Shown: piece after piece, positions 1 through 48,005 of the stretch
Layout of the letters: each line of letters opens with the position of its first letter
Position numbering within the stretch: the stretch's first letter is position 1
Assembly (NCBI GenBank): GCA_015488115.1
Contig: WFOK01000051.1
Span: 1 to 48,005 of the forward strand
DNA: 48,005 nucleotides
Reading direction: 5' to 3'
DNA from: Mariprofundaceae bacterium
GTDB taxonomy: Bacteria; Pseudomonadota; Zetaproteobacteria; Mariprofundales; Mariprofundaceae
The notes under the pieces: model-generated
Told to the model about the DNA's origin: nothing
The model's database searches: none
The model's input: only the letters and a program-made list of their open reading frames with translations
Made by a program: the position numbers and the translations under genes

Positions 1-402
1 ACCTCAAATCCGAATGCCATCGCCCAAAAGGCCGCCATTGCCGCCCTGCAGGGGCCCACGGACGATTTGGATCTCATGGTCGCCACCTACGCAGCCCGGC
101 GCGAATGGCTCGTCTCCGAACTGAACGCCATCGACGGCATCGACTGCCTGCTGCCCGAAGGCGCCTTCTATGTCTTCCCCTCGTTCAAGAAATGGCTTGG
201 CCGCAAGACCCCGGCGGGACAGGAAATCAAGGATGACGTTCAGCTTTGTGAATGGCTTCTGGAGCAGGCGGGCGTGGCCCTTGTTCCGGGCACCGCATTC
301 GGTGCCCCTGGTCATGTGCGGATTTCCTATGCCGTATCCCAGGAGACGCTGGAGGACGCCGTATCCCGCATTCGTCATGCCTTGCAAGGGCTTGTTGCGT
401 AA
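1..402 (+). CDS. Aspartate-type class I aminotransferase, C-terminal part (5' end outside window)
   Basis: The reading frame is open from the first base and ends at a TAA, giving about 133 residues of a PLP-dependent aminotransferase. The opening TSNPNAIAQKAA stretch, the EGAFYVFP segment and the RISYAVS segment near the end are typical of the aspartate/aromatic aminotransferase fold. In this family the Arg of RISYA binds the substrate alpha-carboxylate. The PLP lysine would lie upstream, outside the window, so substrate preference cannot be judged. Family members usually have about 390-400 residues, so roughly two thirds of the protein is missing. It converges with the SAM hydrolase gene, leaving 12 nt between the two stops and no visible terminator. 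Fold assignment is firm; the exact substrate is inferred. Confidence 0.85.
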   Translation, partial: TSNPNAIAQKAAIAALQGPTDDLDLMVATYAARREWLVSELNAIDGIDCLLPEGAFYVFPSFKKWLGRKTPAGQEIKDDVQLCEWLLEQAGVALVPGTAFGAPGHVRISYAVSQETLEDAVSRIRHALQGLVA

Positions 403-414
403 GGCTGGGCGCGC

Positions 415-1167
415 TCAAAGGATCTCAGATGCATCCGGGATCACGGAAACCCGCGTTCCCATCGCAGCATCGAGGCAGTCCGCCGCTCTGCGCCGATTGG
501 CTGCAATTTCAATCAGGCCCTGACTGTTCGCATACCAGAACAAGGCTCCCTCAGGAACCTCGGCAAACGTTCTGGCATGCGTGATGACGCGGCCCTTCAC
601 GCAAAGGCGGCACTCCTCTCCAAGCTCGTGCCCCCAGATGCCCGTCATCAGGTTGCCGAAATGATCCACGTAAATGATTTCATGGCATGAGTCAGGCCAC
701 TCCGTTCCGATGCCTGGCGCGCATGGACAAAGAGGCACCTCCTTCCCCGCAGCCAATCTCGCCGCTACCGGGGCAAACCAATCCCGACCATGAAAACTAT
801 TGGACATACCCTCGGGCCTCCAGTCGATGAAATGCCATGTCGAGGGCCTCTGGCGGCGCGCGGCGATGGCCAGCAAGCCATTGTCCGGCCCCACCAACAC
901 ATGCGATCGCGCATGTATGACCAGCCCACGACGCCGGGTGCCAACCCCTGGATCCACGACCGCCAGCACAATGACCCCGCTCGGAACATGATCAAGCAAT
1001 GCCGCCAGCAGATAAGCCGAAAGGCGAGGATTGCAGACGGGAGCATCATGCATCAGGGAGATTCGCGGCACGTCGGGCGCCACGCTGGCCAAGACCGCCT
1101 CCATCTGACCGACATAGGGACCATCCCGTCCAAAATCCGTAAACATCGCGATCATGGGCAGCAACAT
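415..1167 (-). CDS. S-adenosyl-L-methionine hydrolase (adenosine-forming), SAM hydroxide adenosyltransferase family (DUF62)
   Basis: Predicted 250 residues. Family enzymes use an activated water to split SAM into adenosine and methionine and are relatives of fluorinase and chlorinase. Visible landmarks are FTDFG near the N-terminus, VVDPGVGTRRR, GPDNGLL, the SFHGRDWFAP segment and DHFGNLMT. The frame stays open upstream as far as 1479, but that would overlap metH by 150 bp on the other strand and adds no family sequence. I therefore place the start at the ATG whose first base is 1167 (MLLPMIAMFTDFG); the ATG at 1155 is an alternative. No good Shine-Dalgarno is seen for either. The gene diverges from metH across about 160 bp, so two methionine-yielding reactions are encoded back to back. 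The family is certain; hydrolase rather than halogenase activity is inferred from family frequency. Confidence 0.85.
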   Translation of the reverse strand: MLLPMIAMFTDFGRDGPYVGQMEAVLASVAPDVPRISLMHDAPVCNPRLSAYLLAALLDHVPSGVIVLAVVDPGVGTRRRGLVIHARSHVLVGPDNGLLAIAARRQRPSTWHFIDWRPEGMSNSFHGRDWFAPVAARLAAGKEVPLCPCAPGIGTEWPDSCHEIIYVDHFGNLMTGIWGHELGEECRLCVKGRVITHARTFAEVPEGALFWYANSQGLIEIAANRRRAADCLDAAMGTRVSVIPDASEIL

Positions 1168-1325
1168 TGCCACGCCCGAAAACGACTGCCAACCAGCCCA
1201 TGCCGAGGCTTCAGCGCTGTTTGTAGAGAATAGGAGCAAGACCGCTTTTCTCAAAAGGCTGCATTGCGCGCGACAACGCACTAGTATCCGGCGCAAAACC
1301 GATGCACTAGGAAGATATCCCGCAC

Positions 1326-4300
1326 ATGAGTTCCGCAACAAACAAATCATCGCCCTCCCCCTTCCTTCAGGCCCTGGCTCAGCGGATTCTGATACTGGAT
1401 GGGGCCATGGGCACGATGATCCAGCGTCATGAACTGGAAGAGCATGATTACCGCGGAGAACGCTTTGCCGAATGGCCACAGGAACTCAAAGGCAACAATG
1501 ACCTCCTCTCGCTCACCCGGCCGGACATTATCCGGGGCATTCATGAAGCCTACCTCGAGGCCGGCGCCGACATCATCGAGACCAACACGTTCAATGCCAA
1601 TGCCATCTCCATGGCCGATTACGGCATGGAAGAATTCGTCTTCGAACTGAACGAGGCCGGTGCACGTCTCGCCAGGGAGGCGGTGGAACAATTTTCCACG
1701 AAGGAGCGCCCCCGTTTCGTCGCAGGCGTGCTGGGGCCAACGAGCAGGACCTGCTCCATCAGCCCCGATGTCAATGACCCAGCCTTTCGCAACATCAGTT
1801 TTGACGAGCTCGTCACCACCTATGACGAAGCCATTCGAGGCTTGGTCAAGGGAGGCGTGGACCTGCTGTTGGTGGAAACAGTCTTTGACACGCTGAATGC
1901 AAAAGCGGCTGTTTTCGCCATCAAGCAATTCTTTGATGAAGTCGGATTCGAGCTCCCGATCATGATCTCGGGAACCATTACCGATGCGTCTGGCCGGACG
2001 CTTTCCGGCCAGACGGCCACGGCCTTCTACGATTCCCTACGTCATGCTGAGCCCGTTTCGATTGGGCTCAATTGCGCCCTCGGACCTGCCGAGCTTCGCC
2101 AATACATTGAAGAGTTGTCCGAGACGGCCAGTTGTCATATCAGTGCGCACCCGAATGCGGGACTGCCCAATGCATTCGGCGGTTATGACGAAACACCTGC
2201 GGACATGGCCGCCGAAATCCGGCAATGGGCCGAAGCAGGATGGCTGAACATCGTGGGGGGCTGCTGTGGAACCACTCCGGAGCATATCCGGGCCATCGCC
2301 AGGGCCGTCGAGGGCATCCCGCCACGGACACCACCATCCCTGCCCGTGGAAACCCGTCTCGCCGGACTTGAGCCCCTGCATATCGGTAAGGAGACATTGT
2401 TCGTCAATGTCGGCGAACGAGCCAACGTCACAGGATCCGCGCGCTTCAAGAGGCTGATCCTCGAGGGGGATTATGCGACGGCGCTCGAAATCTGCCGGGA
2501 ACAGGTGGAAAACGGCGCGCAAATCATCGACGTGAACATGGACGAGGCCATGCTCGACGGCGTGACGGCCATGCGCACCTTTCTCAATCTGATCGCAAGC
2601 GAACCGGATATCTCCCGTGTTCCGATCATGATCGACTCATCAAAATGGGAAATCATCGAGGCTGGCCTGAAATGCATTCAGGGCAAGGGCATTGTCAACT
2701 CCATCTCGCTGAAAGAAGGCAAAGAAAGCTTCGTGACCCACGCCAGGAGGGTGCGCCGCTTCGGTGCTGCCGTGGTCGTCATGGCCTTCGATGAAGAAGG
2801 CCAGGCGGACACCTACGAGCGCAAGATCGAGATATGCGAACGCTCCTATCGAATCCTGGTCGATGAAGTCGATTTTCCGCCGGAAGACATCATCTTCGAC
2901 CCCAACATCTTCGCCATTGCCACCGGCATTGAGGAGCACAACAACTACGCCGTTGATTTCATCGAGGCCACGCGCTGGATCAAGGAGCACCTTCCGCATG
3001 CGCTGGTCTCAGGCGGCGTATCCAATGTCTCTTTCAGTTTCCGCGGCAACAACCCCGTTCGGGAGGCCATTCATTCCGTCTTTCTGTACCATGCCATTCG
3101 GGCTGGCATGGACATGGGCATCGTCAACGCAGGTCAATTGGCCGTGTATGATGAACTACCCCAGGAGCTGCGCGAGCGTGTCGAGGACGTCGTGCTCAAC
3201 CGCCGCCCCGATGCCACGGAGCGACTGCTCGAAATAGCCGACCGGTATCGCGGCGATGGCTCACAGGCAAAGAAGGAAGACCTTCAGTGGCGCAGTCTGC
3301 CTGTCGAGAAGCGACTCGAACATGCCCTGGTCAAGGGCATTGACAGCCATATCGAGGAAGACATCGAAGAGGCGAGATTGAAGTTCTCCCGTCCCATTGA
3401 GGTCATCGAAGGCCCCCTGATGGACGGCATGAACGTTGTTGGCGACCTATTCGGAAGCGGCAAGATGTTCCTGCCCCAGGTCGTCAAAAGCGCACGAGTC
3501 ATGAAAAAGGCCGTGGCCGTGCTATTGCCCTATATCGAGGCTGAGAAACAGGCCGGGGACTCTTCGAGCAATGGCAAGGTGCTCATGGCAACCGTCAAGG
3601 GCGATGTCCACGACATCGGCAAGAACATCGTCGGTGTCGTGTTGCAATGCAACAATTTCGAGGTGATTGACCTCGGAGTCATGGTGCCGGCCAACACGAT
3701 CCTGAGCGAGGCGCGCAAGCACAATGTCGATATCATCGGGCTCTCCGGCCTGATCACGCCAAGCTTGGACGAAATGGTCCATCTGGCAAAGGAGATGCAG
3801 CGCCAGGGGTTCACGACTCCCATCATGGTCGGTGGCGCGACGACCAGCAAGGCGCATACAGCCGTCAAAATCGCGCCGGAATACGAGCATCCCGTTGTCT
3901 GGGTCAAGGATGCATCGCGCGCGGTTGGCGTTGCTCAGAATCTGATTTCCGTTGCAAACAGGGAACAATTTCTCGCCGAAATTCGAAAGGATTATGAACG
4001 GCTCAGGGAACGGCACAGTGGCCGGCAGAAACTCACCGCATGGCTTACGCTCGAAGAAGCCCGGGCAAACCGCCTTCGTCTTTCGCCGGCGGACATTGCG
4101 CCAGCACCGAGTCACCCCGGCATCACGGTGCTGACCGATATCGATCTGAACCGGATACGCGAATTCATCGACTGGTCGCCCTTCTTCTCGGCCTGGGAGA
4201 TCCACGGCGCTTATCCCCGCATCCTTTCCGATCCGCACAAGGGCAAACAGGCACAGAAAGTCTTTGATGACGCTCAGGCATGGCTGGACAGGATGATTCG

Positions 4301-5015
4301 CGAAAACTGGCTCGTCGCACGAGCCATCCTTGGCATCTTCCCTGCAAGGGCGACGGAGGATGACAGCGTCGTTGTGTATGATCACGAACACGATGGGCGC
4401 GAGAAGGCTCGCTTTCACTTTCTGCGTCAGCAGATGGACAAGAAGGACAACAGACCCAATTTGTGCCTGGCGGATTTCATTTCCCGGGAGCAGATGGATC
4501 ACATCGGGGCATTTGCCGTCGGCATCTTTGGCGCGGAAGAGCATGCGGCGCGTCTGGAGCGGGAGCACGATGATTATGGTGCCATCATGATCAAGGTACT
4601 CGCCGACCGCCTGGCCGAGGCCCTGGCCGAGATGCTGCACGCAGATGTGCGCCGTCACTATTGGGGCTATGCTCCGGATGAACACCTGAGCAACGAAGAT
4701 CTGATCCGCGAGCGCTATCAGGGCATACGACCAGCCCCGGGGTATCCAGCATGCCCTGAACACACCGAAAAGGGAACCATCTGGCGCCTGCTCGACGTGG
4801 ATCGGCACATAGGCATTCATCTGACCGAGTCTTTCGCCATGTGGCCGGCCTCCAGCGTCTCGGGATACTATTTCGCCAGTCCGAAGGCCCATTACTTCAC
4901 GGTCGGAAAAATCAACAGGGATCAGGTTGAAGACTATGCCAGACGCAAGGGCATGAGCTTGGAAGAAGCCGAGCGCTGGCTGGCGCCTGTTCTGGGCTAC
5001 GAGGTTGATGCATGA
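1326..5015 (+). CDS. metH: Cobalamin-dependent methionine synthase
   Basis: A full-length 1229-residue MetH, which transfers the methyl group of 5-methyltetrahydrofolate through cobalamin to homocysteine. All four modules are visible in order. The homocysteine domain (about 1-330) carries the zinc-ligand GGCC near residue 312. The pterin domain (about 350-620) has [11 protein letters not shown]. The cobalamin cap and Rossmann domain (about 640-890) carry DVHDIGKN near residue 760, whose His is the lower cobalt ligand. The reactivation domain (about 900-1229) carries [10 protein letters not shown] near 1136, the SAM-binding loop. The ATG at 1326 follows AGGAAG at 1309-1314. The stop overlaps the next gene by ATGA (5012-5015), indicating translational coupling. 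I looked for a cobalamin or SAM riboswitch in the 160-bp leader and did not recognise one. Confidence 0.98.
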
Positions 5016-6523
5016 GAGAAAAGGAAAGCCTGTCCATCGATGCCCTGATGCGCACCAGCGGCGTGCGATTCGGCACCAGCGGCGCGCGGGGCCTTGCCAA
5101 GGACATGACCGATCGGATCTGTTATGCATACACGAAGGCCTTCCTGGCCATGCTCGAAGAAAAGGGCGCGCTGGGCGGCAAGAAATGCGTGGCCATTGGA
5201 GGCGACCTCAGACCGAGCACGCCGCGCATCCTGACAGCCGTGGCCTCGGCCCTCATCGATGCGGGTTTCACGATCGAACATTGCGGGCGCCTGCCCACTC
5301 CAGCCCTCGCTGCCCATGCGATCAGCCGGGGCATGGCCGGCATCATGGTCACGGGGAGCCACATTCCCGAAGACCGAAACGGGATCAAATTCTACAAACC
5401 GGATGGCGAAATCCTGAAGGAAGATGAGCAGTGCATGCGCGAACAAAGCGTTGGACTGGATGCAGAGCTTTTCGATGAAAACGGATCCCTGCTGGAGCCC
5501 AGAGCCTTGCCTACGCCAACCGACACGGCCAAAGAGGCTTACATTCGGCGCTATGTGGAGCTTTTTCCCTCCCAACTGCTGAAGGGTCGGCGCATTGGTG
5601 TCTATGAGCACTCCACGGTTGCACGTGACATGCTTTGCGAGATCCTCGAACGCCTGGGCGCCGAGGTCGTTCCTCTTGGGCGATCGGAGGTGTTCATTCC
5701 CGTCGACACCGAAGCCATCAGGGATGAAGACGAGCGCCTGGCGCGCCATTGGTGCAGCAAGCATGAGCTTGACTGTCTCATCTCGGCGGATGGAGACGGA
5801 GACCGTCCGCTCGTCTCGGATGAACATGGCCGCTGGATGAGGGGGGATGTGATCGGCATTCTGTGCGCAAGGATGCTTGGCGCCCGTTGCGTCGTCACAC
5901 CGATCAGCAGCAACACGGCTGTCGAACGGTGTGGCTGGTTCGAGCGGGTCATACGAACCCGAATAGGCTCCCCGTATGTCATTGCAGGCATGCAACAGGC
6001 CGAACATGAAGGCCTGAGCGCAATCGTGGGTTATGAAGCCAATGGCGGCTTCCTTCAACAGAGCGACCTGACCATCAACGGCCATCTGCTGCCCGCACTT
6101 CCCACCAGAGATGCCATCATCGTTCCCCTGGCCATCCTTTCTCTGGCTGAGCAGATGAATTGCCAAGTCAGCGGATTGAACAAACTGCTCCCCCAGCGCT
6201 ATACCTTCAGTGACCGTCTGAAGGATTTCTCCGCCGAACGCGCGCGGGAGTTGCTGGCCCCCATGCTGACAGACGACGACAGAGCCAATCTTGCCGCCGC
6301 CAGGGCGTTGCTGCAGGATGCATTGGGTGACATTGTTGCCATTGATACCACTGATGGTGTTCGTCTTGTCCTGGCTTCGGGCGATATCGTGCATATCCGT
6401 CCTTCAGGCAATGCCCCCGAACTTCGCTGCTATACTGAATCTGACAGCGAGGACACGGGCATTCGTCTGAACAGGCGCTGTCTGGCCCTTCTCAGCCAGT
6501 GGCTTGAAGAGCGCAACCCTTGA
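5012..6523 (+). CDS. Phosphomannomutase/phosphoglucomutase family protein (ExoC/NoeK-like)
   Basis: A 503-residue alpha-D-phosphohexomutase, which moves phosphate between the 6- and 1-positions of a hexose through a phosphoserine. Seen directly: GTSGARG near the N-terminus, the catalytic loop [15 protein letters not shown] with Ser about 116, the Mg-binding DGDGDRP (Asp 260, 262, 264), the sugar-recognition loop GYEANGG, and the phosphate-binding [10 protein letters not shown] near the C-terminus. All four active-site loops are intact. The [11 protein letters not shown] loop differs from the TASHNPPEYNG loop of the AlgC-type gene at 44.8 kb, so the two are different subfamilies. The ATG overlaps the metH stop (ATGA), and the outer-membrane-type gene follows after 15 bp, so the three probably form one transcript. 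Expected role: nucleotide-sugar precursors for envelope polysaccharide. The substrate is not decided by sequence. Confidence 0.9.
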
Positions 6524-6538
6524 TCACGAGGTGGAGCC

Positions 6539-7543
6539 ATGTTTCGTTACATCCATTGGGCCATTCTTTTTGCCTTGACTTTCCCGATGCTTTCATCGCC
6601 ATGCAGGGCCGAGATGGAATTGCAGCGTCCGCTGGCCTCATCGATCCAGTCTGGCGAGATCGAATTGTGGGGGCAGCTCGACTATTTTTCTCCGAGCCTT
6701 GATCTAACCAACTATGCAGGAAAATTCTCCAGGTCCTCCTCCCTCGACCGCTTCACGATGGAATCCATTGGTTTCCATTACGGCCTCCCCTGGAAGCTGA
6801 ATCTTCGTTACGCGTTCGGTCTCATGCAGGAGAAGGTCACGCGCGCAACCGAACCAAGAAATATCAATACGGATGCATTCATGCATGATCTGCGCCTTCA
6901 ATACATGATTCACAAGGAAAGCGGACTGCGCCTCGCCGCCGAGCTCGGTTACCTTCGTCACCAGGCAAAGGCCTTTGATTTCTATGCCTTCCAATTTGGA
7001 GGCACGGTCATCAGGCGCAAGGGCCGACCATTTGGAACGCTCACGGGCAAGGATCAGGCCTGGGAGACTGCCCTGCGCAGTGCATGGAAAGTCAACAACG
7101 ATATTTGGCTTCACTTGAGCGGCGAATTGCGGCGCTACAAGGTAGAAGCCCGGATGCAATCCGATGACCCATTGATCAACCTCTTCTTCGTGCCCCCCAT
7201 CGCGCCTCAAAGATCCCCTTGGCGGGAAACTCATGTTCTGCTGCAGCTTGGCCTGGACTGGCAAATCTCCCGAAACCTGAAGTTGCTCGCCGATTACGCA
7301 CACACGAACATCACGCGCTCGGGATACAGGCCTGTGGCAGGAAAAGCCGATTATCGCTCCCAAGACCAAGTGGATGTTTATCTGGGCTGGCAACTGGCCG
7401 CAGGATGGAACATCTATGGACATGGACGCATCTATAGGCATTTTGTTCTTGCCGATTTGCCCATGACCTACAATCAACGAACCAGCCACCTTTTCAAGCA
7501 CCCATTCGGCATGCTGTCCATGGGGCTGTCATGGACCCCATGA
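6539..7543 (+). CDS. Predicted outer-membrane beta-barrel protein of unknown function
   Basis: 334 residues with a good ribosome-binding site (GAGGTGGA) before the ATG. Residues 1-24 look like a signal peptide (basic start, hydrophobic core, cleavage near CRA-EM). The rest has no long hydrophobic helix but many amphipathic stretches with alternating aromatic residues, such as IELWGQLDYF, LNLRYAFGL, LRLAAELGYL, VLLQLGLDWQI and VDVYLGWQLA. The C-terminus (GMLSMGLSWTP) resembles a last beta-strand but lacks the usual terminal Phe. I do not recognise a named family. It sits 15 bp after the phosphohexomutase, so a link to envelope polysaccharide is possible but only inferred. The gene converges with the metallophosphoesterase gene, with 26 bp between the stops. 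Confidence 0.7.
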   Translation: MFRYIHWAILFALTFPMLSSPCRAEMELQRPLASSIQSGEIELWGQLDYFSPSLDLTNYAGKFSRSSSLDRFTMESIGFHYGLPWKLNLRYAFGLMQEKVTRATEPRNINTDAFMHDLRLQYMIHKESGLRLAAELGYLRHQAKAFDFYAFQFGGTVIRRKGRPFGTLTGKDQAWETALRSAWKVNNDIWLHLSGELRRYKVEARMQSDDPLINLFFVPPIAPQRSPWRETHVLLQLGLDWQISRNLKLLADYAHTNITRSGYRPVAGKADYRSQDQVDVYLGWQLAAGWNIYGHGRIYRHFVLADLPMTYNQRTSHLFKHPFGMLSMGLSWTP

Positions 7544-7569
7544 CACCAGCATCGAAACGCCAAGGTTCC

Positions 7570-8544
7570 TCAGTCTTCGTCGAGGGTAGGCAAACCGCCG
7601 CAGCGCAAACGATGAACGACGATTTCAGGTGGACAGAAAAAGCGCACGTCGAGAATGGACGTTCCGCACCCTGAGGATGTGTAGCCCTGCAGGCGGCCAT
7701 GCGTCCATGCCCCCCTGCAGTAGCGTCTCGGACACTCGCAATCATACACCACGGCGATGCCCCCGGGCAGGCACACCTGACCGCCATGGGTGTGACCACA
7801 CAGCATGAGATCGATGTCAGCATGCGCTGCCAGGCGATAAATCTCGGGAGAATGCGAAAGCAGGATCACGGGAGCTTCCCGGGGAACATGCTCAAGGGCC
7901 TTGGCCAGATTGTCCACGCGATAATAATGCGGGTCATCGACGCCTGCCAGAAAAAGCCCTTCCTCCACTTCAGCCTCTTCGTTGAGCAGAACGCGCACGT
8001 TCATGCGTTCGAGGCGGGGAACCATGGCCAGACAATCATGATTGCCCAACACGGCATAGACCCTTTCCGGCAAATGGGGGCGAAGCTCCTGCATGGCCTG
8101 CATGGCACGATCGATGGGACCATAGGTTCGTATGCGATAGTCCCCGGTCAACACGGCGATATCGGCGTCCATGCCTTCCAGGGCATCGATCAGCGACCCG
8201 ACCAGATCATCGGCCACATCGAGATGCAAATCGGTCAGATGCAGGATGCGCAGGCCGTCACAGGCCCGGGGAAGCCGCTCCAGCACAATATCCCTCTGGT
8301 GGCATCGGAAACGGCGCGCATGGCGCCTGCCGATTTGGGCAAGCCCCATCAGATGCATGAGCCAGGATGCAAGCCTGTGCGCGGAAAACCAGTTCTCGGG
8401 ATGAATCCATCGACCATGACCAAAAATGTCGACCGCATGATCATGCTCGATGCCCAAACGCTGACGAACATGCAAACGACCGAGCCGAGGAATCAACCGA
8501 TTGAGTTCCTCCTCCGCCGGTTCAGGCTGACGAAACCGATGCAT
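7570..8544 (-). CDS. Calcineurin-like metallophosphoesterase
   Basis: 324 residues. The catalytic domain starts near residue 95 and carries the full dimetal set: the DLHLD block, the GDY block, GNHD, the SHSPEIY block (in place of the more usual GHTP) and GHTHGGQ. It resembles the YaeI/YkuE group, which are membrane-associated phosphodiesterases or lipid phosphatases. However, the first 90 residues are Arg/His-rich and contain no clear transmembrane helix, unlike YaeI. The C-terminus carries several cysteines (CECPRRYC). The ATG overlaps the sucD stop by one base (TGATG, 8542-8546), so it is the last gene of the mdh-sucC-sucD operon. Substrate unknown; a metabolic link to the TCA genes is not implied by the overlap alone. 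Confidence 0.85.
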   Translation of the reverse strand: MHRFRQPEPAEEELNRLIPRLGRLHVRQRLGIEHDHAVDIFGHGRWIHPENWFSAHRLASWLMHLMGLAQIGRRHARRFRCHQRDIVLERLPRACDGLRILHLTDLHLDVADDLVGSLIDALEGMDADIAVLTGDYRIRTYGPIDRAMQAMQELRPHLPERVYAVLGNHDCLAMVPRLERMNVRVLLNEEAEVEEGLFLAGVDDPHYYRVDNLAKALEHVPREAPVILLSHSPEIYRLAAHADIDLMLCGHTHGGQVCLPGGIAVVYDCECPRRYCRGAWTHGRLQGYTSSGCGTSILDVRFFCPPEIVVHRLRCGGLPTLDED

Positions 8545-9422
8545 CAGGACCCTAACAGTTCAAGCATCCGGTGAGCCAGAAGGGTCGGATTGCGCTCGAC
8601 CGTCACGCCCGCCGATTCCAGCGCCGCAAACTTGGCCTCGGCCGTGCCCTTCCCCCCGGAAATAATCGCCCCGGCATGCCCCATGCGCTTGCCCCGGGGA
8701 GCGGTTGCGCCGGCGATGAAGGCCACCACAGGCTTCGATACCTTCTTGCGGATATAGTCGGCGGCTCTTTCCTCGTCGGTTCCGCCAATCTCGCCAATCA
8801 TGACAATGCCGCGCGTGGACTCATCCTGCTCAAACCCGGCCAGCGCATCGATGAAATCCATGCCATGAATCGGATCACCGCCGATGCCAATGCATCCACT
8901 CTGCCCAAGGCCTGCGGCGCTCAACTGCGCCACGGCCTCATAGGTCAGTGTTCCGGATCGTGAAACCACGCCGATGCAGCCAGGCTGATGAATATGGCCA
9001 GGCATGATGCCGATCTTGGCCTCGCCGGGCGTGATGATCCCCGGACAATTGGGGCCAATCAGGACCGGAGGCCGAATCATGGCGCGCAAATGAGCCTTGA
9101 CGCGAATCATGTCCAGCACGGGTATGCCTTCGGTGATGCAGACAATCAAACGGATGCCAGCCACAGCAGCCTCAATGATGGCCTCGGCGGCAAAAGGCGG
9201 CGGCACAAAGATGACCGAGGCTTCCGCCTGCGTCTCCTTTACGGCTTCCGCGACGCTGTCAAACACCGGTCGACCCAGATGCATCCGTCCGCCCTTGCCA
9301 GGCGTCACCCCGGCAACAAGCCTCGTGCCGTATGCGATCATCTGTTCACAATGAAAACTGCCCTGGCGGCCCGTAAAACCCTGACAAATCACACGCGTTC
9401 GCGCATCCAGCAAAGACCTCAT
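8544..9422 (-). CDS. sucD: Succinyl-CoA synthetase (ADP-forming) alpha subunit
   Basis: 292 residues from the ATG at 9422, close to the usual 289-300. With SucC it interconverts succinyl-CoA and succinate, coupled to nucleotide triphosphate. Seen: the CoA-binding Rossmann region with CQGFTGRQG, the GPNCPGII segment, GGDPIHG, and the phosphorylated-histidine loop KRMGHAGAI near residue 245. The frame continues 22 codons further upstream, but ATG 9422 overlaps the sucC stop as ATGA (9419-9422) and gives the normal N-terminus ([11 protein letters not shown]), so it is preferred. It is followed by the overlapping phosphoesterase gene. The reaction is reversible, so an oxidative or reductive TCA role cannot be distinguished. 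Confidence 0.97.
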
Positions 9423-10573
9423 GACGGATCCCCTTCCCGGGCCGCGGCCACGGCCATCTCGGCGGCCTCGTCCAGATTGCCGGCCCATCGCACATCCAGG
9501 CCGGCCTGCTTGACAAGCCGGCGCCCCTCCTGCTCATTGGTGCCGACCAGTCGCATGACCACAGGCACGCGCATTGGATGTGTCTTTACAGCCTCCAACA
9601 GACCGCGGGCAATGATATCGCAGCGCACGATGCCCCCGAAGATGTTCACCAGAATGGATCGAACGTGGACATCGCCCAGCAGCAAGCGAAACGCCTCGGC
9701 CACGGCCTCTTCCGTCACACCACCGCCGACGTCCAGGAAATTTGCGGGCCGGTCTCCCTTGAGCTGAATGATGTCCATGGTGGCCATGGCCAGGCCTGCG
9801 CCATTGACCATGCAGCCTATCCGGCCATCCAGTGCGATGTAATTCAGGCCGAATTTGCGCGCCTCGCGTTCCCTGGGATCTTCCTCAAGCGGGTCGCGCA
9901 TGGCTTCAAGCTCTGGATGACGAAACAGGGCATTGTCATCAAATGCAATCTTGGCGTCCAGGGCCACAAGGCCTCCCTGATCGTTGACGATGAGCGGATT
10001 GAGCTCGATCAGGCTGCAATCTTTGTCGACAAACAACCGATACAAGCTCCCCACCAGAGGCTCCACCTGCCCAACCGGCAGGGACAGGAAATCCGCCAGG
10101 TCCGGCAAGACATCGGATGGACCATGTTGCAGCGGACGGGCAAAGATGCGCTCGGGGTGAGATGCAGCCACCTCCTCGATGTCTGTCCCCCCGTCCGTGC
10201 TGGCAACCAGCGCCACTGCCTCGGCATCCCGGTCAATCAGCAGGCTCAGATACAATTCGCGGGCGATGGGCTGGGCGCGCTCAATGTACAAAGTGTGAAC
10301 AGTCTTTCCCTCACTCCCCGTCTGGGCTGTCACCAGCACATGGCCAAGAAGGCCCGATGCAGCCCGGTTAACCTCTTCCAGGGCCCGACACATGCGCACG
10401 CCTCCAGCCTTTCCTCTGCCGCCGGCATGGATTTGGGCCTTGACCACCACGGGCAATCCCAGTTCCTCAGCGGCCTTCATGGCGGCATCGACATCTCGCG
10501 CCACACAACCGGCAGGCACGGCAATGCCCGCCTGCTTCAGCAGCGATTTCGCCTGATATTCATGAATGTTCAA
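9419..10573 (-). CDS. sucC: Succinyl-CoA synthetase (ADP-forming) beta subunit
   Basis: 384 residues (E. coli SucC 388). The N-terminal ATP-grasp region has [24 protein letters not shown], and ELNPLIV for metal binding. The C-terminal part has [16 protein letters not shown] and NIFGGI, the signatures of the CoA-ligase half. The conserved MNIHEYQ start is encoded by a TTG at 10573 rather than ATG. A GGAGG five bases upstream supports it, and no ATG exists nearby. It follows mdh after 30 bp and overlaps sucD by four bases. Nucleotide preference (ADP or GDP) is not resolved by what I can see. Confidence 0.97.
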
Positions 10574-10603
10574 TCACGCCTCCATGCAGCCTTCGGCATC
10601 CGC

Positions 10604-11584
10604 TCAGAAGTGTTCCAGCGCATCCACCTGCTCGACCAGGCGTTGAACGGATGCCAGCGAACGTTGCAAAGCTGCCCGTTCATCCTCATTCAGATCAAGC
10701 TCGATGATGCCTTCCATGCCGCTGCCGCCGAGCTTGCATGGCACCCCCATGAAATAGCCCTGCACGCCATACTCGCCTTCCAGATAGGCTGCGCACGGCA
10801 GGATGCGCTTCTTGTCCTTCAGAATGGCCTCGGCCATTTCCACCACGGCCGCCCCCGGGGCATAGAAGGCCGAGCCCGTCTTCAGCAGGCGCACGATCTC
10901 CGCACCGCCGGAAGCCGTATGTTCGCAAATCTCGCGGATCTTCTCAGCGCTCATGAGTTCCGTGATCGGGATCCCCGAAACCGTCGAATACCGTGGCAAG
11001 GGAACCATCATGTCCCCGTGCCCGCCTAGCACGAATGCCGATACGTCCTCGATCGACACATCCAAGGCCTCGGCAATGAATGAGCGCATGCGCGCCGAAT
11101 CCAGCACTCCGGCCATGCCAATGACCCTTGAACGGGGAAAACCCGAGACCTGTTTGGCCGTGTAGACCATGGCATCCAGGGGGTTGGTCACGATGAGAAG
11201 AATGCAGTCGGGGGAATGCCGCACGGCCTTACCGACCACTTCCGCGACAATTTTCACATTCGTTGAGAGCAGATCATCCCTGCTCATGCCGGGCTTTCGG
11301 GCCATGCCGGCCGTCACGATCACGAGATCGGAGCCGGCCGTATCCGTGTAATCGTTGGACCCGCGAATGGACACATCATAGCCCTGAATGGGCGAGGCCT
11401 CATACATATCAAGGGCCTTGCCCTGCGGAACCCCTTCGATCACATCGATGAGCACCACATCCGCCAGCTCCTTCTGGGCAATCAGAAAGGCTGCGGTTGC
11501 CCCGACATGCCCCGAGCCAATGACGGTCACCTTTTTTCTCTTGAAATAGGCCGGGCCTCCCCTTCGTTTACCGATGAAACGCAT
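10604..11584 (-). CDS. mdh: Malate dehydrogenase, LDH-like type
   Basis: 326 residues; reversible NAD-dependent oxidation of malate to oxaloacetate. Seen: the dinucleotide fold [14 protein letters not shown], Asp of VVLIDVIEG (favours NAD over NADP), the [13 protein letters not shown] substrate loop with the Arg-Lys expected of malate rather than lactate specificity, [10 protein letters not shown], and the catalytic GGHGDMMVP with the active-site His. It begins with 14 unusual residues ([14 protein letters not shown]) before the normal start of the fold. However, ATG 11584 has an excellent ribosome-binding site (GGAGGTGA), so this start is kept. First gene of the operon mdh-sucC-sucD-phosphoesterase, divergent from cca. 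Confidence 0.96.
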
Positions 11585-11624
11585 ATCTCACCTCCATAAT
11601 CCAGCACCTTGTTCTGCATTTGAC

Positions 11625-11653
11625 AGCATAGGCTTGCCATTGCCGGTTGTCGA
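11625..11653 (-). promoter_or_regulatory. Probable sigma-70 promoter of the mdh operon
   Basis: Read on the minus strand, TCGACA (11653-11648) is followed by a 17-bp spacer and TATGCT (11630-11625). These match five and four of six consensus positions. The predicted start point lies about 35 bases ahead of the mdh ATG, leaving room for its strong ribosome-binding site. The mdh-cca intergenic region is only 84 bp, so the cca promoter must share it or reach into mdh. Confidence 0.45.
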
Positions 11654-11668
11654 ACGTGGAATAAGCTC

Positions 11669-13048
11669 ATGCTCAGGGAATGGACGCCAAGGCTGCCCGA
11701 GAGGGTCGTGGGACTATGCAAGGCCATCAGGCAATCGCAAGGCAGGGCATGGCTTGTGGGCGGCTGCGTTCGTGATCTCTGCCTTGGATATACCCCCAAG
11801 GACTTTGACATCGAGGTGTTCGGTCTGAGTGAGGCCCAACTACTAAAACTGGCCTCCCGCTTCGGAAAAGTCTTTTCCGTCGGTAAATCCTTTGGCGTGC
11901 TCAAGCTGCGCATGGAAAAGCATGAAATCGACCTGGCCCTGCCGCGAACCGAGATCAAGAAGGCACCCGGTCATACCGGCTTCGACGTACGGCCAGACCC
12001 TTGTCTTGATGAACACACGGCTTCCCTAAGGCGCGATTTCACGATCAATGCGATGATGTATGACCCCGTCGAATGCCGGCTGCTGGATCCTCACAATGGA
12101 TGCAGGGATCTCGAAAGGGGCGTGCTGCGTCATGTATCCCCCGCCTTTGCCGAGGATCCGCTTCGCGTGCTGCGCGGCATGCAGTTTGCCGCCCGATTCC
12201 ACCTCAGGCTGGATGCGGAAACGGCGGCATTGTGCAGGCGCTTGCTCGGCGAGGCGCACACGCTTTCGCGATCGCGCATCTGGCAGGAATGGCGCAAATG
12301 GGCCCTTGCACCCTTCCCCTCGTTCGGCCTCCGGCTGCTGCAGGACAGCGGATGGATCGAACTTTACCCGGAACTGCATGCGCTGATCGGGTGTCCCCAG
12401 TCTCCGCGCTGGCATCCGGAGGGCGATGTCTGGACCCATACCTGCCAGGCTGTCGACAAGGCGGCCTCCATTGCACTCCGCGAGCATCTTGATGAGGAAC
12501 GCACATTGATCCTTGTGTTCTCCGAACTCTGCCATGATCTGGGCAAGCCGAAGACCACGGTCAACGATGACGGCGTCTTCCGCTCCCCAGGCCACAGCGA
12601 GGCGGCCCAAGCGCTGATTGTCGCGTTTGCCGAGCGGATCGGCATGCCCAAGCGCCTGCTGCCTTACATTCAGCCACTGGTCAGCGAACACATGTGTCAC
12701 CTTCACGGACAGCCCACGCGGCGAGCCGTGCGCAGGCTTTCGCACAGACTATCGCCCGCCACCATCGAGCTCTGGGAGATGCTCGTCGAGGCGGACGCAT
12801 CCGGCCGCCATCCCGCCCCGCCATCGCGCCCCGCCTTGCCATGGCTTGAGCTTGCAAGACAAATGCGACAGCACCGCGGCAAACCTGAACCCATCGTGAA
12901 AGGCCGAATGCTCATCGAACTCGGCATGAGCCCGGGGCCGGCCATGGGACAGTTGCTGCGCAAGGCCTACCAGGCTCAACTGGACGGTCAATTCACCGAT
13001 GAGCAACAGGCGCGCGAATGGTGCCGCCGTGAACTGGGCATGGGCTAA
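11669..13048 (+). CDS. cca: tRNA CCA-adding nucleotidyltransferase with HD domain
   Basis: 459 residues; adds or repairs the 3' CCA of tRNAs. The nucleotidyltransferase head domain shows LVGGCVRDLCLG followed by KDFDIEVFG, giving the two catalytic carboxylates. Next come RRDFTINAM and EDPLRVLRGMQFAARF. The second half (about residues 255-370) is an HD domain with HTCQAVDKA and FSELCHDLGKPKTT, as in the proteobacterial enzymes that also have phosphohydrolase activity. Length is slightly above E. coli Cca (412). The ATG at 11669 has only a modest ribosome-binding site (GTGGA). The gene is divergent from mdh and stands alone before a 234-bp intergenic region. Confidence 0.95.
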   Translation: MLREWTPRLPERVVGLCKAIRQSQGRAWLVGGCVRDLCLGYTPKDFDIEVFGLSEAQLLKLASRFGKVFSVGKSFGVLKLRMEKHEIDLALPRTEIKKAPGHTGFDVRPDPCLDEHTASLRRDFTINAMMYDPVECRLLDPHNGCRDLERGVLRHVSPAFAEDPLRVLRGMQFAARFHLRLDAETAALCRRLLGEAHTLSRSRIWQEWRKWALAPFPSFGLRLLQDSGWIELYPELHALIGCPQSPRWHPEGDVWTHTCQAVDKAASIALREHLDEERTLILVFSELCHDLGKPKTTVNDDGVFRSPGHSEAAQALIVAFAERIGMPKRLLPYIQPLVSEHMCHLHGQPTRRAVRRLSHRLSPATIELWEMLVEADASGRHPAPPSRPALPWLELARQMRQHRGKPEPIVKGRMLIELGMSPGPAMGQLLRKAYQAQLDGQFTDEQQAREWCRRELGMG

Positions 13049-13164
13049 TTGGATAACCAATCATGCTCATTCCTCGAGGAGTTCTGCATCATGCAGTGAA
13101 CAATAGCCCTTTAATAACCCGTTGGTCTTAATGTATTTTATTGGTGTTTCGGGAGGTAAAGAGG

Positions 13165-13251
13165 ATGGTTAGCGTCCTGCCTTGTGTGTATGAAGGGTTT
13201 GAGGCAGGCGGCCAGTCCGATGATTTGAAACCCAAGCTGCAATCGGTATAA
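13165..13251 (+). CDS. Possible 28-residue small protein or leader peptide
   Basis: A short frame encoding a 28-residue peptide beginning MVSVLPCVYEGFEAGG and ending LKPKLQSV. GGGAGG at 13151-13156 lies eight bases before the ATG, which is better placed than the sites of many real genes here. Its last codons and TAA lie within the spacer and -10 box of the promoter that drives the next gene. No family recognised and no hydrophobic segment. The only other support is position: an AT-richer 234-bp gap between cca and the cytochrome cluster. It could equally be chance. Confidence 0.3.
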   Translation: MVSVLPCVYEGFEAGGQSDDLKPKLQSV

Positions 13252-13252
13252 T
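13225..13252 (+). promoter_or_regulatory. Strong sigma-70-like promoter of the cytochrome cluster
   Basis: TTGAAA (13225-13230), a 16-bp spacer and a perfect TATAAT (13247-13252). The predicted start near 13259 gives a leader of about 24 bases ending in AGGGA ahead of the ATG at 13283. It is the best promoter match I found in the window. Confidence 0.7.
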
Positions 13253-13282
13253 AGCGGAATCTCACAAAAGGGACCCTGCCAA

Positions 13283-14023
13283 ATGCCCAAGTACAGACGC
13301 TTCTCCGACGCATCGGTCAGCGAGAAGATCCTCGACTCCATGTTCCTGTTAACCATCGGCCTGGGTTATTTCTTTGCCATTCTGAACCTCTATTACACCC
13401 ATCAGGGGCGGGATGGCGAACCCGGCCTCTCCGTCAAGGACGTGATGATCGCCTATTACGGCAGCCATAACCAGACCCGCCTGGGTGCTGCCATCAATGG
13501 CCCGATGGAGGCGAACCTGCCCAATCCCGCAGCCAAGCACGTGATCCTCGACTGGATCGAACACGGCACCCCAAAAGATGAATTCGAACTGCAAGTCAAG
13601 CCGATTCTGGACAACAATTGCATCATGTGCCATTCGGCCGAAAGCGGCATGAACATCCCGCACCTGACCAGCTATGAGGAAGTGCTGAAGCTTACCGAGA
13701 CCGACACGGGTACTCCGATACCGGCCCTGGTGCGCGTTTCGCACATCCACCTGTTCGGCATCGCCTTCATCCTGTTCCTTGTCGGGCGCATCTTCATCCT
13801 CTGCGAAATGCCCGTCTGGATCAAGCGCGTGACCGTGGCCATTCCATTTCTGTTCCTGCTCATGGACATCAGTTCCTGGTTCATCACCAAGAGCATGCCG
13901 GAGTTCGCCTATGTCGTCGTGGCCAGCGGCGGGCTGATGGGACTCTCGCTATGGGGACAGATCCTTTGCAGCCTGTACCAAATGTGGTTCTACCGTCCCA
14001 AGGCCATTCCGGTCGAGATGTAA
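13283..14023 (+). CDS. Membrane protein with one c-type haem motif (predicted electron carrier)
   Basis: 246 residues. One hydrophobic helix lies near the N-terminus (about 17-38). A soluble stretch follows and ends in KPILDNNCIMCHSAESG, a CxxCH haem-attachment motif at Cys113-His117. Three more helices lie at about 155-175, 181-200 and 207-230. Two histidines spaced HIH (154 and 156) stand at the entry of the second helix and could serve as haem or metal ligands. The haem segment reads like planctomycete-type cytochrome domains (ILDNNC..CH followed by LTSYEEVLKL). This topology places the haem domain between helices one and two, probably in the periplasm. It heads a cluster with two further c-type cytochromes and hemN. 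I do not recognise a named function; a quinol- or partner-linked electron-transfer role is inferred. Confidence 0.75.
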   Translation: MPKYRRFSDASVSEKILDSMFLLTIGLGYFFAILNLYYTHQGRDGEPGLSVKDVMIAYYGSHNQTRLGAAINGPMEANLPNPAAKHVILDWIEHGTPKDEFELQVKPILDNNCIMCHSAESGMNIPHLTSYEEVLKLTETDTGTPIPALVRVSHIHLFGIAFILFLVGRIFILCEMPVWIKRVTVAIPFLFLLMDISSWFITKSMPEFAYVVVASGGLMGLSLWGQILCSLYQMWFYRPKAIPVEM

Positions 14024-14057
14024 GCGTTTCTCCGCCCCGAGGAGAACAAAATGCGCC

Positions 14058-14086
14058 TTGGACAGAGCCACGTGATGGGCTAGGCT
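14058..14086 (+). promoter_or_regulatory. Probable internal promoter ahead of the monohaem cytochrome
   Basis: TTGGAC (14058-14063), a 17-bp spacer and TAGGCT (14081-14086), in the 96-bp gap after the membrane haem protein gene. A start near 14093 would give a short leader with the AAGGAGGG ribosome-binding site. It would allow the small cytochrome to be made in excess over its upstream neighbour. Confidence 0.45.
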
Positions 14087-14119
14087 TGAACTAAAGATTC
14101 CAGTCGGAAGGAGGGTAAC

Positions 14120-14410
14120 ATGAAAAAGTTCGCACTGATTGCAGCAGCCGCATCCCTGATGGTCGCCGGGGCCATGCCAGCTCATGCCGCCGCTGACGGA
14201 GCAAAACTCTTCAGCAAGAAATGCTCGATGTGCCACAGGATCGACACCAAGAAGGTCGGCCCCGCAGTCAAGGACATGAACAAGGATCCCGCCGTGCTCA
14301 AGGAGGTCATCACCAAGGGCCGGAAGATGATGCCGAAGTTCGGCTCGAAGCTCAGCGCAGAGGAAATCGATGCCCTCGTGGCCTTCATTCAGTCCAAGCA
14401 GCCGAAATAA
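14120..14410 (+). CDS. Small periplasmic monohaem cytochrome c (class I)
   Basis: 96 residues with a clean signal peptide (MKKFALIAAAAS..., cleavage near AHA-A) and a mature domain of about 73 residues. The haem motif is CSMCH (Cys35, Cys38, His39), and the Met of the later MMPKFG segment is the expected sixth ligand. KKVGPAVKDM fits the cytochrome c551/c8-like fold. It is preceded by a near-perfect ribosome-binding site (AAGGAGGG). Likely a soluble electron shuttle between the membrane haem protein or the trihaem cytochrome and a terminal oxidase; the partners are inferred from neighbourhood only. Confidence 0.93.
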   Translation: MKKFALIAAAASLMVAGAMPAHAAADGAKLFSKKCSMCHRIDTKKVGPAVKDMNKDPAVLKEVITKGRKMMPKFGSKLSAEEIDALVAFIQSKQPK

Positions 14411-14447
14411 GCGTCAAACGCTTGCGCAAAGAATCCTTGTGGACAAT

Positions 14448-14465
14448 AGTTGGCCTTTGCCAACT
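14448..14465 (+). promoter_or_regulatory. Intercistronic hairpin between the two cytochrome genes
   Basis: A perfect 7-bp stem (AGTTGGC / GCCAACT) with a four-base loop, followed by only a short T run. It lies 38 bases after the monohaem cytochrome stop and just before the ribosome-binding site of the trihaem cytochrome. It could act as a weak terminator or an mRNA-stabilising end that sets the ratio of the two proteins. Confidence 0.5.
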
Positions 14466-14486
14466 TTGTGGAGAGGAGGAGAAATC

Positions 14487-15308
14487 ATGCGCATCATGTT
14501 GTGGGCCGCATTGCTGGCCTTAGTAGCCGCCCCGATGGGCGCATCGGCCAAGGAGCTGAGCGGCAAGGAACTTTTTGAAGCCAATTGTGCCATGTGCCAC
14601 GGCAAGGATGGCACCGTCAGCGATTACGGGAAGAAGCTCAAGCCTTTCCCTGCCCGCAACCTGCGCGCCGTGGCCCCATTCGTTGATCGCGACGAATTGC
14701 GTCGCATCATCACCTATGGCGTCAAGGGCACGGCCATGACACCCAAAAAATACACGCTTGACCCCCTGGAGATCGAGGAAGTCATCGACTACATCAAGAC
14801 CTTTGATTACAAGCCCAACCTGGCCAACGGGAAGAAGCGCTTCGAGGCCGTCTGCTCGACCTGTCACGGCATGGATGGCCGGGCAAAAACCGGCGTGGGC
14901 GCAAAGAATCTCGTATACAGCAAGCTGGACCTGAAGGGCATCATACACACGATTCGCTATGGACGACCAGGCACGCTGATGACCAGCAAGCGCCACCAGC
15001 TCAGCAATGCCGACATCGCCGATGTCGCCCATTATGTCTACTCGCTGCGCTACAAGGCCAGCCCGGAGCGGGGCAAGGCGCTGTACCAGAAAAACTGCGC
15101 ATCTTGCCATGCGACTCCTGGGGATATCCGACTGATCGGCAACGCGGCCCAACGACGCAAGATAAGCGATCTTGATGATCGGTTGCTTGACCTGCGCATC
15201 CGCCACGGGCGTCATGTGGAACGCGCCGGCGAACACATTACCAAGCTCTCCGACGATGATGTCCAGGACATCATCGCCTACATTCGCGCATCAACCGGGA
15301 AACAATGA
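14487..15308 (+). CDS. Periplasmic trihaem cytochrome c (three tandem monohaem domains)
   Basis: 273 residues from the ATG at 14487, chosen because GAGGAGGAG precedes it and a signal peptide follows (MRIMLWAALLALVAA...). The frame is open 39 codons further upstream, but that sequence overlaps the previous gene and has no signal. Three repeats of about 85 residues each carry a CxxCH: CAMCH (34-38), CSTCH (123-127) and CASCH (204-208). The first two repeats keep a Met in GTAMTPKK and GTLMTSKR as sixth ligand. The third has GRHVERAGEHI at that place and no Met, so its haem probably has a different or missing axial ligand. The stop overlaps hemN by ATGA. Predicted function is periplasmic electron transfer. 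Confidence 0.9.
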   Translation: MRIMLWAALLALVAAPMGASAKELSGKELFEANCAMCHGKDGTVSDYGKKLKPFPARNLRAVAPFVDRDELRRIITYGVKGTAMTPKKYTLDPLEIEEVIDYIKTFDYKPNLANGKKRFEAVCSTCHGMDGRAKTGVGAKNLVYSKLDLKGIIHTIRYGRPGTLMTSKRHQLSNADIADVAHYVYSLRYKASPERGKALYQKNCASCHATPGDIRLIGNAAQRRKISDLDDRLLDLRIRHGRHVERAGEHITKLSDDDVQDIIAYIRASTGKQ

Positions 15309-16738
15309 CTGAGCATGCAAGGCAAGGCGCCTCCCGACTGGGGGGCGCCGATCTTTTTCATCTCGACCTGATCAGGAAATACGACAAGGCGGGCCCCAGA
15401 TACACCTCCTACCCAACCGCTCCACTGTTCCACGAGGGCGTAGACGCCGAGGCCTATGCCCGAACGCTTCGGCGCGTGGCCGAGGACCGCGCCCCGCTGT
15501 CGCTGTACGTGCACATTCCCTTCTGCAACACGGTTTGCTATTACTGCGGTTGCAGCAAGATCGTGACCAAGCAATACGAACGCGCAGCTCCATATGTGGA
15601 CCTGCTGTGCCGGGAAATCGATCTCGTCGCCGACACCTTGGGCCATGGGCCAGAGAACCCGGGGCGTACAGTCATGCAGTTGCATTTCGGAGGTGGAACC
15701 CCCACGTTCCTGAACGATGATCAGATGACGCGTCTGATGCACAAGCTCCGGGAACGCTTCTCATTCGCGGATGATGAACAGGGGGAGTTCGGCATAGAAA
15801 TCGATCCTCGCGAGTGCAGCGAGCACACCATTGCGGTGTTGCGGCAGATCGGCTTCAACCGCATGAGCATGGGAGTGCAGGATTTCGATCCCGACGTGCA
15901 GAAGGCCGTCAATCGCATCCAGTCCGAGGAGGTCACGCTGCGCGTGCTCAACGAGGCCCGGGAGCATGGTTTCAAATCCATCAACATCGATCTCATGTAT
16001 GGCCTTCCCCATCAAACCGTCGAATCGTTTGATCGCACGCTGGACACCATCATCGGTTTCTCACCGGATCGCATCGCCCTGTTCAATTATGCACACCTGC
16101 CGCACATGTTCATGCCACAACGCAGGATTGACGAAGGCGATCTCCCTACACCTCAGGAGAAACTCAACATTCTCGAACACAGCATCAATAAACTGCTCGA
16201 TGCGGGATACGTGTTCATCGGCATGGATCACTTCGCCAAACCGGATGATGAGCTGACCCTGGCGCAACAGGAAGGGAAGCTCTACCGCAACTTCCAGGGC
16301 TATTCGACGATGGCAGACTGCGATCTTATCGGCCTGGGCATCACGTCCATCGGCTATGTGGGCGGAGGCTTCTTCCAGAATGCCAAGGAGATGGATCGTT
16401 ATTCAGGCGCCCTTGCTTCCGGCAACTTCCCAGTGTTCAGGGGATATATCCTGTCCAGGGAGGATCATCTGCGCAGACAGGTCATCATGCGACTGATGTG
16501 CGATTTCGCGCTCGATTACCGCACGTTTGAGCATCAATTCGAGATTGATTTCAGACGACACTTTGCCGATGAGCTGAGGGATCTTGAGGACATGGCCGAA
16601 GACGGGCTTGTTGAGCTTTCTGAGCATGGCCTTCGCGTGCTTCCCGCCGGACGCCTGCTGATCAGAAACATCGCCATGGTTTTCGATGAATACCTGCGCA
16701 AGAAGAATGACGGGGTCAAATTCTCCAAGGTGATCTGA
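15305..16738 (+). CDS. hemN: Oxygen-independent coproporphyrinogen III oxidase (radical SAM)
   Basis: 477 residues (E. coli HemN 457). It performs the oxidative decarboxylation of coproporphyrinogen III in haem synthesis without oxygen. The radical-SAM motif is HIPFCNTVCYYCGCSK, with Cys74, Cys78 and Cys81 for the 4Fe-4S cluster and the extra Cys83 typical of HemN. Downstream are FGGGTPTFL, EIDPRE, the MGVQDFD segment and the YGLPHQT segment, plus a C-terminal HemN domain. Presence of these features and full length argue for true HemN rather than the HemW-like chaperone. The start overlaps the trihaem cytochrome stop by four bases, coupling haem supply to cytochrome production and suggesting microaerobic or anaerobic expression. 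Confidence 0.96.
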   Translation: MTEHARQGASRLGGADLFHLDLIRKYDKAGPRYTSYPTAPLFHEGVDAEAYARTLRRVAEDRAPLSLYVHIPFCNTVCYYCGCSKIVTKQYERAAPYVDLLCREIDLVADTLGHGPENPGRTVMQLHFGGGTPTFLNDDQMTRLMHKLRERFSFADDEQGEFGIEIDPRECSEHTIAVLRQIGFNRMSMGVQDFDPDVQKAVNRIQSEEVTLRVLNEAREHGFKSINIDLMYGLPHQTVESFDRTLDTIIGFSPDRIALFNYAHLPHMFMPQRRIDEGDLPTPQEKLNILEHSINKLLDAGYVFIGMDHFAKPDDELTLAQQEGKLYRNFQGYSTMADCDLIGLGITSIGYVGGGFFQNAKEMDRYSGALASGNFPVFRGYILSREDHLRRQVIMRLMCDFALDYRTFEHQFEIDFRRHFADELRDLEDMAEDGLVELSEHGLRVLPAGRLLIRNIAMVFDEYLRKKNDGVKFSKVI

Positions 16739-16756
16739 GCCCATCGGGGAAGAGGC

Positions 16757-16784
16757 AAAAAAACGGGCGGCAGGTGCCGCCCGT
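16757..16784 (-). terminator. Intrinsic terminator of icd, probably shared with hemN
   Basis: A perfect 10-bp GC-rich stem (16763-16772 with 16775-16784). On the minus strand it is followed directly by seven T residues, a textbook rho-independent terminator 18 bases after the icd stop. On the plus strand the same stem follows hemN but has only a weak T-containing tail. Confidence 0.85.
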
Positions 16785-16801
16785 TCTGCATTCACGGCGA
16801 C

Positions 16802-18544
16802 TCAGTAACTCTTGCGGAACTGGGTCGCATGACATTTCGGACATGGCGGAACGCGTCCAGTGCGCTTCAAGTGAATCTCATGACCACAGGAAGTGCAGGT
16901 CAACGTCCCTGCACTCGTGATCTCTCCCGAACGGCATGTACGCACCTGGTCGGCCTTCTCCGCCACATTCGCAAACAATTCGCCGGCAGCCCGAAACAGC
17001 GAGGCCAACGAGGCCACCGCACCGGCACCCAGCCGGGAGGGATGTAGTTTTTCCATGGCTTCCTCGCTGAAACTGGCAGCCATGTGACCGAAATCGCGCT
17101 CCAGGAAGGCCTTCAGCCGTTTTCCCTGCTCTTCGGAGAATGCACCGGCAGCCGTCAACTGTTCGCGCGCCTTTTCCATCGCTACCCTTGCAAATTCGGC
17201 AGTCTTCTCCGAGCCGGCCTCGAACAGCTCGGTGAAGCGTTCCACGAGCTGATCATACTGAATGGCCTCGACATCCTCCTCTGCCTCTTCTCCCATATGG
17301 GCGATGATGGCATCGCCAAACTGAGAGGTGGACAGCTTCGTCGCGCCTTCCATCAGGCGATGAAAGTCATACGTCACGGTCTTGGCCCGAATGGCGCCCG
17401 TGACACCCTGAATGATCAGATCCGCGGCCTCCGTCCAGCCCATGTAGCGAAGCATCATTTCGCCGGAAAGAATGACGGATGAGGGGTTGACGACATTCTT
17501 GTTCGCATATTTGGGAGCCGTGCCATGCGTGGCCTCGAAGATCGCATGACCGGTGTCATAATTGATGTTGGCGCCAGGAGCAATGCCGATGCCACCAACC
17601 TGAGCAGCCAGCGCATCGGACAGGTAATCGCCATTCAGGTTCAACGTGGCAATCACATCGAATTCCTTGGCGCGGGTCAGTACCTGCTGCAGAGCGATGT
17701 CGGCTATTGCATCCTTGATCACAAGTCCGTTGGGCAACTGACACCATGGACCGCCGTCGATCTCCTGGGCGCCAAACTCCCTCTTCGCAAGCTCATAACC
17801 CCAATTTCGGAAGGCACCCTCGGTGTACTTCATGATGTTACCCTTGTGCACCAGGGTCACGCTTTTCCGGTTGTTCTCGATCGCATAGCGAATGGCAGCG
17901 CGGACCAGACGTTCGGTACCCTCCCTTGAAACAGGCTTGATGCCGAAGCCGCTGGTCTCGGGAAACCGAATCTTGGTCACGCCCATTTCATTCCGCAGAA
18001 AATCCAGAAGCTTCCTGGCCTCATCGGAGCCTGCGGGCCATTCAATGCCGGCATAGATGTCCTCCGAGTTCTCGCGGAAGATGACCATGTCCACATCCTC
18101 AGGCCGCTTGACGGGGCTGGGCACGCCATCGAAATACTTAACCGGTCTCTGGCATACATACAGGTCCAGCTTCTGGCGCAACGCGACATTCAGCGAGCTG
18201 ATTCCTCCGCCAACAGGCGTGGTCAGCGGCCCCTTGATGCCAATGAGATATTCGGAAAACGCATCGAGGGTTTCCTGCGGCAGCCATGCCTCGTCCGTCT
18301 GACCATACATGTTCCATGCCTTTTCGCCGGCAAACACTTCCATCCAGGCGATCTTGCGCTGTCCTCCGTAAGCCTTCTCGACTGCGGCATCAAGCACGCG
18401 CTTGGCCGCGCGCCAGATGTCCGGGCCCGTTCCATCCCCTTCAATGAAGGCGATGATCGGCCTGTCCGGCACATGAAGCCGTCCATCCTCCCCCATGGTG
18501 ATCTTTTCCCCATCCTCGGGAATGCGAATCTTGTCGTATGCCAT
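16802..18544 (-). CDS. icd: NADP-type isocitrate dehydrogenase fused to a DUF1451-like zinc-ribbon domain
   Basis: 580 residues. Residues 1 to about 417 are a complete bacterial isocitrate dehydrogenase. They include [11 protein letters not shown], the phosphorylatable-serine loop [34 protein letters not shown], the [14 protein letters not shown] metal-ligand segment and the cofactor loop [11 protein letters not shown]. The family normally stops near residue 416. Here it runs without a break into about 160 more residues: a helical stretch, then [19 protein letters not shown] and CPKCHATQF (Cys550, Cys553, Cys568, Cys571). That is the layout of a whole stand-alone zinc-ribbon protein of the YbeL/DUF1451 type. 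Oxidative decarboxylation to 2-oxoglutarate is expected; the role of the extra domain is unknown. ATG 18544 has AAGGGG ten bases upstream. Confidence 0.93.
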
Positions 18545-18556
18545 TTCCTGATACCC

Positions 18557-18576
18557 CTTATGTCACCTTATGTCAC
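18557..18576. repeat. Tandem 10-bp direct repeat between lipoprotein stop and icd start
   Basis: CTTATGTCAC occurs twice back to back. On the coding strand the first-read copy contains the lipoprotein stop codon, and the second leads into the icd ribosome-binding region. It looks like a small slippage duplication that spaced the icd start away from the upstream gene. Confidence 0.8.
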
Positions 18577-18851
18577 TGTTCTGATTGCTGCTTGAGCTTT
18601 GCTGCTCGGCGGGCGCGATGCTTCGCGTTCAGCGCCTTCTCGCGAGCCAGGGCAAAATTCTTTTCTCGAATGGCCTGACTGGCGGCCTGAAGCTCCCGTT
18701 CCGCCTGTCTGATTTCATCATCCGCCCGCGGGTTGTGCCCCGGCAGCGATTTTGCGGTCTGAATGGCTGAACGCGCATGTGCCATTTCCTGCGTTGGAGG
18801 ATGCGCGCATGCAGCAAGCGCCAGCAACAACACAAGGCAAGCCACTCTCAT
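18573..18851 (-). CDS. Small lipoprotein with DUF4398-like helical domain
   Basis: 92 residues. A short signal peptide ends in the lipobox LAAC (Cys15 becomes the lipidated residue). The next residues are His-Pro, not Asp, so outer-membrane sorting is expected if Lol rules apply. The mature part is alanine-, glutamate- and arginine-rich and almost entirely helical (AHARSAIQTAK, DEIRQAERELQAASQAI, NFALAREKALNAK), the pattern of DUF4398 lipoproteins. A longer frame reaching 19025 has no signal before this Met. No strong ribosome-binding site is seen. icd follows after 28 bp. Function unknown. Confidence 0.75.
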   Translation of the reverse strand: MRVACLVLLLALAACAHPPTQEMAHARSAIQTAKSLPGHNPRADDEIRQAERELQAASQAIREKNFALAREKALNAKHRARRAAKLKQQSEQ

Positions 18852-19158
18852 GTCTTGTATGATTGTTGCTGCGCCCCCCCTTGTCAAAGGGGAATGAACG
18901 GGTCGCTCCCCCAGCCCGGATTTTTCATGTGATCGCGAATGGATGGCGCCGGATGAGCAAGGTCGGGGCACGCCTTTGGCTGCGAAGCATGGCCATCGCC
19001 ATGGTTCGCAGCCAAAGGCCTGCATTCTGCCCGCAAAGACAAGCCAGGCGCCGCGAAATGCAGGGGGCCATCTTCAATAACACGTCCATGCCGATGCAAC
19101 CCCTTTTTAGGTTTCGACATTTCAAATCCCGGCGCATGATCATCATGAAAAATCCGGG
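18852..19158. other. 307-bp intergenic spacer between aspS and the lipoprotein gene
   Basis: No convincing gene. It holds the inverted-repeat-bounded segment and the 22-bp hairpin listed separately. A frame covering most of it has no ribosome-binding site and no recognisable protein. Confidence 0.7.
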
Positions 19159-19160
19159 CT
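18913..19160. repeat. 248-bp segment bounded by perfect 17-bp inverted repeats
   Basis: The left arm (18913-18929, AGCCCGGATTTTTCATG) is the exact reverse complement of the right arm (19144-19160). The right arm runs two bases into the aspS stop codon. The arms enclose a strong internal hairpin. I see no transposase and no clear target-site duplication. It could be a miniature inverted-repeat element, a structured RNA, or the long-range terminator of aspS. Confidence 0.6.
18972..19019. repeat. 22-bp near-perfect hairpin
   Basis: Arms 18972-18993 and 18998-19019 pair over 22 bp with one mismatch and a four-base loop (CATC). No T tract follows on either strand, so it is not a standard intrinsic terminator. 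It lies inside the inverted-repeat-bounded spacer. Confidence 0.8.
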
Positions 19161-20946
19161 AGCCTGAGGAAATCATGTTCTTGCGCAGGCGCAGACCAAG
19201 CTCCCTGAGCTGTTCCTCGGCCACTGGAGAGGGCGAGTCACACATCAGGTCGGCGGCCTTCTGGGTCTTGGGGAATGCGATGACGTCCCGGATGGACTCG
19301 GCACCCGCCATCAAGGCCAGAATCCTGTCCAGACCGAAGGCCAGCCCCCCATGCGGTGGAGCACCATATTTCAGGGCATCCAGAAGAAAACCGAACTTCT
19401 CCCTTGCCTCGTCATCACCGATGTTCAGGGCCCTGAAAATACGCGCCTGAACATCCGGCTGATGAATACGGATCGAGCCCCCGCCGATTTCCGTTCCATT
19501 CCAGACCAGATCATATGCCTGGGAACGCATGGCCAATGGATCACTCTCCAGCAGCTCAAGATCATCCGGATGAGGCGAGGTAAACGGGTGATGCAATGCC
19601 TCAAGCCTTTTTTCATCCGCATTCCAGGAAAACATCGGGAAATCCACGATCCAGACAAAGCGATGATCATCATCGGCAACAAGCCCGAGATCATGGGCAA
19701 TACGCACGCGCAAATGCCCGAGGGCATCGTTGACGACCTTTACATCGCCCGCGCCGAAGAAAAGGATATCGCCGTTCCCGGCATCACAGGCCTCTAACAA
19801 CGCCTCGAGCACCTGCCCGGGCAGAAACTTGACGATCGGCGATTGCAAGCCTTCGGGAAGACGCGAACGATCGTTGACCTTGATCCAGGCGAGCCCCTTT
19901 GCGCCATAGACCGAGACATAGCTCGTATAGTCATCAATCTGCTTGCGCGTAAGCCTGCCCCCTCCAGGAACCCGCATGACCTTGACAAGCCCGCCCGTGT
20001 CCGCCGGTTCCCGGAACACCTTGAACTCCACCTGTTTCATGAGATCAGTGATATCGACATGCTCCAGGCCAAAGCGGATGTCCGGACGGTCCAGTCCATA
20101 CCGGGCCATGGCCTCGGCATAGCTCATGCGCGGAAACACCTCCGGAAGATGGATGCCCACGCCAGCATCAAACATCGCCCGCAAGAGACCCTCGGCAATG
20201 CTCATGACCTCATCCTGGCTCACGAAGGACATCTCGAGGTCAACCTGGGTAAACTCAGGCTGTCGGTCGGCGCGCAAATCCTCATCGCGGAAGCAGCGCG
20301 CTATCTGATAGTAACGATCCATGCCCGCAACCATGAGCAGCTGTTTGAACAATTGCGGACTCTGGGGGAGAGCAAAAAAGGAGCCGGGATAGATGCGACT
20401 CGGGACCAGATAGTCGCGTGCGCCCTCCGGCGTTGACTTGTTCAGGATTGGCGTTTCGATCTCCAGAAAGCCCTGCTGGTCCAGGTACTGACGGGCCGCA
20501 TGAACCACGCGATGTCGAAGCTGGAGATTGCGTTGCATCTTCGGCCGCCGAAGATCGAGATAGCGAAATTCCAGGCGATGCTGTTCCCCGGTATGGCAAT
20601 CATCCTCGATCGGGAATGGCGGCGTCTCGGAACGATTGAGCACATGGATCTCGGATGCCTTGACCTCCACTGCACCAGTGGAAAGCTTTTCATTGACCGT
20701 ATCTTCGGAGCGGGCCAGAACCGTGCCTTGAACCTCGATGACGTCCTGCTGTCGCAGGCTATGGGCCAGCTTGTGAACCTCGGGTGTATCCGGATGGACG
20801 ACAACCTGCACGAGGCCGGAGCGATCGCGGACATCCAGAAACACGACTCCGCCATGATCACGAGCCGTATCCACCCAGCCGCACAAGCGCACGGTCTGAT
20901 CGATATGCATGACTCTGAAATCTCCGCAATGGGTACGTGGCAACAT
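19159..20946 (-). CDS. aspS: Aspartyl-tRNA synthetase, probably non-discriminating
   Basis: 595 residues, the usual bacterial length including the GAD insertion. Class II motifs are visible: FLEIETPIL (motif 1), the FRDEDLRADRQPEFTQVD segment (motif 2) and GLAFGLDRI (motif 3). The anticodon-binding domain reads LCGWVDTARDHGGVVF. The His of RDHGG is the residue found in non-discriminating enzymes, where discriminating ones such as E. coli have Leu. It may therefore charge both tRNA-Asp and tRNA-Asn, with GatCAB finishing Asn-tRNA. The frame opens with TTG at 20949, but the next codon is ATG 20946 with GGAGGT nine bases upstream, so I use that. It follows the class V aminotransferase gene by 76 bp. 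Confidence 0.96.
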   Translation of the reverse strand: MLPRTHCGDFRVMHIDQTVRLCGWVDTARDHGGVVFLDVRDRSGLVQVVVHPDTPEVHKLAHSLRQQDVIEVQGTVLARSEDTVNEKLSTGAVEVKASEIHVLNRSETPPFPIEDDCHTGEQHRLEFRYLDLRRPKMQRNLQLRHRVVHAARQYLDQQGFLEIETPILNKSTPEGARDYLVPSRIYPGSFFALPQSPQLFKQLLMVAGMDRYYQIARCFRDEDLRADRQPEFTQVDLEMSFVSQDEVMSIAEGLLRAMFDAGVGIHLPEVFPRMSYAEAMARYGLDRPDIRFGLEHVDITDLMKQVEFKVFREPADTGGLVKVMRVPGGGRLTRKQIDDYTSYVSVYGAKGLAWIKVNDRSRLPEGLQSPIVKFLPGQVLEALLEACDAGNGDILFFGAGDVKVVNDALGHLRVRIAHDLGLVADDDHRFVWIVDFPMFSWNADEKRLEALHHPFTSPHPDDLELLESDPLAMRSQAYDLVWNGTEIGGGSIRIHQPDVQARIFRALNIGDDEAREKFGFLLDALKYGAPPHGGLAFGLDRILALMAGAESIRDVIAFPKTQKAADLMCDSPSPVAEEQLRELGLRLRKNMISSG

Positions 20947-21022
20947 CAAATCCTAACCTCCGACATCCCGCCTCATGAGCGGCCGGCGCAGACTACAGGC
21001 GCCGGGCCTGCCAGGCAAAGCC

Positions 21023-22171
21023 TCAAATACCAAGCTCCCGCCGAACATGATGGATGACTCCGTCGGCCTTTTCGAGCTGCTCGGTCACCTGACAATAGAA
21101 ATGCGGGGACAGACGAATGGCGCCAGCCCTGTAGGCGCAAACAAGTCCTCTTGCCAGGGCCATGTTCACAAGCCGTGCATGCATACGCCCATCCGCCCCC
21201 CGGATACGGAAGCTGACGATCCCCGACAGGCGCCCTTCTGCATCCATCGAACACAATTCCCAATCCGCATGTGACTGGATCCAGGCGACAAGCTGTCTGG
21301 CCGCATGCAGAACCTTGTCCTCGACGAGATCCATACCCATCTCCTCGAACAGCGAAAGGCTTGCCTCCAAGGCATGGATACCGAGCATGTTCGGGCTCCC
21401 TGGCTCGAAGCGACGGGCCGTATGCGCCGGCTCCCAGTCCCGACGTTCAAAATCTCCGGCATGCTCGACCATATGCCAGCCGAACTGGCGCAGCCTCAAC
21501 CTGTTTCTCAGCGAAGGACGTACATACATCAATGCCAGGCCTTCCGGGCCCAGCAACCATTTGTGCCCGTCGGCCACGGCCACATCCGCCATGTTCTGCT
21601 GAACATCGAAGCGCAACATACCCAGATGCTGAATGGCATCGATGCAAAACAGCACGCCGCGTTCCCTGCAGGCCCTGCCTATGCGCGAAACATCCAGGCG
21701 CAAACCCGTCGCATATTGGACGGAACTGATACTGAGCAAGCGTGTGCGCTCGCAGATGGCGCCAAGAAGGGCCTCCTCTGGCTCATCGCACCCGAGCTCC
21801 ACGCTGTCAACGCACACGCCGTAGCAAGCCAGCGACTCCCAAACGATTCTGTTGGAGGGAAACTCGCCCCGGGCGATGACAATGCGGTCACCTGGTTGCC
21901 ATGTCAGTCCATAGGCAAGCAAAGAAAGGCCCTCGGAAGTGTTTTTTACCAACGCAATGTCATCAGCCGAACCGGCGCCCATCAGCCGGGCCGCGCGCAT
22001 GCGCAGCCTGGACTCCCGGCTGATCCAGGCTGGATAGTTCCTTGCCCCTTGCCGCATGCTCTCGTCGGCAAAGGCACAGACGGCATCCCTCGTCCGCCGG
22101 GGCCATGTCCCGATGGCCGCGTGATTCCAGTAGATCAGATTCGGATCAAGCGGAAACTCTTCCGGTATCAT
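21023..22171 (-). CDS. Class V PLP-dependent aminotransferase (cysteine desulfurase-like fold)
   Basis: 382 residues. Landmarks: [11 protein letters not shown] at the N-terminus, [28 protein letters not shown], and the PLP-lysine segment [12 protein letters not shown] with Lys204. [10 protein letters not shown] matches the substrate-binding EGTP-type loop. No conserved cysteine loop of NifS/SufS type is obvious in the C-terminal part, so desulfurase activity is doubtful. Related proteins are annotated only as aminotransferase class V. The ATG overlaps the hppA stop (ATGA, 22168-22171), so it is translationally coupled to the proton/sodium pyrophosphatase, an unexpected partner. Substrate unknown. 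Confidence 0.88.
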
Positions 22172-24168
22172 GCCAGCAGTGGAGCAATCACCAGGGAGAC
22201 GATGGCCATGACATTGATCAGAATGTTCATCGATGGTCCGGACGTATCCTTGAACGGGTCACCCACCGTGTCGCCAACAACGCAGGCCTTGTGCACATCC
22301 GAGCCCTTCCCGCCGAAATGGCCCTTTTCAACATGCTTCTTGGCATTATCCCAGGCCCCGCCCGCATTGGCCATGGTCAGGGCCAGCAGCACGCAGCCCA
22401 CGAGCGCGCCTCCTAGCATGCCGCCAAGCGATTCAGGCCCCAAACCGAAGCCCACAACCACGGGCGCGCTGACGGCAAGAACACCCGGCAACACCATGCG
22501 CTTGAGCGCCGCCGTCGTCGCAATGTCCACGCAACGCGCATGATCGGGCTCGGCCTTGCCTTCCATAAGCCCTGGAATCTCGTGAAATTGCCGTCGAATC
22601 TCCTTGATCATGTCAAAGGCCGCATCACCAACCGCGGTCATGGTCAGGGAAGCAACCAGAAAGGGAAACACACCTCCGACAAACATGCCGATGAGCACAC
22701 CGGGCTTGTTCAGCTCAAGCGAGAAGCCTGGCACATGGGCCGAGACGGTCTCCACATAGGCCGTGATGATGGCCAGGGCGGCCAGGGCAGCCGCGCCGAT
22801 GGCAAACCCCTTGCCGATGGCGGCCGTTGTGTTGCCCAGTTCATCAAGGGAGTCCGTAATGCGCCGGACCTTCTCGCCCATGCCGGCCATTTCAGCGATG
22901 CCACCAGCATTGTCGGCCACCGGCCCATAAGCATCAATGGCCATGGTCATGCCCACCGTGGCCAGCATGCCCACAGCAGCGATCCCAACCCCATAGAGGC
23001 CGCAAAGCGCGGTGGAAACATAGATGATGCCGCAAATGGTCAACAATGGCGCAACGACCGACCGCATGCCCACGGCAAGCCCCGCAATCATGACCGTCGC
23101 CGCCCCCGTCTCGCCTGCGGCCGCGATGTCCCTGACGGGCTTGCCTCCCGTATAGTATTCGGTGACCAGACCAATGATGATGCCACCCAGCGCGCCCGAA
23201 ACCACGGCACCCCAGATGTTGGGCGAAACTTCCGCCCAGTCGGTAACCATGAAGGCAAGAAAGATGAACAGCAATGATGAACCCACCGTACCGATGCGCA
23301 GGGCCAGTTGCGGATTGCGATCCGAGTATGCACGAACGAGCGCAATGCCAAGCAGGGAGCACAGAAGTCCCGCTGAGGCCAGGGCCAGCGGAAGAAACAT
23401 CAGCGCGGACCGGCTGCCCAACGGATCCAGCACATCGGCCGTCATGGCCGAGGCCATCGCGATGGTCGCAATGATGGCGCCACAGTAGGACTCGAAAATA
23501 TCCGAGCCCATGCCAGCCACATCGCCGACATTGTCGCCCACATTGTCCGCAATGACCCCGGGATTACGCGGATCATCCTCCGGAATGCCTGCCTCGACCT
23601 TGCCGACAAGATCCGCGCCAACGTCGGCGCTCTTGGTGTAAATGCCCCCCCCAACACGCGAAAACAGGGCCACAGAGGATGCGCCCATGCCGAAGCCGTG
23701 AATGGCATGGGCCGTTTCGGGATCGCCGCCGAACATCAGGTAAAGCGTTCCCAGGCCAAGCAGCCCCAAGGCGGCAACGGTCAGCCCCATGATCGATCCG
23801 CCGAAGAAAGCCACGGTCAGCGCCTCGGCCTGACCTCCGCGCTGCGCTGCCATCGCGGTGCGGACATTGGCCCGCGTTGCGGAAAACATGCCGAAATAGC
23901 CCGCCAGAGCCGAGGAAACCGAGCCCACGAGGAAAGCAAGCATGGTGTTCACACCCAGGCCGAGACCAAGCAGGATGGCCACCACAAGCACGAAGACGGC
24001 CAGAATCGAATACTCCCTGCGCAGAAACACCATGGCACCAAGATGAATGGCCTCGGCGATCTCCCTGACCTTGCCCTCTCCCGATGGATAACGCAAAACG
24101 ACGAAATAAAGGCCCAAGGCGGCCAACAGCCCCAATGCTCCCAGGCCAATGGGCACAAAGCTTTCCAT
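22168..24168 (-). CDS. hppA: Membrane-bound ion-translocating pyrophosphatase, predicted K+-dependent
   Basis: 666 residues with about 16 hydrophobic helices. It couples PPi hydrolysis to H+ or Na+ export across the inner membrane. Catalytic stretches are intact: [42 protein letters not shown], and near the C-terminus [20 protein letters not shown]. In GNTTAA the residue that is Lys in K+-independent enzymes is Ala, predicting K+ dependence. The Glu of DIFESY is where Na+-pumping members have theirs, but K+-dependent H+ pumps exist, so the ion is undecided. The ATG at 24168 follows GGGAGGGGAG; the 47-codon upstream extension has no family sequence. It lies 47 bp after the soluble pyrophosphatase. 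Confidence 0.96.
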
Positions 24169-24188
24169 ATCTCCCCTCCCAAAATGAA

Positions 24189-24210
24189 AGCGGGCGCCCG
24201 CGCGCCCGCT
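24189..24210 (-). terminator. GC-rich hairpin between ppa and hppA (attenuator-like)
   Basis: A perfect 9-bp stem (24189-24197 with 24202-24210) and a four-base loop start six bases after the ppa stop. On the coding strand it is followed by a T-rich TTTCATTTT. It could terminate part of the ppa transcripts before hppA, whose ribosome-binding site lies just beyond. Confidence 0.6.
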
Positions 24211-24215
24211 CCCGC

Positions 24216-24755
24216 TTAGTTGTTCTCCTTCTCCTGAAACCTGTTCACGGAGGAGATGATTTCCTCCTTGGCGGCATCGGCATCGCGCCACCCGAGCACC
24301 TTGACCCATTTTCCAGGCTCAAGATCCTTGTAATGATGGAAAAAATGCTGGATCTGATCGAGAAGGAACTTCGGCATGTCTTCCGGACCCTGCACATGGT
24401 CAAACACCGGCTTGATCTCCGACACGGGCACGGCCAGGACCTTGGCATCCAATCCCTTCTCGTCCTCCATGAGCAGCACCCCCACCGGCCTGCAGTTGAT
24501 CACGCAACCAGTGATCAACGAGAAGTTGCAGACAACAAGCGCATCGACCGGATCGCCATCCTCCGACAGCGTATTGGGCACAAAGCCATAATTCGCCGGG
24601 TAATGCATGGCCGTGTGCATGAACCTGTCGACGAAAAACGCACGCGATTCCTTGTCCAGCTCGTATTTGACCGGATCGGCATGAGCCGGCACTTCAATGA
24701 TGACATTGATATCCTCAGGCGGATTGTTGCCTGGTGGAATCTTGCTGATATCCAT
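24216..24755 (-). CDS. ppa: Soluble inorganic pyrophosphatase, family I
   Basis: 179 residues (E. coli 176). Hydrolyses PPi in the cytoplasm. The signature [12 protein letters not shown] supplies the metal-binding aspartates 66, 68 and 71. [19 protein letters not shown] and the downstream [14 protein letters not shown] segment are family landmarks. The ATG at 24755 follows AGGAGAG. It lies between amgK (53 bp upstream) and hppA, so the organism encodes dissipative and energy-conserving PPi hydrolysis side by side. Confidence 0.97.
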
Positions 24756-24808
24756 GATGTTCTCTCCTGTTCGATTTCAAATAAGCCTGATGCGCCCATT
24801 GTAGGCGC

Positions 24809-25807
24809 TCATGCGCCCGGTACAACCTGTCCCAGATGAGCCGGCGGCACATAAAGCAGGGCCATGTCTTCCTCATCCATGTCCAGCGCCTGCATGCCCT
24901 CAAGAAGATGTTTGCGGGTCAGGGGGATCTCGCGGAGAAACTGACGCTTCCCATCCCTGTAGGCCAATCTCGAAAAAATCCCGATGGCCTTCACATGACG
25001 TTGCCAGGCCGTAAGACGTACCGCCCGATGCCAAGCATCGAAGCTCCCGAAGGCGCAGCGCTTGTCGGCAGGTAGAGCCTCATAGAAGGCCAGGCTCCAA
25101 GCCTGGCGTTCGCTTTCGGCATAGTCCTGGTAGCAGTCATAAAGCAATGAGGCCAGATCATAGGTGACCGGCCCCATGACAGCGTCTTGAAAGTCAATGA
25201 TGCCCAGAGGCAGGCCATCTTCGGGTACCATCAGGTTTCGGCTGTGAAAGTCGAGATGGACCGGAGCCCTCGGCAGACTGGCCAGGCTCTCCAGCCATGG
25301 CCCGATGCGCTCATGGAATCGTCGCCTCTCCCAACGGGTCGGCGCACGGCCGGCGACATAAGGCATGTACCAGTCAATAAAGAGATCGCACTCGCGCAGC
25401 ATGCGCCCAACATCGAACTCCGGCAGCGCAGGCCCGGCCATGCCCTGCTGCAACAACAGCAACTGCCTGAGCGCATCGCTGAACAAGGAGGACAAGTCAT
25501 CACCGTCCGCACATGCCCTGGCCCAGGTGCGATCACCGAAGTCTTCCAGCAACAGCCACCCATGCTGAAGATTGGCCGCATGCAGTTCGGGAACGCGAAG
25601 ACCACGACCCCCCATCCATTCGCGGACCTTGAGAAACGGCTCCACGTCTTCCTTGTCAGGTGGCGCATCCATGAGCACAAAGGATGTCCCGGCATGGTGA
25701 ACGCGGTAATAGCGGCGAAACGAAGCATCCCCGGCCAGTGGCGCCATGTTGAATGCCGATCCGAGCACCTGTTCCAGCCATTGCCGGCGCAGCCCCTCAC
25801 GAGCCAT
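24809..25807 (-). CDS. amgK: N-acetylmuramate/N-acetylglucosamine kinase-like phosphotransferase
   Basis: 332 residues of the aminoglycoside-phosphotransferase fold. The N-terminal nucleotide domain has the GDASFRRYYRV segment and LMDAPP. The catalytic loop is VHLDFHSRNLM and the metal-binding segment IIDFQDAVMGPVTYDLASLLYDCY, both very close to AmgK. AmgK phosphorylates the anomeric position of MurNAc (and GlcNAc) in the recycling route that bypasses de novo MurA/B. The partner nucleotidyltransferase gene murU, often adjacent, is not in this window. The ATG overlaps the end of the SPOR-protein gene by 11 bases. Phosphotransferase fold is certain; the AmgK assignment is strong but rests on the motifs. 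Confidence 0.85.
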   Translation of the reverse strand: MAREGLRRQWLEQVLGSAFNMAPLAGDASFRRYYRVHHAGTSFVLMDAPPDKEDVEPFLKVREWMGGRGLRVPELHAANLQHGWLLLEDFGDRTWARACADGDDLSSLFSDALRQLLLLQQGMAGPALPEFDVGRMLRECDLFIDWYMPYVAGRAPTRWERRRFHERIGPWLESLASLPRAPVHLDFHSRNLMVPEDGLPLGIIDFQDAVMGPVTYDLASLLYDCYQDYAESERQAWSLAFYEALPADKRCAFGSFDAWHRAVRLTAWQRHVKAIGIFSRLAYRDGKRQFLREIPLTRKHLLEGMQALDMDEEDMALLYVPPAHLGQVVPGA

Positions 25808-26516
25808 CGCGAATCACCAGCCCCTTCAACCGCACCTTTTTCTCCAGATCCCGCTTCGCATGTTCTGCCAACAGGCTACTGTGGAACGGGCCGACAAACA
25901 CCCGATGCCATTGCCCCTTGCCGCCGAGGTCCACAGACTGGATGAAACTTGAAAAACCATGCTTTCTTAGTCGCTGCATCATGGACTCGGCATCATGGCG
26001 CCGTCGAAACGAGCCCACCTGGATGCGGTATCCGCCCTTGCCCACGGCCTCGGATCCTCCGAGCTGGGCTTCAATGACATGTGAAATCTCATCATGCTTT
26101 TGCGCCCGGTGCTCCACCTGATCGGCAGGATCCGAAACGGGTGCCTCGGCAAGGGGCGCAGGCGTGACGGACTGCCGGGGAAGCTCGCGGTAAAACGTCA
26201 ACTCATCCACGGCAGCCGCTTTCTTCTCCCTTTCCCGTTTCAGGCGGGTATTCTCCTGCTCGAGCCGGATCAAGCGAGCGTTCTTTTCTTCCAGTTCCTT
26301 CTGCAGCGCGATGAGCCGCTCATGTTCGGCTCCGACAGAAGCTTGATCCTGCCCCTGATGCGCCCACCAATATCCCGTGCCGAAAGCCAGGCCAGCAGAC
26401 AGGGCAAGCGCCGTAAGCCAGCCTGTGGCAGAAGAATGCGCCTTATCCCTTGCGGAAGATGCCTTGCGTGACTTGCGCGAGGGTGCCCTGACCTTGGCAA
26501 AATCACGCCCCGCCAT
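25797..26516 (-). CDS. FtsN-like SPOR-domain membrane protein
   Basis: 239 residues. A basic cytoplasmic tail (1-30) is followed by one transmembrane helix (about 31-52), a coiled coil of about 40 residues (LIALQKELEEKNARLIRLEQ and onward), a Pro/Ala linker, and a C-terminal SPOR domain (about 160-237) with YRIQVGSFRR and WHRVFVGPF. SPOR domains bind septal peptidoglycan stripped of stem peptides. It starts directly after the argS stop with no gap, the argS-SPOR order common in proteobacteria, and overlaps amgK by 11 bases. Likely a division-site protein. FtsN itself is poorly conserved, so I leave the symbol empty. Confidence 0.88.
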   Translation of the reverse strand: MAGRDFAKVRAPSRKSRKASSARDKAHSSATGWLTALALSAGLAFGTGYWWAHQGQDQASVGAEHERLIALQKELEEKNARLIRLEQENTRLKREREKKAAAVDELTFYRELPRQSVTPAPLAEAPVSDPADQVEHRAQKHDEISHVIEAQLGGSEAVGKGGYRIQVGSFRRRHDAESMMQRLRKHGFSSFIQSVDLGGKGQWHRVFVGPFHSSLLAEHAKRDLEKKVRLKGLVIRDGS

Positions 26517-28211
26517 CTACATGCGCTCCGGAGCATCCACACCCAGAATGCCCAGCGCATTGCAAAGAACCTGGCGCGTTGCCTGAACCAGGGCCAGACG
26601 GGCCGCCGTCTTTCCCGCCTCTTCCGTGATCACTCGATGCTTGTGATAAAACGAGTGAAAATCAGCCGCCAGCCGCATTGCATACGTGGCCACGCGGTAG
26701 GGTTCAAGGCGTTGTGCGGCTTTCTCCAGCATTTCGGGATATTCCAGCAGGGCCTTGATCAGACGTTTTTCCTCATGGGAGGCAAGGCAGGAAAGATCCG
26801 TGCCTTCCTCGCCAGGGGCGACTCCCATTTCTCCGGCCCTGCGCAGGATGGCGCAAATGCGGGCATGAGCATACTGAACATAATAAACCGGATTCTCGTC
26901 GCTTTGCTCCTTGGCCGTCTCCAGATCGAAATCCAACTGGCTCTCCGCGCGACGGGTCATGAAATTGAAGCGGACCGCATCCCGCCCAACCTCATCCACG
27001 ACCTCGCGCAGCGTGACAAAAGTGCCCGCGCGCTTGGACATGCGCACCGGCTGGCCATCGCGGGTCAGGTTGACCATCTGCACGAGCAGGATGTCCGGCT
27101 GTCCGGCGCGACCGGTCAAGGCGCGCACGGCTGCCTGCACCCTGGCCACATAACCGCCGTGATCAGCGCCCCAGACATCGATCATGCGGTCGAAGCCCCG
27201 CAGGTGCTTGTCATGATGATAGGCAATATCGGCGGCAAAGTATGTCGGTGAACCATCCTGCTTGAGCAAGGGCCGATCGCTGTCATCGCCAAAATCCGTG
27301 GAGCGGAACAACAATTGCTCCACGGGCTTGTAATCCTGTACCTCCTTGCCCTTCGGCGGCGGCAAGATGCCGGTATAGACCAGCCCGCGAGACTTCAGTT
27401 CCTCGATCATGGCCAGGATCTTTCCGGAACGATGCAGTTCCCGCTCGGAGAAAAACACATCGAATGTGATGCCCAGGGCGGCAAGGTCCTCGCGTATGGC
27501 CTTCATGTTCGCATCCACGGCCGCCTGGCCAATGATCTCGCGGCGCATTTCGGCCTCCATGTCCAGCCATTCGGCATACGGCTTGCGGTCAAGCAGTCCC
27601 CGAGCGATGTCCACGACGTACTCTCCAGGATAGGCGCTCTCGGGAAATTCGATGGCCTCTCCCTGAAGCTCCTGCATCCGTAGCCAGACTGAATCCGCCA
27701 GAATGCCGATCTGGGCGCCCGCATCATTGATGTAGTATTCCCGCGTCACTTCATGACCCACGGCCTGAAGCACGGATGCGAGCACATCCCCGACAACGGC
27801 TCCACGCCCATGGCCAACGTGCATCGGACCAGTCGGATTCGCGGAAACGAACTCCAGGCAGATCCTCTGTGCATCCGTCTGGCTACGGCGACCGTAGGCG
27901 CTTCCCTGCCTCAGGACGTCCCAGACGACCTGGGCCTCGCTGGCCTGTCGGAGATGAATGTTGATAAAGCCAGGGCCGGCAACTTCGACCGAGGCAACCT
28001 CCTGGGGCCAGTCAACCTGCGCAAGCAGATCCTCAGCGACCTGACGGGGCGGCTTTCCCAATGCCCGGCTCAACTGCATGGCGAGATTGCAGGCATAATC
28101 GCCATGCTCCCGGACCTTGGGCCGTGTGAGCCTGATCTCGGGAACCGCCTCCCTGCTTCCAAGCAACGCTGTCGCGGCCTCCCGCAACGCACATTCCAGA
28201 GACTCTTTCAC
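26517..28211 (-). CDS. argS: Arginyl-tRNA synthetase
   Basis: 564 residues. Class I landmarks: the HIGH-type ANPTGPMHVGHGRGAVVGD, the YYINDAGAQI segment, the VWGADHGGYVARV segment and MSKRAGTFVTL (KMSKS-equivalent). The C-terminal anticodon domain is helical with the DALALON-type end. A TTG at 28247 gives a longer frame, but the GTG at 28211 has GGAGGA six bases upstream and begins with the expected helical N-terminal domain (VKESLECALREA), so it is chosen. First gene of the minus-strand run argS-SPOR-amgK-ppa-hppA. It diverges from the PAS-GGDEF-EAL gene across 285 bp, in which I found no convincing promoter. Confidence 0.96.
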   Translation of the reverse strand: MKESLECALREAATALLGSREAVPEIRLTRPKVREHGDYACNLAMQLSRALGKPPRQVAEDLLAQVDWPQEVASVEVAGPGFINIHLRQASEAQVVWDVLRQGSAYGRRSQTDAQRICLEFVSANPTGPMHVGHGRGAVVGDVLASVLQAVGHEVTREYYINDAGAQIGILADSVWLRMQELQGEAIEFPESAYPGEYVVDIARGLLDRKPYAEWLDMEAEMRREIIGQAAVDANMKAIREDLAALGITFDVFFSERELHRSGKILAMIEELKSRGLVYTGILPPPKGKEVQDYKPVEQLLFRSTDFGDDSDRPLLKQDGSPTYFAADIAYHHDKHLRGFDRMIDVWGADHGGYVARVQAAVRALTGRAGQPDILLVQMVNLTRDGQPVRMSKRAGTFVTLREVVDEVGRDAVRFNFMTRRAESQLDFDLETAKEQSDENPVYYVQYAHARICAILRRAGEMGVAPGEEGTDLSCLASHEEKRLIKALLEYPEMLEKAAQRLEPYRVATYAMRLAADFHSFYHKHRVITEEAGKTAARLALVQATRQVLCNALGILGVDAPERM

Positions 28212-28496
28212 GCATCCTCCATGTCTGACGAGATCAAAATCCTTCAATCGGGCGCATGCTAGCCTGCTTGCACGGGAAGAACACGCGGCAATAACCGAGC
28301 AGGAGATTCCAGGCCCATGCTTCTCATCGGCCGTTCGGACCTGTGACCCAGCTCACTGTTCGCTTGGACCTTACAAAGATAATGCCTTGGCACCAAGACA
28401 CACCGATTCGGGGGAGGGAAGTCAAGACATGGACGAGCTGCATCTTCTTCATCACTGCGATCGATACACTCCCTCCCTGGAAGACAAGGCCGATTG

Positions 28497-31058
28497 ATGA
28501 ATGCTCCATCAAAGGCTCCCACCAGAACGCTCTGGATACTGGTGTTCCTGCTTGGGGCCTCGGCAAGCACCTGGGTGTTCCACTGGCTGCAGTCGGAACA
28601 GCACCGCATGCTGAAGGAGGAGGCCGTCCACCGCAGCCAAGTCAAACTGGCGTTGATCAAACAGGTGATCGAGCATCAGTTCAACCTGACCGCCGATGCG
28701 CTCAGCTACCTGGAACAAGCACCAACCACCGACCATGAAGGTCTGCAACACGTGGCTGACAACCTGCTAAAAATGCATGCCGGGCAGATCGCGCACATCG
28801 CCTTTCTGGGCAAATCCGGCGACCGTCCGGGCATCCTAGCATCCTCTGGCACACCATCATGGTCCGTTCCGGTCCCGGGGCTGCCAGCGCTCCCTCCAGC
28901 CAAACGGACCCTAAGCCTCATTCGTGATGCAGAAGGCACTTGGCTGCTGAGGTTCATGCAAGGAAGCACCAAGGACAAGCTCTGCTGGGTCGTCGTCGAC
29001 CTTCCAGCCCCACAACTGCTCGAGTCGGGCGTATCCAGCACCGTTCCTGCGGGTCTGGACGTGGATGTACACGTCTTTGCCAGGGAGCACTGGATTCATC
29101 TCCTTCATCATGCATCACGCACGCGCACGGCCGGGGTTGCAGACAGCGATCCACCCATGTGGCAGGGTGGCTTCGAGGTGGCCGGCAAGCGCTTTCTCGT
29201 GCGAACGCGCGCCGCGCCGACGCTGATCGAACGGTATCTGACCCCCTATCCGTACCTGGCCCTGCTCGGCGGCCTGGTGATCTCGACACTGTTGGCCGTC
29301 TCGGTGTATCAGCGCACGCGCTACATGGACGGCCTGCAACACATGGTGGACGAGAAGACGCAATCGCTTCGCCTGTATCAGCGTATTTATGATGCAAGCA
29401 TCGATGCCATCGCCATCCTCGATCCAGAGGCCAGGTACATGGAGCAGAATCCCGCCCATGCACAACTCCTCGGTTACACGGACGAACAGCTTCGCGGGCA
29501 GTCGCTGCTGCTGCAACTGAACGATCAGGATCGCAGGCGGGTGCGGAAGGCCCTGGAAGGGCAAGGCATGTTTCGAGGCATCATTGAATGTCTGTCTTGG
29601 CATGGCCACCGCCTGGACATCGACATGTCGCTGTTTCCGCTCGGCAAGCCCGAACAACCCAGTTGCTATATCGCCATCAAGCGCGATGTCAGCGAACGAA
29701 AGAGGGTCGAAGCACAACTCAAATGGCTGTCCTACTATGACGAGCTGACCAGTCTGCCCAATCGCCGGCTTTTCGGAGACCGACTCGAACAGGCCATACG
29801 CTTGGCCAAGAGGGATGGACACAGATTGGCCCTGTTGTACCTGGACCTGGACCGGTTCAAATACATCAATGATTCGTTGGGCCACGGCGTCGGCGACCGC
29901 GTGCTCCAGGAAGTGGCCAGGCGAATGTGCATGGTTCTCCGCGAGTCAGATACCGCGGCCCGTATGGGCGGTGACGAGTTCACGGTGTTGCTTCCCGAAG
30001 CCGACGCGCAATCGGCCATCCAGGTGTCCGAACGCCTCGCCGAGATCATACGCCAGCCCATCCAGATCGATGCCCAGATGCTGTCGACAGACACGAGTAT
30101 CGGCATCTCTGTTTATCCCGACAACGGAGAAGATGCAGAATCGCTGCTCCGGCACGCCGATACGGCCATGTATTATGCCAAAAGGCGCGGTGAGACCTAC
30201 TACCTTTTTTCCGATGCCATGGCCGCACAAAGCGAACGACGACTGAAGCTGGAACAATCGCTGAACAAGGCCTGCAGCAGCAGGGAGTTCACGCTCGTTT
30301 ATCAAACACGGCACGATCTTGGCATCCCGGGAGCGGTCCATGACATACCTCTGGATCAATGGCCCGTCCTTGGCGTGGAGGCCCTGATCCGCTGGGAACA
30401 TGCCGAACTCGGCCTGGTACCGCCTTCCCAGTTCATTCCCCTGGCCGAGGAAACCGGACACATCCGCGCGATCACGGAATGGGTGCTCACGACCGCATGC
30501 CAGCAGGCCTTGACATGGGAGCGTGAAGGCATCCGGCCACGCAGCATCGGCATCAACCTTTCAGCCATCCAGCTTGCTCAGCAGGGGCTAGCCCTTGATC
30601 TGCTTCAGGTCATCGAAGACCACGGCGCAGAGCCGCACTGGTTCGAAATTGAAATCACGGAAACAGCGATCATGCACGATCCCGAAATGGCCGGCCAACT
30701 GATGAAACGGCTGGCAGATAGCGGCATGACGATTGCCATTGATGATTTCGGCACCGGCTATTCCTCCCTGGCCTACCTCAAGCGATTTCCTGCCGACTGG
30801 ATCAAGATCGACCGCTCCTTCGTGGAGGGCATCTCAAACAACGAAGAAGACCGCGCCATCATCCGCGCCATCACGGCAATGGCTCATTCGCTCGGCATGA
30901 AGGTTGTTGCCGAAGGCGTCGAAACGCTCGATCAGCTTCAAGCCTTGCGCAGCGAGGGTTGTGATGCCGCCCAGGGCTACCTGTTCACCAGGCCCTTCCC
31001 TGCCAGTGAGGCACCAACATTTCTGATTCACGCCTCAAGGCCAGCAGGGCAGACATGA
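28497..31058 (+). CDS. Membrane-bound PAS-GGDEF-EAL cyclic-di-GMP enzyme
   Basis: 853 residues. One helix (about 9-28), a periplasmic sensor of about 220 residues without a recognised name, a second helix (about 248-272), a PAS domain (about 290-405), then GGDEF and EAL. The cyclase site is an intact GGDEF (491-495), with RESD five residues before it as the product-inhibition I-site. The EAL domain starts at EALIRWEH (628-630) and keeps GINLSA, EITET, DDFGTGYSSL, DWIKID, AEGVET and AQGYLF, so the phosphodiesterase residues are present. Both activities are therefore possible; the net direction cannot be predicted. A TTG one codon earlier is possible, but ATG 28497 with AAGG eight bases before it is preferred. 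Confidence 0.95.
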   Translation: MNAPSKAPTRTLWILVFLLGASASTWVFHWLQSEQHRMLKEEAVHRSQVKLALIKQVIEHQFNLTADALSYLEQAPTTDHEGLQHVADNLLKMHAGQIAHIAFLGKSGDRPGILASSGTPSWSVPVPGLPALPPAKRTLSLIRDAEGTWLLRFMQGSTKDKLCWVVVDLPAPQLLESGVSSTVPAGLDVDVHVFAREHWIHLLHHASRTRTAGVADSDPPMWQGGFEVAGKRFLVRTRAAPTLIERYLTPYPYLALLGGLVISTLLAVSVYQRTRYMDGLQHMVDEKTQSLRLYQRIYDASIDAIAILDPEARYMEQNPAHAQLLGYTDEQLRGQSLLLQLNDQDRRRVRKALEGQGMFRGIIECLSWHGHRLDIDMSLFPLGKPEQPSCYIAIKRDVSERKRVEAQLKWLSYYDELTSLPNRRLFGDRLEQAIRLAKRDGHRLALLYLDLDRFKYINDSLGHGVGDRVLQEVARRMCMVLRESDTAARMGGDEFTVLLPEADAQSAIQVSERLAEIIRQPIQIDAQMLSTDTSIGISVYPDNGEDAESLLRHADTAMYYAKRRGETYYLFSDAMAAQSERRLKLEQSLNKACSSREFTLVYQTRHDLGIPGAVHDIPLDQWPVLGVEALIRWEHAELGLVPPSQFIPLAEETGHIRAITEWVLTTACQQALTWEREGIRPRSIGINLSAIQLAQQGLALDLLQVIEDHGAEPHWFEIEITETAIMHDPEMAGQLMKRLADSGMTIAIDDFGTGYSSLAYLKRFPADWIKIDRSFVEGISNNEEDRAIIRAITAMAHSLGMKVVAEGVETLDQLQALRSEGCDAAQGYLFTRPFPASEAPTFLIHASRPAGQT

Positions 31059-31076
31059 TCGGCTCTCTCCAGCGGA

Positions 31077-31892
31077 TCAGCCCTGGCATGACGCACAAAA
31101 GAAGGTGCTGCGTCCATGCAGCACGATCCGCTGAATGGCCTCACCGCACCTCAGACAGGCTTCCCCTTCTCTGCCATAGACCTGAAAGGCATGGGAGAAA
31201 TAGCCTGGCCTGCCGTCACTGCTCATGAAATCCCTGATGGTGCTTCCTCCGGCCCTGGTGGCCTCCTCAAGCACCTCGCGCAGAGCAGCATGCAGGCGGA
31301 TCAAGTCCCCGGCTGCGACGTCCCCTGCCCTGCGGGCCGGATGGATGCCACTGCGAAACAGGGCCTCCGATGCGTAAATGTTGCCCACGCCGACAACGAC
31401 CCGCGCATCCATGACAAGGTGCTTGATCGGACAACGCCGTCTCCAGCTACAGCGAATCAGCCATGATGCCGTAAACTCCTCTGAAAGCGGCTCCGGCCCC
31501 AAATGACTGAACCAGGGATGATCAGCCAGTTCGAACTCGCTGATGAGAGCCATATAGCCGAAACGACGCACATCGCAATAACGCAGGCTCCGAGCATCAT
31601 CGAGATGCATGCATACCTGCTCATGGGGAGCAGCGTCCTCTCCCGAGGCGAGACATCGAAAATGACCGGTCATGCCAAGATGGCACACCAGCCTTTTCCC
31701 TCCATCAAGGCAGATCAGGAGATACTTCGCCCGCCTCTGGACATCAAGAATCCTTCTTCCCTTCAGCTCCCACCATTCGGGATAGGGATGGCGCAAGGCC
31801 CGGCCGTGATCAAGGGTATGCAAAACACGGCGACCGACCACGTGGGAAATCAGCCCCCTTCGCGTGACCTCCACCTCGGGCAGTTCGGGCAC
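31077..31892 (-). CDS. mutM: Formamidopyrimidine-DNA glycosylase
   Basis: 271 residues; removes 8-oxoguanine and formamidopyrimidines and nicks the abasic site. The N-terminus PELPEVEV has the catalytic Pro2 and Glu3 (after removal of the initiator). Lys in RRAKYLL is the conserved minor-groove lysine. GVGNIYASEALF marks the helix-two-turn-helix. The C-terminal zinc finger is CLRCG with CASCQ. The start codon must be GTG (31892), since Pro2 has to follow it immediately. Last gene of the nine-gene minus-strand run; it converges with the GGDEF-EAL gene with 18 bp between stops. Confidence 0.97.
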   Translation of the reverse strand: MPELPEVEVTRRGLISHVVGRRVLHTLDHGRALRHPYPEWWELKGRRILDVQRRAKYLLICLDGGKRLVCHLGMTGHFRCLASGEDAAPHEQVCMHLDDARSLRYCDVRRFGYMALISEFELADHPWFSHLGPEPLSEEFTASWLIRCSWRRRCPIKHLVMDARVVVGVGNIYASEALFRSGIHPARRAGDVAAGDLIRLHAALREVLEEATRAGGSTIRDFMSSDGRPGYFSHAFQVYGREGEACLRCGEAIQRIVLHGRSTFFCASCQG

Positions 31893-31904
31893 GCCGACGT
31901 ACCC

Positions 31905-32792
31905 TTATCGACACTCGGCCACAAGGCGCTCCATCATACGCCTGGCCTGGTCGACATAGCCACCGCCGAACAGATTCGCATGGTTCAGGATGTGATAAAG
32001 ATTGTACACCTGCTTGCGCACGGCATAACCCTCATCCAGCGGCCAGACATGCGCATAGGCCTGATAGAATGCGCGGGAAAACCCGCCGAAAAGTTCGGTC
32101 ATGGCCAGATCGGCCTCTCTGTCCCCGTAATATACAGCAGGATCAAAGATGACCGGACGTCCGGCCCGGTCGGCGAACCAGTTGCCGCCCCACAGATCTC
32201 CATGCAGCAAAGACGGAACCGGATCATGCCCGTGGAGGAGCAAGGGAAGAACCTCGAGAAGCTCCATGCCCCTTTCATACAACGGGGATCCCAGGCCATT
32301 TTCCCTGCTCAGCTCGATCTGAAACCCCAAACGCCGCCTGCTCCAGAACTCGGTCCAGGAAACCGTCCAGTCATTGGGCTGCGGCGTGACCCCAATCGTA
32401 TTGTCTCTGTGCCAACCGAACGCATTGGCCGTCACCGCATGCATGCGGGCCAGCTGCTCGCCGAACCTGACCGAAACGGCTTCATCGGCCTCCCCCTTGT
32501 CGATCCATTCCAGAATCATCCAGGCATGGCTCTCATTGTGACCAACGGCATAAACCCCCGGCACCCGAAGCGATCCCTTGAGGCCCAGTTCCCGCAGCCC
32601 CTCCGCCTCGGCCTCGAACATGTCCAGCCTGTCAGCCTTATTGCATTTGACGAAATAACGGTGTCCATCAAGGGCGAATTCATAGGCTCCATTGATGCTG
32701 CCACCGGCCACGGGCCTCCACCGCATTCGGCCATGGCTGGAGCCGTTTTGTTCGGCCAATTGCCTGGCCACCTCATGGCACCAATCGTGCAT
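31905..32792 (-). CDS. Fructosamine kinase family protein
   Basis: 295 residues from ATG 32792. It has an aminoglycoside-phosphotransferase-like kinase fold: GGSINGAYEF in the nucleotide domain, YFVKCN with the ATP lysine, the catalytic SLLHGDLWGGNWF, and the metal-binding IFDPAVYYGDREADLAM followed by TELFGGF. These are diagnostic for the fructosamine-3-kinase/YniA group, which phosphorylates sugar adducts on protein amines so that they fall off. A longer frame to 33254 overlaps the DUF2062 gene and is not protein-like. It follows that gene by 20 bp and precedes mutM by 12 bp. Both neighbours deal with chemical damage, which may be coincidence. Confidence 0.92.
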   Translation of the reverse strand: MHDWCHEVARQLAEQNGSSHGRMRWRPVAGGSINGAYEFALDGHRYFVKCNKADRLDMFEAEAEGLRELGLKGSLRVPGVYAVGHNESHAWMILEWIDKGEADEAVSVRFGEQLARMHAVTANAFGWHRDNTIGVTPQPNDWTVSWTEFWSRRRLGFQIELSRENGLGSPLYERGMELLEVLPLLLHGHDPVPSLLHGDLWGGNWFADRAGRPVIFDPAVYYGDREADLAMTELFGGFSRAFYQAYAHVWPLDEGYAVRKQVYNLYHILNHANLFGGGYVDQARRMMERLVAECR

Positions 32793-32812
32793 GCGTCGGC
32801 ACCCCGGCCCGA

Positions 32813-33367
32813 TCAGGCCTGACTTGCTGTTGCTTGAGCGAGACGCTGCTGGCGCCGGCGACGCCACCGGTGAAGGACAATCATCCGCCAGACGAAATGA
32901 ATGCCGAAATACCCGATGACCGCGGAAAGCACGCCCATGAACAGGCAGCCAATGAACACGGCCTGCATGACCGATGGAAGCCCTGCATAAATCGCATCCC
33001 AGGTGAAGCTGTCGGAGGAAAGGCCGCCTGTCGGCCTGCCAAGAAGCCAGCAACCAAGCACATAGGTGGCGTAAAAGATGGGAGGAATTGTCACGGGATT
33101 CGTCAACCACACCAGAGCCACGGAGATGGGGAGATTGCCATTGCAATAGACGGCGCCCGCAGCCGCCAGCACCATCTGGAACGGAACGGGCATGAAAGCA
33201 AAGAAAAGACCAACGGCAAAGGCCACGGCCACCGAGTGGCGATTCATGTGCCACAGCGAAGGCCGGGCAAGAAGGTGGCTGAAGCGCCCCAACACCCTGT
33301 GCTCACAAAGTTTTTTGTGATCAGGAAGAATGCGGTGGAGTCGTCGCTTCAATGCTCGCCCGGGCAT
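32813..33367 (-). CDS. DUF2062 inner-membrane protein
   Basis: 184 residues. A basic N-terminal stretch (RALKRRLHRIL) is followed by about three hydrophobic segments (about 47-72, 80-112, 135-163) and a very basic C-terminal tail (RWRRRRQQR). NRHSVAVAFAVGLFFAFMPVPFQMV and WLTNPVTIPPIFYATY are the family signatures of DUF2062. Function unknown; some members sit near glycosyltransferases or nucleotide enzymes. Here it lies 55 bp after metG. Confidence 0.85.
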   Translation of the reverse strand: MPGRALKRRLHRILPDHKKLCEHRVLGRFSHLLARPSLWHMNRHSVAVAFAVGLFFAFMPVPFQMVLAAAGAVYCNGNLPISVALVWLTNPVTIPPIFYATYVLGCWLLGRPTGGLSSDSFTWDAIYAGLPSVMQAVFIGCLFMGVLSAVIGYFGIHFVWRMIVLHRWRRRRQQRLAQATASQA

Positions 33368-33421
33368 GCTTCAACGTTAGTTGGCCCGGCTTGACATTTC
33401 AAGCATTCCGTGATATGGGAA

Positions 33422-34960
33422 TCAGTCCATTCTCGGAAAAATCGGACTTGGCTTCGCACACTGATGACCCTCGCGCAAGCCTCCCCAGCCACCTTCCCTT
33501 GCGACATGCCAGGCGGCGGGACGAACCGGTCCATTGTGAATTTGCGTCAACATGGCCTCGGCCTTGCCCGGCATGAATGGCCAGAGCTGCAGCGCAATCA
33601 ACCTGAGTGCCTCCACGAGATGATAGAGCACAGTCCGCAGGCGACCCGTCTGTCCCAGCTTCGCCAGAACCCAGGGGGCATTCTCCTCAACATAACGATT
33701 GCCATGACGCACGGCGGCATTGATGCGTTCCAATGCAAGATGAAAGGCCTGTGCATACATGTACTCATCCACATCGCGCTGCATGCCCTCAATATCCGCG
33801 ATCAAGGCCCGGTCCAAGGCCTCCTCGGCCTGTCCGAAGTGCAGAATGCCATCGCAATATTTGTGCAGCATGGCCAGGCTGCGATTGAGCAGATTACCGA
33901 CATCGTTGGCCAATTCCGTGTTGTATCGCTGCTTGAGGGCATCGAAGGAAAAGTCCCCATCCTGTCCGAAGGGAACCTCGCGCAGTAGGAAATAGCGAAG
34001 CAGATCCGCATCATAATGATCGAGCAGATCCGCCGGCCGCAGGGCATTGCCCTTTGACTTGGACATCTTTTCGCCTTCGACTGTCCACCAGCCGTGAGCA
34101 AAAATCCGCTTGGGCAACGGGATGCCTGCGGCCATAAGCATGCATGGCCAGTAAACGGCATGAAAGCGCAGGATATCCTTCCCGATGAGATGAACATCCG
34201 CCGGCCAATAATGCAAATAGCGCTCGTCCGGATATCCCAGGGCGCTGATGTAGTTCGTCAGAGCGTCGATCCATACGTAAATGACATGCTGTTCATCGCC
34301 TGGCACGGGTATACCCCAGGAAAAGGTGGTCCTGGAAATGGAAAGGTCGTTCAGGCCCGCTTCGACAAAACGGATGACCTCGTTCCGCCTCGACTCCGGG
34401 GCAATGAACTCCGGATGAGAATGAATGTGCTCCAGCAGCGGCTCCTGATAACGGCTCAAACGAAAGAAGTAGGACTCCTCCTGCACCCTTTCAACGGAAC
34501 GGCGGCAGTCGGGACAGATCTTCTGCTGCCAGCAATCGGCATCCTTGAGCTGGGTTTCGGTCCAGTAGGTCTCGCATGGGACACAATACCAGTCTTCGTA
34601 CATGCCCTTGTAGATGGCCCCCGCCCGATCAAGGCGCTTCCAGATGTTCTGAACGGCCTGCCTGTGCCTCTCTGAACTGGTGCGGATGAAGTCGTCATTG
34701 GAGATGGACAATCTCGGCCACAGCGTCTGGTAGCGCTTGACAACCTGATCCGCCAGCTCAATGGGCTTGATGCCCTTCGCCTCGGCCGCCTGCTGAACCT
34801 TCTGCCCATGCTCGTCGACGCCGGTCAGAAAAAACACATCATATCCGGCCATGCGCATGTGCCGGGCCAGAACGTCAGCAGCCACGGTCGTATACATGTG
34901 ACCGAGATGCGGTTCGTCGTTGACATAATAGATCGGCGTCGTCACATAATAAGTGGGCAT
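33422..34960 (-). CDS. metG: Methionyl-tRNA synthetase, short form
   Basis: 512 residues. Class I motifs: HLGH in NDEPHLGHMYTT and KMSKSKGNA. The connective domain has one zinc knuckle with four cysteines (CVPC and CPDC). The protein ends after the anticodon domain and lacks the C-terminal tRNA-binding dimer domain that lengthens E. coli MetG to about 677, so it is of the Thermus/Bacillus-like short type. The frame extends 53 codons upstream into holB, but MPTYYVTTPIYYVND is the normal start, with GGAGGT about 11 bases before ATG 34960. Follows holB by 68 bp. Confidence 0.97.
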   Translation of the reverse strand: MPTYYVTTPIYYVNDEPHLGHMYTTVAADVLARHMRMAGYDVFFLTGVDEHGQKVQQAAEAKGIKPIELADQVVKRYQTLWPRLSISNDDFIRTSSERHRQAVQNIWKRLDRAGAIYKGMYEDWYCVPCETYWTETQLKDADCWQQKICPDCRRSVERVQEESYFFRLSRYQEPLLEHIHSHPEFIAPESRRNEVIRFVEAGLNDLSISRTTFSWGIPVPGDEQHVIYVWIDALTNYISALGYPDERYLHYWPADVHLIGKDILRFHAVYWPCMLMAAGIPLPKRIFAHGWWTVEGEKMSKSKGNALRPADLLDHYDADLLRYFLLREVPFGQDGDFSFDALKQRYNTELANDVGNLLNRSLAMLHKYCDGILHFGQAEEALDRALIADIEGMQRDVDEYMYAQAFHLALERINAAVRHGNRYVEENAPWVLAKLGQTGRLRTVLYHLVEALRLIALQLWPFMPGKAEAMLTQIHNGPVRPAAWHVAREGGWGGLREGHQCAKPSPIFPRMD

Positions 34961-35028
34961 GCTGTCATCTAACCTCCGCTGAACTGGCGTCGCAAGTGTA
35001 GCGGGCCGCATGCCGAAAGACAGCGGTT

Positions 35029-35955
35029 TCATCCCCGCAGCGCAGCACGCAGTTGCAGGAAGGCGGCAAGGAATGTCGGAGCACGCCGTAGGGTGTGCCG
35101 CGCGGCATCCCGCGGCCAACGCATCAGCGTTTGCAAGGCCTCGGCGATTCCCTGACGACGCCCGAAATCGAGCTCATGTTCAAGACACGGCAAATGCATG
35201 CGCACGGTCAGTTCCGCCACCAGTGTGGCAGGAAGAATGGGAAGGTTCGCCCGCAACCAAGCGTCCACCTTCCCCACGTCGGCTTTGGCAGCATCGCCTG
35301 CGAGTTCAAGCCATTCCTGCATCGCCCGGGCGGTCCGCTCATCCTTCAGGCATGCCGCCCTCCCGGGTGTCCCCGGCCCCAGCATGCGCGCCAGAGAGAG
35401 CAGGGACGCATCCAAGCCCATGATCTCCCATATCCGACGGGATGCGGTCTCATCAAGCAGGGCACAAGGAACCAGCAAGCAACGGGAGCGAACCGTCGCC
35501 GGCAGAAGCATGAGCTCGCTACAGACGAGGAGCAGCAACGCCCCGGCGGATGGTTCCTCCAGGCCCTTCAGCAGCGCATTGGCCGCCTGAGGATTCATGC
35601 GCTCGGCATCATCAAGAAGCACAACGCGACGCATGCTTTCACGGCCGGAGAGGGCGAGAAAATCAAGAGCGGACCGAATCTGGCCGATGGCCAGGTCCCG
35701 CTTCCCTTCCAGAGGCTCTACAAACAGAAAATCAGGATGGCTTCCCGCTCTGAGCATCCTGCAGGCATGACAATGACCACACCCTGCATGTGACGCACAC
35801 AGATAGCGGCGAGCCAGTTCCATGGCCAGACTCGTCTTTCCAATGCCTTTCGGTCCATGCAGTAGCCAGGCGTGATGAAGCCGACCACTTTCCAGAGAAC
35901 GCATAAAGCGCCGGACGACATCCTCATGCCCGACCAAGCCCTCCATGCTGCTCAT
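35029..35955 (-). CDS. holB: DNA polymerase III delta' subunit
   Basis: 308 residues; stator of the clamp loader. Seen: LVGHEDVV, the P-loop-like LLHGPKGIGKTSLA, a zinc module with CGHCHAC, the LLDDAERMNPQAANALLKGLEEP Walker-B region, and the TVRSRC sensor. The C-terminal half is degenerate, as usual in this subunit. ATG 35955 overlaps the tmk stop (ATGA, 35952-35955); an ATG three codons later is possible. Order mltG-tmk-holB matches that of enterobacteria. Confidence 0.94.
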   Translation of the reverse strand: MSSMEGLVGHEDVVRRFMRSLESGRLHHAWLLHGPKGIGKTSLAMELARRYLCASHAGCGHCHACRMLRAGSHPDFLFVEPLEGKRDLAIGQIRSALDFLALSGRESMRRVVLLDDAERMNPQAANALLKGLEEPSAGALLLLVCSELMLLPATVRSRCLLVPCALLDETASRRIWEIMGLDASLLSLARMLGPGTPGRAACLKDERTARAMQEWLELAGDAAKADVGKVDAWLRANLPILPATLVAELTVRMHLPCLEHELDFGRRQGIAEALQTLMRWPRDAARHTLRRAPTFLAAFLQLRAALRG

Positions 35956-36599
35956 AGCTTGTCCTCCAGGAAAGTCTCGATTTCCATGCGCACCTGGCGC
36001 TGCACCTGCTCAATGCTCCGCTCGGCATCAATTCTTCGAATGCGACAGGGACTCTGACGCGCAAGACGAGCAAAGCCATCCGCCACCCTTTGGTGGAATG
36101 AACGGGCCTCCAAATCGAAACGGCTGCGCTCTCCCCCACCCTTTTGTCGTTGCTGCATGCGATGGAAGGCCACGTCAACCGAGACATCAAACCAAAGGGT
36201 CAGGTCCGGATGGACGCCGCATTCGGCAAAATCGAGCAGCGTCAATACCCGTTCATCCTGACCGAGCTTGCGTGCGGCCATCTGATAGGCATGCGTGGAG
36301 TCCGAATACCGATCGCACAACACGATCCGATTGGCTGCAAGGGCGGGCACCAACTGTTCTCGCACATGCTGGGCGCGGTCGGCAAGGAAAAGAAGCAATT
36401 CGGCCTCGACCGTCACATGCTTCCCTGAAGACAACAACAAGCGTCGAATCTCGCGACCCAGGGGGGTGGCACCCGGCTCGTGAGTGGTCAGGCAGGCCAC
36501 ACCCCTGGAGCGAAGCCAATCCGCAGCCAGTCTCATCTGCGTGCTTTTGCCGCAGCCATCAATGCCCTCAAAAGTGATCAGCAAGCCCCTGCCGCTCAT
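35952..36599 (-). CDS. tmk: Thymidylate kinase
   Basis: 215 residues; makes dTDP from dTMP. The P-loop is FEGIDGCGKST. HEPGATPLGREIR is the DR(E/P)G-type loop, DRYSDST the dTMP-binding segment, and RSRFDLEARSFHQRV the lid with its basic residues. The frame is open 11 codons upstream, but MSGRGLLITFEGIDG from ATG 36599 is the standard N-terminus with GGAAG in front and an ATGA overlap with the preceding gene (36596-36599). Confidence 0.96.
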   Translation of the reverse strand: MSGRGLLITFEGIDGCGKSTQMRLAADWLRSRGVACLTTHEPGATPLGREIRRLLLSSGKHVTVEAELLLFLADRAQHVREQLVPALAANRIVLCDRYSDSTHAYQMAARKLGQDERVLTLLDFAECGVHPDLTLWFDVSVDVAFHRMQQRQKGGGERSRFDLEARSFHQRVADGFARLARQSPCRIRRIDAERSIEQVQRQVRMEIETFLEDKL

Positions 36600-36844
36600 T
36601 TTTTCTTCCACGGCCCCACCTCCATCACGCACACTTGCATGCCCTGCTCCATTTCTTCAATCCATTGCAGAAGCGACGCGCATTGCGCACGCGTGGTCCA
36701 GAGCTCACAACGCCCCGAACGATCGCCAAACCTCGCCACCCCCATGCCCGACTCGCCCTGCAGCAGCGACTCAAGCCTGAACATGTGCCTTCGCGGCACC
36801 CTGATCGTGACGATCCAGGTCTCCCAAGGCGCCGCCCCTTTCAT
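36596..36844 (-). CDS. 82-residue protein of unknown function between mltG and tmk
   Basis: A small protein (MKGAAPWETWIVTIRVPR...WKKK) with no signal peptide or membrane helix. It has an alternating pattern suggesting an alpha/beta fold. It overlaps both neighbours by exactly four bases (ATGA at 36596-36599 and 36841-36844), strong evidence that it is translated as part of the operon. It resembles small proteins grouped as DUF4911, which occur near tmk and mltG in some bacteria; I am not certain of that match. Function unknown. Confidence 0.75.
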   Translation of the reverse strand: MKGAAPWETWIVTIRVPRRHMFRLESLLQGESGMGVARFGDRSGRCELWTTRAQCASLLQWIEEMEQGMQVCVMEVGPWKKK

Positions 36845-37818
36845 TTTTGCCTCCTTTCAAGATGCACCCATCTTGCAACATTGCGCCGATGCTCCTCAAG
36901 GCTTGAGGCAAAGGCATGCCCTCCGCTTCCATCCGCCACGAAGTACAGGAAGGGAACATTGGCTGGATTGGCGGCCGCGCGCAGCGACGCGGCTCCCGGA
37001 TTGCAAATCGGCGTGGGAGGCAGGCCGCGCCGCGTATAGGTGTTCCAAGGCGTGTCCGTCAGCAGATCCCGTTTGCGCAGATTGCCCGAAAAGGAACCCT
37101 TGGTTCTCCATAGTCCATAGATGACCGTGGGGTCCATTTGAAGCGGCATTCCTCTTCTCAGCCTGTTTTCAATGACCGCCGCGATCAGAGGGCGCTCGCT
37201 GTCCAAGGCCGTCTCCTTTTCGATGATCGAGGCCATCACGCGCAAACGATCCCATTTTCCGACATCGGGCTCGATGCCTCCAAGCAGCCTCTCCTGCGCC
37301 CTGCGCATTTGCATGAGCAGGGATTCTGGATCAACAGGCTTTTCGTAGCGGTAGGTCTCCGGCAACAGATAGCCATCCCTGCCTCCCGGCACGACCTTCA
37401 ACAGGGCGCGTTGCCATCGCCCGGACGAAACACCCGTCCGCTCGCTCAGAAGCCGGACGATTTCCTCATTGCGCAGCCCTTCGGGAATGGTGACTTGAAA
37501 GTGCATGACATCGCCCGCCCGGATGCGCTCCATGACCGTCAACATGTTGGCAGGTTCTTCAAAGCGATAGTAACCATGAGTCATGCCCGACGCATGTCCC
37601 TGCAGGCGGACCAGCCATTCAAACAGCAGGGAAGAATGGATAACCCCCTTGCTGGCAAGAAGCCTGGCCATCTGTCTGACAGAAGCGCCGGGCCGGATCT
37701 CCACCTCCACGGCTGTCGACGGCGCCTTCTTCGCAAAGACGCCATAGCCCAGCAACAGCCCCGACAACAGGACTAGCACAAGGCTTGCGGCCAAGAGCCT
37801 CGACAGCCTTCGCCTCAC
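36841..37818 (-). CDS. mltG: Endolytic peptidoglycan transglycosylase MltG
   Basis: 325 residues. A short basic N-terminus, one transmembrane helix (about 8-28), a LysM-like region with the IRPGASVRQMARLLASKGVI segment, and the YceG catalytic domain. The latter carries GYLLPETYRY, SIIEKETA with the catalytic Glu near residue 200, and LPPTPICNPG. MltG cleaves nascent glycan strands and sets their length. The start is GTG 37818, with AAGGAGG seven bases upstream and a GTGA overlap with the pabC-like gene. A frame reaching 38082 lies wholly inside that gene in another frame and is discarded. Confidence 0.95.
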   Translation of the reverse strand: MRRRLSRLLAASLVLVLLSGLLLGYGVFAKKAPSTAVEVEIRPGASVRQMARLLASKGVIHSSLLFEWLVRLQGHASGMTHGYYRFEEPANMLTVMERIRAGDVMHFQVTIPEGLRNEEIVRLLSERTGVSSGRWQRALLKVVPGGRDGYLLPETYRYEKPVDPESLLMQMRRAQERLLGGIEPDVGKWDRLRVMASIIEKETALDSERPLIAAVIENRLRRGMPLQMDPTVIYGLWRTKGSFSGNLRKRDLLTDTPWNTYTRRGLPPTPICNPGAASLRAAANPANVPFLYFVADGSGGHAFASSLEEHRRNVARWVHLERRQK

Positions 37819-38606
37819 GCAATGGCCTCCTTCCAGGCGGAAAAAAGCACATCCATCGCCGCATGATCGGCTGGCAGCATGCGTCCGTCGATACTGGACA
37901 CCGGCATCACGCCGCGCACGGCATTGGTCAGGGCGATGGCCTCGCAATCCCGCAACCATGCGGATGGACAGGGGGCCTCCCTTCCAACCCTCGCCGCAAG
38001 CAGGCATGCGCGTGCCACGCCTGGCAGCACACCCGGCATGCATGGAGGCGTCCACCACGTTCCCTGCCTGTAAAGCCAGCAATTGGCCGTCAGGCCGCCT
38101 AGCACTTGGCCCTGGGCCAACCAGAGCACCTCCCGCTTGCGCACGAGACGGACAGCTCGCAGCAACTCGGCGTAATCGGCGACGAACTTTGCAGGCTTCG
38201 GGCGCAGGGCAAAAGGATAGTTTGCGCTTTCAAGATGCAGGGGCGAATTATCCCCCGACAGGGGCATGAGCTGAACGTGTGCCGCGAGCCCTGCAGCAGG
38301 CGAGAACATTCCCCAGCCAGCATCGCCGCCGCCAATCAGCAGGCGAACGCGATACGCGCCGTCTGCGACCAGGCTTGTGCAATACGCATGCAGTTCGTCG
38401 GCCATGCCCGGATCCAGCCTGTAACCGAATGCCTGCAGTCCAACCCGCAGCCGCCGGACATGCCCGGTCCACAATGGGATCCGACCATCCACGACCAGAA
38501 AGGTCTCAAAACATGCCTCCCCGTAAGCCAGGGCCCGGGGCAGCTCTACCGACCGGTGAATCGTCAGACTCAAGTTTGATGCCGCTTCATGATAGGCTTC
38601 GGACAT
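37815..38606 (-). CDS. pabC: Class IV aminotransferase, probable aminodeoxychorismate lyase
   Basis: 263 residues (E. coli PabC 269). The position before mltG and the fold (LAYGEACFETF at the N-terminus, KPAKFVADYAELL with the PLP lysine) fit PabC, which releases pyruvate from aminodeoxychorismate to give p-aminobenzoate. At the place of the conserved PLP-contacting Glu (VxE...N), the sequence reads VLGGLTAN, so that Glu is replaced by Gly. Activity or specificity may therefore be altered. ATG 38606 overlaps the divergent ilvA ATG by two bases, and only a weak AAGG precedes it; a later TTG at residue 12 is possible. Confidence 0.8.
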   Translation of the reverse strand: MSEAYHEAASNLSLTIHRSVELPRALAYGEACFETFLVVDGRIPLWTGHVRRLRVGLQAFGYRLDPGMADELHAYCTSLVADGAYRVRLLIGGGDAGWGMFSPAAGLAAHVQLMPLSGDNSPLHLESANYPFALRPKPAKFVADYAELLRAVRLVRKREVLWLAQGQVLGGLTANCWLYRQGTWWTPPCMPGVLPGVARACLLAARVGREAPCPSAWLRDCEAIALTNAVRGVMPVSSIDGRMLPADHAAMDVLFSAWKEAIA

Positions 38607-40116
38607 GAGCGATTTCTACCTTGAAGCCATTGAACACGCACGCGTCTATGATGTGGCCAAAGAAACGCCCTTGGAGCTGGCACCCAAGCTATCGGCCCGA
38701 CTCCACAATGAGGTGCTGCTGAAAAGGGAGGATCTGCAGCCCGTGTTTTCGTTCAAGCTGCGCGGCGCCTACAACAAGATCGCCCATCTGAGCGAGGCCG
38801 AACGTCAGCGTGGCATCATCTGCGCATCCGCAGGCAATCATGCCCAGGGCGTGGCCTTGGCCAGCCACAGGCTGGGCATCCAGGCCACCATTGTCATGCC
38901 AACCACCACGCCCGACATCAAGGTCAGGGCCGTTGAGCGCATGGGGGCTCGGGTGCTGCTGGCTGGGGACTCCTATTCAGACGCCAGCGCGTTCGCAGAT
39001 CGCCATTGCCGTGAACATCAACTGGTTTTCATCCACCCGTACGATGACCCACTGGTCATCGCCGGTCAGGGAACCATCGCTGAAGAGCTGTTGCGTCAAA
39101 CGCCGCAGGATCTGGATGCCGTGTTCGTACCCATCGGCGGAGGAGGCCTGATTGCGGGCATGGCCATCTGGCTCAAGCACCACGCCCCCAACACCCGCAT
39201 CATTGGCGTGGAGCCCATGGACTCCGCGGCCATGCATGACTCTCTGCAGGCCGGCCACCGCATCGAACTCAAGCAGGTCGGCATCTTTGCCGATGGCGTG
39301 GCGGTCAAGAAGGTCGGCAAGCACACCTTTGAGATCGCCCAACGCCTGGTTGACGACATCATCCTGGTGGACACGGATGAGATTTGCGCCGCCATCAAGG
39401 ATATTTACGAGGACAACAGGAGCATCGTCGAGCCTGCGGGCGCGCTTGGCGTGGCAGGCATGAAGAAATACGTTCGCCGGAGCGGCGCGCGCGGGGAGGT
39501 ACTGGCCGCCATCAACAGCGGCGCCAACATGAATTTCGATCGCCTCCGTCATGTCTCGGAACGTACCGAAATGGGTGAAGGGCGCGAGGCCCTGTTCGCG
39601 GTCACGATCCCCGAACGTCCCGGCTCTTTTCTGGAGTTCTGTCGCATCATCGGACCGCGCAACATCACCGAATTCAACTACCGTCTTTCCAGCCGCCGAC
39701 ATGCGCACGTGTTTGTCGGCGTTGGCGTTTCCGATCCCGAAGAGGCTATGGACGTTGAACAGGCCATGCTGGCCGCCGGCCTGAAGGTGATCAGCCTGCA
39801 GGACAACGAATTGGCCAAACTGCACATCCGACACATGGTTGGCGGACATAGCAGTCTTGTACACGATGAGCTGTTGTTCCGCTTCGAATTCCCCGAGAAG
39901 CCCGGAGCGCTGCTGCAGTTTCTGACCCGCGCCCAGGGGCGATGGAACATCTCGCTTTTCCATTACAGGAACCATGCCGCCGCCTTTGGCAGGGTGCTGG
40001 CTGGTATCGAGGTGCCCCCGAACGAACGCGATGCCTTCCGCGATTATCTGGACGGTCTGGGCTATCCTTATGTGGAGGAAACAGACAATCCGGCCTACAG
40101 GCTCTTTCTCAAATAG
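38605..40116 (+). CDS. ilvA: Threonine ammonia-lyase, biosynthetic
   Basis: 503 residues (E. coli IlvA 514). Deaminates threonine to 2-oxobutanoate, the first step of isoleucine synthesis. The PLP lysine is Lys51 in FSFKLRGAY; ASAGNHAQGVA and GGGGLIAGMA (phosphate-binding loop) follow. The C-terminal 170 residues form two ACT-like regulatory domains (FAVTIPERPGSFLEF and FRFEFPEKPGALLQF), so isoleucine feedback is expected. ATG 38605 shares bases with the start codon of the divergent pabC-like gene. Its stop runs 8 bp into the convergent RNA methyltransferase gene. Confidence 0.97.
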   Translation: MSDFYLEAIEHARVYDVAKETPLELAPKLSARLHNEVLLKREDLQPVFSFKLRGAYNKIAHLSEAERQRGIICASAGNHAQGVALASHRLGIQATIVMPTTTPDIKVRAVERMGARVLLAGDSYSDASAFADRHCREHQLVFIHPYDDPLVIAGQGTIAEELLRQTPQDLDAVFVPIGGGGLIAGMAIWLKHHAPNTRIIGVEPMDSAAMHDSLQAGHRIELKQVGIFADGVAVKKVGKHTFEIAQRLVDDIILVDTDEICAAIKDIYEDNRSIVEPAGALGVAGMKKYVRRSGARGEVLAAINSGANMNFDRLRHVSERTEMGEGREALFAVTIPERPGSFLEFCRIIGPRNITEFNYRLSSRRHAHVFVGVGVSDPEEAMDVEQAMLAAGLKVISLQDNELAKLHIRHMVGGHSSLVHDELLFRFEFPEKPGALLQFLTRAQGRWNISLFHYRNHAAAFGRVLAGIEVPPNERDAFRDYLDGLGYPYVEETDNPAYRLFLK

Positions 40117-41200
40117 GCTCAAACATCAGCGCCTGAACCCAGCGACCTCCATGTCGGAACCTCAGCCTTCTCGACGGCTTCCTGCCCAGTGCACGCTCGC
40201 ACCCTGCATCGGGCGTGATAACGAGCGTCGACCAGTCGGCAAACTGGTGCCGGAGTTGCATGCCGATGCGGCGATACAGTGCATGAATGCCCTCGCCCAT
40301 GCGGCGCCCATATGGTGGATTCAGCAGCATCCACCCAGATGGGCCATCGGGCCTGAGACTGAAAAAATCGCAACAGGACCATGAAATGCCTGCCTCCACG
40401 CCTGCGCGATCCGCATTACGTCGCGCTAGCGCCAGCATATCCTCCCGCAGATCGCAGGCGGCAATGTCCGAAGCAGGTCGCTCTCGTCGCATGGTCTCGG
40501 CCCGTTCCCGCACGCGCTGCCAGCGACGCTCGGGAAAGCCAGGCCAGCCCACGCAAGGAGGGCATTCATGCGCATCCAAGGGAGCCCGCACATCAATCAG
40601 GGCCGCCTCGATCGCCAGAGTGCCGGAACCGCACATGGGAATCCATAAACGCTGGCCTGACCGCCAGCCACTCCAGTAAAGCAGCGCGCTGGCCAGCGAC
40701 TCCCGCATCGGCGCAGACCCCGGCTCGATCCTGTAGCCGCGGCGATCCATTCTGAACCGGCTGGCGCCCAGGCTAAGTTGACAGCGATCCCGATCCAGTC
40801 GCACAAAGAGATCCAAGACCTCCCCGCTAACACCCTGGCTATCGGGGAGCAAGCCATGCACCGCATCGGCAATGCGGCCACTATGCCAAAGGCGGGAACG
40901 ACGCGTGCTGACGTGAATCCGCCAAGACCGTCCCTGGGCATAGATGGCCCAATCGATGCGTCCCGCCTTGCGCGCCAACTCGTTGACGGAACGCGCATTG
41001 AAGCATGCAAGCCTCAACAGGACACGCGTCACCGTACGGGCACGCAGACTGATCCTCATGATGGCATCGGGGCTTGCTCGGAAACCGACCCCGCCCGTGT
41101 CCAGGACAAGGGCGCCAGCCCCGAGCTGTTGCAGCTCGCTCGCGGCTATCTCCTCAAGTCCGGGCAGAACCACGGCATAAGCATCCACTCCCTTCGGCAT
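40109..41200 (-). CDS. THUMP-domain class I RNA methyltransferase (RlmL/YpsC-like)
   Basis: 363 residues. The N-terminal part (VVLPGLEEIAASELQQLG, then a THUMP domain to about residue 150) binds RNA. The C-terminal Rossmann domain has WIPMCGSGTLAIEAAL (SAM binding), ACDLREDML, and the catalytic LLNPPYGRR, the N-P-P-Y motif of N2-guanine methyltransferases. Size and motifs match the single-domain 23S rRNA m2G enzymes related to the N-terminal half of E. coli RlmL. The precise target base is inferred. No good ribosome-binding site is visible before ATG 41200. The 3' end overlaps ilvA by 8 bp. Confidence 0.9.
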   Translation of the reverse strand: MPKGVDAYAVVLPGLEEIAASELQQLGAGALVLDTGGVGFRASPDAIMRISLRARTVTRVLLRLACFNARSVNELARKAGRIDWAIYAQGRSWRIHVSTRRSRLWHSGRIADAVHGLLPDSQGVSGEVLDLFVRLDRDRCQLSLGASRFRMDRRGYRIEPGSAPMRESLASALLYWSGWRSGQRLWIPMCGSGTLAIEAALIDVRAPLDAHECPPCVGWPGFPERRWQRVRERAETMRRERPASDIAACDLREDMLALARRNADRAGVEAGISWSCCDFFSLRPDGPSGWMLLNPPYGRRMGEGIHALYRRIGMQLRHQFADWSTLVITPDAGCERALGRKPSRRLRFRHGGRWVQALMFEPI

Positions 41201-41315
41201 CAGCGCATGCTATCACGGCCAGCTTCCTCTGGCGCAGTTGGATTTCGGCACAATGCTGCTAGCCTTCCGCATATATCTGGCAACATTGATCTAGAACAAA
41301 GGTAGAATTACGCAC

Positions 41316-42716
41316 ATGGCCATCAATCTGCAACCCATCCAGCTTTCAGGAAAGGAAGTGCTGCCGCTCATCGAGGGAGGCAAGGGCGTTGCCGTTTCCA
41401 CGGGACAATGCTCCGGGGCCTGGGCTGCAGCCGGAGGCGTGGGCACGTTTTCCGCCGTCAATGCCGACCGCGTCGATGAGCACGGCAACGTGATCCGCAC
41501 GGTCTATCATGGGCGATCGCGCAAGGAACGTTTCAGGGAACTGGTCGAGCAGGCGATCCAGGGCGGCATCTGCCAGGCCAGGATCGCCCATGACGTTGCC
41601 GGAGGCGAGGGGCGCATCCATATGAATGTGCTGTGGGAAATGGGCGGCGCCGAGCAGGTGCTTGAAGGCGTCATGCAAGGCGCGAAGGGACTGATTCATG
41701 GCATCACCTGCGGCGCAGGCATGCCGTTCCGTCTAGCCCCGTTGGCCGCGAAATACAAAGTCCATTATTACCCCATCATTTCGTCCGCGCGGGCATTCCG
41801 CGCGCTGTGGCTGCGCTCCTATCGCAAGTTTCCCGAATGGTTGGGCGGGGTTGTTTATGAGGATCCCTGGCTTGCAGGCGGTCATAACGGATTGTCCAAC
41901 TCGGAGGATCCCGATCATCCTGAACCTCCCTATCCCCGAGTTGCGGCCCTTCGAAAAACCATGAACGAGTTCGGCCTGCAGCAGGTTCCCATCATCATGG
42001 CCGGGGGCGTCTGGTGGCTCAGTGAATGGACCGACTGGATGGACAACCCGGAAATCGGACCGATTGCCTTCCAGTTTGGCACGCGTCCGCTGCTGACTCG
42101 GGAAAGTCCGATTTCCGATGCATGGAAACAACGGCTGCTGAAGATCCGCAAGGGCGACGTGAAGCTTAACCGCTTCTCTCCGACGGGCTTCTATTCCTCC
42201 GCGGTCTACAACAGCTTTCTGCACGAGCTCTATGAGCGTTCGGACCGGGAGATGGCCTATGTGGATCACCCGGCCGGGGATCACAGCGAACCCTTCACCT
42301 TCGGGGTCCGCAACAAGACCGTCTATCTCACGCGGCGAGACAAGAAACGCGCCGAGACCTATATCGCGGAAGGCTTCACGAAGGCCCTGCCGACGCCGGA
42401 TTCCACGCTGGTCTTCGTCACCGAGGAGAAGGCAAGAGAAATCCGCCAGGATCAGCTCGACTGCATGGGCTGCCTTTCCCAGTGCCGGTTCTCAAACTGG
42501 GCGGCCAATGAGCTGGGCACAACCGGACGCAAGGCGGACCCGCGCAGTTTCTGCATCCAGAAAACCTTGCAGGAGATCGCCCATGGCGCGGACCCTGACG
42601 AGCACTTGATGTTTGCCGGACACGTGGCCTATCGCTTCGCGGAAGACCCCTTTTATGCCAACGGCTTCATCCCAACCGTCAGACAGCTTGTCGAACGGAT
42701 AGCGACCGGGGCATAA
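41316..42716 (+). CDS. Nitronate monooxygenase-like FMN protein with C-terminal cysteine cluster
   Basis: 466 residues. The TIM-barrel of the nitronate monooxygenase/2-nitropropane dioxygenase family is recognisable: STGQCSGAWAAAGGVGTF, GITCGAGMPF, AGGHNGLS and IIMAGGVW, the last two being FMN-phosphate and active-site regions. At 466 residues it is about 100 longer than typical members. The extra C-terminal part carries Cys383-x2-Cys386-x3-Cys390 and Cys413, an arrangement like the 4Fe-4S site of NADH:flavin oxidoreductases such as dienoyl-CoA reductase. No catalytic His typical of class I nitronate enzymes is evident, so nitronate may not be the substrate. Divergent from the RNA methyltransferase, with 115 bp between. 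Confidence 0.82.
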   Translation: MAINLQPIQLSGKEVLPLIEGGKGVAVSTGQCSGAWAAAGGVGTFSAVNADRVDEHGNVIRTVYHGRSRKERFRELVEQAIQGGICQARIAHDVAGGEGRIHMNVLWEMGGAEQVLEGVMQGAKGLIHGITCGAGMPFRLAPLAAKYKVHYYPIISSARAFRALWLRSYRKFPEWLGGVVYEDPWLAGGHNGLSNSEDPDHPEPPYPRVAALRKTMNEFGLQQVPIIMAGGVWWLSEWTDWMDNPEIGPIAFQFGTRPLLTRESPISDAWKQRLLKIRKGDVKLNRFSPTGFYSSAVYNSFLHELYERSDREMAYVDHPAGDHSEPFTFGVRNKTVYLTRRDKKRAETYIAEGFTKALPTPDSTLVFVTEEKAREIRQDQLDCMGCLSQCRFSNWAANELGTTGRKADPRSFCIQKTLQEIAHGADPDEHLMFAGHVAYRFAEDPFYANGFIPTVRQLVERIATGA

Positions 42717-42740
42717 CATAAGCACGCACGTTCAGGCCTC

Positions 42741-42757
42741 GGCAGGCCTAGCCTGCC
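42741..42757. terminator. Hairpin between convergent flavoprotein and helicase genes
   Basis: A perfect 7-bp stem (GGCAGGC / GCCTGCC) with loop CTA, the loop being the helicase stop codon. It lies 24 bases after the flavoprotein stop. No T tract follows on either strand, so a terminator function is only suggested by position. Confidence 0.35.
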
Positions 42758-44703
42758 AGGCCGAGCAAACGCCGCATGTTGGCCATGTGCGCCTCGATCT
42801 CTTCCTGTGCCTCCTCGGAGCCAGGATCCCTGTCCACCCAGCGCACGGCTGAGGGCTCGATCTCATCGAGGAATGGCGAGGGGGCATTCTTCTCCATCTT
42901 GCCATACCGCCGGCGCTGCTTGGCATAGCTGAGCGTCAGCCTGAATCTCGCGCGCGTCATGGCGACATACATCAGGCGACGCTCCTCTTCCAGGCGCTGC
43001 TCCAGAACTGCGTTCTTGTGGGGGAACGTGCCGTCCTCCATGCCAATCACGTAAACGTGATCGAATTCCAGCCCCTTGGCCGCATGCACGGTCATCAGAC
43101 GCACGTTGCCAACCGGTTCCTCTTCCTCGGCGCGGTCGGAAACCAGGAACACATGCTGAAGAAATTCCTTCAACCCTCCCCCGCCCTCGCAATGCCGAAG
43201 CCACCAGCGACGCAGCTCCAGAACATTGGCCATGCGCCTTTCCTCTTCCTGTTCGTCTGAACAGTCCTCGCGGATGGCCTGCTCGAGCCCTGTGTCATGC
43301 AGAAGAGCATCAAAGGCATCATCCGGTTCGCCGTGGCAGAAACGATGGTCGATCATGGCCATCATCTCGCCAAAGGCGCGCAGTGTATCGGCCCGCTTGT
43401 GTCTGAGTTCGGGATGCATGCAGGCATCAAACAGTGAACACCGTTGCGAGCCGGCAAACTCCGCCAGCGCCCCAAGCGCCTTGTCCCCGATGCCGCGCCG
43501 GGGCTTTGCAATGGCCCGCATGAACGCCAGATCATCGGCAGGGTTGTAAACCAGACGCAGATATGCAAGCACGCTCTGGATCTCGGAACGGTCGAAGAAG
43601 GACAAGCCACCGCTGACATGATACGGGATATCGGCATCGCGAAGGGCCATTTCCACCTGCCGGGATTGATGAGAGGCCCGATAAAGCACGCAGAAGTCCT
43701 CCCATCTTGCCCCTGCGGCCCTTTTGGCCCGGATGTCCGTGGCCACCCTGGCCGCCTCCTCTTCCGGGGTTGTGCATTCCCAGATGCGCACGGGCTTGCC
43801 GGGACCAAGATTGGAGCGCAATGTCTTGCCCAGGCGTTCGCTGTTGTTCGCAATCAGGGAATTCGACGCCTTCAGGATGGCGCCAGTTGAGCGGTAGTTC
43901 TCCTCAAGACGAATGACGGTCAGGGAAGGATAGTCATGTTCGAGCTGGAACAGATTTCTCACTTCCGCGCCCCGCCAACCGTAGATGGATTGATCGTCAT
44001 CGCCAACAACTGTCAAGTTGCCATCGGCGGGCACCAACAGCCTGACCAGCTCATACTGAGTGCGGCTTGAGTCCTGATATTCATCGACAAGAAAGTGCCT
44101 TGTCCGCATGCGCCAAAGAGCCCGAACATCTCCGTTTTCCCTCAGCAACCGAATGGGCAATACCATCAGGTCATCGAAATCGACGGCGTTCATGCGCTGA
44201 AGCAGGGCATCATAGCGCTCACGGAACGGCTCGATGCGTTCGGCCTGATCGTCAGCCAGCAAGCCGTTCTTCAGCGATGACACTTGCCTGAGCAGGCGGT
44301 CGATCTGGGTGGCGTCTGCCGGCAGGCCCATGTCGGCAAGCACAGTGCGCAGGGCTGATTTCTGCTCGCCCGGACCGTAAACCGTGAGCTGGGCGCTTCT
44401 GTCGACGAGTTCCGCGTGCTCCCGCACCATCATCAATCCAAGCGCATGAAACGTGCAAATGCGAAGGCGCTTGGCGGTATCCCCAAGACGCGCCAGCAGA
44501 CGCTCCCGCATTTCCCTGGCCGCCTTGTTCGTAAAAGTCACTGCGGTGATTGCATCTTCGGGCACATCGCGTTCGATCAGGGCCGCGATGCGCTCGGTGA
44601 TCACGCGCGTCTTGCCAGAACCAGCGCCGGCCAGCACCAGCAGGGGGCCCCCGCGATGATGAACTGCTCGATATTGGGATTCATTGAGAGAGAAGCCGCT
44701 CAT
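42748..44703 (-). CDS. rep: Rep/UvrD-family superfamily 1A DNA helicase, Rep-like
   Basis: 651 residues (E. coli Rep 673). All motifs are present: LNESQYRAV (Q motif), VLAGAGSGKTRV (I), FTNKAAREM (Ia), VDEYQDSSRTQYELV (II), VVGDDDQSIYGWRGA (III), RLEENYRS (IV), MTVHAAKGLEFDHVYVIG (V) and RLMYVAMTRAR (VI). It unwinds DNA 3' to 5' and in replication clears protein roadblocks. The N-terminus and the lack of a UvrD-type C-terminal extension favour Rep over UvrD. ATG 44703 has only a weak AGG in front. It is divergent from the AlgC-type gene across 100 bp. Confidence 0.93.
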   Translation of the reverse strand: MSGFSLNESQYRAVHHRGGPLLVLAGAGSGKTRVITERIAALIERDVPEDAITAVTFTNKAAREMRERLLARLGDTAKRLRICTFHALGLMMVREHAELVDRSAQLTVYGPGEQKSALRTVLADMGLPADATQIDRLLRQVSSLKNGLLADDQAERIEPFRERYDALLQRMNAVDFDDLMVLPIRLLRENGDVRALWRMRTRHFLVDEYQDSSRTQYELVRLLVPADGNLTVVGDDDQSIYGWRGAEVRNLFQLEHDYPSLTVIRLEENYRSTGAILKASNSLIANNSERLGKTLRSNLGPGKPVRIWECTTPEEEAARVATDIRAKRAAGARWEDFCVLYRASHQSRQVEMALRDADIPYHVSGGLSFFDRSEIQSVLAYLRLVYNPADDLAFMRAIAKPRRGIGDKALGALAEFAGSQRCSLFDACMHPELRHKRADTLRAFGEMMAMIDHRFCHGEPDDAFDALLHDTGLEQAIREDCSDEQEEERRMANVLELRRWWLRHCEGGGGLKEFLQHVFLVSDRAEEEEPVGNVRLMTVHAAKGLEFDHVYVIGMEDGTFPHKNAVLEQRLEEERRLMYVAMTRARFRLTLSYAKQRRRYGKMEKNAPSPFLDEIEPSAVRWVDRDPGSEEAQEEIEAHMANMRRLLGLAG

Positions 44704-44790
44704 GGGCGCGCAAACCTAAGCGTGTGCGGCACCAATGGAAAGCGTTCGACAAGCATGCATGAGGCCCTGCTCCCTGCATGGAAGTTGGTC

Positions 44791-44796
44791 TATAAT
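44791..44796 (+). promoter_or_regulatory. Consensus -10 box ahead of the AlgC-type gene
   Basis: A perfect TATAAT without a clear -35 at normal spacing. Transcription would begin near 44803, immediately at the ATG at 44804, so the mRNA may be leaderless. Confidence 0.5.
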
Positions 44797-44803
44797 GGGC
44801 CCG

Positions 44804-46219
44804 ATGAGCATGCGCAAGGAACTCCCGCAACGGCAGGTCCCGGACCATATCTTCCGGGAATACGATATCCGTGGCATCGCCGGACAGGAATTTGATGAAG
44901 ACTTTTCCTATCGCCTGGGCAGGGTGTTGGCCTCCAGCCCCCATACCCCGGACGGCCCCTATATAGTCGGGCGTGACGTACGGCTTTCAGGACCGACATT
45001 GCAGCAGTCGCTGATCAACGGAATTTGCGACGGCGGAAGGGACGTGCTGGACATCGGCATCTCGCCAGCACCCTTGGCCTATTTCGCGGCCTTTACGCGC
45101 AAGGTTGCCGGATGCATCCATGTCACGGCCAGCCACAACCCGCCGGAATACAATGGCTTCAAGATCATGTGCGGGCGGCGCCCGCTGCACGGCAAGGATA
45201 TCCTCGAGCTTCGCACGCGCATGCATGCGCCTCTACCCGCCCCCTGCGACAAGCCGGGAACCGTGCGCCAGACGGATATCGCCGAGGCATACATCGCATA
45301 TGTACTGAGGGATTGTCCATTGAAGCGCCCGCTGAAGGTCGTCATTGACGCCGGCAACGGGCCGGCGGGCCTGTTGGCTGCGCCCCTGTACCGCAGGCTT
45401 GGTTGCGAGGTCGTTGAGCTGTTCTGCGACCCCGACGGCCGTTTCCCGCACCACCACCCCGATCCGAGCAGGGATGAAAACCTGCAGGCATTGAGAAGCG
45501 TCGTGCTGCATGAAGGCTTTGACCTGGGCATCGCCTTCGATGGGGACGGTGACCGCATTGGCGTCGTCGATGGGCAAGGCCGCATTCTGCGCAGCGACAT
45601 GCTGCTGCTGCTCCTCGCCCGCACAATCCTCGACCTCCATCCCGGCGCCGCCATCATCGGAGAAACCAAATGTTCCCAACTGCTCTATGATGATGTGCGC
45701 CTTCGTGGCGGCAAGGCCATCATGTGGCGTGCCGGCCATTCCCCGATCAAGGCGAAGATGCAGGAAACGGGTGCCCTTCTTGCGGGCGAGATGAGCGGAC
45801 ACATCTTCTTCGCGGACCGATACTTCGGCATTGACGATGCCATCTATGCGGGCGCCAGGCTCATGCAGATGATCGCCGATGCCGGACGTCCTCTTTCGGC
45901 CTTGATTGACGAGCTGCCAGCAAGCATGAGCACGCCGGAGATCCGCTGCTTTTGCCCCGATGAAATCAAATTCCGCATCGTGGAGGAGGCCATTCGTGAC
46001 TTCCGGCAGCAAGGCTACAACATCATCGACATTGACGGCATGCGCCTCCAACTTGAATGCGGCTGGGCCCTTCTGCGCGCCTCAAACACGCAGCCGGCCC
46101 TGGTTCTGCGCTTCGAAGCTAGGGATCCCCGCTCCCTTGAGCATGTCCGCTCGCTCGTCGAAGAATGGCTCGCTCGTCACCCCCTGACCCGACACATGGC
46201 AAACTCCCGCCACGCTTGA
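44804..46219 (+). CDS. Phosphomannomutase/phosphoglucomutase, AlgC type
   Basis: 471 residues from ATG 44804 (AlgC of Pseudomonas about 463). Interconverts hexose 6- and 1-phosphates for LPS and exopolysaccharide precursors. Landmarks: IFREYDIRGIAG, the catalytic TASHNPPEYNGFK with Ser110, AFDGDGDRIGVVD (Asp246, 248, 250), the sugar-recognition GEMSGHIFF, and RASNTQPALVLRFEA for phosphate. All loops are intact. The frame is open further upstream to 44735, but that part lacks similarity and a ribosome-binding site. ATG 44810 is two codons later and equally possible. No Shine-Dalgarno precedes either, while TATAAT ends eight bases before 44804. A diguanylate cyclase follows, a common partner of exopolysaccharide control. 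Confidence 0.93.
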   Translation: MSMRKELPQRQVPDHIFREYDIRGIAGQEFDEDFSYRLGRVLASSPHTPDGPYIVGRDVRLSGPTLQQSLINGICDGGRDVLDIGISPAPLAYFAAFTRKVAGCIHVTASHNPPEYNGFKIMCGRRPLHGKDILELRTRMHAPLPAPCDKPGTVRQTDIAEAYIAYVLRDCPLKRPLKVVIDAGNGPAGLLAAPLYRRLGCEVVELFCDPDGRFPHHHPDPSRDENLQALRSVVLHEGFDLGIAFDGDGDRIGVVDGQGRILRSDMLLLLLARTILDLHPGAAIIGETKCSQLLYDDVRLRGGKAIMWRAGHSPIKAKMQETGALLAGEMSGHIFFADRYFGIDDAIYAGARLMQMIADAGRPLSALIDELPASMSTPEIRCFCPDEIKFRIVEEAIRDFRQQGYNIIDIDGMRLQLECGWALLRASNTQPALVLRFEARDPRSLEHVRSLVEEWLARHPLTRHMANSRHA

Positions 46220-46251
46220 AACCAGACCCGTGTTCTCATAGTCTTTGAAAG

Positions 46252-46259
46252 AAAGGAGG
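46252..46259 (+). promoter_or_regulatory. Strong Shine-Dalgarno positioned for a nine-codon upstream ORF
   Basis: AAAGGAGG directly abuts the in-frame ATG of the cyclase gene (46260), too close to serve it. It is spaced seven bases from the out-of-frame ATG at 46267. Confidence 0.6.
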
Positions 46260-47846
46260 ATGGCTCATGGCGGTGGCGGGCCTGATCCAGCATTGAAACA
46301 TCCCCCCTGGCCGCGGTTCGCCGGATATGCCTTCCTTGCCCTTTTTGTCCCGGCGGTATTGGGCGGCTCTCTTTTCCTTCAGGCCTTCAATCATGAAAGG
46401 GAACTGGTCGCTCTCCAGCAGCAACACGATCTGCAAATCCGGAAAACGGCCATCGAATCCCATCTTCGCCAACTTGGCTATTCGCTGATCTTCCTCGCCG
46501 ATCAGGTTCATCTGCATCAGCCCCTGTCCGACCCCGAAGGAAGAAGAATTTTCGCTGAGGACATGCTGTCCTTTCTCAATACAACGGAGCTTTTCGATCA
46601 ATTGCGCCTGCTGGACCTCAACGGCAAGGAGGTTGCCCGCGCGAACTATAATCGGGGGCATCCGTTCCTGGTTCCGGAAGAGCAGTTGCAGGACAAGAGC
46701 AGACGATACTATTTCCAGCACAGCATCAGGCTGGATCCTGGCGACATGTACGTTTCCCCTCTGGATCTGAATGTCGAGCATGGTGAAATCGAGCGCCCGT
46801 TCAAGCCGACGATCCGTTTCTGCATGCCGGTCAGCAACAAGGCCGGACAAAAAATCGGACTCCTGGTCATGAACTATCTGGCGGATCACCTGCTGGCACT
46901 GGTGAAATCCAGGCAGCGCACGCCTGTCTACATGCTGAATGCGCATGGAGACTGGTTCATTGCCCCCGATCCTGCCTGGACCTGGGGTCACATGCTTCCC
47001 GAAAGGGAAAGGTTCAACATGGGCAGAATGCAGGCCGAGGCTTGGAACAGAATCAGGCAAACGGATGGAGGGCATTTCTTGATCGGCGATACCCATTATG
47101 TCTTCACAACCATCTATCCGATCAAGGTGTTATCGGGCATCCGCTCGCTGAGCCTTTCCTCCGACCCGGCATCCATGCAATGGAAAATGCTGATCATGTA
47201 CTCGAACGACATGGTGCTGAAGCAAACCGCCGACCTGCAGCGTTCCATCCTTGTCTGGTCCGCGGGTCTGGCCATTGCCCTGCTGTTCGGTGCCTGGTTC
47301 TATGCCAATATCGTGGAGCAGAACCAGCAGCATGCGGTCAAGCTGCGCTTCCTGGCCGACCACGATGCGCTGACTGGTCTTCTGAGCCGGCGCAGGCTGT
47401 TCGAGCAGTTACAGATGGCCATGGCGCGCAGCCGACGCTACAAGACCCCCTTTGCATTGCTGTATCTGGACCTGGACCGTTTCAAGCCCATCAACGATCA
47501 GCATGGACACGAAGCAGGCGATCAGGTTCTTCGCGAGATCGCCGGAAGGCTGTTGGCCTGCGTGCGCGAAGTGGACATCGTGGCCCGGCTTGGCGGCGAC
47601 GAATTCGCCATCATTCTCGATCAGCTCAAGAGTCGCTCTGATGCGGCCGCCGTGGCCGAAAAGCTCATCGAATCCATCAACAGGCCCATTGTCATCCATG
47701 GACGCAAGCATGAGATCGGCTGCAGCATCGGCATCGCCATCTATCCCGATGATGCCGAAGAACCTGATGCGCTTCTCGCGCGCGCCGACGAGGCGATGTA
47801 CCGGGCAAAACGCCGGGGCAAGAATCACTATGAATTCGTCTCCTGA
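46260..47846 (+). CDS. Membrane-bound diguanylate cyclase
   Basis: 528 residues from ATG 46260. A helix at about 20-43, a periplasmic sensor of about 270 residues (Cache-like in size, rich in aromatic residues: RRYYFQHSIR, GDMYVSPLDLN, PTIRFCMPV), a second helix at about 325-347, then GGDEF. The active site is an intact LGGDEFAII with GGDEF at about 445-449. REVD five residues earlier is the inhibitory I-site. There is no EAL domain, so it should make c-di-GMP. Start uncertain: ATG 46260 touches its Shine-Dalgarno, TTG 46245 has none, and TTG 46293 overlaps the stop of a nine-codon ORF. The stop lies eight bases before the probable IS3 end. Confidence 0.9.
   Translation: MAHGGGGPDPALKHPPWPRFAGYAFLALFVPAVLGGSLFLQAFNHERELVALQQQHDLQIRKTAIESHLRQLGYSLIFLADQVHLHQPLSDPEGRRIFAEDMLSFLNTTELFDQLRLLDLNGKEVARANYNRGHPFLVPEEQLQDKSRRYYFQHSIRLDPGDMYVSPLDLNVEHGEIERPFKPTIRFCMPVSNKAGQKIGLLVMNYLADHLLALVKSRQRTPVYMLNAHGDWFIAPDPAWTWGHMLPERERFNMGRMQAEAWNRIRQTDGGHFLIGDTHYVFTTIYPIKVLSGIRSLSLSSDPASMQWKMLIMYSNDMVLKQTADLQRSILVWSAGLAIALLFGAWFYANIVEQNQQHAVKLRFLADHDALTGLLSRRRLFEQLQMAMARSRRYKTPFALLYLDLDRFKPINDQHGHEAGDQVLREIAGRLLACVREVDIVARLGGDEFAIILDQLKSRSDAAAVAEKLIESINRPIVIHGRKHEIGCSIGIAIYPDDAEEPDALLARADEAMYRAKRRGKNHYEFVS
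46267..46296 (+). CDS. Possible nine-codon upstream ORF (MAVAGLIQH)
   Basis: ATG 46267 with an ideal AGGAGG seven bases upstream, ending at TGA 46294-46296. It is out of frame with the cyclase, and its stop overlaps a TTG (46293-46295) in the cyclase frame, which would allow stop-and-restart coupling. Alternatively the annotated cyclase ATG is used and this is chance. Confidence 0.3.
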   Translation: MAVAGLIQH

Positions 47847-47853
47847 TCCTTCG

Positions 47854-48005
47854 TGGTAATCCCCCCATTTTAAGCTGCATCCACAAGTAGAATCATGCTG
47901 CCATAGCCAGCTTCTGGTATGGCGTAATTCCGCCGATGGCCATATTCGGCCGCTCGGCGTTGTATCGCCACAGCCATTCTGTGGCAAGTTGTTGAGCCTG
48001 CTCAA
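47854..48005 (-). mobile_element. End of an IS3-family insertion sequence (continues past window)
   Basis: The window ends inside an IS3-type transposase gene. The element's tip probably lies near TGGTAATCCCCCC at about 47854, eight bases after the cyclase stop. The other end and any target duplication are outside the window, so the tip is approximate. Confidence 0.7.
47893..48005 (-). CDS. IS3-family transposase OrfB, C-terminal 36 residues (5' part outside window)
   Basis: The minus-strand frame reads ...EWLWRYNAERPNMAIGG followed by ITPYQKLAMAA and TGA. This is the characteristic end of IS3-family integrase-type transposases, where YN.ERPH-like and GG.TP..(K/R)L motifs follow the catalytic Glu. 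The DDE triad lies outside. A longer frame on the same strand (to 47409) is in a different register, runs antisense to the cyclase and is not the real gene. Confidence 0.88.
   Translation of the reverse strand, partial: EQAQQLATEWLWRYNAERPNMAIGGITPYQKLAMAA

Follow-up and report, generated by a model that had tools for sequence, protein, structure and literature searches.

What is the role of a 246-residue membrane protein with a single c-type haem site (M246) that is encoded together with two soluble cytochromes and the haem-synthesis gene hemN? The question is raised by a 48-kb stretch of zetaproteobacterial DNA, called the window here. It bears on an acknowledged gap: the carriers that operate between the iron oxidase Cyc2 in the outer membrane and the inner membrane (PMC7029218, PMC12442390).

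A conserved cytochrome cluster

ORF analysis places four same-strand genes, M246, cyt1, cyt3, and hemN, at 13283-16738 (Table 1). A sequence-only reading of this DNA had proposed four consecutive genes, three of them with CxxCH motifs and five haem sites in all, and an ATGA overlap between cyt3 and hemN. The ORF calls confirm this arrangement, with one CxxCH site in M246, one in the monohaem cytochrome, and three in the trihaem cytochrome, and the overlap lies at 15305-15308. The cluster is indeed preceded by the strongest promoter match of the window, as that reading had held. At nine other zetaproteobacterial loci, M246 is preceded by a promoter match of 10/12 or better that also has a 16-nt spacer and starts 54-57 nt before the gene; because the promoter recurs at the same place, it is more than a chance resemblance.

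Table 1. Positions of the features discussed, numbered within the window
Feature	Position	Strand	Basis
Sigma-70-like promoter, TTGAAA-N16-TATAAT	13225..13252	+	11/12, best match on either strand of the window
M246, inner-membrane protein of 246 aa: TM1, a c-haem domain in the periplasm, and three further TM helices	13283..14023	+	ORF, AlphaFold, invariant residues
M246 haem domain, residues 40-148	13400..13726	+	Half-by-half profile comparison with controls; domain model
CIMCH haem-attachment motif, residues 113-117	13619..13633	+	C113, C116, and H117 invariant in 59- and 23-sequence alignments
HIH pair in TM2 (residues 154-156), close to its periplasmic end	13742..13750	+	Invariant; putative functional site
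cyt1, 96 aa, signal peptide and single class I c-type haem domain (KCSMCH ... GRKMMPKF)	14120..14410	+	Pfam Cytochrome_CBB3, 66 bits
cyt3, 273 aa, signal peptide and three c-type haem domains	14487..15308	+	Pfam Cytochrome_CBB3, 128 bits, 3 stretches
hemN, oxygen-independent coproporphyrinogen III oxidase	15305..16738	+	TIGR00538, 623.6 bits, above the equivalog cut-off of 324.95
Intrinsic-terminator-like hairpin in the hemN coding sequence, codons 8 onward	15326..15359	+	10-bp stem, 4-nt loop, T-rich tail

The gene set is kept across the Zetaproteobacteria: cyt1 adjoins M246 in 33 of 36 loci, cyt3 is retained in 30/36, and hemN in 25/36, being missing from the cluster in the other 11. The conserved core is M246 with the monohaem and trihaem cytochromes, and hemN is a looser member. 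M246 itself is near-universal in the class (34 of 39 good genomes). Outside the Zetaproteobacteria, it is rare, being found in 2 of 321 sampled genomes of the phylum, and is common in methanotrophs; none was found in plasmid records. Searches of Pfam, NCBIfam, and the PDB gave no relatives of M246. The neighbourhood is thus conserved within the class, and no unrelated function is assigned to the M246 family, so that on both points the earlier reading stands. No published description of the cluster was found in the literature searched, and it may have been noticed elsewhere.

The soluble partners are largely conventional. In cyt1, the distal Met is conserved among 40 homologues, and CxxCH together with this Met marks a class I c-type cytochrome. 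The start of cyt3 was taken as 14487, which gives a normal signal peptide (the start of the longest ORF, 14370, falls inside cyt1). Two of its domains, like cyt1, are ordinary class I cytochromes; the third is without an axial Met and carries a near-invariant LDLRIRHGRHVxRAGK in the 35 homologues aligned.

The membrane protein and a candidate second site

In the AlphaFold model of M246 (pLDDT 82.7), four long helices span residues 12-39, 146-171, 178-204, and 206-235. The CxxCH domain is placed between helices one and two, the same topology that had been read from the sequence. A PDB fold search with the full model returned only meaningless helical matches (E > 1), and no solved protein in the PDB resembles the membrane half. 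The HIH pair had been placed at the membrane edge; H154 and H156 lie in the second helix of the model. Neither varies in the 59- or the 23-sequence alignment, and the same holds for D195 and W199. Together these residues form a candidate second cofactor or quinone site.

It is also conceivable, though very unlikely in our estimate, that the HIH/Asp site binds copper or iron and that M246 is an oxidase-like or metal-handling protein. The invariance of H154, H156, and D195 would fit such a site, and one methanotroph locus (L045) has ORFs resembling, by eye, pmoA and pmoB about 6 kb upstream; however, metal-handling genes do not recur beside M246. With a quinone site, M246 would resemble the NapC/NrfH/CymA quinol dehydrogenases and cytochrome bc1 in its proposed role of linking quinone to periplasmic cytochromes. 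It differs from them in having one c-haem and four TM helices, and no sequence relation was found.

A probably permuted haem domain

The haem domain of M246 is like the PSCyt1 (PF07635) and Haem_bd (PF14376) domains, in which the order is V-x-PIL ... CxxCH ... SYE, then Met, then a WI-x-x-GA helix. In M246, however, the parts resembling these two halves stand in the opposite order, and membrane helices flank the domain on either side. Met75 and the WI helix come first and are followed by the V-x-PIL helix and CxxCH; since Met75 and W91 precede C113, the Met loop and WI helix do not come after CxxCH.

The two halves were also compared separately, as profiles, with those of PSCyt1. The half with CxxCH (B), which includes the class I N-terminal helix ahead of the motif, scores 51.4 (probability 97.3) against the N-terminal half of PSCyt1 and 7.7 against its C-terminal half. 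The other half (A, residues 40-95) scores 19.5 against the C-terminal half and 10.9 against the N-terminal half; shuffled controls for the former comparison give 9.4 +/- 2.2, and 0 of 80 shuffles reach 19.5. Each half matches only the opposite PSCyt1 half above shuffled controls, and the A/N and B/C comparisons are at noise level.

Reversing the order in silico did not improve the match. Un-permuting the domain as one chain brought no HMMER or hhalign score gain over the native order, a Pfam search did not distinguish the two, and the un-permuted profile was not above shuffled controls against the cyt1 and cyt3 domains. Against single-domain PDB cytochromes there was a slight gain, for c6/c552 only. 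The best Haem_bd score of M246 (13.8-18.2 bits) is below the gathering cut-off of 27, and the Pfam profile of PSCyt1 does not match M246.

These negative order-rescue tests favour an ordinary cluster, that is, two routine periplasmic cytochromes with hemN and an unremarkable membrane cytochrome whose domain is unpermuted, residues 40-95 being a family-specific extension; the ordinary class I character of cyt1 and two cyt3 domains points the same way. However, against the C-terminal half of PSCyt1, residues 40-95 give a specific match that equals those of genuine C-helices, the ones of cyt3 scoring 18-21 in the same comparison. Furthermore, the domain model is confident (pLDDT 87.7), and Foldseek, which is order-dependent, found no order-preserving PDB cytochrome for it, although one would be expected for an ordinary cytochrome c. 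We regard the ordinary cluster as somewhat unlikely. Despite the order-rescue results, the half-by-half comparison suggests that the haem domain of M246 is probably a circularly permuted PSCyt1-type cytochrome c. To our knowledge, no natural circular permutation has been described in a c-type cytochrome, and a text search of the literature likewise found none.

A terminator-like hairpin within hemN

The sequence-only reading had joined two proposals: that the genes form an electron-transfer cluster around a membrane haem protein not described before, and that haem synthesis is co-regulated for low oxygen. The first is upheld by the conserved gene set and the absence of a known family for M246. 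The second is unsupported: no FNR-like site (at most 2 mismatches) recurs upstream of M246, most of the zetaproteobacterial upstream regions scanned have none at all, and hemN is the partner most often lost, whereas cyt1 is nearly always kept.

Instead, the start of hemN contains a strong hairpin that has the marks of an intrinsic terminator, a GC-rich stem-loop followed by a U-run, with conserved pairing; an Rfam search of the region gave nothing. The hairpin is kept in 19 of the 24 loci where hemN follows cyt3, and most hemN copies without upstream cyt3 also lack it. Could its conservation be a by-product of the encoded peptide, GASxLGGADLF, which is mostly conserved? We consider this quite unlikely. 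At L016, the peptide is altered but the stem survives; at L189, a U-G pair is replaced by A-U; three pairs show double changes; synonymous codons are identical in 87% of cases inside the hairpin versus 53% elsewhere in hemN; and the hairpin is missing, as noted, from most hemN copies that do not follow cyt3. Given its retention, the compensatory changes, and the low synonymous variation, hemN transcription is probably attenuated by comparison with that of the cytochromes, with termination predicted at the hairpin. Its conservation points to hemN being uncoupled from the cytochromes, not simply co-expressed with them. As in ribosome-controlled attenuators (trp-type, translation-coupled), formation of the terminator could depend on translation, but here it is the downstream structural gene that holds the hairpin within its own coding sequence, some 20 nt past the start codon.

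Neighbours of M246 and its proposed function

Elsewhere, M246 keeps company with several redox systems. Genes for a Rieske protein, a cyt b-c fusion, and a dihaem c lie directly upstream at two loci (L001, L030), and petABC is near M246, with cyt3 alongside, at L023. Heptahaem, molybdopterin, and NrfD genes are neighbours at L015, a porin and two cyt c at L143, and a [NiFe]-hydrogenase operon at L115 and L119. In methanotrophs, a Cyc2-motif porin may lie 100-320 bp upstream; by a motif-only test (AXPXFAR[QK][TY] before CXXCH, PXL after; PMC8406198), L061, L062, and L078 match, L058 has S for A, and L067 fails. Such neighbours (bc, molybdopterin/NrfD, Cyc2-like porin, [NiFe] hydrogenase) make an electron-transfer role the best reading. 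The genome of the window encodes a Cyc2-motif cytochrome-porin. A strict co-occurrence of M246 with Cyc2 was rejected: of the 16 M246-bearing genomes that were tested from outside the class, only 9 had a Cyc2 match. A second bc complex beside M246 is absent from the window's own genome, where C55 has the sole full-length match to cyt b.

Alternatively, M246 might not conduct electrons itself but assist in the assembly of nearby metalloenzymes, deliver haem to them, or sense redox state on their behalf. In Ghiorsea-like genomes, hydrogenase maturation genes flank the paralogue, hemN belongs to the cluster, and in many methanotroph loci M246 is solitary among unrelated genes. However, its c-haem site has an invariant CxxCH and Met, and its repeated neighbours are redox complexes and soluble cytochromes, with no other assembly genes among them; we judge this role unlikely.

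In the electron-transfer model, M246 would be an inner-membrane cytochrome whose periplasmic haem is liganded by His117 and probably Met75, with the permuted PSCyt1-like domain held between TM1 and the three-helix bundle. The HIH/Asp195 site at the periplasmic membrane edge would handle quinone or a second cofactor, and electrons would pass between it and the soluble carriers cyt1 and cyt3, in a direction that we can only infer. Through these carriers, M246 or a bc complex may be connected with the periplasmic pool that Cyc2 feeds and with the terminal oxidase. Because hemN stands at the operon end behind a predicted coding-sequence terminator, most transcripts would stop after the cytochromes, and haem synthesis would be raised only while the hemN start is translated. 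That M246, cyt1, and cyt3 form an electron-transfer module of iron-oxidising Zetaproteobacteria, with the permuted domain, the HIH/Asp195 site, and an attenuated hemN all as described, has in our view a little better than an even chance of being right as a whole.

Implications for iron oxidation

The small periplasmic c-type cytochromes of Cyc2-bearing iron oxidisers include Cyc1 and the PCs in Zetaproteobacteria (PMC7029218) and those of ircABCD in Sideroxydans (PMC12442390); some have, as in the M246 cluster, a partner in the inner membrane. The irc set differs in combining dihaem, monohaem, hypothetical, and b-type cytochrome components (PMC12442390), whereas the M246 cluster has monohaem and trihaem cytochromes with a c-type membrane protein whose domain is probably permuted.

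In its widest form, the proposal makes M246 the founder of a group of small membrane redox proteins, with a circularly permuted cytochrome c between TM helices forming a minimal module for quinone/cytochrome c exchange during iron oxidation, paralogues working with hydrogenases and methanotroph Cyc2-like porins, and an operon that meters haem through a terminator inside hemN; this is possible but doubtful. If real, a conserved terminator placed within an open reading frame would elegantly match the synthesis of haem to the output of cytochromes. The methanotroph relatives of M246 belong to genera with cultured strains. An unnamed, class-wide inner-membrane cytochrome with two linked soluble cytochromes offers a concrete, testable candidate for the gap between Cyc2 and the inner membrane.

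A conserved M246-cyt1-cyt3 core

The source genome is zetaproteobacterial, with MAG J030 as its nearest named relative (97% identity across M246), and in the window M246, an inner-membrane c-haem protein, is followed by genes for a monohaem cytochrome (cyt1, 96 aa), a trihaem cytochrome (cyt3, 273 aa; a longest-ORF start at 14370 was set aside) and HemN. The sequence-only reading had claimed five CxxCH motifs here, an ATGA overlap of cyt3 into hemN, and the strongest promoter in the window; the motif count and the overlap are borne out, and the promoter is indeed the top -35/-10 match over both strands of the 48 kb. This promoter recurs (at least 10/12, identical 16-nt spacer) 54-57 nt 5' of M246 in nine other zetaproteobacterial loci, including L001, in which other genes immediately precede it. 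The proposed low-oxygen co-regulation of haem production is unsupported.

Neighbourhood conservation was counted by tblastn across 44 fetched zetaproteobacterial loci, 36 of which have enough downstream sequence. Because cyt1 adjoins M246 in 33 of these 36, cyt3 in 30 and hemN in 25 (all three in 22), the core consists of M246, cyt1 and cyt3, to which hemN is more loosely attached. In whole-genome searches, M246 was present in 34/39 good zetaproteobacterial genomes (one being a doubtful 21-bit match) and in only 2 of 321 genomes sampled elsewhere in the phylum; it was also found in many Methylococcales and in 11/120 genomes of one other order. In a tree, a paralogous clade, drawn from Mariprofundus, Ghiorsea-like genomes and members of that other order, is split from the M246 group with support of 0.99.

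Coordinates of features in the window and in loci (L numbers) around M246 homologues
Feature	Position	Strand	Remark
Four-gene cluster	13283-16738	all same	M246, cyt1, cyt3, hemN
M246	13283-14023		246 aa
M246 promoter	13225
cyt3 true start	14487
hemN hairpin	15326-15349		begins 21 nt past start codon
Terminator-like hairpin with T-rich tail	15326-15359
Isocitrate dehydrogenase-like ORF	16802-18544	-	580 aa, zinc-ribbon-like C-terminal tail
Second bc-type complex	L001:5079-7907; L030:5107-7920		between cca and M246; absent from same place in window's genome
M246 paralogue	L115:8711-9460; L119:8924-9673		within [NiFe]-hydrogenase gene cluster
Small secreted proteins	L140:802-1296; L143:8718-9188		~160 aa, alike; M246 neighbours in two genomes from another order

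The haem domains of M246 and cyt3

Neither Pfam nor NCBIfam gave M246 a match that passed its cut-off, a single-sequence search of PDB chains gave none, and its AlphaFold model had no meaningful match among PDB folds. M246 is predicted to begin with TM1 (12-39), to continue as a periplasmic domain and to end with TM2-4; D44, G45, Y58, M75, W91, C113, C116, H117, H154, H156, K181, D195 and W199, among others, are invariant in 23/23 diverse members. The HIH pair (H154, H156) and Asp195 are a candidate site for quinone or a second cofactor. In PSCyt1 and Haem_bd cytochromes c, the Met and WI-type helix follow CxxCH, whereas in M246 Met75 and an ILxWIxxG(A) helix come first and a VxPIL helix with CxxCH second. 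When the two halves were compared separately with a PSCyt1 profile, the one with CxxCH resembled its N-terminal half alone (51.4 versus 7.7 for the C-terminal half), and the other one its C-terminal half alone (19.5 versus 10.9). The score of 19.5 was not reached when columns were shuffled 80 times (9.4 on average, sd 2.2) and is comparable to that of genuine cyt3 C-helices (18-21); M246 membrane blocks gave at most 10.9. In addition, the two M246 segments align in swapped order with hydrazine synthase (PDB), an order-independent hint of low score, and the haem domain, modelled confidently on its own (pLDDT 87.7), has its helices in rotated order. Foldseek, which requires sequence order, found no PDB match for this model. 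Against a permutation, halves simply re-joined in PSCyt1 order scored no better than the native arrangement. The domain is probably, though not conclusively, a circularly permuted PSCyt1-type cytochrome c.

Domains 1 and 2 of cyt3 retain the Met ligand; domain 3 lacks an axial Met, and a near-invariant LDLRIRHGRHVxRAGK (residues about 225-250) replaces the Met loop. This domain might hold a bis-His or a five-coordinate haem, or present a docking face.

A hairpin inside hemN

The top match of a terminator scan lies within the hemN coding sequence: a 10-bp stem and a tetraloop, then GATCTTTTTC. The same DNA encodes the peptide GASxLGGADLF. L001, L016, L032, L036 and L189, among others, carry the hairpin too. 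It is kept in 19 of 24 loci with cyt3 before hemN and in 0 of 4 hemN loci without cyt3; in L190, a further genome where cyt3 does not adjoin hemN, it is present with a single mismatch. Each genome has the pattern once, and most genomes with a match have it at the hemN start. The stem shows compensatory changes: double changes occur in 3/10 stem pairs, exceeding 496 of 500 shuffles; stem pairing is 98% versus 45-64% in slid structures; synonymous codon identity is 87% within the hairpin versus 53% in the rest of hemN; L189 has A-U in place of the central U-G; and in L016 the stem is unchanged while the peptide is altered. Ribosomes that initiate at the ATGA overlap would be expected to open the stem. 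In the simplest model, transcripts would therefore stop behind cyt3 except while hemN is under translation.

Redox neighbours and proposed role

L001 and L030 encode, directly upstream of M246, all parts of a second bc-type complex: Rieske protein, cytochrome b fused with a c domain, and dihaem c. Elsewhere, petABC adjoins M246 with cyt3 between (L023), a heptahaem/molybdopterin/NrfD complex lies downstream (L015), and a porin-like gene with two c-type cytochromes lies upstream (L143, whose small secreted protein weakly resembles PF10634, an Fe2+ transport periplasmic protein). The paralogue in Ghiorsea-like genomes is flanked by HybE-like and other maturation genes. In five methanotroph loci (L058, L061, L062, L067, L078), a fused cytochrome-porin like Cyc2, the outer-membrane iron oxidase, is encoded 100-320 bp upstream; four of the five carry the Cyc2 motif of PMC8406198, one of them differing at one residue. 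This gene arrangement hints that Methylococcales may exchange electrons extracellularly. By contrast, redox genes are lacking around many of the other methanotroph copies. A Cyc2-motif protein is encoded elsewhere in the window's own genome, and Cyc2 was found in only 9/16 tested M246 genomes outside Zetaproteobacteria. What these contexts share is electron transport in general rather than iron oxidation in particular.

Newness is claimed only for the M246 family, its domain order and the hemN hairpin. Published work portrays the steps between the Cyc2-fed pool and the inner membrane as a modular, incompletely known part of the pathway (PMC7029218, PMC12442390, PMC6443915). M246, cyt1 and cyt3 are best read as an inner-membrane/periplasmic electron-transfer module, which probably exchanges electrons between two putative partners, a site for quinone or a bc complex on one side and the periplasmic pool fed by Cyc2 on the other.

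What the first reader, a model, noticed from the sequence alone, without database searches (positions are those of the whole stretch)
41316..42716. Flavoprotein of the nitronate-monooxygenase family with an Fe-S-like C-terminal cysteine motif
The extra C-terminal 100 residues carry Cys-x2-Cys-x3-Cys plus a fourth Cys 23 residues on. Known: a similar spacing binds 4Fe-4S in NADH:flavin oxidoreductase/dienoyl-CoA reductase enzymes. Standard nitronate monooxygenases have no cluster. This suggests a reductase-like or electron-bifurcating role rather than nitronate oxidation.
Basis: partly seen in the sequence, partly recalled or inferred. Interest (0 to 1): 0.5.

Follow-up and report, generated by a model that had tools for sequence, protein, structure and literature searches.

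The report
Iron-sulfur enzyme for unsaturated fatty acids
A gene that databases would call a nitronate monooxygenase looks instead like the iron-sulfur flavoenzyme that puts the double bond into membrane fatty acids in iron-oxidising and many alphaproteobacterial bacteria that lack the textbook enzyme FabA.

Summary
In detail: window 41316-42716 (+) encodes a 466-aa protein with C383-x2-C386-x3-C390-x22-C413. All four Cys are invariant in 68 of 68 aligned orthologs from Zeta- and Alphaproteobacteria. The dienoyl-CoA-reductase and bifurcation analogy is not. The closest solved structure, by sequence and by fold, is Helicobacter pylori FabX (FMN + [4Fe-4S] acyl-ACP dehydrogenase/isomerase; Z 39.6 against 31 for FabK). 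The catalytic His, FMN-contacting residues and all four cluster ligands align. Genomes behave as if this were the unsaturated-fatty-acid enzyme. Of 398 genomes of the phylum, 168 have this protein or a distant relative, 199 have FabA, none has both. In 190 of the class: 110, 64, none. FabB is missing too; FabI is present. In many alphas the gene sits directly after pnp, where other alphas carry fabI-fabB-fabA. Within one genus the two swap exactly, between conserved flanks. The clade is far from FabX/UfaA (about 25% identity), with different cysteine spacing and a 70-residue insert without a solved relative. Best reading: a divergent FabX-type enzyme, misnamed nitronate monooxygenase. No activity, cluster or electron acceptor has been measured.

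The parts
41316..42716 (+). FabX-like Fe-S flavoprotein, whole gene (466 aa, ATG to stop)
41316..42230 (+). TIM-barrel FMN domain and the stretch up to the insert, about residues 1-305
   Evidence: AF2 model pLDDT 90.7, whole-length match to FabX
41883..41885 (+). His190, equivalent of catalytic His182 of FabX; 68 of 68
42249..42458 (+). clade-specific insert, residues 312-381, predicted small alpha/beta subdomain, absent from the FabX-type and beta-type relatives; no PDB or Pfam match
42462..42485 (+). C383-x2-C386-x3-C390, three of four proposed [4Fe-4S] ligands
42552..42554 (+). C413, fourth proposed cluster ligand (FabX C320)
42612..42620 (+). F433-A434-G435, equivalent of the FMN-contacting F339-T340-G341 of FabX

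Best explanation
The protein is a FabX-type acyl-ACP dehydrogenase/isomerase that makes unsaturated fatty acids. FMN in the TIM barrel and His190 take two electrons and a proton from a medium-chain saturated acyl-ACP (decanoyl-ACP in FabX) to give trans-2-enoyl-ACP, which isomerises to the cis-3 form and is elongated by FabF. The C-terminal four-Cys domain holds a [4Fe-4S] cluster that stores electrons from FMN and passes them on to an acceptor. It stands in for FabA+FabB in Zetaproteobacteria and many Alphaproteobacteria. Shown here: conservation, homology and fold, mutual exclusion with FabA, replacement at the same locus. Inferred: the reaction, the cluster, the substrate and the electron acceptor.
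For: Fold and sequence: the best PDB match by phmmer, by profile and by fold is H. pylori FabX; VIA-align Z 39.6, rmsd 2.7, 353 residues aligned of 366, model 1-465 on FabX 1-363; FabK 31.1 and below. Profile-profile alignment to FabX-type relatives 99.6% and to beta-type relatives 99.8%, running through the cluster domain. Residues equivalent to FabX H182, N99, E175, Q240, T243, S273, F339, G341 and to the tunnel residues V305, I321, L325 (here L387, I414, L418) are invariant in 68 of 68 (equivalences read by me from the alignments). Genomics: 168 of 398 genomes with this protein or a distant relative, 199 of 398 with FabA, 0 with both; in 190 genomes of the class, 110, 64 and 0. FabB-level scores in 12 of 12 FabA genomes, 0 of 26 carriers, 0 of 3 genomes with distant relatives. 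FabI present in 41 of 41. No PF00487 desaturase at E 1e-10 in 13 of 16 zetas (own genome included), 12 of 23 alpha carriers and 16 of 16 further carriers. Locus: after pnp in 41 of 60 alpha loci, all same strand; 7 of 20 fabA loci hold pnp, convergent with fabA. Same-genus swap G250/G352 with homologous flanks and no remnant. Only NMO-family hit in its genome.
Against: No biochemical data. Identity to FabX is only about 18-26%, below the 50% that the FabX paper used for homologs. Cysteine spacing differs and there is a large insert. Model coordinates are not exposed, so Cys-Cys and Cys-FMN distances were not measured. Co-occurrence statistics are not corrected for relatedness. The gene is not in a fatty-acid operon in the window. 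12 of 14 alpha genomes without FabA and without this protein also lack a desaturase hit, so at least one more route, or fatty-acid scavenging, may exist. Fatty acid profiles of zetaproteobacteria were not found in the papers searched.
Confidence: 0.86

Rival explanations
1. It is an enoyl-ACP reductase of the FabK kind, the last step of saturated fatty acid synthesis, with a decorative metal site.
For: FabK is the next best fold (Z about 31); in fabA-type loci the swapped cassette also holds fabI.
Against: TIGR03151 (FabK) scores 21.4 bits against a cut-off of 453. All 26 carriers tested have FabI, G250 included. The exclusion is with FabA and FabB, not with FabI.
Confidence: 0.05
2. Same family and same pathway, but it works as an isomerase or as an accessory to a bifunctional FabZ, so that the dehydrogenation is not its job.
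For: Own genome has a FabA-superfamily hit far below the cut-off (30.4 bits to TIGR01749, 149-aa frame, presumably FabZ); relatives that isomerise (FabN, FabQ) are named in PMC8626469.
Against: Invariant catalytic His, FMN residues and cluster ligands argue for redox chemistry; such low-scoring hits occur in FabA genomes too (G031, G032, G034, G037, G038).
Confidence: 0.06
3. A true nitronate monooxygenase or an NADH:quinone-reductase-like NMO with a structural metal site.
For: PF03060 match over the gathering score; the plasmid-borne ortholog in Sphingomonas parapaucimobilis is annotated nitronate monooxygenase.
Against: Folds of solved NMOs score Z about 25-27 and PA1024 30, FabX 39.6. A nitronate detoxifier would not be expected to exclude FabA in two samples of 398 and 190 genomes (partly the same genomes) or to be kept in 0.6-1.4 Mb genomes.
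Confidence: 0.02
4. A dienoyl-CoA-reductase-like or bifurcating reductase.
For: C-x2-C-x3-C spacing as in FadH.
Against: No OYE-type domain found at E up to 1; no FadH-like match among the 50 best entries shown; no conserved partner gene recognised beside it other than the pnp operon and rubrerythrin.
Confidence: 0.01

Closest known systems
FabX of Helicobacter pylori (PDB 7e1q; PMC8626469)
   Same: NMO-family TIM barrel with FMN, C-terminal [4Fe-4S] domain, catalytic His, FMN-contacting residues, FabA-less genome with FabI
   Different: About 25% identity; cluster spacing x2/x3/x22 instead of x3/x3/x11; 70-residue insert 312-381; 11 more residues between third and fourth Cys; 466 instead of 363 aa
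UfaA of Neisseria gonorrhoeae and its betaproteobacterial relatives (Isabella and Clark 2011, not held; known here from citations in PMC4549310 and PMC11300592, otherwise recalled)
   Same: NMO-superfamily protein for unsaturated fatty acids in a bacterium without FabA; presumed relatives here (A3) have a homologous four-Cys domain
   Different: Spacing of the presumed relatives C-x5-C-x3-C-x12-C; about 26-31% identity; no insert. That A3 is the UfaA type is my inference (distant hits in Neisseria, Cupriavidus, Caballeronia and Variovorax records), not tested
FabK enoyl-ACP reductase
   Same: FMN TIM barrel, catalytic His
   Different: Has an NAD(P)H-binding motif where FabX has the cluster domain; reverse reaction; Z about 31
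PfaD and trans-AT polyketide enoyl reductases
   Same: NMO fold acting on carrier-bound acyl chains (Z about 21-27)
   Different: 11-14% identity; part of PUFA/polyketide systems; no PfaD-type model among the NCBIfam matches at E up to 1
FadH 2,4-dienoyl-CoA reductase
   Same: C-x2-C-x3-C-x11-C [4Fe-4S] plus FMN
   Different: Also FAD and NADPH, degradative reduction (PMC12691678, passages); different FMN-barrel family (recalled)

Membership tests
FabX/UfaA group of Fe-S NMO-family enzymes | Whole-length FabX fold including the cluster domain | tested here: met
   Z 39.6, 353 of 366 residues aligned, best of 50 entries shown; Foldseek E 2.5e-20
FabX/UfaA group of Fe-S NMO-family enzymes | Four Cys ligands in the C-terminal domain | tested here: met
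   68 of 68; all four align with those of FabX-type relatives; spacing differs
FabX/UfaA group of Fe-S NMO-family enzymes | Catalytic His and FMN residues | tested here: met
   H190, N104, E182, Q253, T256, S288 68 of 68
FabX/UfaA group of Fe-S NMO-family enzymes | Genomes lack FabA/FabB but have FabI | tested here: met
FabX/UfaA group of Fe-S NMO-family enzymes | Cluster present and four Cys close in space | not testable with these tools
   model coordinates are not exposed; no spectroscopy
FabX/UfaA group of Fe-S NMO-family enzymes | Acyl-ACP dehydrogenase/isomerase activity | not testable with these tools
   needs an enzyme assay
FabX in the narrow sense (over 50% identity, as in PMC8626469) | Identity over 50% to H. 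pylori FabX | tested here: not met
   18-26%
FabK | TIGR03151 over cut-off | tested here: not met
   21.4 of 453.1 bits
Nitronate monooxygenase (Pfam NMO superfamily) | PF03060 over gathering score | tested here: met
   35.8 of 28 bits; a superfamily label, not a function
NADH:flavin oxidoreductase / dienoyl-CoA reductase | OYE-type FMN domain | tested here: not met
   PF03060 was the only Pfam family at E up to 1

The most novel reading that the evidence does not exclude
The clade is an O2-independent version of FabX. The cluster next to the clade-specific insert hands the electrons of acyl-ACP dehydrogenation to a protein or quinone acceptor docked on the insert, so double-bond formation is wired to the electron-transport chain. 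In Alphaproteobacteria this system and FabA-FabB have replaced each other repeatedly, in place, so that the class is split between two ways of making membrane lipids.
Probability: 0.3. Interest if true: 0.8.

Novelty: new variant of a known kind. Interest (0 to 1): 0.6.

Why it matters
It offers a testable answer to how Zetaproteobacteria and the large part of the Alphaproteobacteria without FabA make unsaturated membrane lipids, including genomes of 0.6-1.4 Mb that keep this gene. It shows that a gene liable to be labelled nitronate monooxygenase is probably a core lipid enzyme. It also extends the FabX chemistry, known from Helicobacter, to a second, deeply separated clade with its own cluster geometry. 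The in-place swap with fabA-fabB(-fabI) gives a ready-made genetic test.

Tried and rejected
Operon evidence in the window: the neighbours (ilvA, an RlmL-like methyltransferase, a Rep-type helicase, a PgmG-type mutase) are not fatty-acid genes; no promoter or terminator match. Rubrerythrin as a partner that removes peroxide: it lies in 20 of 60 loci with this gene but also in 11 of 20 fabA loci, so it marks the neighbourhood, not the function. Fold of the insert alone (pLDDT 83): best Foldseek E 1.0, no Pfam match, which does not show that the fold is new. Literature on zetaproteobacterial fatty acids, on FabA-less alphas and on essentiality in Sphingomonas, Zymomonas or Rickettsia gave nothing usable. 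Rejected: FabK, plain NMO, FadH-like and bifurcating readings (see rivals).

Full report
What is there. The ORF 41316-42716 (+) encodes 466 aa with C383-x2-C386-x3-C390-x22-C413. The window lies in a 1.69-Mb genome of 98.65% completeness; its nearest named relatives are Mariprofundaceae/Zetaproteobacteria records. PF03060 (NMO) is the only Pfam match at E up to 1, and this is the only NMO-family hit of the genome.

Conservation. Whole-protein searches found it in 34 of 41 relatives and 168 of 398 genomes of the phylum. The latter fall into 70 zetaproteobacterial hits, 40 other orthologs of 57-69% identity, and 58 distant ones at roughly 25-34%. In 68 aligned orthologs the four Cys are invariant, as are H190, N104, E182, Q253, T256, S288, G291, F292, L387, I414, L418, F433 and G435. 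The 19 distant relatives that I fetched (of 58) all carry a four-Cys motif in the same region but with other spacing: 11 with C-x3-C-x3-C-x9-C (FabX-like) and 8 with C-x5-C-x3-C-x12-C.

What it resembles. The best solved relative is H. pylori FabX by phmmer (E 7e-15), by profile (1e-26) and by fold (VIA-align Z 39.6, rmsd 2.7, 353 aligned; FabK about 31; NMOs about 25-27; PfaD 27). The model has mean pLDDT 90.7. In profile-profile alignments all four Cys align with those of the FabX-type relatives; with the beta-type relatives three of the four align and the first does not, its spacer being longer. FabX is an NMO-family FMN enzyme with a [4Fe-4S] cluster on C300, C304, C308 and C320. It dehydrogenates decanoyl-ACP and yields cis-3-decenoyl-ACP, with O2 as acceptor (PMC8626469; abstract, sections 4, 8, 10, 11 and passages of the discussion). 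F. nucleatum has a 50.8%-identical homolog (PMC11091888, passages). The gonococcal homolog NGO1024 (UfaA) works anaerobically with an unknown acceptor (as cited in PMC11300592, passages).

A separate clade. The maximum-likelihood tree (46 of 87 selected rows) puts the window's clade on one side of a branch of length 4.74 with 100/100 support; zetas form one group of 8 rows with 100/100 inside the alphas' diversity. It has no outgroup, so rooting is not shown. The clade has an insert at 312-381 without a match in PDB or Pfam.

Genome logic. FabA (TIGR01749, all over the cut-off) occurs in 199 of 398 genomes; overlap with the 168 is 0; 31 have neither (Fisher p 2e-80, not corrected for relatedness). 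In 190 genomes of the class of G035 (some shared with the first sample): 110 with the protein, 64 with FabA (60 over the cut-off), overlap 0, neither 16; 83 and 50 family labels, none shared in that sample. In the phylum sample one family label (f17) holds both kinds in different genomes. FabB scores of 624 bits or more occur in 12 of 12 FabA genomes (11 over the cut-off of 630) and in 0 of 26 carriers, 0 of 3 genomes with distant relatives. FabI is in 41 of 41. Desaturase (PF00487, E 1e-10), 63 genomes: 3 of 16 zetas, 11 of 23 alpha carriers, 14 of 23 'neither' genomes that are not zetas, and the one FabA genome included. In a second set of 30: 0 of 16 carriers and 2 of 14 'neither' alphas. 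So many carriers, the window's genome among them, show no FabA, FabB-level protein or desaturase, but 12 of 14 'neither' alphas show nothing known either, which limits the argument from absence. Genomes of 0.6 Mb (88% complete) still keep the gene (G413, G530).

Position. In 41 of 60 alpha loci pnp lies upstream on the same strand, in 40 within 1 kb (ORF to ORF), in the order infB-rbfA-truB-rpsO-pnp where the stretch reaches that far; of the other 19, some stretches are cut. Of 20 fabA loci, 19 have fabB and 19 fabI close by and 7 have pnp within the stretch, always convergent; four of the seven also have the rubrerythrin-like gene found beside this clade's gene. In one genus, G250 has the gene and G352 has fabA-fabB-fabI between homologous flanks (an RF-1 gene and a methyltransferase on one side, a 2-hydroxyacid dehydrogenase on the other), with no remnant (best tblastn E 0.26).

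Mechanism and limits. Shown: conservation, homology, exclusion, replacement. Inferred: cluster, reaction, substrate, acceptor. Not done: distances in the model (coordinates are not exposed), any assay, a phylogenetically corrected test, fatty acid data for zetas.

Novelty. FabX and UfaA are known. I found no paper in the held library that assigns this alpha/zeta clade to unsaturated fatty acid synthesis (searches); the 2011 UfaA paper is not held and may discuss wider homologs. Hence 'new variant of a known kind'.

Noticed in passing
window 42249-42458: Clade-specific insert of about 70 residues, predicted small alpha/beta subdomain, with no PDB (best E 1.0) or Pfam match.
   Followed up: partly
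class sample (G419, G425, G429, G449, G454, G459, G475, G477, G479, G489, G512, G536): 12 of 14 tested alphaproteobacterial genomes with neither FabA nor this protein also have no PF00487 desaturase hit: another route to unsaturated fatty acids, scavenging, or incomplete assemblies.
   Followed up: no
L064, L085, L181 and others: A rubrerythrin-like gene sits beside the pnp-associated slot in both kinds of alpha genomes (20 of 60 and 11 of 20 loci).
   Followed up: partly
window 16802-18544 (-): A 580-aa ORF that reads like an isocitrate dehydrogenase (by eye) with a C-terminal Cys-x2-Cys ... Cys-x2-Cys tail that looks like a zinc ribbon; not searched.
   Followed up: no
window 22168-24755 (-): By eye, a membrane pyrophosphatase-like ORF directly beside a soluble inorganic pyrophosphatase-like ORF; not searched.
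   Followed up: no
G157, G263: Two full-length copies of the protein in one assembly; G263 has 8% and G157 3% contamination, so mixed bins are likely.
   Followed up: no
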